Origin: Sialis fuliginosa
Taxonomy: Eukaryota > Arthropoda > Insecta > Megaloptera > Sialidae
Assembly (NCBI GenBank): GCA_961205875.1
Contig: OY540816.1
Span: 16,936,701-17,000,700, forward strand
Length of the DNA: 64,000 nucleotides
Direction: 5' to 3'
Numbering within the stretch: position 1 is the first letter of the stretch; each line of letters starts with the position of its first letter. Shown one piece after another: positions 1-64,000 of this stretch. Position numbers and translations under genes: made by a program. The notes below the pieces were generated by a model. That model did no database searches. It saw only the letters and a program-made list of their open reading frames with translations, and was not told the origin of the DNA.

Positions 1-24
1 AGATTAAATTTAAATGGGAAAACA

Positions 25-10333
<10,309 letters not shown>

Positions 10334-10575
10334 TATTAGATCTGTTAACTCTTGCGGCACAAGAATTAATGTCTTTTCCAAATACTAGTTGCACAACATA
10401 CAACATTTTTACTGGTTCGTATTTTGTGTCCATGTGCCATAGAGTGATAATATATATAAAATAACAGTGCTTACAGCATCAGTCAGGAATCTAAGGTAAC
10501 GTAACTAACTAAGATATGACTGTACTTTATTTGTATTATATTTATTAATAAACCTTTGTTGATTTTTGGCGTGAT
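10334..10575 (+). terminator. 3' UTR and polyadenylation signal of the ABCC4-like gene
   Basis: The TAA stop at 10331-10333 is followed by about 240 bases without coding character. A canonical AATAAA lies at 10547-10552, followed by T/GT-rich sequence, as expected for a cleavage site near 10570. Inferred from motifs only. Confidence 0.6.
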
Positions 10576-11125
10576 ACTTTTTACTCTCGACACATTTTTA
10601 TTATGATGTAGATGCAATTCTTGTTGGTTGGATTACCCCTTTTCCAACAACTCAGTGGTGTTATTTAATCATATTTGTGCAGTTGATTATACTTTATTGT
10701 AGGGTTGTTTCACAAGGGACATTTTTATTATAAAAATAATTTTTAATTCAAAGCTACCAATAAAAATGTTCAATGTAGTTTCTTGTTTCATATTCGCTTC
10801 CATAAAGCAATTTCTTAATATTGTACAAAATATTTCACCTTACTTTTAGATTATATAAATACTTACCTCGTACAAACTTTAAATGTATTGCCAAATTTTC
10901 CTTTTCAGTAGCACTCTAGTATTTAATTTAGACTAAATTCTTTATTTGAAACGGTTAATAAGAATACTATCATTATAAAAAATAGTAACTTTCATTTATT
11001 AAATAAATGAAGAATATAATATATTGTCTGATACAAACATTATTTACAAAAATATTTTATATTTATAATTTCAATATTTATAAACTAATATAAATCTACT
11101 GTTAAAAAATATATAGATATATATA

Positions 11126-11336
11126 CAGAGTAATCTCACTAATTAGATAGCCGAATCAAGCAAGATATATTTACAAATTAAAGAAAAACTGAAGGCACAG
11201 TACTTATTTGAAACAATATATGTTGTTACATACAAATATAATTATAGAACAAAATACATCTTCAAGAATAATAATTTATTTTTAATTACTTTCTTCAATA
11301 TGAAAAAATTAAAAAATAATCAGTGAGATTTTACTG
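11126..11336. mobile_element. Inverted-repeat element with CAGAGTAATCTCACT / pogo-like ends
   Basis: The left end CAGAGTAATCTCACTAATTA pairs with the right end AATCAGTGAGATTTTACTG in inverted orientation, about 211 bp apart. The CAGTAAAATCTC-type end resembles pogo/Tigger termini. A left TA is present but a matching right TA is not clear. No coding capacity. Confidence 0.55.
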
Positions 11337-12371
11337 TTTATATTATTATAATAATTTATATGCACCTTAAAGTAAATTTAAAAAAATGAAATTAATAAAG
11401 AATTTATAGTAACACAATATATTGACTTGGTTCAAAAGAAATTTGAAAATAGTTAAAACAAACAAATTAATTATGAAGTCGATTTACTCTTTAAAAATTA
11501 ATCATACTGCATAAAGTATGTATATTATTTCAAAAACCAAATTAAAAATGTACAGTTCAAATATTCGATTTTATTCATTGAATTCATGCAATATTCTTAT
11601 TTTTTTACTAATCAAATTTAACACATTTAACACCATTATATGTTAATTACGTGTTTTCAAATATATAACCTTTTTCCTGTGGACATTTCCTATTTTCAGA
11701 ACCTTCAAAATCTGTTAGAATATTCAAAATTATCATTATTTTGAATTTGATAAAACCATCTACCAATATTTATACATAACAGCAGGACTTTTTTGTAATG
11801 GAGAAAAGCTGCTTTAAATTTAACTTAAATGATATTCGAATATAATTTTCTTTAGTAAAAAGCTTTACAAGGAGTGAGTTCCGGCACCTTTGGTTAAAAA
11901 AAAGCCCTGCATAACAGTACTTTAAAAACAAATATAACATACATAAATCTTATACATGTTATACAATAGTTAATTCAAATATACATGTTTTTCTTGTTTC
12001 TTTTTTAATAATAAACAAGTTTAGAATTCTTTTACATACATTTACATATTCTGAATGCTCTAAGTGAAGCAATGCTTATTTAATTTTACTAATGAAAATG
12101 GAGAAACAGTGATCTCTTACGTTACTAAAATTAAAAAATGAATAGTGGTTTAGTTTTAGTATATCAATGCACGTTTTCACAAACAATAGTTGCCAGTCTT
12201 TAACTTTACGTCTGGCAACTTTCTCTGATAATGATGTTCTTTAACATTACTTAAACCGGCCAATAATGTACCCAAAACATGGTGCTGTAAAATCAATTTG
12301 ACTCATTGTCAGTATAAGTTATTTTATAAAAGAACTAGATTTCATTTATTATATTATTATTATCTATACTA

Positions 12372-12542
12372 GAGCTGGAAGCGTGAATAATTTTACTCAC
12401 GACCACGTACGCTCACTGATTGTATTTTTTTACTCACATCCAATCACACACAAAAATGTAATTCACGCACGATTGTTTTATTCACAATCCAAGATTTCAA
12501 AAACACTGATGCTTACGTCAGGTCACAGCCCGCGCCCAGCTC
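12372..12542. mobile_element. Short inverted-repeat element with GAGCTGG ends and CGTGA-rich interior
   Basis: 171 bp from GAGCTGG to CCAGCTC, flanked by TA on both sides (12370-12371, 12543-12544). The interior is rich in TCACG/CGTGA words such as TTTACTCACG. A related terminal region, ending CGCGCCCAGTTC next to TA, occurs at about 59640-59780. Non-coding. Confidence 0.55.
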
Positions 12543-12698
12543 TAAGAGGACTTAAAAAGCGATTTTATTTTACCATATTACCTAATTTACCTACTATTCT
12601 TTTAATTAAAATTTTTCATTTCATTTTATGTAATTTTTTAGTCAGCAAAATAATTTCAAAATTATATTTATTTAACTCAGTTACTTTAATATATGTAT

Positions 12699-13002
12699 TA
12701 GGGTGTTTCACTCTTATTACGAAATAAGTTAGTTTATGACCTAAAATAAATCCTTGCCGAAGGATTACCCTGTAGTTCAATTTTAAGAGGTGTCGCAAAG
12801 GGGATCTTGTTCCCTATTTAAATAAGAAAAAATTATTCTTATTTAGTTGTCAGCTGGGTCATTCAGTAGGGTTATATAGGCTATTTCATTGATATTTATT
12901 ATTATATATATTATAGATATTAAAATTGAACTACAGGGTAATCTTCGACGAGGATTTATTTTAGTAATATAATATAATTTATTTCGTAACGACACACCCT
13001 AA
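12699..13002. mobile_element. Long-inverted-repeat MITE (TTAGGGTGT ends)
   Basis: This 304-bp element has ends TTAGGGTGT and ACACCCTAA with TA at both flanks. Its long arms share the block around CGAAGGATTACCCTGTAG in inverted orientation (12750-12790 against 12925-12960). A half-copy carrying GCCGAAGGATTATCCTGTAG sits at about 43262-43370. Tc1/mariner-like by the TA flanks; non-coding. Confidence 0.7.
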
Positions 13003-13301
13003 TATGTATGTTATGTATATTATCATTATATATTAATCTATATTATCATTATAAAAATTTACTTTCTGTACAGATATATACATATTCATGTAAAACAAAA
13101 AATATATTATTATAAATGACTTAACAATACCAAGATTTTGTATATCTACATTCTGTGAAAATTTCAAATCAAGTTCAAAATGAAATTATTCGAACAAAAA
13201 TCTGAAGTTAACTATTTAATAATATTAAAAATTAATCTTCCAATAAACCTCACAGAACAGTACACAACAGCATCTTGACATTTTACAATAATAAAATAAT
13301 G

Positions 13302-16300
13302 CTACGCAAGATGAGACAAATCATCTAACTCTGGCGGTGGATGCAGTGTCTCAGTTTTTACGCCACTTTGAGCAAACATACCTTTCGGAATGACGGAAAT
13401 CGGTGACTGTTGGACTGATATCGGAGACTGTTACAAAAAATTATTTTAATCATTTTAAATTTATAACTAAAATGTTGTTATGCTGTTAATTATTTGTATT
13501 AATTATAAAATTATTAAAATGTGCTGTTATCATTATCCAAACAAAATAAAAACACATCGTAAGGAGGGCATTCCCCAAGGTATATAAAAACAAGGTAGTC
13601 TCATCAACTCCTTAACCCATCAACCATGGCGTGGGAATTGATGTCACCACGAAGACATATTCAAATGTTATAAATGTATAATAGAATATCAATTACAAAA
13701 AATTCCTTTATTTATTCTTGTTTTTGTATTTTTTGATATTTTAACAACACAGACAATCAAAGAAGTACAAATTCGACATTGCAGAATCATAAAAAAGCTG
13801 TCATAGACAATTTGGTCAATTCGAGAAGCGTCAATTTTACTATTCTTAAGTTGGTAATACGTTCTGTGATTCTAACAGCTTTTATGATTTTGCAATGCCG
13901 AATTTGTACTTCTTTGATTGTATGTGTTGTTAAAATATCAAAAAATACAAAAACAAGAATAAACAAAGGAATTTTGATATTCTATTATACATTTCTAACA
14001 TTTGAATGTCATTTCTCGAGCTGATAAGACTACCTTGTCTTTATATGCCTTGGGCATTTCCCTTGTCAAATCTATCCAAATCAGATTCAACAACTGAAAA
14101 ATATGTAGTATATAAGTTTCTGATCAATCAATATTTATTTCACATGTATAGAAACTAAGAATTATTTGTTTCTATATGTGTGTTTTGATAAAGTTGCTAA
14201 ATAGATACTTTTATTATATTATTATGAATGATTTACTTCTTACTCAACTTTTATATAACGTCAACAAAATTTTAATATAAAATTAATTGTTAACCCTTGA
14301 ACATCATACTGGGTCTCGCTAACCCAGAACATTAGGAAAATGTGCGTCATTTATGAATTATAATTATTATAATTCAAATAAAACCCATATATTATTTTTT
14401 AAGTTATGATTTAAAAAAAAATACAAATTGTTTATTCTTTTTACTTGATATCTTGAGTATCATAAGATTTACGACTTTCTCAACTACACATTAGTTTTCC
14501 TTACTATCTACCGTCCATTAGGTACCGAGATATAAGAAAATGAAACCACTGAGTTACGCTATCCTATGTGTGGTGTCCAAGGATTAACCATGTTATAATC
14601 ATTAATACAAACAGTTTTCCTATTTGAATCTAAAAATTTGTTCATGTTTGTAGAATACCCACAACTTTTTACGACGCTCGCCCACATACTCATTATCATT
14701 TACTAAAACTATTAAAACTTAAAAATATCCTCCCCCTTTGTACACACCTGACTAACAATAGGTGCAGAATTAGCACCTGACGTACTAGGCGGCATACACA
14801 CAACGACCAGTTTGGGCGGAGCTGATATGACCTTCTGTGGTCGTTGAGTAACTATAACGTACTTAGAATTAGGGTTCTGCTGTCGTACTTGAGAAGCACC
14901 ACTCATTACGATCGTTCTGCCGGGTGTCTGTGGTGTATTCGAGATGTTTGTAGCCATCGTAGGCGTCCTGGCCGGAGCACTCATACTTGTAATGACCGTA
15001 TTCGAGGACGAGACCATGCTTGAAGAGGTAGTTGCTGTAGGTTGAGTGCGAGCCTTAATCACTGCTGCTTGTAAAGCAGTGCCCAGATATCTAAAATTAA
15101 CATATATTCATATTTGTACAAATTCTCAAGATTAAATTATTTCCTATTGATATACACACCCATATTCATATTTATAATCTTCAACATAGTCAGGCGTAGG
15201 GCGCACAGTCTTCAATATGGGTGGCAAAACTTTCATAACTAAATGTTTTATATGTCCTGCGGCTATTCCATCTGGATTATTCGAAACACCTCCTTCGAGA
15301 TGCGGTTCTATTCTTTCTGATATATACTTTATCCGTGGAAAAATAAACACTTTAATAACCTCTGCACCGAGTTCAGAGAGTCCTTCAATTGCACCATAAA
15401 GACTAGATAGGGGTGTCTTGTCACCGTATAACGCTTTGCTGAACATACGCGTTACTCTTGTTTGAACATTGTTTGTACTGGTATTGAAGTTCTTGCATAT
15501 CTGTGCCATCAGACGAGATGCAAAGTCTCGTAACGCCCAGTGATTGTCATTCTCAGGACGCATGCATAATTGACGTGAAACGATGCATGTAGAAACGGAT
15601 GGTATCAATTCGTGCAACTAAACAAAACATATTCTTAGTAAAATAAGATTCATAGTACTAGCCAAACTCAGTTTGAGTATTATCAAAAACTATATATTAA
15701 TAATTTGTTAACCTTTAATAAATAGAACTTACATATTTTTCCAAATAAAGTGACTGATTGTCCAACAATGCTTTGACCATCCTCATCAAATAAATCAAAA
15801 GAGCTAAATTATTCTGTACAACATTAACACGAACACCCTCTGCTATGAAAGTGCACATTCTTGGCAGCATTTCATGTAGGCCAGGGTCGCACGCCAAACT
15901 CTGTAATGCTTCAGCCCTTCTACCTTCATCTGAACCAACGCAAGCTTCTGTTATTTCTTTGTAATACAACTGTTGTTCGACAGAAAGTTCGTGTGTTGCC
16001 AATTGTTTAACGTGCACTGTCTCGACGTTTCTAAGTTTTTGCACTTTACCAGTACTTGGTTTGCCAGCCATTTCTTTTGTAGATTTATTGAGTTTTGTGA
16101 TTGGATCAATTGATTCAAGCTGAAATTATTATAAAATTTAATATTTAGAGTTACATATTATAAACACAAAATTTATATGGTTTTGGGTATTATCAATGTA
16201 CCCTTTTTCTAATGCTATAGCTTTCTATTCTAAATTTAAAACATTTTTAAATATGCTAGAAAATATTAAAGACTTTTTATAAGCCTAAGTAAAAATAAAA

Positions 16301-16978
16301 ATTTTAAATTAATTTCTTGCAGTAAAGTAACGTTTTCAATTATATCTCAGCTCAAAAAGAGCCCTACCTACTATTATACAATACTTTTTGTATTTAATTT
16401 TGTTGTAAATATTTGCAGTTTTACATACTTTTTGTATTTCTTTTGAAACAGGTGGAGGATTTTCAGGTATAGTAGGCTGCACCCCATCAATGCACAACCA
16501 ATGAGGTCTAACAGTAACTTCAAGTGGTAATTTTGGTGCCGGAGCTTGTAAAATTTCATTTAAATCTAACTCCTTTTCTTCAACAAAATGTAATTCTCTT
16601 CCTCCACCCGATGCAAATCGAAATGGAACAGAATCAGAACAGCAAAATCCATATTGGGGCTAAAATAAAAATCAAAAACTCTGAAGAATCGTAATTATGA
16701 ACCTAAGATACAGTACCATAATAAGTATATACCTCTATATTTTTTATTTTTAATGCATGATCAACATCATTTGTGGTCAATTTTGTACGTTTAGCATGGT
16801 GCATAAATTTTGCTGAATCTTGAATAATTAATTTTAGTCTGTAAGAAATATCATCAGCAAGCTCTTTAGCTGCATCATCTGGTAAATTTGCTACTCCTGT
16901 ACTCTCTGCAATAACTTTCATTGATTCTATTGATAATGTTGTCCCATACAACAAATCTGCTTCACTCGATTTACTCAT
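13302..16978 (-). CDS. Taf6: TAF6, TFIID subunit, 6 coding exons
   Basis: TBP-associated factor 6, a histone-fold protein that pairs with TAF9 in the general transcription factor TFIID (and SAGA-type complexes in some lineages). Minus-strand exons: 16978-16733, 16659-16429, 16119-15733, 15617-15160, 15090-14748, 13427-13302, all with GT/AG borders, giving 596 aa. Exon 1 carries the histone fold (residues 1-82; SESMKV-like start, [11 protein letters not shown] near the end). Exon 2 has the linker with [12 protein letters not shown], and exons 3-4 the HEAT-like TAF6 C-terminal domain, with diagnostic stretches [35 protein letters not shown] and [10 protein letters not shown]. The Ser/Thr/Pro-rich tail (exon 5) and a short last exon ([12 protein letters not shown], acidic end) are less conserved. 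The ATG at 16976-16978 starts just before the histone fold, and length matches insect TAF6. Expected to be nuclear and constitutive. Confidence 0.97.
13566..14062. mobile_element. Foldback (long inverted repeat) element in Taf6 intron 5
   Basis: About 497 bp. The outer ends pair (GGGCATTCCCCAAGG near 13566 with CCTTGGGCATTTCCC near 14062) and long inner arms pair as well (about 13684-13812 against 13866-13983), with a centre near 13830. The intron transcript could form a long imperfect hairpin. The 81-aa plus-strand frame inside is a by-product of the arms and not a gene. Confidence 0.75.
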
Positions 16979-17110
16979 CTTTGTGTTATATTTATTAAAA
17001 TTACAATTTTTAAATTATTTTAGGTTCTTTCCACGCCACTCATAAATTCGCCATTTTGAATACTATCAGTTATACCAACTTTTAGGTCAATCTATAGTGA
17101 TGCATCAGTA
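16979..17110 (-). promoter_or_regulatory. Probable Taf6 promoter and 5' UTR
   Basis: Sequence immediately upstream of the Taf6 ATG. It contains no recognisable TATA box; a CGCCATTTTG motif lies at about 17051. Assigned by position only. Confidence 0.35.
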
Positions 17111-17210
17111 AAATTCGAATTTTTTTTTTTAAATTATATATATATTTTTTTCTCGCAGATGAATGCACTCGTTCTTTTCCACCAATTAATTAAGTATTTA
17201 ACCGATTTAA

Positions 17211-17409
17211 CCATAGACATAGAGAATGGACCAGGCATCTGAGTCGAACACAGAACTGTGTCAAAAGAAAGAGATAGAAACAGGTTTGATATAACTGTGT
17301 AACTCTATGTCTATGTTCCAAACTACACTGCATCTCTCTCTCCTTTTTTGAACAGATGTTACACCATTGAGTTAATACAGAATGCACTGTCCATTCTCTA
17401 TGTCTATGG
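17211..17409. mobile_element. Short MITE with CCATAGACATAGAG ends and ATTTAA duplication
   Basis: A 199-bp element with a 20-bp terminal inverted repeat (CCATAGACATAGAGAATGGA and complement). Identical hexamers ATTTAA flank it at 17205-17210 and 17410-17415, consistent with a target-site duplication. An internal copy of CTATGTCTATG suggests the end sequence is repeated inside. No coding capacity. The superfamily is not identified with confidence. Confidence 0.8.
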
Positions 17410-17498
17410 ATTTAACCTATACAGTATTAACGACCAAACGAGACGTAAGTATAAGTTATTTAATATATATTATGGACATAGGAATATGTAAACAGTAC

Positions 17499-17766
17499 CA
17501 GTGGCGTAGATAGCTTTTTACGATGGGGGGCGATATGACAAGTTGTGACTGAGAGGCCTCTAAAATATGTGAAAAAAAAAATGTTCAATGTCATTTAAAA
17601 TTGAGTGACCTTTTTTTTTACTCTTAATTTACCAAATTTTTCCCATTTACTTCTACTATTTTATTCATACTTGGGAAATTTAAAAAAAAAATATCTTTGA
17701 ATTTTTTCTAACTAAACTCATGGGGGGTGATTAATCATCTCAATCACCCCTCTATCTACGCCACTG
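17499..17766. mobile_element. Non-autonomous hAT element (MITE) upstream of Taf6
   Basis: 268 bp beginning CAGTGGCGTAGATAG and ending CTATCTACGCCACTG, a perfect 15-bp terminal inverted repeat. It is flanked by exact 8-bp duplications AACAGTAC (17491-17498, 17767-17774). Outside these, TATGGACATAGGAATATGT and its complement form a second, older inverted repeat, so the element landed inside an existing palindrome. Non-coding, with G/C runs near the ends. Confidence 0.92.
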
Positions 17767-17774
17767 AACAGTAC

Positions 17775-20213
17775 ATATGTATTCCTATGTCCATATTGGA
17801 TATTATGTGACGCAGTGGAGCAATCAAAGAAAATTTCGTGGGGGGAGAATTTCTTTGTAATGATTTAAAATTTTTATTTATTTATCTATTTTGATTAGGC
17901 ACTTGTTAATTATATACCCACAGATATAGACTAGAGATAATATAACTTATGGTTCAATGCGGCGAAGATTAAACCCCTGTTTTAAACTAGTATACATATT
18001 AACCCTCAGCTCGCCACAAGAGATAAGGGTCTGCAGAGATGTCCCTAACCAAGGACAGTTTAAATTAAAGCTCTCTGATTTATAAAATAATTTCTAAATT
18101 AAACACTAGACAACATTACTTACCTTACTATTGTTACTAACATTGGCTTTTCATTAGTTTTTCAAACACAATAAATTATAGTGCATACATATTATACCTT
18201 ATTTTAAAATTCAATAATAACTACAATTTTGTCATTTTTAATCAATGAAATTTCTATCTACATACTTTAATTTCTGTACTGATACGATCTTGATTTCCAT
18301 TAACATAGATATTTGATATTCTTTAGCAATGTTTAATTTATACAAGCTTTATTTATTTATTTCAGCCTAAAATATTACAGTAGCTTTTTTCAAATGGAAT
18401 ATTATCAAAGGTTATTTTTGAGTTTATATAAAAGTACCTAATTTGTTTTAATTTTTTTCAATAACAAATTATTTAAAATTGAAACAATTAATATGGACTG
18501 TTCTGTGCAGTTTTATTTTATTCAAAATATGATATAAGCAACACATACAATTAAGGTAGTACCATCGCCAAATGGGTTTTCTTAGGATTTTTTAAAAATT
18601 TGGACAGATTAATCTTCAAATAAATCTGCATCGATTGGTGCAAAATGAAATTTATGAACAATATAGTTCCGGAGATATTAAATTCTAAAAATTGAGTTTT
18701 TGAGACTTTTATACATTGCGCTATACGGGAAACCAAAATATTTACCCACATATATAATTTTATCTCAGAAACTTTTCTTACGATTTTTATAAAAAAACTA
18801 AAGTAACATTCAATAGCAACTAAGCAATTTTTTAAGAGTAGTTTAATTCATAGTTACAACACAGTTTCCGAGATATTAATTAATATATAAAGGAAAAAAA
18901 CCGGAATGGGCGGGAACAAAATCGACTGAACGATATCAGTCCATAGGCGTAGTCAAATACAAATACATTTATAGAATATATTACAATGACATATTTTAAT
19001 TGTCGTTCACATCAATGCTAATATGTTTATCGAAAGCACGTGATTTTTTAAATTATTTTATGACAATGAAAGAAAGTAATGTCAGATTTTAATGAATTGT
19101 ATTTTAATGAGTTGTATTGCCACTTGTGTTATTAATTTGCGTACATAAATTCATTTAGAAATATTATTGAAATGTCTGATAAAGTGCATTATAAAAAACA
19201 TGGTCTCTGATGGTACCATAAAAACTCTCTTCTAATAATTTAAGAGAAATTTTTATTGAAAAAGGTCAAGCCGAATTAAGTCATTTTTTGGCAGAAAAAG
19301 TAAACGGTAAACCTCGATTAACTAACCGATCTAAAATTATCAAAAACATAGTTATGTTTTTCAAAAACAATTAGTGATTAGATTTTATGTTGATTTACTG
19401 CATAATTATTATTGTATTCTTTAGATATATATTTTATTGATAACTTTTTCAATTTATAGTAGTTAAATTTGATAATTATTGTATTACTTTCGTTTAATCT
19501 ATGCAAGAATAATTTAAAAAAATGTGATTAGTTTGTTCTTATAACTGTTATTTATATAATTTATATATGATAAAAATATAATATTATCTTTGTAAGACTT
19601 GTTAAATACCTAAGATTGTGCCTAAAAAATTATTTTCTGCATTAAATTTATTTATAAAAAAAAAAAAATAACAATAATTATTTCATAAAAATCGTATTGT
19701 TATTTTTACAATCAGCTTGTGTATAAATTATTTTTTTTAAACTATTTTTTTTCGAACGCCACCACTGAGTTGCTGAATGTGGTCATCCAAACAAATACTG
19801 AATAGAACGTTGCGAAGAAATCTTGACTACTTAAGTGGTCCGCATTAGTATTCATCTATATAGAACGGCATACGAAAATACTTTATATTTTAACAATGTA
19901 ACATTTCGAGTATGACGCTCTATATGCATAGTGGATAATACTCGTTCGGGATTGGCTAGAAATGGTACATAAACAGCAAAAAGTTTTGGGCTTATAAATA
20001 ACGATTCCAATACTGATTGTCAGTACTGTATAAAAGCATAACTTTTTGCTGCGACTGTCGCGATGGTAATACCTTAAACAAACTAACATTATACTTTAAA
20101 AAAACAAGTTTTATTTATAAATTTATATTTATTATAAATGATTATGACAATATAATATGTATTTCTATTCAGATATTAGTTACAATGCTAAATACTTACA
20201 TTCTGTAATTATA
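17775..20213. other. Intergenic, no gene recognised
   Basis: AT-rich sequence between the Taf6 promoter side and the Syp 3' end. It includes a dispersed-repeat-like stretch at about 18540-18960 (words such as CCGAGATATTAA) and a fragment at about 19165-19375 with broken reading frames. Nothing supports a functional gene. Confidence 0.5.
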
Positions 20214-20468
20214 CAGAAAACCTCAATTTACGGATTTCAGATTTAACGGACAAAATTAAGTTGTATGAAATTCGGCTGTGATCTAATATCAATCTATTAT
20301 TTTAAAAGTAAATAAACAGTTACACCATAAAATAAGAAAAATAACAAATTTGAATAAACAAGAACCAGAATTGGGAGTGCTCGTGAGCGTCTTTGTATGT
20401 AAAAAATTAAATTATTTTTAACATTTGTATTTAACAGAAATTAGTCCGTTAAAATTGAGGTTTTACTG
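20214..20468. mobile_element. pogo/Tigger-like MITE
   Basis: 255 bp with inverted ends CAGAAAACCTCAATTTACGG and CCGTTAAAATTGAGGTTTTACTG (paired over about 20 bp), flanked by TA at 20212-20213 and 20469-20470. CAGTAAAACCTC-type ends with TA duplication are characteristic of pogo/Tigger elements. No transposase frame, so non-autonomous. Confidence 0.8.
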
Positions 20469-20549
20469 TACAACTGAAAGCAGTGATAATATATTTAAAC
20501 AACTGATACAATTTGAAAGGAAATCATCACAGGACATGTAAATAAAGAC

Positions 20550-21613
20550 ACACAATTCACATACAACTGTTTATTGAGACATAGTAATATAATTATTATA
20601 AATCAGTCCTCACAGAGTTTGACACAGACAACCTAAACAAAATTTCACATCTGTATCTGTATGGCGCCATCTGTTAACTAACTGTTAAGATCTGATCTTC
20701 TGCAGAGACAATACCTTAAGCAAATTAAGTGATAAAAGCGAATATAATTAACTAAAAAGAAACTTGCAGTAGTTATACAACGACGGTAATTTACGCGTGC
20801 AATGAGTTTTTAGCTGTAATATCGGGTCGGGTGGATGATATCGGTGCTGTCAATAACAGAAGTATGCATGTCGTAACTCCTTAAATTACTGCTAAAATAC
20901 ATCACATCGCAAAATGCATTCATTTGCAGGAATAAAATATATTTATATAATAATCATATAAAAAACCACTCGTCGTTGAGTGCGCGACCGCCCGATGTTC
21001 GCGGCGGCGACATCGTGTTGTATTCTATCATACCATATATATAATATATATAACTACGAAACGTACGACCGAGTCGCAGGTCCTTAACACTACGGGAAAC
21101 CAATTTTGTAATAAGTGGTGTGACAAATTAAAATAGTAAAACACAATTATATATCATTACTGTCAATCATATGTACGTCACGGGCGCCACTCCCGGCAAT
21201 GACGACGACGAGGTGCCCCTGCGTGATGTAGTCTCCAGAACGAGGGGGCATGATGGGCGGGGCCTCTGTAGTAGCTCAACAAAAAACAAAAACAGACGAC
21301 GGGGGCCCGGCCTTCCGCGACGACTCTCACGCACACGCCAGAAATCAAACAAAACAACAGACGTTTCTTTCGTGTCCAGGCCCCCGGAACGATCAAATTC
21401 AATAACCAGAAATACAAAGAGAGAAAAAGAAACAGAGTAAAAAATAAACGAGACACGGGCGAAAATCAATAATAATACAAAAACTAAACGTGACGGGCAC
21501 GCGACGGCGGCCGACAAACAAACAAACAAACAAACAGTGGCTGAGACGGTCGCACGGACCGAACATATTAAACAACAGAGAGTGGCGGCGGCTGCACGGC
21601 GGCGGGCGAGACT
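20550..21613 (-). terminator. Syp 3' UTR and polyadenylation signal
   Basis: From the TAG stop (21614-21616) the transcript probably runs to about 20550. AATAAA on the minus strand is at 20570-20575. The proximal 450 bases are GC-rich and produce long but meaningless frames on both strands; the distal part is AT-rich. Confidence 0.6.
21514..21536 (-). promoter_or_regulatory. GU-rich element (UGUUUGUUUGU) in Syp 3' UTR
   Basis: On the mRNA strand the sequence is five tandem TGTT/TTTG repeats, matching the GU-rich element UGUUUGUUUGU bound by CELF/Bruno-type proteins in other animals. It is about 80 bases after the stop codon. The motif is seen directly; function is inference. Confidence 0.5.
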
Positions 21614-24600
21614 CTAGCTCCACGTCTGGTATGAGTCTTGGTGCCAGGCGGCGCTGTCCGATGATGCTGATCCGCCTCCGTTGAGACCGAGCGGTTGTTG
21701 GGCGAGCGGTGCGCTGCCCCAGCCACCACCTTGCTGCTGCTGGTAGCGCCGCTTAGACTCCCCCTGGTTCTGGTTGCCCCCGTCCAGCTTCCGCTTACCT
21801 GCAAACACGTTGCCACTGTCAGACGGGCGTCTTTATAGCGCCCCCCACCCGCGCGATTCTCATCTCTCTCTCTTCATATAACTTAAGCAACAACCAACAT
21901 AACTGCAAGACAAAAAGGATAACGGGTCAACGATGGAATCTGGGAACGGTTACCGCAGGACATCTGCCATGTTAGTGTCAAAACAGTCAGTGTCACCCTT
22001 ATTGTAAATGCAATGCATCATGCCAAAACAGGTAAACAAACTGAGAATACTGTTTAAATGGTTATTACACATTAATTATAATCGTTTTTAATTAACTGTT
22101 TAATATTTTAATTTAGTAGTATTTCAAATGTATAATTTCTCAAACAAAAAAAAAAAACACAAATTTTGATATTATACATTTGATCAATAAGTTTAATTCA
22201 CATAATAGAGATATTGATTTATTTATTATAAATTAATTATACAGATAGTAGATTCGGCAACACTGACAACAATAATTCAAAACTCGTGTTATGATACTTG
22301 ACACGGTTCACAGCAAACACCCTGCAGCGTGGAAGGGAAGCGGAGAGCAAGCATACAAGGCCTTACCGAATCCCACCCCGGTGTGCCTAGACCAAATCAA
22401 ATGTTCGTTTTGCCCACCAGCTTATTGCAGCCCATAGTGAAATCATTCCACGGGGTCGCCAGATCAGGGCTCAGCCCCTCCAGCCCACACGCTGCATATT
22501 AAACACACTGCTTTAGCCACATTATGTGCAGCGGGGTTTATTAGACTAGATGTTTCTAGTAAACTCCGCTGATAAAAAAAAATTAACAGACATTAATTAT
22601 TAATCTATCATTAATATCTTGTATTATTTACAACTAGTGTATGAACATTTTTAATAAAAATGAAATTATAAAAATAAAAAATATACAAGAAATCAATCAA
22701 TCATACACCAGGAGATAAAATTGAGAGTGAGTTGTCACGCTGTTCATTGGTTGTGGTTTCTATGTACTGACCTGGTAAACTTCTGGCGTTGCGCTGCTGC
22801 TGCTGAGGAGGGCCACGGGGCAGGGCGGCCTGACGACCACGAGCCGCTGCCGCCCCTGCGCCAGGACGGGTAGCCCGGTTGGCCCCCCCACGGGCCGCCG
22901 CCCCCGGCCCACCTGCCCCCCGGCCACGAGCCGCCGCTCCACGCCCACGACCACCCTGCGTACGCACACAAAAACATTAATGCTGTTCACATTCTCAGAG
23001 AGTGTAAGATTCAACCAAATAGCTCAATCTTATACTCTCTTCAAAATATTAATAAATAATTCCATAAAAAATAATAATTGCAACCATTTTACCGCTGTAA
23101 CCTTGCATCAAATTTTACCACAATAAAATATTTATATCACGATTTATAAAACATTTTCTTACAGGATAATCTATCACAAGTTACTATAAGCTTTCTAATT
23201 GCACTTTTGGTTATTAAATTTATCAATATAGTGTAACTTATAAGCTAATATCACTTTTATTTGTATTTTACTGTGATGAATTTGGATATAAAAATTTTAA
23301 GGTTACAGCAAACAATTTATTAAACACCGAGTTAAACAATAATGCAGACATGTAATAATAAAGAGTATAAATAAAAATAAGGTAAATTGAACAATGAAAA
23401 TATTTTGTTATATTGGAATAACTTTAAAACTTTAATCTCTCATTAGCAACAAATTATAAACTCGTTATGTAAAATATACCTGTACGTTCAAATAACCTTA
23501 ATTTTATTTATACAACTGCAAATTTACAATACTGTTTTTGAGTTTGTTTTTAAATAAAACAGTACGTATACCTACTGTAGAAGAGATTATTTTAAATAAG
23601 TATAACAAACATATCAAAAGCAGTATTGTGACACTATTTTTAGTTAGTAATTTTTTAAGCAATGACAACGCATTTAAAAAAAATAAAAAAGCTTCTTGCA
23701 TTTGTAATAAAAAGTTTACACTAAAATTGTTGTCAGTGCTTCAATTCTAAACTAAAAATCACAAAGCAGATTAATGATAATTAAAGAGAATTAATATTTG
23801 CTGTATTTTTGTGAACACATGTTTTAAAGAGAATAATCATGTATATCTGCTTTTTAACATAATTAACCCTTATGCTTCTCGTTAAGAATTTTGTTAAATA
23901 AGGGTTAATCACATCATAAGAATCATAAATTCACCAAAATTTAATTTTAATTTTAAAAATGTTTGTTAGCTACCATTCAAAATAAAAAGGATACTAGGAA
24001 TGGTAGGAAAATACTGGAATTAAGGAATGGAATAAAGGATTAATTTTAAATGTTTTTATAATAATAAAAAATATAATTATAACATATTATTCACAGTAAT
24101 TTATTTTTGTATGCTCATTCATTGAGAACGTTCATAAATTACGTAATGCATTTTTCATTATTTTTTTTCATCCCTTCCCCCAAGTAATAATTATTCAAAT
24201 ACAGAATTACATAACATTTATCTAGAATACCAGATAATACGGTTAAATTTTTAAACATATTGTTACCATACGAAAAATTTTGTAATATGACTTTTGGTCA
24301 ACAAAAAATAATAAATTGATCGACCCCCCCCCCCCCCCCCAATCTAGGTGTTACAAAATTTATGAATGACCGCACATAAATGTTTAATTTATTTATTTAT
24401 ATATTTAATGTATATATGGACATTTTAACTAAATAAAAATATAAACAATCAGCAATAGATAAATACATTTATCAATCTACACAAGTAAAACATAAAACAT
24501 TTTTAATAATTTTTGGAAAATTTATTACTTCAGCTTTTAAATTGTTGCCTAATATATTATATATTGCATACATAGAAAATAATTCAATTAATATAATAAT

Positions 24601-25715
24601 TATATATTTAATTAAGCTGAAATATTAATTTCATAAATAATAAAGGAAAAAGTAAGGAACATGGTAGCACAACAAACCTGATTTTGTTCTCCGTCAGAAT
24701 TTGTAGTTCCAAAATAACCATCATCGATATCCTATTTTAATAAACATCTAATATTAGAAAAATTATTATTGCAAAAGCAGCAGAATTTATGATTAAGATT
24801 GAATCTGTTTAAAATTTCATTAATTAAATATATTCAATCGGACATTTAGATCAAGCAAAGATAAATACATTTTAATTTTATTTTAAGCCAGTAATCAAAG
24901 CAAGAAAATGTTAGCTGTTAATCTTTCTTTCGAGTGTCTTTTCAACATCAGAAAATGACTGCGATTCACATTTTTTGGCAATATCTTCTTAACCATACGT
25001 ATAACAATTAATAATGTTGCTATAACTTCTAAACATACGGTTAAGGAAAACTAAGTAAGATAAAAAGACACCCAAAGGAAGAGAGGAAACAATCTCTCAC
25101 TTTGTTGAATTTTTTTGGAATTAAAATACCTAATAACTGGTCTTTTATTTTTAAGAGTATTTATATTTACTTGATACTTAAGACATACAAATATATATGT
25201 ATATACGTGAGGATTTTGATCTTTTTTAAATATCACAAATGACAGTTAATGATAAAATATATATAAATATAAAATATAAGTATACTGCTATATGAAAATG
25301 TAATTTAAATAAATTAGAATTTGCAATATACATATTTCATTCGATGAAAGGAACAAATTCGTTTAAAATTCAGGTAATTATTTTGTGCAAAAACGCTCGG
25401 ACCCGTCGATTAGTATTTTTAGTTGCGGATTTTTTGACATAAGAAAATTGTATACAGAGTGTCTGAAGAAGAACATATACAGTCATCATTGATTTTTTTA
25501 AATAGAACACCCTATATATTATACCATTTTTGAATTGTGCGATAAATTCTGAACACTTTTTGTACAGTATATCATATCTCTAAAATCAGTGGTTTTTGGA
25601 ATAATGACGTTTGAAAATTGACATTTTGTAATACACACAAGTCAAATAAAATGTTTAAATTGAAAAAATAAACTTTGAAATTTTTTTTAAAAGTCAACAA
25701 AAACATCCTAGTATT

Positions 25716-25746
<31 letters not shown>

Positions 25747-28700
25747 GGGAAAAAAAAAGTTCAATGTTTTTTCTTTTTTTTCTTCTTTTTTTTGCAATAC
25801 CAGGATGTTTTCGTTGGCTTTTAAAAAAATGTTCAAAGTTTATTTTTTCAATTTGAACATTTTATTTGACTTGTGTGTATTTCAAAATGTCAATTTTCAA
25901 CCGTCATTATTCCAAAAACCACCGATTTTAGAGATATGATATGCTGTACAAAAAGTGTTCAGAATTTATCGCACAATTCAAAAATGGTATAATATATAAG
26001 GTGTTCCATTTAAAAAAATCAATGATGACTGCATATGTTTTTCCTGAAACAATTTTCTTATGTCAAAAAATCCGCAACTAAAAATACTAATCGACGGGTC
26101 CGAGCGTTTTTGCACAAAATAATTACCTGAATTTTAAACGAATTTGTTCCTTTCATCGTGAACGCACTGTATAATATTACAAATTCAAATGTTAACTATA
26201 AACATCAATAATTACAAATTTATCAATTGGGTCATTCATTGTTAAATCTTATCAGAGAAAATAAAACCTGTCACGGATTTTTATGAAATTAATATAATAT
26301 ATTCAAGCTTCGATTTTGTTTACATACACCATACAAGGCATTACAAAAATACTCACGCATAACAAAAAGATAAAACAAAATGTTATATCCAAACAATACA
26401 CGGTCCAATATGTTTAAACCGGGTATCGCGGTGTGCACCATCTGTCCGGGACTACGGTACAACACGTAGTACGCACGCCGCGATGCACAAGCGGCTGAAG
26501 GCGAGTCTACGCCCCAAAAGCACACTGATAAAAGCGGCACGCAAGCACAACAAGCGCACTAGTTAAAAAGCACTATAAAACACACATTTTAAAAAGCAGT
26601 AAGCATGAAGGCGACATTGACAGAAAGAGAGCACACAAATTACGCTACTGGCCAGGGATCGAGGTAACGATAGAATACAGACACGCCACTGTTAGACGTG
26701 TCGGTATTCCATCGGTCAGATAATAAAACAGTTTCCGTTTCAGGCACTCACCTTTAGTGTCGGAAACACTGTTTTCTCAATCGGTCGTGAATGTTATCAA
26801 TCAGTGTAGCGAAAAGAAGCGTCCGTCATGGTCGGCACGTATTCAAAACATAGACGCGAGCCGATCAGGGCGGACACGAAAACATTCGGCGATAGAACCT
26901 TCTGGTCGCGGAGCTATGTCAGAACGTGACTGCGACCAGAAGAAACCATCGGGTTAGCAAAATGCACAACGAGCATCGGCGGGGCTCCGTGCGTGAGCAG
27001 CCCGGAGAACCGCCGACCTGATAGCTTGGCAACAGCAGCCCGAACATATAGCCATCTGACAGACAGTAGCACGATCATATCTGAGCCATAGCAAAGTCAA
27101 GCAGCAGGTGACAAATAGAACCCTAGCGGTGGTGAACACTGAGGAAGGGACCAGACAAACCATCGTCACTACCGTCACAGTTTACGCCCTAGATAATTTT
27201 GAAGCGCGCCTCACTGGTAGGCGCGTCGTAAGCGTGATACTTTTCCCGGCTGTCCGTAGACGCTGATATATATTTGAATATTCGGGTCTCGCCGGCTGGC
27301 TCAGATATGATAGAGCGCGCCAAGCACTCGCCGTCTGTTCGACCGAGCAGGATATAACATAGACACGTGGGCGACGGGCGACGGTGATGGTCGCACCCCC
27401 GCCCGTCGCCACACACTAACAGAGAGAAGACCCACCGGTTGAGGCTGTCTGCCTCCTCTCCCTCCTCGGGGGGCATTCGCTGCGGCGGCGGGAGGCGCGT
27501 AATCGTAATAGTAATCTTCGTAACGATAATAGTCATCGTAATAAGGATCACTGTAGCCGCCTCGATAATCCCCGTAACCGTAATAGTCGTAATCGTAATC
27601 TACAAAAACACACAATCACAAACAGACCCAATTTAGAAACTGCTGCAGACGTCGCACTCGGCTGCTTCCTCCAATCTCGTCAGTGTCCGAGCGCGCCGGG
27701 AAAAGAGACGCTCGTCGTAAAACCAAACCAATTCCAAAACAATATCTACTGCTCTAACGTGATATGTATAAATAATACTCAGCTAATGTATATATACTCA
27801 AACAGTCCAGAGACAGGGATCCTGCACCAGGAAGCGGGACGGGAATCAGGAACTTGTCGCTACTTACCGATCCTTTGTGGGCTGCGTGTAACAGGGCGCG
27901 CGCCGGCCGAGCGGTATATCCGCTCGGCCGGCGCGCGCTCGCAAAACAATGTTACGATAATGAATGACAATAGATACGGGAAAGGCGACGTTTTGCTCTG
28001 CGAGACAAAACCGCTAGCGAATAAACACATGCGTCATGTAAACACCGTAAGTACCCTGCGCCCTGCAGTGCCCTACGATCTCAGCTACCCTAACCTACAA
28101 AACTAGTGACGTGTCAGCCGGGAGGACTCCTCACAAGCTGTGCCCAGAGACGTCCTCTCCGAACTAGACAGTTGTCTCTGATGTCTGTTTTGTTTGTTAA
28201 CATGTTTTATTAGCGCTACTGGTAAGGGAAAATTATTGCTCTTTTTTTAACAGTTACTGGATATTTAATAAGCGGCTGACATAATTCTCGAGGAGTAACT
28301 GCACTGTGAAATTTAATCTACAAGTCATCTGTAGTAAACTGGCATGTTAATAGCAGACAATCCACAATATGTTAGGCGACATCGAGCAAGGGAGTACCGT
28401 TTGTATGCCGGCCTTCAATATTATATTTGAGAAGGAAGAGTTTATTGCTCGAACTTGATTCACAATCTAAACAAATAATGATAGAAGAAACAAAGCTATT
28501 GAATAGACCAATGTTTGTTGAAATCAGATGAAATGAGATGTATGATTTATTCATTGCTCAATGCCAACCATTTATATGACAGCTTTTCAACAATCGTACT
28601 TTCAAATTGTTTAAATTATGAATAAAGTATTAGCAAATGTAAAAAACTAATGTATTGTAAATCTCAAAATAACTTAAAATACATGTTCCTAATATCTTGA

Positions 28701-31700
28701 TCACTTCAAATGAAATTATCTTCACTATAACTACAGAAAAATAAAAAAATGTATATAAAAGAAAAGAGAATTACTATATCTACATGTTATACTACCTACT
28801 CAAACAAATAAATTTAAAATAAAGATAATTTTTAGAGTTAATTAGAATCGATCCATCTCAAATAATATTAAATAAAAATAATTAAACATACGGATGTTAT
28901 AATGACTACTAATTTAATATAACATTACGCATTTAAGATTTATCTGTTTAACGACAGACCGACATACAATAGTATCTCCTTTGTTAAATATTAATCGGTG
29001 AATGACACGCAGTCATAAATAAATTAGTAGTGACTTTATGTTAGTAGATGCGAAGGACATCATCATACGATGCACTTGGGACAATGATAAAGGACATTCA
29101 GACTTACCATAATCTCCACGGCCCATTGCACCACGCATGGCTCCCGGGGCCCCACGAGGGCCGGAACCCATGCCTCGTACCGGCATTGAACCGCCACCAA
29201 ACATACTTGGATGAGAAGGTGATAATCTGTACAGACACAATAATACATCAGAATTAGTTCATGTAACTAACATTATAATATACATGTCTATTACCTGAAA
29301 ATCTCAATAAAGGATTAACATTTTAGAAGCAGATAGAATTTAAAAAAAAAAAAGACTATAAAAGCAACAAAAGAAAATTATTACAATTAAATTATCTAAC
29401 ATACCCGCCACGAACTTGCATCATTTGCATCATGCGTCTCTCACGGGCTCGTAAAATTTCCTCCTTTTTCTTTTTATCGGACGGAGGTTTTGCCAATGAT
29501 ACTTCTATGTTTGAACCACCCATTTCTTTGCCGTCTAATCCCTGCATCGCCTGTAAAATAAAATCATCGATTGAAATAAACATTTTATAGATTTATTTAA
29601 TTGTCGTGAGTTACTTAAGGGAAAAAGCAACTGTGACAGAAAAAAAATAGATTTTTTTAAAGTATAATAAAAAAAATCCTAAAATAATAAGTAATGCCTG
29701 TGGTTTTCCCCCTTAAATATAATGTTCAATTATGAATGAATGATCAAGTACCTTAACAGCATTATCTCTATCTTCAAAATGAATAAATGCATAATCTTTG
29801 ATTTTCTTCACACGTTCTACCTTTCCAAAAGCTTCAAATGATTCCTTGAGTTTCTCCTCACTGGTTTCTTGTGTCAAATTTCGTACGTACAATACCTTTA
29901 CTTTGCTCATAGTTTGCTCATCAGGCTCCTCTTGCGGATCTGCCCAATCTACGATTATATCGCAACCCCATACCTGTTGAATAAAGAAACAATAACATAT
30001 TAGAAAACGAAACTAGAAAAAAAAATGATAAATTACCTTTATACGCCCCGTTCCTAACCGACGTTTAGCCAATGATGCTGCTTTGTGAGACTCGTATTCA
30101 AGAAAACAAAATCCCCTATTTTTCTTCTTATCATCAGGAGAGCTGTATATGATTACCTCCATCAACCCGGCTGCGCAACACAAGAACGCATATTAAAATA
30201 ACGCAACACGCCTGGGACACGCGAGCCCCACGCTGCGATTGACTGACGGGGAGGAGATGTGAATATGAACAGAAAGTCAGGAGCCGGGAATCCAGCGACA
30301 AAATCATAACACTACTGCGTGTTGCTACATTATTACTTATGCAATTTAGAATACATTCTTTTTTTTTTTTCATTTTTTTCCGTTTTTTATTCTTTTTTTT
30401 AAATATAAGGAACAAAAATCATCACAAGTTGAAAAAGTAAACATATTTCTTAATAAATATTAAAGTTTAAAGAAATGAATAAAAAAAAACAATATTTTAA
30501 TATTAGGATTGTTTCTAAAAACTGATGTGAAAAATTGATAAAAAAAATATTTTTGCAATTCCATGACACGCATCTATTTATTGAGATATATATTAACAAA
30601 CAAAAAATAACTACTACGGAAAAAAACTTATACAAAAATCATATCGACAGATTGATAGCCAATTTATATTACAAAAAATACTTACACTGCGAAATGATTC
30701 TATATAAATATAACCCGTAGTTACCTTCAATAATTGTACTGGCAGGGGTGATGATGCATATATTTCAATATCTGGTTCACTATTATGGGACTAGTTCACC
30801 CCCGAATCCGATAAATAATAAATAACAATCTGATTATAAATAAATGGCAATCAATCTGTGACTGAATGGAACGTGTGATAAAATTGAATGAAAGTAAATT
30901 GGCTACAAAAAGTACAATTGAAGTAGATAGCTGTTCTTTCTTAATAAAAAAATTAAACATAAGCTAAAAATTTTGTTACAAAAAAAATCTAAATAAAACC
31001 ATAAAATGTTTATAAAAATAAATCAAATAACAGCGGTGTAATATTTGTAACGAATTTACTTTCTGATAGTTTCAAAGAAATATCACACATCCATAGAGAT
31101 AATAATTTAAATAAATTTCTACAGACATGGATCAACAAGTCCCAGAAAATTATTTTTAGGTTGAAAATCTAACTCCCCAATCAGCCAATGTTTCAAATTG
31201 TGTCACTTGTTTCAGTTAATTTGTCATTTGTTTATAATAATATACAAAATCAAATTGTAATTAAAATGTAATTAATATTAAAATATTAACAAATTTGGCG
31301 TTTTTTCTAATATACACTGATGGTTCACAAGCGTCACAATTGAAAAGTACGTGGACTCAGCCACTGTTTCCCTGCGCCCCATTACTCTCCATCAGTTATT
31401 GCATGCTGTCGTGCGGCGCGTGCGAGCAGCCAGACCGGCTCCCCGCACGCACGCTAGAAACCCGATAGGGCGACACACTACAACAGACGGGCACCGAGCG
31501 GTCAGAGACATATGCATCATCATCACAACTTACGTGCGTGTTTGGAAAACTCTTCGAATAGATCGTCCCGATCTCGGTTCTTTGGTATATTGCCGACAAA
31601 CAAGCGGTGATTGTTATAAGAAACTGTTACGCCGATCTTTTTGCCCTTTCGTATTTCACAATCATTGAGCTGCAAGAACAATGCGGAAGGGTAGTCGCCG

Positions 31701-33983
31701 GCGGGCGCAGGGTGGGACGGGCGGGGGGGTTATGGTAGTTAAGGGGCGAGCCCTGCACTGCTTGTTTTTGATTTTGAGCACATTACCTGTTAATTTACCA
31801 AACTCGTCCAGTATCTCCTCTTTGCCTTTAGACTTTGGTATGTTGCCGACAAAAAGCCGCAGATTTGGAACGCTAATGTTAATTTTCAGACTCTTGCCGG
31901 GTTTGATTTCGTGATTATCGAGCTGTGGGACAAGAGAAAACATGCCAAATTTTGTTCATCAAATCAGTAATAAACCTGGCGTCATTGCGCCCGCAAAAAT
32001 AAAATATAACAAAACATAAAAAATTTAGCAACAGTAACAGATCAGTAACAGCCGTGCCGGTAATTTTGCTCCGACACGCCGAAACCGCCGGCCACCTATC
32101 GAAAATAAAACACTGAAATTTTGGGTTTGATTTTGCTGCTCGTTCACCGGAACCAGCCGAACGTCAATTTCTCTTATCGACAACGTGCCAAATGTTACAA
32201 TTTTGTAGTCAGGCGTGGTCTTCCGTCGCACTGCAAAGAGGAGACCTGTAATCAAAACAGTCAGCCGATCTGGGAACCGAATCATCTCGAATGCCAATTG
32301 TTCGCAGCAGACACCATCTTCTGTGGTCTCGATTTTGATATGGGCGAAATTTTGGTCGGGGCTCGTTATGTAGTAAGGAGTGACAGACAGACAGAAGCTA
32401 AGTCAGATGAGTGTGTGAAAGAGTTATGAAAGAGAGACAGATGAGTGAAGGGTACGGCGAGCGTAGATGCGTTGACAAAGTCAGCCGTAGCTTTGGCAAC
32501 GTAACACGCCTCGGAGCGCCTGCTTCCGATCTACTACAACATCGGTTCATTAATCAGTTTATTACACTTCTCAATTAGCTCGATTGATTCCGGCCGTTTT
32601 GTCAACGGCGTAACAATTACTTGTTTTGCAAACGACATCAAAGGATGACAATGAGTGCAATTGAGAAATGCAGAGTTAAAATTAGATAATTTCATTGGTA
32701 TATAATATACAAAATAAATTTACACTGAAATACATTTTTACAACTGTCCCAACTGGCTCTACATTTTCATAATTTAGCATCAATTCTTATATTCCAATGA
32801 ATTATCAAACATTTTTTCAACACAATCATACAAACAATTTTTCGACCAAATGATTATAATTTCTGAAAAATAGAAGCCGATTAAAATAATTTCTACAGCC
32901 AATCAAATACATCCAATTGATATAATAATTTTTTAATAAACAGGACACTTCCAATTTTGCATAAAATAATTTAAATTTAAGTAAATATTAACTTGTTTAA
33001 CATAATTTTAACTCTATAAATATCATTCATTTCTAAACAATTATTATAATGTATATCTTATGAATTTAAACACCAAGCAGAAATAAATACAATTAAACAC
33101 AAAGATACGCATAACTGGAATGTCCAGAAACAAATCTCGTTCATTCTACATTCAAACTGAGACCACTTACCTCTCTGACTGCTTGTTGCGCTGCATCCCT
33201 TGTTGTGAACGTAACAAATGCATAACCCCTATTTGTTCCGGTCATTGGGTCCATCATCAGACGGAGGTCCCAAATTGTGCCACATTTCTCAAATAACGGA
33301 ATCAATTCATCTTCAAACATATCCTAAAATACCAATTTGTCATGTTTTCCTTATTACATCACCATAAATAAAATTCTAATTTATTTATTAAAATAATAAG
33401 AATTTAAACACTTTACCTTAGGTATCTTTCCACAAAACACTTCACATCCATTCCCTGGTGCAGGCCCATCCCATTCTGGAGGAGGGCCTCCATATTTCCT
33501 TTGACCTGTAGTTACATCTAAAGTATAGCCTGTTCTTTCTAGAATTTGTTTAATTTTATCTTCATCAGGACCCTTTGGAGGTGTAGGAGTCGGCTGTGCA
33601 GGACCCTATTTACATTTTATTATAAGAAAATAATAAATTAAACATATTAATTATTATCTAACCTGAGCTGCTACTGCACGACTTTTTTGTCTGTAAGTTT
33701 TCATCACACCACATAAATAGGCCGACTTGTTACTAACGTGTTCAAGATTTGAGTCGAGAAACTGCCCCAAAACAGATAATGCCCCGTCTACGGGAAATTC
33801 TTTCAAAGCATCCAGCGCTCTTGTATCTAAATCAACATGTGCTAGTTTCCCTGTCTTATAAATATCATCAAGCTTGGCCGCCACCTTCTCGTCAAGTCCA
33901 TACTCAACTAATTTGGCATAATCTTCTGTACGTTGACCATCGTCTCCACTGTCCATCTTCATTTCACCGTTACCCTCCGCCAT
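21614..33983 (-). CDS. Syp: Syncrip (hnRNP Q/R) RNA-binding protein, 11 constitutive-path coding exons
   Basis: Multi-RRM protein that binds mRNA; the family acts in mRNA transport, stability and splicing in nucleus and cytoplasm. Minus-strand exons: 33983-33663, 33605-33417, 33323-33171, 31669-31534 (or alternative 31922-31787), 30170-30037, 29973-29752, 29550-29405, 29226-29108, 27599-27436, 22955-22772, 21798-21614; all phases agree and the sum is 650 aa. Exon 1 is the acidic NURR-type domain (residues 1-107). RRM1 has RNP2 EVFCGKIPK and RNP1 [12 protein letters not shown]2 RLFVGNIPK (about 243) and [12 protein letters not shown]3 VLYVRNL (about 338) and KDYAFIHF. The insect-type linker [21 protein letters not shown], a Tyr/Asp-rich segment, an Ala/Arg/Gly-rich segment and the conserved tail GKRKLDGG...[11 protein letters not shown]...QQPLG follow. 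The ATG at 33981-33983 is chosen because the conserved protein starts there; an in-frame ATG at 34037 is upstream. Confidence 0.97.
22000..22366. other. Distal last Syp intron, no further feature seen
   Basis: AT-rich intron sequence between the candidate alternative exon and the last exon. No inverted-repeat element or frame recognised. Confidence 0.4.
22367..22491 (-). CDS. Syp: Candidate stop-containing alternative exon giving another Syp C-terminus
   Basis: 125-bp segment with acceptor AATATGCAG and strong donor GTAAGG. Joined to the donor at 22772 (phase 1) it continues the frame with [19 protein letters not shown], then [12 protein letters not shown] and a TGA at 22397-22399. It lies in the last intron. 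The stop is only about 30 bases from the exon's 3' end, so the message could escape nonsense-mediated decay. Unusually GC-rich for this AT-rich intron, which supports an exon. Alternative C-termini are known for vertebrate SYNCRIP. Confidence 0.6.
22956..24677. other. Syp intron, AT-rich
   Basis: Intronic sequence. A possible MITE remnant occupies about 24125-24372, with TTCATAAATTACGT near its left edge and a loosely complementary AAATTTATGAATGA on the right beside an 18-base C run. No exon-like segment was seen. Confidence 0.4.
24678..24731 (-). CDS. Syp: Candidate 54-bp in-frame cassette exon of Syp
   Basis: Between exons 27599-27436 and 22955-22772, whose junction is phase 0, lies a 54-bp open segment bounded by an AG acceptor (TTAAAATAG) and a GT donor (GTTTGTTG). 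It would insert 18 residues, [18 protein letters not shown], without disturbing the frame. It interrupts the Tyr/Gly-rich and Arg/Gly-rich parts of the tail. The evidence is splice-site fit, phase and composition only; a weak donor lowers confidence. Confidence 0.55.
25342..26158. mobile_element. Large foldback palindrome in Syp intron
   Basis: About 817 bp in which the left half is the imperfect reverse complement of the right half. It begins CGATGAAAGGAACAAATTCG and ends CGAATTTGTTCCTTTCATCG; the arms meet at an A/G-rich and T/C-rich centre near 25750. Internal words CGGACCCGTCGATTAG and complement, and TTCTGAACACTTTTTGTACAG and complement, pair precisely. No coding capacity. The transcribed intron would carry a hairpin with arms of about 400 bases. 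Confidence 0.85.
26380..28140. promoter_or_regulatory. GC-enriched block inside Syp, around the Tyr-rich exon
   Basis: Base composition rises well above the surrounding intron on both sides of exon 27599-27436. The block contains minus-strand donor-like sites (GTGAGTGCC at about 26744-26752 and GTAAGTAGC at about 27860-27868) and a perfect GC hairpin. It could be an internal promoter or unannotated alternative exon; neither is proven. Confidence 0.3.
27896..27938. repeat. Perfect GC-rich hairpin, 19-bp arms
   Basis: Left arm 27896-27914 and right arm 27920-27938 are perfect reverse complements made almost only of G and C (GCGCGCGCCGG...), around a 5-base loop TATAT. Located in the Syp intron between exons 29226-29108 and 27599-27436, about 300 bases upstream of the latter. 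Confidence 0.9.
28141..29107. other. Syp intron, AT-rich, nothing recognised
   Basis: Intron sequence between the GC-enriched block and exon 29226-29108. No repeats or exon-like segments identified. Confidence 0.4.
30171..31533. other. Syp intron downstream of the alternative exon pair
   Basis: Intron sequence, with T-rich and A-rich tracts near 30355-30410 and a moderately GC-rich stretch at 31370-31500 next to exon 4a. No third copy of the alternative exon was found here. Confidence 0.4.
31534..31669 (-). CDS. Syp: Syp exon 4a (canonical RRM2 start), mutually exclusive candidate
   Basis: 136-bp exon, entry phase 0 and exit one base into a codon, with a CAG acceptor and GTAAGTTG donor. It encodes a peptide beginning [11 protein letters not shown] and containing [16 protein letters not shown] and EEFSKHA, which closely follows the insect Syncrip consensus at this place and gives KHAPGLMEV when joined to 30170. 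Its twin is 31787-31922. Confidence 0.92.
31787..31922 (-). CDS. Syp: Syp exon 4b (variant RRM2 start), mutually exclusive candidate
   Basis: Also exactly 136 bp with the same phases, good acceptor (TGTCCCACAG) and donor (GTAATGTG). It encodes a divergent version: [17 protein letters not shown], then [17 protein letters not shown] and DEFGKLT, joining as KLTAGLMEV. RNP2 of RRM2 is intact, while the residues around it differ. Including both exons would shift the frame (272 bp), so only one can be used per mRNA. Confidence 0.88.
31923..33170. other. Syp intron upstream of the alternative exon pair
   Basis: Contains a mixed-composition stretch (32000-32600) with several frames but no RNP2-like coding segment, so a third alternative exon is not supported. 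The rest is AT-rich. Confidence 0.4.
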
Positions 33984-33985
33984 TT

Positions 33986-35002
33986 CTTTAATATCAATCA
34001 AAAAAATCAATATATAATTTTCATTTCTTATTTTCACTTCGGTAGCATAAAAAAATTAAATCCACATAAAATCTAGACAGACCAGAACATATTGTAATAT
34101 TTAAAAAATTATTCATTTTTTTACTGAACCGATAAAAAAAGACCATTGCATATTTATAAACACAAAATGTCCTTAAATTATTTGGTTTTTACAATAATCA
34201 CTTATCAATTAATTTGTTTAGTAAATAAAAAAAATCAAATGTTATTTTATAATTTATAACTTAATTTTTTTTAAATCTTATTTAAATTTGTTGGATTTAA
34301 AAAAAATATATATATTACATGTTATTAACCATTAAAATTTAATAAAAATACCCTATTTGTACTACAAAAATATATACATACAAGTAAACAGAACAAAAAG
34401 TGTCAAAATTATTCACCAAAAGTAAAATCCAATATTTACAACGATCCCCTTTTACAAAGCGCGGTAAAAACACGAGTCAAGACTATAACACGCTTCTTGG
34501 AAACAAGCATTTATCGGCCAGACGGGGAATGTTTCGCGGCATAACTCGTCTACACCACAGCACAATGCCCCGACAGTACAGTTCGTCAACTCTTTGCATA
34601 TATGTGCAAAATAGAAACACATATGCATTCAACGTTTGCGAGACAAGAACAGCTATACAATTTGCAAACACGTGAAGGATACTTGCGACTGTCTGGCTCT
34701 GTATGGCACTCCAGTCGGCTGATTGAAATGGTTTTAACGTCCCGTAAGCGTAAAATTCTTAATTAATGGCACCAAAAACAAACACTTTTCTATTTTATTC
34801 CTAGTGTTTCGCGAATTGTGACGTATTGCAAAAATGCAGTCTGCCGCCGATTCTTTCGTCCCTTGCACCGGCCGGCGGGATCAATGCATATATGCAACTC
34901 TTTCACAATTACAGTACACCTGCAGGACACTCTTTATAACGATCGCCGATGTCATTAAACTAAATAATCACTTATTGTAAATAATATAAATATAATATTT
35001 AC
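33986..35002 (-). other. Probable 5' UTR intron of Syp
   Basis: An acceptor (GATATTAAAG) ends two bases before the ATG, with the exon beginning at 33985. A donor-like ATAAG/GTAAAT is present with its last exon base at 35003. Together they suggest a non-coding first exon upstream. Inferred from motifs. Confidence 0.4.
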
Positions 35003-35200
35003 CTTATAATTTATCTAAAATATAATTTAACGCCAAGAAAATGGCGGCCGGCGTTAAGACTGCGACAACGTCAACGTGATCTGACCGGCGAGGTGGAGAG
35101 GGGTACAGTTGCACTCAAGTCCGATTCGCAAAGCGCACGCTTAGCCTCGATACCAGCGCACCACAAACGGGCCGTTTGATTGGTCAGTTCATCTAGTTTC
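34840..35200 (-). promoter_or_regulatory. Probable Syp promoter / non-coding first exon
   Basis: A CpG-rich island in AT-rich sequence just upstream of the Syp coding exons. On the minus strand it carries GCCGCCATTTTCTTGG, a YY1/Pho-like GCCGCCATTTT motif common near animal promoters, at about 35036-35051. No TATA box is apparent. Confidence 0.45.
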
Positions 35201-35869
35201 GCAAACCGTTTTGATACGCCACACTTTGCAAATTTTTTATACTTGTTTTTGTTGCTTGTCTGCTCTATCGAATTTATTTATAGTCAACGGACAAAGAACG
35301 TCTGGTAATTTTTTATGACAATTATCGACAATTCTTACAATTTTGTAAAGCCAATTGTAACAAGAACTTGGTTTTAATTTTTATATATTATTTTATTCTA
35401 GTTTAACTGACTGAAATTTTTGTTCTCGTTACTATTAATCTAATTATTTAAGAATATTCTGTTTTAAATACATAATTAAATATATCCACAGAGAGACTAC
35501 ATTCTCGATGGTACAGCAAATTCATGTTCAGTTTGTTGTTTTTGTTTCGGCGTTCTACATTGATCGCCTGAACTATACATATAATATGTATATTTTAAAA
35601 CGTTATCCAATGTTAAAATGCCCTTTGATTAACACTTAACCACAAATTACTAAACATAACAATAAATAGTAAAACACTTGCACTCAGAACAAAGAAATAA
35701 CACAATCAAATAACACTAATATTATTATCAATAGACTATTATATTAAAACTAAACTAAGTTTAAATTATTTTTATAACCAAATAACTAAAAATAAATAAT
35801 AACGTATTGCTTAAATGGATTTAAAAATGAAAATAGTATGAAGTAACAATATAAAAACGAGACGCGTTT

Positions 35870-36180
35870 GGTGTAGTGGCGACCGTCTCCCGCGGTGCAG
35901 AGTAATGCAGTTTGAAGCTGCACCGAGTCCACCGGTTTGCAGAAATCCGTTGGGCTTCTCGCGTTGGCCAATCAACGGCCAAAGTCACTTTATCGTTTCT
36001 TCACCCCTTTGGCGCGAGTTACAAAAGCGACAGTACCACATCTCGCTCGCACCACCACCGCGACACGATCCGCGTGACAAAGATAGAACGCGCGCGCGCA
36101 CTCTTCGGAAACTCTACCCGATGCGCGAATTCTTGGCAGGTATTACTTGCAGAAAATTTACATTTTGCATGACGCCAGGT
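35870..36180. promoter_or_regulatory. Second GC-rich promoter-like block upstream of Syp
   Basis: GC-rich island with a CCAAT-type word (GGCCAATCAACGG, about 35966-35978), a GCGCGCGC run and a plus-strand GGCAG/GTATTA donor-like site near 36139. A hairpin CGGTGCAG...CTGCACCG is at about 35893-35925. Could be a distal Syp promoter or the start of a divergent transcript. No protein assigned. Confidence 0.3.
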
Positions 36181-36200
36181 GGGGAAGGGTGTTTTAAATA

Positions 36201-39046
36201 AATTCGCATAGTATTAAAGTAGATGTTTCTATTTTTAAAATATTAAATATATATACACTTATGCACAAGGATGTATGCAGGTATAATGCAATATAATAAA
36301 TATATAAGATTTCAGTAGGTATCGATATCTATTCGTTAATTCAATTAACTAGCTATGAAGTCATAATATTAACTTGTGCATCAGCTATTGAAACCGCACA
36401 AGTGACACAATAGACAATAAATATAAGTATATGCATAAATCGAGTATAGATAGTCTTTAACATTTTACAAAGTCAGAATATAGCATTTTGCAATATTACA
36501 TTATAAAAAATTCAATTTAATTCCTACAATAATTATGTAAAAAAAATTATGTTGAACTCAAAATTAACCGGAAAATTAAATCATATAAGATAAGATAACA
36601 TACCAGTGCTAAATTTCACGCGGAACCGTCTATGCAGCAAATATAAATGTACCTATTCACATATCCAAATAACGTAAATTCTTCGAATATAATGCTCGCA
36701 GAATTGCATCAATGCAAAAATTTCAAGGACATCGCTTGAACTCCTCGCGGCCGTTGCGATGAGATATATAACATACACACACATGTGCATCGATTCACAG
36801 AGGCTACCTTAGAGCAGTATCAGACGGGCAAAAAATTATATGGTAAAAACTAGCAATCCAACATAGTTACAACAGTCGAAAATACCTCTGAAGAACATAC
36901 GATATTTTTAATTCTGCTATACGCACCGTATGATAAAATTCAGTTGGTTTTAAGCAGTGACGTACTCAGAAATATTTGTAGTTCGAAACCTCCTTGATAC
37001 TATATTTTGGTCTTTTTATTATTACCTTAACCAAGGGTCAAGGAACTCCCATAATACAGAGAAAAGGCCTTCCAGCTTCCAACACTGTCGCTATGCAATG
37101 TAGCGGATCTAAAAGAGGAAAACCCTATTGATACAAAATCCTAGGTCTACCACATATAACATATAATTCTATTGTACGATTTTTGTATACTATACTTTTC
37201 GAAAGAAACGTAAATATATAATAATGATAATGATAAATATGATCTATGCTACAATTTTATAAGTAATTCAAATAAAATTATAATGAATTTTTATGAGGTT
37301 TATAGTTTTGTTTCGGGGGCCCAGACACAAGAGATTTGATAAATGCAGTCACTCTAGCACTCGCATGGCGGGGGGGGCTGACTTGTTATATTTTGGGAAG
37401 GTACTTTTTATTGATTAAGTATATATGTATTACTAATTGACGTTACGTACTGTCCAAAAATAATTTGTTTAAAAATCAGACCATAAATACAATTACCCCA
37501 ACGCCACCTATCGGGTCCAAAAAAATATATAAACTTATCGGAGCACCAATGTCGTAACCAGAGGGGGGGAGGGGAGCCATGCTTTTCCTAATTAACGCAA
37601 TACGCAATCAGGGTCGTTTTTACCACCAGGCTAACTTAGGCGGCTAAATTAAGACCCCTATTTTTTAGCGACCCGGCACTCTTTTTATAAATATCAATCA
37701 ATTATACAATTTTTAAGAATAAAGCCCAGTTCACTAATTTTCTTAGGGTCCCTTACATTTACATTATACATTAATACAATTTGTTTTATAAATAGTTATA
37801 GTTACGCAGTTTTTAATTATAATAATATGTATGGTATTAAGTATAATACATATGTTAATGATTGATAATAATTTATATTACCCACAATTGAAAATGTTGT
37901 TTTTTTTTACTAAATAGAAATAAATTTAGACTTGTATAATTCACCGTTAATTTTGGCAAGGTGATTCAGATTTTGGCATTTTTTCCACCGTTTTCAAAAT
38001 AGTTATTCATAAATAAGTGAGTTTTATGAAAACGCATTACATAGAACTTACAATTAGGAACGTTTTAAAATCAGATAGTAATATTTGTTCGTAATAATTA
38101 AAGAAATAATATTGAAAAAATAAATTAAAATATTTTAAGACAGAAACACAAAAATATCATTGTTTTCTAATCGTAAGGTTGAATTCTATAAAAAAAACCA
38201 AATGCTAACATAATAGGTAAAATCGGTAAATCGGGTAAGCCATTTTGTAGGCCTTTGCTTACCAATCCAAACACCGGGAAGGTATCGTGTAAAATGGTGA
38301 TCTATTGTACTCAAATATAGACTACACTAAAAAGGTCGGCGGTTGTTACTATTGGAAATGTTCACAACTACCTACATATTTTTACCGAGGTATAGACACT
38401 CTTTATTGTACCTAACAATCTACAACACCAATAGATACGTTAAAAAGGGATATTCTTAGGGGATGGGGTATATTTTTTTTTTAATATTAAATACCTATAA
38501 TATATAAATCTACCAACGTATCAACACCACACGTATAATATGTGTAAGTATTAATAACATCTGATAGTAATTAGTTTCACAAAACAAAGACCTTTGGAAA
38601 TATTCTTGAGTTTCCAAGAGTATCAAAAAACTACAAATACCGCCTTTCCCCAAAAGCGGTCTGCGGTTTTCCCTAATGCAGTTAAAACTATGTATATTTT
38701 ATATTTCGTACTTCATATGCAACTTTAAAAAAAAACATTAATTTGTATATGTAAAGCTGGGTCGCGATATGAAAACATCGGTTTAGAATTAAAGGCTAGT
38801 GAACCTACGAACATATTTAATATTTTATTCACTCCTAGAACATTCTAAATACGAAAATTAAATATTAATTCATTAAACGAATAATCATTGTAACTTTATA
38901 ATGTATACCAACTGCCAAAATCAAATTATAACTGTAAAACGTAATCTCAAGACAATTCATTAAAGCGTTAACAAGTTTATTATTGCAAATTTAATTTGCA
39001 GTGGTTTATTACATGTGCTTTAAATATCAATTTTATATACAGTATC
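36201..39046. other. Gene-poor AT-rich DNA
   Basis: No coding exon recognised. G- or C-run fragments (about 37315-37385 and 37555-37580) look like remnants of C-rich element ends, but I could not pair them. Confidence 0.4.
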
Positions 39047-39513
39047 CAGCGGTTCTTAAACTAGGGTCCGCGGACCCCCGAGGGTCTGCGAAACTTTTAC
39101 GGGGGTCCGTGAAACATGTTTGGCATAAATTAAAGTATATACTTTTACATTTCTATTTACCAGTAATTAATTAGTATCTAACGACCTTCTTTGCTTTTCT
39201 ATCAGGGAGGCAAGGGTTATTTTAGTGGGTAGCTTGTTTCTGCAGTTGTAAAAATGAAAAGTGCAGTTGTAAAAGCAAATTTGTGTAGTGCAAAAAATTG
39301 AAACAATGTTTAAATAAATAAAATAATAAAATGTGTGGAAAAAAGGTCATTGCAGTTGTAAAAACAAAAAATGTAAGAAATGTAATGCAAAAAACAAAGG
39401 TCATTGCAGTTGAAAAGCAAAAATTGTAAGTATGGAGCTACAAATAAGGTCTTGCAGTTTTAAAATTTTCTTAAAATAACCCCTGCAAGACTACATAAGT
39501 TTAAGAACCGCTG
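39047..39513. mobile_element. hAT-like MITE with CAGCGGTTCTTAAAC ends
   Basis: 467 bp starting CAGCGGTTCTTAAACTAGGG and ending TAAGTTTAAGAACCGCTG, an inverted terminal repeat of about 16 bp. CAGnGGTTCTnAAAC ends are typical of a widespread hAT group. No clear 8-bp duplication. The interior contains at least four direct copies of a GCAGTTGTAAAA-type word (39241-39420). Non-coding. Confidence 0.75.
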
Positions 39514-41149
39514 CACTATACAGCATAACCAAACAAATAAAGGAGAAATTTTTTTAAATGTAGGCTTCATCATATCTTTTTTTACTACCTATATTTTAGA
39601 AAATAGAATTTTGTGAATTTCGAATTTTAATTTTTGTCAGGATAGAAAGTGAAAACACATTTCGCGCGTGAGAGTTAGTTTGCGACCAAGTACAACTACA
39701 CGGCGTAGTTAGCTTAACGGAACTAATTTTTTCACTTAGTTGCCTCAACGGAAACATATTTATCATGAATACAATTTCTTTCAATTCAAATTATGTCGGC
39801 CAACTATACATGGCATTGTTGGCTTCATTTTATTTTTTCAATACAATATCAATTATATTTATGATATGTTCAAAATTCAAATTAAAAGAATGGTTTAATA
39901 TAAAAAAAAATATTAGTACCTATATATAAATAAAAGTCACGAGACTTTCTTATACGAAATACTGTGAGTCGTACGTGTACAGCGTACATATCTATAACTA
40001 TAACTGATAAAAAATATAAAAAAATAAATTGAACATAAATTACTGTATATATAGAAAATAACGTTCTCTACAACTTTTATTATAAACATTTTTTTCTGTA
40101 ATGAACACAGAATATTAAATTAATTATTTTTAATGTTATGTGGTAATGACCCATTTCAAATATATTTTTTTAAATCGATTATATTCACCCAAGACCGGTT
40201 TAAAGGACCCTCACTTTCGAAAGTGCGTGGTTCACTTTTCCATAAGGATTTTTTTGGAAAAGTGGTTTCAGTTAAGTTTTCTGAAATTTTGATGTATACA
40301 GCACTTAACCTACCAAACAAAAGTCTCCATTGGTGTAAAAATAAATAAATTTTTTTTAATTTTAAATATTTTTTTCAAACAATAACGAATTTATCTAACT
40401 GTCCTTCCGTTATAGATGGACGACGGTAGGGCATAATTCGGCCGTTATATAGTTAAATAATTTATATTTTATTAATTTAATATTTGAATTAACTTCAGTT
40501 ACATTTGATTACCTTCAACCATTATTCTTACAAAAGACGCACCCCTTACACAAAATGGACTGGTCCCATTTAAAACACGTTTTAGCGCACAGTTTTGTAA
40601 TATAAGGGATCTTAAATAATCGCAATATAAATTTGTATGATTTTTATTTTTTTGCAATTTTTAAAAATTGATTTCAGTCTATATTATAAAAAAATCAAAC
40701 AGTTTAAAATAAATTTTGAATATGAAGAAAATTGTGCGAATTGTAAGCACTTTTGTATGAGATAAAATATTTAATTTATTTATATATGTACCTGCATATA
40801 AACGTACATGTACAGTACACTAACTTGACCTCTATAATGTACATTATTTTCTTATTTTTCTTTCGCGCAATGTCGTCGAGTTAACGTTAGCCTACTGGTC
40901 CCTGGCATCATCCTATTCTTATTTCTTATGTACAAAATATAAATAAACCAAGAAATTCTAAAATATAAGGAATCTTTATATTAAAAAAGTAAATTAAAAT
41001 TATTAATTAAATTTTAAAACCGAGATTCTCGACGAAAGTTTCATAAAGTCTCGACTTATTTTAAATTCAAATGGTATCATCTCGTTCGAATTTAAGCTAA
41101 TCTCGTCTCGGTCTCGATCTCGTTTCGTTTGGTGGATATATATACAGTA
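39514..41149. other. Gene-poor AT-rich DNA
   Basis: No exon or element pair recognised. The 71-aa plus-strand frame at 40133 has no recognisable family and lacks flanking splice logic. Confidence 0.4.
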
Positions 41150-41713
41150 TAAGGTAATGGTACCAGTCTTGGATATGACCCCAGTTATGGCTATTTTTTA
41201 ATTAAATGTCTGAATTAGAAATATTTGTTGATATTTGATTACTATACCATTTCTGAATATTAATCTTTAACTGCGGTCTTATAGCGTGATTTGATGACAA
41301 TCGGCCAATAGGTGTCAAAATGGTGGACATTATTAACTAATTATTAGTATAATTTATTTATTAATTATTATATTATCATAGAAACTGCTTTACATTGTTT
41401 TAAATTCGACGATTCTTTCTTTTATATCTTTTGTGTCGTAGTACTTATCATTTTGCAATCATTATCAAGTGCGTCCATCACTGTGTGCCTCATTACTGGT
41501 TTTACTGAATCCATTACTGGAGAAAAACATAAACAAAATAAAAGGCTATAATTCAAAAAACAAACTATATTTACGGATTTTGGTGCATGATTAAATTGAT
41601 TAAATATAGAGTTACTTGTTTTATAACTATAATATGAGTTCATGATAATTACAAAAAGAAACTCGTGAATCACAAAATTAGTAATAGCGGCCATAACTGG
41701 TGCCAGTACCTTA
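41150..41713 (+). mobile_element. TAAGG-family MITE, copy 1
   Basis: 564 bp with ends TAAGGTAATGGTACCAG and CTGGTGCCAGTACCTTA, flanked by TA. Shares internal words TTTGATGACAATCGGCCAAT, GTGTCAAAATGGTGGACAT and TTGTGTCGTAGTACTTATC with copies at 57021-57481 (inverted) and about 62090-62612 (same orientation). TA duplication suggests Tc1/mariner-like mobilisation. No frame survives. Confidence 0.85.
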
Positions 41714-42401
41714 TATGTCTACATACGTTAGGCTGAAAGTTTAAAAGATCGATGAAATAATTGTTTACAATGAACATAATAAATAAATATATGATCTTTT
41801 TACTGTGTAATACCAACCCAAGCGAGATATGTACTGTAACAATGACATACATACAGATCGTTTATTTTAAAGTGAATAATTTTCATGTATAGCAAAAACT
41901 GAAACCTGTTTGTGACTCAGCCATGGGCGGCCATATGGTGGACGTAAGGGGTTGTAATTACATAAGATGGTGAAAGGCAATCAATTAATCAGCGACCCCC
42001 CAACCCTAGAGTTTTTGCACCCTTTTCATCGTTCTTGGACTCGTTTACACACGGACACATACACACGTATAACAAAATATTTACATCAATTGCTAAATTG
42101 TCTTGTTCACATTTCAATATTTTACTTTGTATTATTATTGCATAAATAAATAATAATCACTTCGTCCATTCTTTAATTTAATGATGCAGGTGGACTCTAT
42201 TAGAAATAATAGTTTATTTATAAAATTATATGACATTATTTATATCATTTTTCATGCTAAGCTGTAATTAATTGCGAAATAGGTTAGAATTACATTGTGG
42301 ACACTGAGAAAAAAAATAGTAAATTTACAATATACAAATGTAAAGGAAAGTTCCAAAAGTCAGTGTTGGGAAAATAAATTACCCCCCCCCCCCCACCCCT
42401 T

Positions 42402-42511
42402 TATGTTCGTACAAATCATAATAAATAACTATATTATACAATGCAGTCTGAATTTTATTTAAACCCACTGATACGTATTCACGTCAATCCCTCGACTGTA
42501 CCGTTAAATGC
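42402..42511. repeat. Dispersed repeat, shared with 58130-58242
   Basis: Both places share TATGTTC(G/A)TACAAATCATAA and CACTGATACGTATTCACGTC followed by AATC(C/T)CTCGACTGT in the same order and spacing. Same orientation, roughly 110 bp. Element identity and boundaries unknown. Confidence 0.7.
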
Positions 42512-45500
42512 ATGATATATTCTGACGTTCTATGATAGTCAAAACCAATATTATCACTTTTTGGCAATTTTCTGTTTTTCTTTCTCCTCCTGAAATATTT
42601 CAAAAATCTGATTTTGTCATAGAACCAGTTAGGGACATATTACAGAAAAAGTTTCCGCACCCTTTTCCCCCCTTCTTTTTTTTAAATGTAGTAAAAAATT
42701 TCAAAATTTGTCATCATATATCTGAAGACCTTTTTATTTTTCAAATTATTTTCGTAACCTTATCTCTTCCAAAAAAGTAAAAAAGGTTTTCGTCGTCAAA
42801 ATCGTTTCAAGAGCAACGTTTCAAGAGCGACTTGGGGTCCTAAACAATTACCTAAAGTGTCTACTACAAAACGCGCCGCTGCATATTAGAACCACATATT
42901 AAAATTAACGAGATATAATGCATATAGGTTCATCATACAAATAGATTTGCATTTTGCATATAGAAGCTAATTTAGTCAAATGATAAATTCGTACTTACAT
43001 CCTTTCGTACTCATTAGAAATATGCGTGTACTTGAAGTCGAATTAACAAATTTGCATGTACTTAATTTAATTACAAATAGACCAATTGAATTAGATTTTT
43101 AATTACAAGAAATTTTATCGCACCTTGAATACCTATATCGATTTTTGCATTTTTTTTCTTCATTATAACATTATTTCTATTTCAGGCCAAATATCGATCT
43201 CATTTATTTATATTATAATTTCTAAGGCTGGAACCACATGTATAGGTACCACTTGTACACTAGGGTGAGTAAAACAATATATTTTTTTCTCGCTTCCGTT
43301 ACGAAATAAATTATTTTATGAATAAATCCTCGCCGAAGGATTATCCTGTAGTTCAATTTTAAGAGATAATCAATAATTAACCTCAAAGCAATTTCTTAGG
43401 AGGCCCGTTAGATATCCTGGTGTGAGGCCCGCGATAGGATGTGGGGGTTATAGTTTGAGCCTAAGTACACGTTATATATTTTATTTATCTTTACTAGTGA
43501 TGTTAATTATACACACTTTTAATCCATTCTTGCGATAACAAATTATTCGCGTCAATAACGTATATATCCTTGAAGGGACAAACGGTAAATGTTAATCTAT
43601 TTTATTACTTTATATATATGATTTGTTTACATAACTTGAATACTTGAAATGTGATTAAATAGTTTTGAAAAAAATGAACTTCCTCTGACTGACTGTTTAT
43701 GAAAATATTAATTAATCGTCGCTTTCATTTTTGAACAGATTAGAAATATTTTTTTTAAATAGCGCCACCTGCAACGGGTGTCGAGCCTGACGCTTGCCAG
43801 CAGGGTCCCCCGATGAATGCTGTAATTTTTGATAATTATATAAAAAAAAAAAGAAAAAACAACAGAAAAGTAAAATTATGACATATGTAAAAAAATTTGA
43901 AAATATTTTTTCTAGAGGGAGGCTAAAAGTTAATAAATTAAAATGTACCAAGGCTTGTAAAGTGTCAAAATGCTTATCTCAATCAGTAGAATTTTAACCT
44001 ATTTTTGTTTAATTTTTCTAACTCAAAAATTGCACCTGTAGATGATAATAATTTAGCACTTTCCTCCCCATAATATAATAGAGTGTAATAATTTAGTTGT
44101 ACAAAATTAATTTTATTTCACACAAATTAAAAAAGTGGGGAGCAGGAGCCCCCATAAGCTTAGCGCCAGGGCTTTCGAAAAGTATAAATCCGGCTCTGTG
44201 CATGGGTATTGCATTTACAAAATTTAAGTATCTAGATAAAAAAATATTGTATACACATACCTACATAATATTCAAGTGTAAATGTAATCAATTTCATTCT
44301 AAACAAACTATCGATAAAACTTATTAAACACATGCAACTAACAAAGATACAGATATCATCCAAGCAGCCGATTGGCCAACAAACAAGGAAAATTCACGCC
44401 CTTTTCAAATTAAACGCAGCAGTTGAAATTGTAGAAACATCACAAACTGACAACTTTTGTAAATGGTTATCAATTTTTTCATACCTAACCTTTTATTTGA
44501 TTAAGGGGCAAATTTATACAGGATGATCCAGGTTTAACGTGTCAAACGTTAAAGGAAGATCGAGAACAGAATTTTAGACAAAAATGTTCAACATTTAAGC
44601 AGCATGTGTCCAGAAATTCTTCGTAAGGGAACTAGTAAATAGTTATTTTATGGATTACCTAAAGCAGTAGTTTCTAAACTTATTTTATCGCGGAACTGTT
44701 ATACGTTTTTTTAAATTGCAAAATCCTCACCATATTTATATGTTATGGAATATTCTATTTCCATAACATTCTTTTAATATAATAATTTAAACTTATTTGC
44801 CTACATTCCTACATAATTTTTTAAATTGTAGTCTATTTTATAACATAAATTATATAGGTATGGTAAAATTATTTTACAATAATATATATTTAAAACTATA
44901 TTATAAGTATAACATGCTTACATCACTTTAAACGTCTGTGTTAAAGAATTATATAGATTATTAGAAAATTAACATGATATGAATAATTTACATGCACGCA
45001 TATCACGTGCAGTAATTACATAATAAGGTTAATTAATAATAAAGTTATTAAATAGGCATTTTTCTATATGGAAAAACTGTTGAACGATTAGCTTATTACA
45101 ATATGACCTACTGTAAGTTTTCTGTTTTTAAAAATGCTGTATTTAGAAGTTTAAAAAAGAAGCATGTTAAAGAGATTGGCCCAGAAAACGTACATAAAAT
45201 ATTGTGTTAAATTTGACAAACTTTGGAAAGGCACTAACTTAACCCCCCCCCCCCCTAAATTAGGTCGACGTTTCTTCCTTCGGGGGGAAGGAAGTATCAA
45301 AAACATGAATAGTATATATTAAATTATCTATAATTTTTATTCAAAACATATTATTATGTAGCAAAATCAATAATTAATATTTTTTAAGTAATCTTTGACG
45401 CACTGTAGCTCGTTAACTATTAGTCGTATCAAATGGGTCTGTGTAATAAAAATTATAGAAAATTTAGTGTTCTACAAATTTTCCATTTGATATTTTAACT

Positions 45501-46539
45501 TACAATCACCACTATAGTTCTTAAAAACTACTTTTCATAAACTTTGTCGCGCTAGAATTCGTAAACGCGGGTTGTATATAATTTAGTTCGTTTAAAGTAT
45601 ATTCGCAAAAATGGCGGCTAACGCCCCCCCCCCCTCTTTAGATCCCATCAACTTAGCATATAACTCACGAGGCCCCTCTTAACACTTTAAAAATAATTAA
45701 CTCAGTCTATGTATTTTTGCAAAAAAAGTATCTATTGATAGGGCCGTAACTACCACCGGGGCAGTACTCCGAGGCCCCCGAGCATGGGGGGGGGGCAGTA
45801 GTGTAAAAATTGGGGTCAGCAAAATTGAGGAATAAAAAAGGTCATTAAAATTAGTAACATGCAAAGCAAAAAGACTGAGGTAGCAACGAAAAAAAATCTT
45901 CAATTTTTTATGCATATAGTGAGAGCTGCCCGGTCACTTGCTGCCCCGGGGCCCCATAGCCTCTATATATTATATGATTATATTAAATGTAAGAAACGCT
46001 ATTTATTTTTTTTGTCAGATTTTATAGTAGGTAAACACTTATTTATAAAATGCTCTACTTTCAGTAATATCTTTTCATAATCCTGAGCCAAATTTGTAAA
46101 TATGTCGGGGACAGCAAAAAATTTAACAAAGATTAGCATATGAACATCTATAATTACACTAAAATATTTTAAATTCTACAAGTACATAAAATTCATATTT
46201 GTTTGCATGCTCTTCATGAATTATAACACATTGACTGTTTTATATATTTTTTTCATTAAGTACATGAATATTCAAGTAAAGCCGTATTTGTTAAATCCTG
46301 TAGTAGAGAGAATTGTACATATTATGTATCGTGTATCGCACGAATAATACCACTTATAAACAACAGTGGTATTATTATTATGCACATGCATGCATTGGAT
46401 GCACTCAATAATAGACAACGGCATAATCAATACACACTTGCACGTAAAAACGTTACATGCACAATGGTGAACAGTGGCGTCACAAGAGAAAATACTAACA
46501 ACATTAATTCTCGTGCAAACCAAGGTAAGTAAAGTACAA

Positions 46540-46710
46540 GGTAGCTTCAGTAGCTCGGTGGGAGAGAGGGAAATACGTCATATGGGGTGCCCAAATGTGG
46601 AGAGGGGGAATGATGTGACCAATCATAATAAATATAGCTTTGTAACTCGACGCGAGAAGAGGACAATACGTCATCTGGAGTGCCGAAGCTGATTGGTCAA
46701 AAACTACTGA
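46540..46710. promoter_or_regulatory. Two diverged modules with CRE-like and CCAAT-like words
   Basis: Two adjacent segments (about 46558-46627 and 46651-46707) each contain GAGAG(G)-type purines, ATACGTCAT, GGGTGCC or GAGTGCC, and a CCAAT-type word (GACCAATCA, and GATTGGTC on the opposite strand). A donor-like CAAG/GTAAGT precedes them at 46521-46530. Promoter function is speculative. Confidence 0.25.
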
Positions 46711-47089
46711 GGTAACCTGTGTATTTACTAACAGTGATATCAAATAATAACAAATTAATTGTCTAAACGTCAAAAAATTTTATTGGAGAAAAAAGTATCG
46801 CAAGCTTTCGATTCACAGAATCATCGTCAGGCTATTAAGAAAGAACAAAATGTGAGAATGATGTCGTTATTTCAATAATATATCTATATATCCGTACGTG
46901 AAATTTTAAAGAGATTCTCTTAATTTTCATGACTAAACGCTTCGACATTTTTTATAAAAAAAACTATCAAACATCTGATATGTGATAAAAATTCAAAATG
47001 AATTTTTTTTTGTATTTTAAATACATTTTTTTCTCAAAACATACGTTTTTTTAGAACACTGAATATTTCGGGGAGGGGGGGGGGGGGGT

Positions 47090-47267
47090 AAAAATTTATT
47101 ATTCTTATCTACACTTTTACGCTCTCTGCTCTATTTTTGACGACCCTTTTTTTTAACCGTCATCATTTTTTGCAAAACCCGGAGAAATTGCGCCGAAACC
47201 CTGAGCCCGGAGAACCAGTATACAAACCCTGAGACTCCGGGTCAAAACCTGAGGCCTGGTCACCCTA
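47090..47267. repeat. Fragment of the 3277-3516 element family
   Basis: The right end GGCCTGGTCACCCTA and the preceding GAAACCCTGAGCCCGG and CAAACCCTGAGACTCCGGGT match the intron-3 element at 3378-3516 in the same orientation. The left end is missing, replaced by a G run. Confidence 0.75.
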
Positions 47268-47665
47268 ATTGTAAGCAAATAAAATTCTCCCCCGGAGATT
47301 ATTTCAGCGGTTGTCATTTTATAATACCCCCTCCTTATCTATATACATATTTTAGATTTTTAAACCAGGGACACATTGTTCTAATGACACGTGTCATAAC
47401 TATCGATCTTACGATATACTTGTATATGTGGTTCGATATTGAATAGGCCATAATGCGTGTGATAGTTATCTGACGCCAGTCTGCACGGGTTCTATTTTGA
47501 AATAAAGATACCTAGTAGATATGAGGTTTTGTTTGTCAAAAGTGCTTATAACACGCTTAAAATTAGTACACTTGTATTCCTAGCATTCATTTTCTAAATA
47601 CGTATTATAGAAAAAAAATATTTTTGTTTAAATAATTTACATGCAAACACTAAACGCACAAAATA

Positions 47666-48159
47666 GAGTAATCCGGTCAAAAATGAAAAGTTTATCCTGA
47701 CCCTAAAATATCAAATTTAAAAAAAGGTACAAACGTTCCCAATTACTCGCCATAATCCAAAATTGAAATGTCAATCAATGCTTAAATATACAAGTGTCAA
47801 CGATAAACATGGGAAACGCATGAAAAATAATAAGTTATAAATATTGTTTCATACCTTGTTGTAATAATTCAACTTACAAAACTCCTGGAAAAAGATTTAT
47901 AACTATGCCAGAAGGAAACTAAAGAAAAAATTAAAAGTAAGGTTATTCTATACAGTTGACAGAATACGACTTGTAACGTCACAAACCTTTAATCAATCAC
48001 GTCGCGTTTTAAATACGAGCTGATTTTTACGACTTTTAATATTGGATAGTTTAAAATTGAGCAATAAAAAACAATTTGTTCAATGCTATTATTATTTATT
48101 TAGCCTAATCTTTGCAAATAAGTAATAAAAAAGGTATGTCAAAAATTTCCGGATTACTC
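47666..48159. mobile_element. TA-flanked MITE with GAGTAATCCGG ends
   Basis: 494 bp with ends GAGTAATCCGGTCAAAAATG and CAAAAATTTCCGGATTACTC, flanked by TA at 47664-47665 and 48160-48161. Tc1/mariner-like by its duplication. The interior is AT-rich with no intact frame. Confidence 0.8.
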
Positions 48160-49217
48160 TATTGATTTTTGATCTTCACACACATCTAAAATTGAATGTG
48201 TAAGAAATGCATATTAGAAGAAAGTTTCTCGTGTCTAACTGGTATAATGCAAGTGATGAGAACTGGGTTTTACTTTCGTAGCAATTCAAACGTTAAACGG
48301 TAATCGTGTTTACCTTTAATAATATTTTGATGCTATGCACTTGAGCAAGCTACTCTTTAATTATAAAAGCAACTTAATTGATGAGAACAAGAACAATACA
48401 AGTCCAAATTCTGCCTTTTTGTTTTGTTTTTTACATGAATCGGTTCGATAAATGTAGATCTAAATATTGAGTGTAAGAGCAATATTATACCAGCCTTCCT
48501 TCATGTTTTAAAGAACGAGTGGAAGAACAATACCTGTTCAGCACTAGTTCTGTTTTTCCACTGAGCCGCTAGGATGAGCTTAGATCTACTGGACCGATTT
48601 TGATAAAACCTGCACCAAAAAGTTAGAGAGATATATATACCCACAGAATCAACGGGTTTTTATCAAAATATCTATTCGTGAAAGAAGAAGTTGGTTAATA
48701 AGTGTCTCACTTCTTTTTTTCAAATTCTTTAAGTTGTAATGTTTGTATAATACTCTTTTTTGTTCAATTAAAGTGATTTTTCAGATAAAATGCGAAGTTG
48801 AGATGAAGAACAGTACTTGTCCAATGATTGTATTAATTTTATTGCACAAACAAAACATTTTTAATGACCCGTGACTGCATTAACAGGTCTTTGGGAACTG
48901 TGCAGAAGCAGCCGTAAAGTTAGTTGGCTTTCAAAGTTAATAAGTTGTAGCCTGCAAATTTTTGAAACTTAAAACTTGATTATCTCGAATTGGGAATTTT
49001 GGACTAGTACTTTTCATCTTCACACCGATTCAACTATTAGTACAGGAGCTGATGACATATTTTTCTGCTCCATCTGAGCACTAGGCACTTGCATTATATA
49101 TTTTACGAAAAAAAATATTTTAGCAACATTCATTTTGACGTTAAAAAGGATTAGACCCTTCACGAAAAATCGCAGCGATTCAATCATACTTGAAACATTT
49201 TGATTTTGCTATACATC
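48160..49217. other. Gene-poor AT-rich DNA
   Basis: No exon recognised. A segment near 48560-48640 (words CTACTGGACCGATTTTGATA and AAACCTGCACC) resembles a dispersed insect repeat, by general impression only. Confidence 0.35.
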
Positions 49218-49385
49218 CAGTGACGAACTAAGGAATATTGAGACCCGTGTTAGCTATGCCCACTCCCTAAAGTTTTATTTTTAAATTTTAAAGAATCAGA
49301 AAAAAATAACTGGAATTTTTGAAGAGAAAAAATTTACTTTTACTTTAACGCTCAGGCCCCCTTTCCACCCCTTAGTCCGCTACTG
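49218..49385. mobile_element. Short hAT-like MITE with CAGTGACGAACTAAG ends
   Basis: 168 bp with inverted ends CAGTGACGAACTAAG and CTTAGTCCGCTACTG. Possible degenerate 8-bp duplication (TATACATC against TGTACCAC, five matches). The interior ends in a C-rich stretch typical of this local group. Confidence 0.65.
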
Positions 49386-49589
49386 TGTACCACATTTATA
49401 AATTATATATATTTAGTTTATTTTGCCATTATAAACGCTGTTTAGTAAAGAATATATTAATTTATTCATATGGATCATCAAGAAATATGGAAAAACGTTA
49501 TATTGTTCAATTAGAAACTTTAGTTCCTAAACTGGAGCTGGTGGTCCAAACTTCTGCACAGGTTCATTTTATTAACTATATATTCCGGT

Positions 49590-49916
49590 GTTTCGCAACG
49601 TCCAGTATCGCCGACCCGCCGCCACTGCCGCCCACTCATATCATGCAGAGCATTCCGCGGACAAAGAAACTGGGTTACGTAACGGGGGCGGATGTGTGCC
49701 ATCGTCGCGTTACGTCACCCTAGTGCACTTGTACGGCACACACACACACACACATACTCCATGTCCATGTCCCGGGGGCGCTCATTTGTGCGCTCTGTCA
49801 GGGGATCATCAATTCCCCTTCCTGCCGCACGTTGTTACTTTATCAAGTAATTGTGTATTGTTCTTATTTTTACAACAAAAAACGTGTCGCCTGCATACGT
49901 ATAACACTAGGTAAGT
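49590..49916 (+). promoter_or_regulatory. GC-rich block followed by a consensus splice donor
   Basis: A GC-rich island with two CRE-like words (TTACGTAAC, GTTACGTCAC, about 49675-49720) and an (AC) repeat ends near a perfect plus-strand donor ACTAG/GTAAGTACC (GT at 49911). This combination suits a promoter plus non-coding first exon of a rightward transcript. No protein is encoded and the partner exon is not identified in the window. Confidence 0.3.
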
Positions 49917-51617
49917 ACCTACATGCAGCAAACAATACTTATATTTTTTAACTGGAAGAAATTGCAAAGGGTGCACTGAATTTTGTATGACGACAGCTTT
50001 TTTTAAATTTATTTTGAGTTGGGGTTTCAATTGAATTCGTCAAATCTATCTTTATGCCGTGTTTAGAGCGAAAAAACAAAACAGCAACATCCAGTGCCGG
50101 ATTAGCCATGTAGCAGGAGTAGCAAATGCTACAGGCCCCGCGTCGCTGGGGGCCCCGCGGTTTAGCGAAAAAATATATCTTATTAAATTAACCACCTTCC
50201 ATCCAATGGTTAATAGGGGTGTCCAAATCTACAGTAATTAATAATTTAAATTTAGGGTTTCCGATCTCAATTCGATTTTTAAAGCTCCGATCTTTAATTA
50301 CGTTTTGAAAAAAATTCTGGAAACATGAAGAAAACATAAATTCTCATCATTTGTTATGTCACAAACCGTTTTAAAATAATGAGAAAAATTTAAATATTAA
50401 TTAGAATAATAGTGTAATGATCTCTTTAAAATTATGAAATCCACATTTACTGTATCAAGATTAAATTTAAAATTCCATGTTTGTAAGTTTCGCTATTTTG
50501 CGCATGAAGAGTGTAGAGTGTTCACAGACCGACACACAGACGTCATTGAGATAATGGCCGTACTTGATTCAGGGACCCTCAAAACGTGCAATTTTGTTGA
50601 AATCTCGCGAGTTCGATGTTTTTCATGAATACTATAGCTAAGTACAGGGCCGCACTTACACATTTTGAGACTTGAGGCACAGGAATAAATAATAAAATTA
50701 AATCTATAAAGGGTGAATTGGGGAAAGTCATTTTTTCGTCGTAAGTTACGAGTTTGGAAGGCTTCCAGAGCGCCTGTATGGCTCTACTTAAGTATATATA
50801 CAATACATTTCATGTATGATATACGTAAAAAAACTATCCATTATTATTTCATTTTTTTCGATTTTTTGTGAAAATCTAAATTCTAATAATTTTTACCAAA
50901 ATTCGGATGCCACTGACAACTATGAAAACTTTAAAAATTTTGAACAGAAAGTTTCATTAGTCTATTAAAAACATCTGCCAAGTAAATGCACAGTGCTTCC
51001 TCGTGCTAAATTCAACAGACTTAGTTAATTATTGAACAATTTAAATAAAAACCGATAAATTGTTCAGATAAATTGCCTGTCATTTAATTTTTATACAATT
51101 TTAATAAAAAATATAAGTTCGAAATTTTTCTTAAGACGCACCTGATTATTTTTTCGGACGGACAGATGGACACACAGACGGACAGACATACACAGAACGA
51201 AAAGTGTTTGTCTTGAAGTGAAACGAAAAGATCAATTTAAAATTTTGAAATAGGAGAACAATTTTTTTCTTATATAGGTATCTTCGATATTGCGAGGAAG
51301 CAAAATAAATGGCAAAAATCAAATGAATCTGATAAAAAATCTAGCTCATGCATCTGATATGTACTCTGAAATATTCATCCACTTAAGACGGAATTAAAGT
51401 TCTTGGTAAAACAGTGCGGCGATTAAAGATTTAGCTGCTAAAAGAAAAGCAGATGGGATAATTTTTGTCTGTATCTTGTATAAAGTGTACAAAATCGATT
51501 AGATATAAATATAACAAACGAAAAACAAATTATATTAAATCGAATTAAACACGTGAGTATGAAAGCTCATATAAAAATATCCTTACTTATCAAAACAAGC
51601 CATGAAATATTTTTACA
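49917..51617. other. Gene-poor DNA with hAT-like end fragments
   Basis: An unpaired hAT-like left end CAGTGCCGGATTAGC starts near 50092 beside a GGGGGCCCCGCGG stretch. Another, ACAGGGCCGCACTTACAC, is at about 50646. Neither has a matched partner. No gene recognised. Confidence 0.4.
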
Positions 51618-53188
51618 TATACAGGGTAGTTCAATAGTGCGTCCGGCTTTCCTAGCGCACGTCCTGTAGGAGATAGAAAAAAAAGTTTGGTACATAATAT
51701 TATTGGTTTGAAAAGACCAACGTCGTAAAATTATTTTCAACAATACAGGATGTCCCATTTTTGCACTATAACAAAAACAAAGATTTTTTTAAATGGAATA
51801 CCCTATAACGTTTTATGTCGTCCAATGTCATTTTTTAACCTCTACATTAACGTCTGTTAATTTTTTAATTTAGTGACAGTGTTGCCAAATTAAAAAAAAA
51901 ATCCGAAAAATTATCCATATTCAGGTTCAACTATAAAAAATCGTAGCGACCTCGTTTTTTTTGAAGTGATGAATTTTTTAGCAATAATGTTAGTCCAGGT
52001 AAAGAGTAACATTTTGGTAATAAACAATTTTAATTTAGTTCTACAGGGTGTTAATAAAAAAATGCCAAAGTTTGCAATCTTCAAAATGATAAAACTCATT
52101 TTTTTCAAATGTGACTACCCTTTTTTTATTTCACTATTCGATGGGTTTTTTTCTCCTTTTCAATTTGTATAGGAAATATCTTATGCCTAAACCCCATACT
52201 TTCTGAGATATTCAATAATTTTCACAAAAGTAACCATTTCACCACGTTTTTATGCACCGAAGTAGGCCAAACAAATGCAAAATAAATGTGAAACAATTAC
52301 AAAACAAATGCCCGTGAATTGATTTGTGCTTAGATCAAAATGGAAGACATTTTGAACATTTATTGTAGTCTTTTATCTTTTATATGTATTTTCAATTTTG
52401 TTACTTGTCATAGTTTTTTGAATAAAATAAAAATTTTTATTACACAAGTATTATCCGTTTTAATTATAAAATTTAATCAAATGTTACATTGATACTTAAG
52501 TACTTACATTTTTGCATTTCTTTTGCATCAGCACAGCCTACTTCGGTGCATAAAAACGTGGTGTAATGGTTACTTTTGTGAAAATTATTGAATATCTCAG
52601 AAAGTATGGGGTTTAGACATAAGATATTTCCTATACAAATTGAAAAGGAGAAAAAAACCCATCGAATAGTGAAATAAAAAAAGGGTAGTCACATTTGAAA
52701 AAAATGAGTTTTATCATTTTGAAGATTGCAAACTTTGCCATTTTTTTATTAACACCCTGTAGAACTAAATTAAAATTGTTTATTACCAAAATATTACTCT
52801 TTACCTGGACTAACATTATTGCTAAAAAAATTCATCACTTCAAAAAAAACGAGGTCGCTACGATTTTTTATAGTTGAACCTGAATATGGATAATTTTTCG
52901 GATTTTTTTTTTTTAATTTGGCAACACTGTCACTAAATTAAAAAATGAACAGACGTTAATGTAGAGGTTAAAAAATGACATCGGACGACATAAAACGTTA
53001 TAGGGTATTCCATTTAAAAAAATCTTTGTTTTTGTTATAGTGCAAAAATGGGACACCCTGTATTGTTGAAAATAATTTTACGACGTTGGTCTTTTCAAAC
53101 CAATAATATTATGTACCAAACTTTTTTTTCTATCTCCTACAGGAAGTGCGCTAGGAAAGCCGGACGCACTATTGAACTACCCTGTATA
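51618..53188. mobile_element. 1.57-kb near-perfect palindrome (foldback element)
   Basis: The left arm (51618 to about 52280) and right arm (about 52520-53188) are reverse complements with very few differences; the spacer is about 240 bp, centre near 52403. Ends are TATACAGGGTAGTTCAATAG and its complement. Small frames recur in mirror image (65/61 and 68/61 aa pairs at 51911-52172 and 52631-52877), which shows they are arms and not genes. Internal words such as ACAGGATGTCCCATTTTTGC pair with GCAAAAATGGGACACCCTGT. Confidence 0.92.
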
Positions 53189-53932
53189 GAGGTAAAACTA
53201 ATTTTCTTTTGTTACAATATCATGCCTTTTTATAAAAATGAAAAAAATATGATATACATACATATATACCTACACGTGGAATCAAAATCGATAAATCGCA
53301 GTATGGTTACTAAAATTATTTGAATAAACAATAGTTTTAAAATATTTCAGAAATGATCGCTTCGCAGTCATGCAGAAAAATGTAAAATGCAAATAATATT
53401 AATATTTGCATTTTATAATGTGTGGATAATGTAAATAATCAATATTGAATTGATTCGATATACAACAGCATTGTATTCAAACATATATACCATCAATAAA
53501 AAACAAACAAATATGTATATGCACTCGTTCGTTAAATGTAGCTATGCATGTACTTATGTATGTGTATAGTAATATGTATACTTACAAATGTTTTACACTA
53601 TATCAGTTTAGGGCGCACGGAGAAAAATGGAGTCGATTTTTTATTAAAAATTACAGTTAATTACGATTAATTTAAATTTTAACATGTACTGTCAATTTAG
53701 TAACTTCTACAATCTCCATTGTAATTTTTATAATACGCAATATATTATTATTATTGTAGAATGTAGAATACAAAATCATATCAACAATGGGTTGATGCGT
53801 GGAAAGCCTAAGCCTTAAGAGGATAAGTGGATTGATCTCCCGAATTGATACTTTTGATTTCTTCTCCTGAAGCTTAGAAGAACAATTAAAGATCTTAAAT
53901 ACCGTATTAGAAATACTATATAACTATAAAGA
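53189..53932. other. Gene-poor AT-rich DNA
   Basis: No exon, element pair or RNA gene recognised. Confidence 0.4.
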
Positions 53933-54091
53933 CCTCTATACACCATCCAATCTGCAGGGCCGATTTGTCAGGCCGACTATTCTCAAAATAATCGGCTAGA
54001 TTTGCCTATACACAACCCAATCTGCAGTATCCCCACTATACCTCCCGACAAATCAGCCCTGCAGAATTGGATGGTGTATATAATATAGAGG
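53933..54091. mobile_element. Short inverted-repeat MITE
   Basis: About 159 bp: CCTCTATACACCATCCAATC at the left pairs with GGATGGTGTATA...TATAGAGG at the right; inner words CTGCAGGGCCGATTTGTC and GACAAATCAGCCCTGCAG also pair. No clear duplication or coding capacity. Confidence 0.7.
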
Positions 54092-55650
54092 CCAACGCTC
54101 CTGAAATGTCTGACGTTTGTTATACATAATGTTATAAATAATTGAAATGTTCAATTATTTATGTATTTGATTGATTTTTTCGGGTCATTTACTCTATATG
54201 TTTACTACCTATACATACATATATAACCCACAGAAAATAAAACTGAATACTAACTGCAATTTTCTCTAAATTTTTAAAATATCGATGTAAATAAATATAA
54301 GTAATATCACAAAATTTAAGAACATTTTTATTTTCACTCTATCATATTATTGTTAAGCGAATTTTACTCAAAAGTGACATATGAAATAATACCAATTTTT
54401 TTTTTCAAAATCGACTGATTGATGAAAGAGTTTTGAAACTTATCGCCTCATATATTTGAAAATAGTCTTATTTATTATTAAAATGGATAGTGAGTGACTT
54501 CAGGGATACCCTGTCTTTAGTCTAAATTGCTGAACATTCTGTTTATAAAAATAAATAAACTCCTACCGTGATTCAACAATAAAAACAAAGAAAAATTTAC
54601 ATTCAGAAATGCTTGAGAGCTCTTCAAAAATACTCACATTAAAATGAAGACAAAACAAATACATAAGTCAGTGTTCAAAATAGAAAATATGCCAACTGTA
54701 CATTATTTATAAATTATTATCAAAATGTTTATATGTGTAGTAAACAATGGAACAATATAATTTTTTTATAAAAAATACTTTGCATAGTAAGGTCACATAT
54801 TTTTATAGCATTTTAAAACCGTATAAATTGAATTAAGAGTTCTATTTCGTATTTATTTAATATTAAAGAATTTACTTTGTTACTCTTATCAAAATCAATA
54901 CTTTTTAATTGGAAAATTATTTTAAAATTCGTTCTTCCGTATTCTCAACACAAACGAAATAAGATCGAATTCTGATGTATTATGTACTATATTTAATTTT
55001 AATATGAACTCTCATTGGCATGACATTTTGGCTATAAACTCAATAAACATAACGAAATCGAAAACCCGAATTATCTTAGTCAAACATGATTAAAATTTCA
55101 ACTTCTCATAGAACTATCAACTCAAAGGGTATAGCCGGGTAAGCATGCAAAAATGGCCCCCAAAGGGAATCAAACGTCGAGTTAGCCGTTCGAAAGCATA
55201 CAGTCAAAAAACATTTTTGAAATTTCAAAACTGTAATACAATGGGTTCTCGAGATATTAAATAAAAACTAATTTTGAGTAAAATCTTGTCGACCAAGGCT
55301 GACCCAGAGTTCGCCCAATCTTGGATAAAGAATAAGTGACCTGGACCTGAAGCTCGGTATCTGGAGGTTGACCTAGACTGGGGCTAATATCGAAAAAATA
55401 CCACTGACAACCCAATATTGGACCAAGCTTAGGCCCATCGTCAAGGCTGGCATTTCCTATAATGAAGGTTGTATTAACGATGGAAAGATTAGAAAATTAT
55501 CTTTTTAAGTCAAATTAACGTATTTTGGATGAACAAATCGCAACATTTTTACTTTTCATTTCAGACATCTAAACGGAATGTATTGTAAATTTTGTTTACA
55601 AGAACACTTCGATAACGAGAGCATGTATTTACATATTAGCACGCAATACT
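54092..55650. other. Gene-poor AT-rich DNA
   Basis: No coding exon. The stretch at about 55130-55460 is less AT-rich and has repeat-like phrasing but no pairing ends were found. Confidence 0.4.
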
Positions 55651-55658
55651 GACGTATA

Positions 55659-56250
55659 CAGAGCCGGCTTTAGCAAGTCTGGCGCCCTGGGCGAGTTTCA
55701 TTCTTCCGCCCTCTCTCTCCTTAAAAAAATATTCAAAAATCACCGAAAATGTCAATAAAAATTGATAAATTAACAAGAATAGTTAATATCTCAGCTTGGC
55801 ACGATCCTACAGAGCTCAACTTTTTTTTTAAATATAGCTTACATGTTACATCATTAACTTTAAGACTACCAAATGCCCCAAGACCGTCGAGACCTCCTTC
55901 CCCTATTATTAACAAATTAAAATTAATAAATTATCAAATAAGTTGATTAGTTCATATCTCAGCTAATACCTTATTAAAGGTTTTCTGGGTTGCTGAATTT
56001 GTTAGTTAGCAGCTATCAAATAATCGATTTTTTTTTTAAATTAACATTGTTTATATTTTTTGCTTAATCGGGTTTAATAGATCGACAAAAAATTTAAAGA
56101 TAAAAAAAAAAGTTTATTAAAAAATTACAGCCTGTACACTGATTTGAATCAAAAAAATCACTTATTCCCCATTGTGCACCGCCACACCTGGCCTGACGCT
56201 CCGAGCCGTCGCCCTGGTTCGCCCCCTCCCCTCCTCTAAAGCCGGCACTG
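55659..56250. mobile_element. Non-autonomous hAT element, 592 bp
   Basis: Begins CAGAGCCGGCTTTAG and ends CTAAAGCCGGCACTG (14 of 15 paired). Flanks GACGTATA (55651-55658) and GACGCATA (56251-56258) match at 7 of 8 positions, as an aged 8-bp hAT duplication would. Subterminal words CTGGCGCCCTGGGCGAG and CGCCCTGGTTCGCCCCC are C/G rich. The same CAG(A/T)GCCGG end is found alone near 44199 and 50092. No transposase. Confidence 0.88.
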
Positions 56251-56429
56251 GACGCATATGTGGCTTAAATTGTTACTTATTTTAAATAAAAATATCGACA
56301 TGCAGTCGCCCTTCGCAGATATCATAAACGAATATAACAGCAACTCAATTTTCGTACCTACAAACGTATTTCACTCTTCGATAAGTTTTGGAGGACAGTT
56401 TGTATGTGTGTGTGTGTGTATAGACAAGC

Positions 56430-56800
56430 GCGTATGCGTGTGACGTAGACGTGCTGTTCTATTAACCAGGGGGGCCTCCGCTCAGACACCGGGGCAGACA
56501 ATAACACACAAACACACAGACACACGCACACAACCTAAGTACGTATTTGGCAAATGTGACGACGCGACCGTCTGAGTTCTAGCAGCAGCAGCAACGAGTC
56601 AGTCAGCCGGTCGGTCCGTCCGTCCGTCCACACCGCGTCGCCCGCGCTCGCTCTCACCCACCCAAGGCCCTTGGACCGCGCCGCGACCGTTTTTTTACCG
56701 GCCTGTCTGGAGAATATTGGGCTGCTGCTGCTGTTGGCAAAATGCCGCGCGCACGCATGCCTTCTCCGCTGCGAATCTATCGAATATACTCGTATATATA
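56430..56800. promoter_or_regulatory. GC-rich island in gene-poor DNA
   Basis: Strong GC enrichment with CpG, CAG and GTCC repeats (GTCCGTCCGTCCGTCC near 56610), next to a (GT) run at 56405-56418. Frames here are low-complexity and lack family resemblance. Possibly a distal promoter; no splice partner identified. Confidence 0.3.
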
Positions 56801-57020
56801 CACACACAAATTCAATTATAATATATTTATGTATGTTTGTGTACCTATTCTATTTTGTTATTACTATAGTCTGTAGCTATGTAAACATTAATGTGTGCGC
56901 ATAAATTGTGGACTTGTTTGATTCATGACAATGCAATTAATGCAGAAGACGTTCGAGTGATGAAATCTAACACATTTATGTACCTACTACCTACGTATTA
57001 TACATTCAGCTAGTCTGCTA

Positions 57021-57481
57021 TAAGGTACTGGCACCAGTTATTGCCGTTATAAGAGCAAGGTTGACTGTTTTTGTGATTGACGGGCTTCTTTTTTGTAACT
57101 TTTTATTTAATTAATTTAATTATAGCCTTTTAATTTATTTGTTTTTTCTTCAGTAATGGATAAAGTAAAATCAGTAATGAGCACGCAGTGATGGACACTA
57201 CGAAACGAAAGATATAAAAGAAAGAATCGTCAATGTAAAGCAGTTGCTATGATAGTATAATAATTAACAAATAAATTATACAAATAATTAGTTTAAATGT
57301 CCACCATTTTGACACCTATTGACCGATTGTCATCAAATCACGCTGTAAGACAGTTAAATGTATATAAATTAATATTCAGAAATGGTAATAATCAAATATG
57401 AACAAATATTTCTAATTCAGTACAATTAATTAAAAAATTGCCATTACTGAGGTCATATCCAAGACTGGTGTCAGTACCTTA
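57021..57481 (-). mobile_element. TAAGG-family MITE, copy 2 (inverted)
   Basis: 461 bp from TAAGGTACTGGCACCAG to CTGGTGTCAGTACCTTA with TA on both sides (57019-57020, 57482-57483). Internal words are the reverse complement of copy 1 (GTCCACCATTTTGACACC, GATTGTCATCAAATCACG). About 100 bp shorter than copy 1. Confidence 0.88.
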
Positions 57482-57483
57482 TA

Positions 57484-59600
57484 TAGGTCGTTTAGAAGCC
57501 AAAACTATTGTCTACTAAAAGCAGTCGAGAAAATCAATGTTTTATCAACATATATGTACTTTACTGAAAAATGTTCTGCAATGTATTAGCAAAAATGTAT
57601 GATATACTGAAATAGTATTTTACTATGATAGGATTTTGGTTAAACCAAAATTTCCAAATCGATAAAATAATTAACATTGGCGACAATTAAAAAATCGATG
57701 ATTTTAAAAACAGACGCAAACGTTGAATAGGAAAAAATATTATTATCATTTTTTGACGTGAATAATATCAGGCCAGATATTGGGTGGGCATTTCATAAAC
57801 TTGATGTAACGCACTGAGATCAGTATTGCGCGCTAGCGTAAATTTAAAATCAGTATATCTCGACATTTAGAGCAGCTACCAAGCGGTTTTTGGTCTCAAA
57901 TTATAGATCTCGATTAGATCTACGAGATACAAGTAAAAATCAAAACATTTAATCAGTTTTAATGAGTGATTTTAATATTATGAAAAATAAAAAAAAATTG
58001 TATATCCACGATTATACGCTTGTAAATATTAATTAATTGAATTGAAAAAAATAACAGTATATTAGAATATAAATATTAAAATGAATAAAAAAATAAAAAG
58101 TAAATTTCGTATTTCCAGTATTTATTAAATGTTTTTATGTTCATACAAATCATAAGAAATATCTATATATTATAAAATACTAGCCTGAGTTTTATTTAAC
58201 TCCACTGATACGTATTCACGTCAATCTCTCGACTGTGCATCCCGATACAGTCACACCCATTTTTTCACATGGGGTGTATTACAGTTCTTTTTTAATAATT
58301 ACATTATTTATACGCGTTTCAAAGTATATATTTACTAAAAAAATAAGAAAAAGTTTTTAACCGCCAAAAATTACATCTTTGAAAATAATCATTAAATTAT
58401 ATGTTTTAAAAACGGTTAACACTGACCTAAATTCATTCATCCCTAACAATTTCTCAATTTCCGTGCGATACAAATTCAATCATTTTCATAAAAAATAATT
58501 TCCTGTAAAGATGCCTGTAAAGATATTTCTAAATTAATTGAGTTTTGTCAAGAAATTTAAACTTTTTCAAGCTGTGAGGTAATTTTAAAATTACCAAATA
58601 ATGCAATTAAATATGTCGACGTTTTTCATAATTTTATTTAGGTAGGTACTTATATTTTTTATCATAATATTTTTATCGATTATTCTTGTCAAAATACAAT
58701 TGAATTTTATTTGTACACAATATTTGAAATGCCCCGTCGATACGCAAACATTAAAACAAAAAACATTAAAAACGACCGTTGAATTTTTGCAAATACCCCA
58801 TTCACTGGATCTAGCAAACCTTGAAATCGCAGACAGTACGTCTGAGGAGCACCCAACAGTACAGCTCCGCTACCCGTCTTTTTCTAAACGTTACAGCGCA
58901 CAATGTCCATCTCTGTCGAACCGGATACAGCAGTCTGTTCACAGCACACTCTTGTATTATTATTTTATTGTAAAATCTATGTATTTTATTAGACTGTTGT
59001 ACGTTTATACGTATACATTCCCCTACACGTTAACTTACGTAAGTTAAAAATATTTTAAAATTCGCTAATAACAGATTATGCACTTTTTTAACGAGAAATC
59101 AGTGAAATGTACATTTTTTGAAAATATATTTGCAAACATAAATATACCAGTTTCAATGACAATCGAGGTAGGCGGCCGCACTGCAACTGGAGCAGTAGCG
59201 CATTCATATATTTTGTTGCTGGGAGGCGGTATTGACAATAAAAAATATAGCCTTGAGAGTAGTAGATATTAAATTTGGAAGGGGGATATTTAAATTTAGT
59301 TTCCTCTCGTCCAGCGCGAATTATCAATTAAAAGGGATTGTGGTCGAATACTAACTACATATATTATTACTCTTTTAACTTTTGTATTGTATTGAAAATG
59401 TTTCAGATTTGAGTGACTCTTACTTAATTAAGAGTACAGTACGTAGGCCGTAAATTCCGGTCACGTAAGCGATTTTTGAAATTTTAGATCGTGAGTCAAA
59501 GTAAAACAGTCGGGTACGATTATATTTTTGTCAGGCGTGAGTCCGTGAGTATTTTTATAGGTACGTTAGTATTGCTCTCATTTATTTTCATTTTTAGTGC
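57484..59600. other. Gene-poor AT-rich DNA
   Basis: Includes the second dispersed repeat copy (58130-58242). A 115-aa plus-strand frame at 58700-59047 has mixed composition but no recognisable family and no flanking exon partners. Confidence 0.4.
58130..58242. repeat. Dispersed repeat, second copy of 42402-42511
   Basis: Carries the same ordered words as the copy at 42402, including CACTGATACGTATTCACGTC, with scattered substitutions. No coding capacity. Confidence 0.7.
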
Positions 59601-59639
59601 TACTAGAAATGCAGTTAGAACATAAAATTAAATTGTGTC

Positions 59640-59780
59640 ACAACAGTGTGCGACCGGGCGTGAGTAAAAAAATGCGTGATCGTGATTTTATTTTCTGTAC
59701 CTGAGTGAGTTCGCGTGGTTTCGATAATTTGTTCGTGAGCATGCGTGATCGTGAGCAAAAATTACTCACGCGCCCAGTTC
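59640..59780. repeat. CGTGA-rich repeat fragment related to 12372-12542
   Basis: Degenerate CGTGAGTA/CGTGATCGTGA words, ending TACTCACGCGCCCAGTTC next to TA. Resembles the ends of the element at 12372. The left boundary is not clear. Confidence 0.5.
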
Positions 59781-60049
59781 TACTGTAGATTATTTCATCT
59801 ACATATATTAACATAATTATTATAAAGAATTACTGTATAATAATTTTATAATATTAAAATTATTATACATTATAATGAAAAACATTCAACTTTATAGTAA
59901 AAGCATTAATATTTGAAATATTGAAGATATAAATAGTTTAATAATAATAAAAATAGATTTATTAAATTGGATATTAATTTGAGAGAATTAACACTAGCTG
60001 GGTATATTGATTATAACTATCGTATATATTTAAGCACTAACGAACACCC

Positions 60050-60420
60050 TTTGCAAATTGTGCGAGGGTGTATTCTACTACGGAAACCCTTACGTGCGAA
60101 CACACGCACACAGACAGGCCGTGCGGCTGGGACGAAGGGGGGGGTGGATGACGGCGGCGAGAGAGAGAGAGAAAGAAGTTGGGGGAGGTAGAGGTTCTCG
60201 CACACACGACGCGGCTAGACTGGCGCGGGGGCGGGGGAGAACCGCCGCGCGAACATAGGTGGTTGACTGTCTGACTGTTGTCTGAGGCCCGTCGCCGCTG
60301 CCGCCTGCAGGGTAGGTCGGGGGCGGCGGCGCGCGGGGGTGGCCCGATATCGCAGACGAAACGCGTGCGCACGGTCGCGCCGCTCGTTTGCGCGTGAATA
60401 CACAACATTATAGGAGGTTA
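60050..60420. promoter_or_regulatory. GC-rich island in gene-poor DNA
   Basis: About 370 bp of high GC with a GAGAGAGAGAGA run, CpG-rich cores and a CAG/GGTAGG site. Long frames on both strands are compositional. It may be a promoter of an unseen gene or a distal alternative promoter. Nothing identifies its target. Confidence 0.3.
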
Positions 60421-60639
60421 GGTACGAGTTGCATGCGTTCTATAAGGGGACGAAAACCTTAACCCTTTTTGTATATTTCATATCCGATTTTATCCGTATG
60501 TATAATTTTTTTTCAATAACGAAAAACTAATAAATAGTATACCTACCCAGTGAAGAAACTTAAGAATTAAGTTTACACATTGGCGCAAGGGATTAGAGTT
60601 ACTATAAACGTCCCAAAATTAATATAACTAATAACCCTC

Positions 60640-61260
60640 CTCTATTTTCTAAACTATCGATGTGAAAAATCTGAAAAAAATCCAGAATGTAGCTCTTAAT
60701 TAGTAATTTCACTGAAAATTATAACGAACGCTGTCAAAAATATTTTGGACCCTTCTCCCATAGACTGAAAAATGTACTCATATTTTTTTCACTTATCCCA
60801 TTTAGTGGGGTGTCTTTAGATAGGTCTCCAAAAATGCAACAAAAAATGTCAAATTACCCTTCAGTCACGATATATTTGCTTTTCAATATCATTGTCACAT
60901 TTCTATAAACTATCGATTCAAAAAAATCTGAAAAAATTCCAGAATGTAGCTTTTTATAAGTACTTCCACTGAAAATTATAACGAACACAAATGTAAAAAT
61001 ATTTTGGACCCCTCTCCCATAGACTGAAAAGTGTGCTGACATGTTTTTCACTTACCCCATTGAAGGGAGTGTATTTAAATAGGTCTCCTAAAATGCAACA
61101 AAAAATTTCAAATGACCTTTTGATTTTAATCCTTTAGTCACGATATATTTGCGTTCAAAGTAGTTATAAAAAAAAAAAATAAAAAAACATAAAATTCCAG
61201 AATGTAGTTTTAATTAGTACTTACAATGGAAACTATAACGAACATATAATAGCAAAAATA
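60640..61260. repeat. Tandem repeat, period about 257 bp, 2.4 copies
   Basis: The word CCAGAATGTAG recurs at about 60682, 60939 and 61197 (spacing 257 and 258). Other words recur at the same spacing: CCCATAGACTGAAAA, AAAATGCAACAAAAAAT and ATTATAACGAAC. Units are diverged, and the third is partial. Confidence 0.9.
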
Positions 61261-62089
61261 AATTATGAAACAGTTTTGAATAACTCTTTTTTATAAATCG
61301 TAGTGAAAATGAACTATCATGTGCGTGCATGTTTTATTTATAATATAATTTGCCTACTGTGTAACGCGCCACTGGCAAAGCTCGTCCTCACAAGGTACCA
61401 GCTAGCGCCTCATGCGCCAGTTTTATAGTACGACTCTGTTTCATTGCAACTGACAGTTTTAACTCAAATAGCGGTCGACAACGAGGCACCCGCGAAATAT
61501 TTTTGTCACTCACAATACAGCAATAAAATATTGTCAACCCTCACATTTTAAAATTGTATGTTTATGTATAAGTAATTAAATAATTAAAATATATATCTAT
61601 TTCTATAAGAATTAATTTTATTCTGAACTACCGTTCGTGAGTATTTTTTGAAATTTAACTTTATATCTTTTTTTTTAATTTGATTTAATATGATTTACCA
61701 TTTTTATGATTACAATTACAAAAAAAATAATTATAGCGACTTTTTTTGAATAAAAGGGAAAAAAATGTTTTTTTTTAATTTTAGAGGCTCTTTCCATTTT
61801 TGCGATACAATTTATATATATAAGTATTAAATATGTAAACATCAGTGTCGATGTCCGCTTTTAAGCAATTATTTTTCTGAATAAGAAGAACGAAGAAAAT
61901 TTCGTATTTTATAATTTTTGTTTGCGATTGCGCCCTAATGCTTGCAGATAAAAAAGGTTGGCGACCTCTGATTATAAGAGCAACCTGCCTGATTAATTAG
62001 TAAATTAGTATGACCTACACCGATTTTTAATAGGTACCTATCTATTTTTCAAACCGACCTGGATTCGTTAAATTACTGTAAAAAACAAC
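61261..62089. other. Gene-poor AT-rich DNA
   Basis: No exon or paired element ends recognised. Confidence 0.4.
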
Positions 62090-62612
62090 TAAAGTACTGG
62101 CACCAGGCTTGGATCATACGATTAAATGTACTAAATTAGAAATATTTGTTGATATTTGATTACTGAATCATAATATATAGACACTCAATAATAAAACAGC
62201 TTAATTTGATGACAATCGGCCAATGGGTGTCAAAATGGTGGACATTTAAACTAATTATTAGTGTAATTTATTTATTAATTATTATATTATCATAGCGTCT
62301 GCTTTACATTGTTTCAAAATTTACGATTCTTTATTTTATATATATTTTATAACTTTTGTGTCGTAGTACTTATCATTTTGTAATAATTAGCAAGTGTCCA
62401 TCACCGTGTGTCCATTACTGGTTTTACTTTATCCATTATTGGAGAAAAAGCATAAACAAAACAAAAGGCTATAATGAAAAAAATCAATATTTGCGGATTT
62501 TAGTAATTAAATTGATTTAAAAAAGAGGTACTTGTTTTATTAGTAACATAAGTTCATGAGAATTATAAAAAATCTTTCTCTTAAAGGGGCCAAGACTGTT
62601 GCCAGTACCTAA
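62090..62612 (+). mobile_element. TAAGG-family MITE, copy 3
   Basis: About 523 bp, ends TAAAGTACTGGCACCAG and CTGTTGCCAGTACCTAA. Internal sequence matches copy 1 at 41150 closely along its length (TTGATGACAATCGGCCAATG, TGTCAAAATGGTGGACAT, GTACTTATCATTTTG). The ends have drifted and the flanking TA is not clear on the left. Confidence 0.82.
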
Positions 62613-64000
62613 TATAAAAAAATAATTTAGATTAATTTGCCTATCGATAAAACAATCAATGAGCATATATATAGAGTGGGAGGTCTAGTTAATGCCACTG
62701 TTATAACTTCTTGCCTGTTTCGCGTTATCGTGTACATGCTACTATAAATAAGTTTAATGTTTGAACTGAGATAACGTTTTCGCAAATATTGACCGTCACT
62801 CTTATATGTTACACCAGTGTTTCTAAACAATTGTTACATATAATATGACTTCAGAAGAAAGTGCTAACAAATTAGTCCGTACTTACAATTAGCATCACAG
62901 TGACGTAATGTAGTTACTATGTACCTATAGCGTCGGATTTAGGTTGTCTACGGCTCCAGGCGCAAAATTATTTTGACCCCCTTCTTATCATTATTTAAAC
63001 GGAAACACCAGAATACAAATTTGTAATTCGTTTAATATTAAAAATTTGATAGTATGCACTTTGTACACTCGAACATAAATTTTACTACTTTGCACTAATT
63101 TTTAACTCGTAGTGTTTTAAATAAAATATATATATATTTTTTTAATATATAAAGGTAAATTTAACTAATATGGCGAATATTTAATAGTTCTTAAGGAGGG
63201 GAGGGGGTATGTATTACAGATTTACCCCCTCTGATGAAAAATAAACGTGTTGCCCCTCCTGATATAAAAACATTTTGCCGCCGCTGACTGCAGATAAAAT
63301 GCAACTTATAAAACAAAATAGAACTGCATATATGTATATGTAGATTTACCAGAGGCGAAGCGTCCATGGAAGCAGGGGAAGCAGTGCTTCCCTTACTCTA
63401 TGGGTAAAATTAATACAAATCTGTGTTTTCAGTTAATAAATAATTTTAAAATATTAAAATATTATTAGAATATTCATTTTTATGCGCAACTAAAACTTTT
63501 AACCAAAAATCAAAAATAGCCTTTAATATTAATTTAAACGCTCAATTATAAAACTATAATACCTCTACGTCTTATTTTCTTGTATTTTAGTCGATATTTG
63601 TATGACGAGTTGAAGTTCACTGCAGGAAATTTCACTAAAAAATTTCGAATTTTTTATTTTGTTAAAAGTATGTTTATTATATAGAAAATGATGTGAAAAG
63701 TTGTTTGTTTCAAACCGCAGGTCTGTATCCCAAATCGTTCTCGAAATATAGCCTCTCAAAGTTTTAGTTTTTTCAAATTTTTGGAGAAAAAAGGCCATAT
63801 CTTTTGAACGCGTGGTCGGAATTGATTTTAGTCGACGGATTTGGAATCAGCGTGTCAAAATCTATATAATGAAATGTATAATATCTTAAAACTCGAAAAA
63901 AAAAAATTCGCGAAAAATTGAAAAAATTCAAAGGGGTATACCTTAAAAAAATGTCGATTTTAGACGAAAATTTTTTTGTCGGATTTTAAAGTATTATATA
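62613..64000. other. Gene-poor DNA with possible hAT end at window edge
   Basis: An hAT-like left end CAGAGGCGAAGCGTCC begins near 63350 and its partner may lie beyond the window. C-rich fragments at 62930-63290 look like decayed element ends. The final 400 bases are A/T-rich repeat-like sequence. No gene. Confidence 0.4.

Follow-up and report, generated by a model that had tools for sequence, protein, structure and literature searches.

Pairs of mutually exclusive exons are familiar as a class, and in insects they are exemplified by Dscam, 14-3-3zeta, Mhc and MRP1, in which adjacent homologous exons are used one per transcript and competing intron pairings have been described (accessible part of PMC6071210). 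Among vertebrates, exons 4a and 4b of OGDH, as presented in the available text of PMC7969005, are two exons around a short middle intron with a distant branch point and a long AG-free pyrimidine tract, and transcripts that contain both exons or neither are unproductive. The pair that we describe here, exons A and B of the Syp (Syncrip) gene of Sialis fuliginosa, resembles OGDH 4a/4b in these respects, its distant branch point being a predicted one, and resembles the insect genes in consisting of adjacent homologues of which, in our reading, one would be used per transcript; unlike in those insect genes, competing intron pairings in Syp are so far a lead from one species only.

In the accessible portions of two papers on Drosophila Syp, the variants are said to differ mainly at their two ends, with the RRM region largely unchanged (PMC7932510), and the gene is described as combining four promoters with common exons and a choice of four C-terminal ends (PMC10730016). 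These isoform descriptions, as far as the available text goes, count against an internal exon pair, and the phrase "mutually exclusive" occurs 0 times in the text of PMC7932510. Counting for such a pair is the response of Drosophila Syp pre-mRNA splicing to the depletion of 11 RNA-binding proteins, which was confirmed by RT-PCR, the event itself being unnamed in the part of PMC4617972 at hand. A literature search that ran over the obtainable portions of main texts, most subscription papers lying outside it, gave no paper that we recognised as describing the A/B pair in Syp; "CG17838" and "mutually exclusive" both occur in the available text of PMC5014079 and PMC4603746.

The window, by which we mean the whole 64-kb stretch of DNA that was analysed, carries the Syp gene on its minus strand (Table 1), and more 3' exons of the gene probably lie beyond 29108. 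The two isoforms as modelled have 473 residues, isoform B differing from isoform A in the swapped exon only. Both score above the curated cut-off of the NCBIfam family TIGR01648, hnRNP-R-Q (518.9 bits for isoform A and 511.8 bits for isoform B, the cut-off being 317.85 bits), and Pfam RRM_1 is found in two stretches of each partial isoform (91.9 bits for B, 88 bits for A). Residues 16-240 of isoform A align with PDB 6es4, the Drosophila N-terminal domain plus RRM1, residues 240-422 align with PDB 6kor, RRM2-RRM3 of human hnRNP Q, and residues 332-418 align with 2dgu. The protein predicted from isoform A has, by these alignments, the domain order of hnRNP R/Q, with three RRMs after an N-terminal acidic domain, and human hnRNP Q/R (6kor, 9ejy) show the same order where aligned.

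Table 1. Features of the Syp locus, in positions of the window
Feature	Position	Strand	Description
Syp/SYNCRIP gene body as modelled	29108..33983	minus	predicted ATG at 33983; N-terminal acidic domain, RRM1, RRM2, RRM3
Upstream exon, common to both isoforms	33171..33323	minus	RRM1 core; donor 33171, phase 0 out
Candidate upstream partner GCGGGCGCA	31986..31994	minus	63 nt before acceptor of A; 9 pairs; would loop out A
Exon A	31787..31922	minus	136 nt, 45-residue peptide; RRM1 end, linker and RRM2 beta1-alpha1
Intron between A and B	31670..31786	minus	117 nt, 40% C; 81-nt AG-free stretch before acceptor
Predicted branch-point A (TTAAC)	31739	minus	sole YTNAY in middle intron; prediction only
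Candidate common pairing element CCCTGCGCCCGC	31701..31712	minus	middle intron; found post hoc, one species
Exon B	31534..31669	minus	136 nt, 45-residue peptide; alternative to exon A segment
Candidate downstream partner GGGCGCAGGG	31370..31379	minus	154 nt after donor of B; 10 pairs; would loop out B
Downstream exon, common to both isoforms	30037..30170	minus	remainder of RRM2; acceptor 30170

Elsewhere in the window we observed a run of open frames at 4057-10333 (plus strand), which resemble what we take to be an MRP-type ABC transporter gene, and a further set at 14712-17014 (minus strand), with a histone-fold start at 16703-17014, which presumably represents the gene for the TFIID subunit TAF6. 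An inverted repeat at 51618-53188 forms a near-palindrome of ~1.6 kb, with inner arms at 51974-52293 and 52510-52829 (320 nt, 96% complementary) and outer arms at 51618-51901 and 52905-53188 (284 nt, 99% complementary).

Exons A and B are both entered in phase 0 and left in phase 1, each with AG before it and GT after it, the splice contexts being ...cttgtcccacag/CTCGAT ... TAACAG/gtaatg for exon A and ...ttgttcttgcag/CTCAAT ... ACGCAC/gtaagt for exon B. An earlier, sequence-only reading had put forward these two exons, and its coordinates, the 136-nt lengths, the phases, the peptides and the flanking junctions at 33171 and 30170 were all reproduced from the sequence. When eight exons were joined in simulation, the product with exon A only and the product with exon B only were both open, over 473 codons without a stop. 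Joining A to B instead gave a product that ends ...KLTAQ, and leaving out both gave one that ends ...REPG, the stop being in each case the third codon from the junction. The frame therefore admits the use of a single exon only, and the earlier claim that inclusion of both would break it was borne out. Thus A and B are neighbouring homologues that agree in length and phase, are bounded by AG/GT sites and keep the frame only when included singly.

Since the A+B product and the product with neither exon stop immediately, both should be unproductive, presumably through nonsense-mediated decay. This raises the alternative that the pair is mainly an on/off switch, in which an untranslatable mRNA with A+B or with neither exon lowers the dose of Syp, possibly via an action of Syp itself or of partner RNA-binding proteins on the Syp transcript. 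That both wrong products stop at once is in its favour, as is the finding that, in Drosophila cells, SYP binds the mRNA of QKR58E-1 and QKR58E-1 that of Syp (PMC4617965), although binding of SYP to its own transcript is not shown in the available portion of that paper. Such a switch, however, leaves unexplained the full homologous coding capacity of both exons, and we consider it very improbable as the main role of the pair.

That the two exons are true homologues, and not blocks of equal length that happen to lie side by side, follows from their comparison with the rest of the window. A and B are identical at 19/45 residues and 74/136 bases. By codon position the identities are 24/45, 29/45 and 21/45 for positions 1, 2 and 3, and although these differences are small, agreement is lowest at the third position, in keeping with coding constraint. 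The 64-kb window contains, both strands counted, 293 blocks of the form AG-136-GT, of which 26, A and B included, are open in the entry frame; scored against exon A with BLOSUM62, exon B reaches 106 whereas the best of the other 24 open blocks reaches -15, and 100,000 shuffles of exon B gave a maximum of 32. In an ungapped scan, the three introns yielded no third copy of the exon that was convincing (best 25-residue score 18). At the level of the genome, where the best candidates were scored, a search with the exon A peptide returned three matches, two of them A and B themselves and the third a locus on a different contig, C2, and a search with exon B DNA returned B alone.

The 117-nt intron flanks of A and B showed no similarity in an ungapped comparison (54/100 and 73/100 shuffles reach the observed values), and since no leftover similarity was detected there, the duplication looks old. 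A recent duplication, or one produced by the assembly, is rejected on the 74/136 base identity together with the undetected similarity in the intron flanks. The lengths, the phases, the homology and the stops in the wrong combinations are explained far better by tandem exon duplication, with either copy used in turn of the other, than by anything else. We therefore consider it very likely, judging from sequence, that A and B arose by an old tandem duplication and form a mutually exclusive pair of Syncrip exons, exactly one of which would be spliced between 33171 and 30170.

Comparison with other animals may indicate which copy has changed more. The last 19 residues of the 6es4 chain, which is Drosophila Syncrip isoform K, match exon A at 18/19 positions and exon B at 6/19; isoform K thus has, as here, an A-type sequence at the end of RRM1, in a comparison that spans the 19 residues up to where the 6es4 chain stops. 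Against a composite human segment built from two human chains, one of hnRNP Q and one of hnRNP R (PDB 6kor, 9ejy), A has 29/45 identities and B has 22/45. Each copy is therefore nearer to the human sequence than to the other (19/45), as would be expected of two functional copies. Because its identity to both Drosophila and human is the higher, exon A looks nearer the ancestral type and exon B more changed, with few residues compared. Shared with Drosophila over the 19 residues, exon A probably predates the split from flies. A B-type sequence (NRDRDEL...) probably also exists in Drosophila, and we would expect the fly annotation to contain both versions. A scan of viral contigs confirmed no relative.

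The third match of the peptide search (L004:1300-1758, on contig C2) is a single-version relative of the RRM1-RRM2 segment, in which RRM1 and the homologous segment follow each other in a single open frame that lacks the Syp intron; it is identical to A at 18/45 residues and to B at 17/45, and we take it to be part of an A1CF/RBM47-type gene. As a separate observation on the same genome, five-unit TTAGG repeats gave 2537 forward and 3660 reverse matches, whereas the backward control gave 0 in either direction. TTAGG telomeres are generally considered absent from Diptera, and the repeats thus fit an insect that is probably not a fly.

The greater distance of exon B from Drosophila (6/19, against 18/19 for A) and from human (22/45, against 29/45) could also mean that one of the duplicates, likeliest B, is decaying or seldom used. 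At the divergence seen between A and B, however, one would expect a dead exon of 136 nt to have acquired stops or to have lost its splice sites, whereas the frame of exon B is open, its donor (gtaagt) and its acceptor are good and RLFVGNIPK is kept; with Pfam RRM_1, the partial B isoform reaches a score as good as that of A. We regard such decay or disuse of one copy as extremely unlikely.

What would the exchange of A for B do to the protein? The block RLFVGNIPK, which holds the beta1/RNP2 strand of RRM2, is identical in the two exons, and the differences are dense on either side of it: 6/19 of the first residues, in the tail of RRM1, are identical, and 3/15 of the last residues, in the loop and helix that follow the block. 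According to the accessible part of PMC5827114, the Drosophila construct of N-terminal domain plus RRM1 ends at residue 243, and the linkers between the RRMs of Drosophila Syncrip are called very short. As residue 243 is the end of the 19-residue stretch compared above, the exon starts within the final portion of RRM1, spans the linker and ends past alpha1 of RRM2. The sequence-only reading had the pair swap the front of RRM2; this holds in so far as the exons cover beta1-alpha1 of that domain, but it is incomplete, since the first 19 residues belong to RRM1, as judged from the end of 6es4, and the linker comes after them.

The same reading went on to propose different RNA recognition surfaces of RRM2, which the comparison does not support as put, because RLFVGNIPK is the same in both exons and the other differences within RRM2 lie in the beta1-alpha1 loop and in alpha1. 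In RRMs, helix alpha1 lies against the rear face of the sheet, and the last strand and the linker can contact RNA and fix the angle between domains. From this anatomy, from the unchanged RNP2 block and from the position of the RRM2 differences, a changed arrangement of RRM1 and RRM2 appears likelier than a changed recognition face of RRM2. What is exchanged would thus be a single module that runs from the last strand of RRM1 through the linker into the first part of RRM2, with RNP2 of RRM2 kept, and the swap should change the placement of RRM1 and RRM2 relative to each other on the RNA, and through this target preference or the binding of partners, and not the base-reading face of RRM2 alone.

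How one exon comes to be chosen is a separate question. The most likely working mode is regulated competition between the two sets of splice sites, backed by the frame: one exon would be chosen by such competition, and errors of double inclusion or of skipping would be cleared through the frame. Surveillance of the frame matters if errors occur, as both wrong products stop, but it does not choose the exon. Incompatibility of U2 and U12 sites was set aside as a cause of exclusion, as the sites around A and B, read by eye, are all GT-AG with ordinary gtaagt or gtaatg donors. Branch-point spacing and competing RNA helices are both candidates for a more specific mechanism.

In the first of these, exclusion would be hard-wired by geometry, as in exons 4a/4b of vertebrate OGDH, the branch point of the middle intron lying too near the donor of A for the two exons to be joined. 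The GC content of the middle intron is 59%, against 36% and 32% in the adjoining introns, and its AG-free stretch is the longest among seven Syp introns (the 3' introns being left out), the other six having 24 to 61 nt. Its tract is pyrimidine-rich, and its sole YTNAY, the predicted branch point, lies 48 nt from the donor of A and 69 nt from the acceptor of B. In OGDH, branch points were mapped at 25-41 nt from the donor in human and at 46 nt in Mola mola, with a steric threshold of ~50 nt (PMC7969005, in its accessible part), so that the Syp distance of 48 nt is longer than the human range, and the Syp tract is C-rich whereas that of OGDH is U-rich.

A further difference from OGDH argues against the spacing: a shorter distance between donor and branch point is predicted in another intron of Syp itself, the 63-nt intron at 30036-29974, where an AG-free YTNAY is predicted 37 nt from the donor, and a spacing of 48 nt is therefore probably tolerated in S. 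fuliginosa. Moreover, the Syp intron at 33416-33324 has no YTNAY that is free of a later AG, which makes the motif an unreliable guide, all branch points here being predicted. On balance, we consider exclusion by branch-point geometry unlikely.

The second candidate has an element in the middle intron pair either with a partner upstream, looping out A, or with a partner downstream, looping out B, but never with both. The predicted 9-pair helix has a duplex energy of -20.9 kcal/mol and the 10-pair helix one of -25.2 kcal/mol, and since both use TGCGCCC only one of them could form at a time, each looping out one exon. A pair of helices of such length at a common site arose in 4/200 shuffles of the middle intron and in 3/537 random pairs of 200-nt flanks from the window. 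A similar layout, with competing pairs each looping out one of two duplicated exons, appears in Figure 3b of PMC6071210; in the available text of that paper, such layouts are seen as a product of exon duplication, and the introns to the left and right of a cluster tend to pair with internal introns.

Against this stands that the helices were found post hoc and in one species. The best local duplex energies are ordinary when the middle intron alone is shuffled (38/60 and 52/60 shuffles reach the observed values), as are the longest single pairing runs (62/200 and 21/200), and the fold of the middle intron on its own is not unusual (z -0.33). A GC-matched control gave 0 hits, but comprised 4 cases only. 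For global duplex energies, the numbers of shuffles out of 100 that reach the observed value were 18 for I1end-I2, 97 for I1mid-I2, 1 for I2-I3start, 0 for I2-I3end, 33 for I1end-I3start, 58 for I1mid-I3start and 1 for I1end-I3end. The values of 0/100 or 1/100 in three of these seven tests come from a null that ignores the uneven GC along the introns; as shuffling levels this strong unevenness, the global long-range energies were set aside. The control above that shuffles the middle intron alone, and so keeps the partner intact, showed nothing unusual. Rfam gave 0 matches at gathering thresholds in 30000-34100.

Exclusion by competing helices thus appears quite unlikely, and we regard the helices as a weak lead from one species. 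A fuller version of the same idea, in which the GC-rich element would be a two-way switch that loses exactly one exon and thereby exchanges the RRM1-RRM2 junction and resets the arrangement of the RNA-binding domains, is distinctly improbable. Were it true, it would add a layer of isoform control that is absent from the accounts of Drosophila Syp in the accessible parts of PMC7932510 and PMC10730016.

Syp is a gene with several known roles: in Drosophila, according to the portions available, it acts with Imp in the timing of neural fate (PMC13253536), at the neuromuscular junction (PMC4174441) and in spermatocytes (PMC10730016). The interest of the pair lies in the position of the swap within the protein, as against Syp isoforms that have, in the literature accessible to us, been characterised chiefly by what they carry at either end. 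The pair allows a clean test of the way in which an exchange of linker and edge strand, with the RNP2 motif kept, bears on the choice of RNA. Should the RRM1-RRM2 junction indeed occur in both forms, rescue experiments and lists of targets that are based on one isoform would cover only part of the function of the gene.
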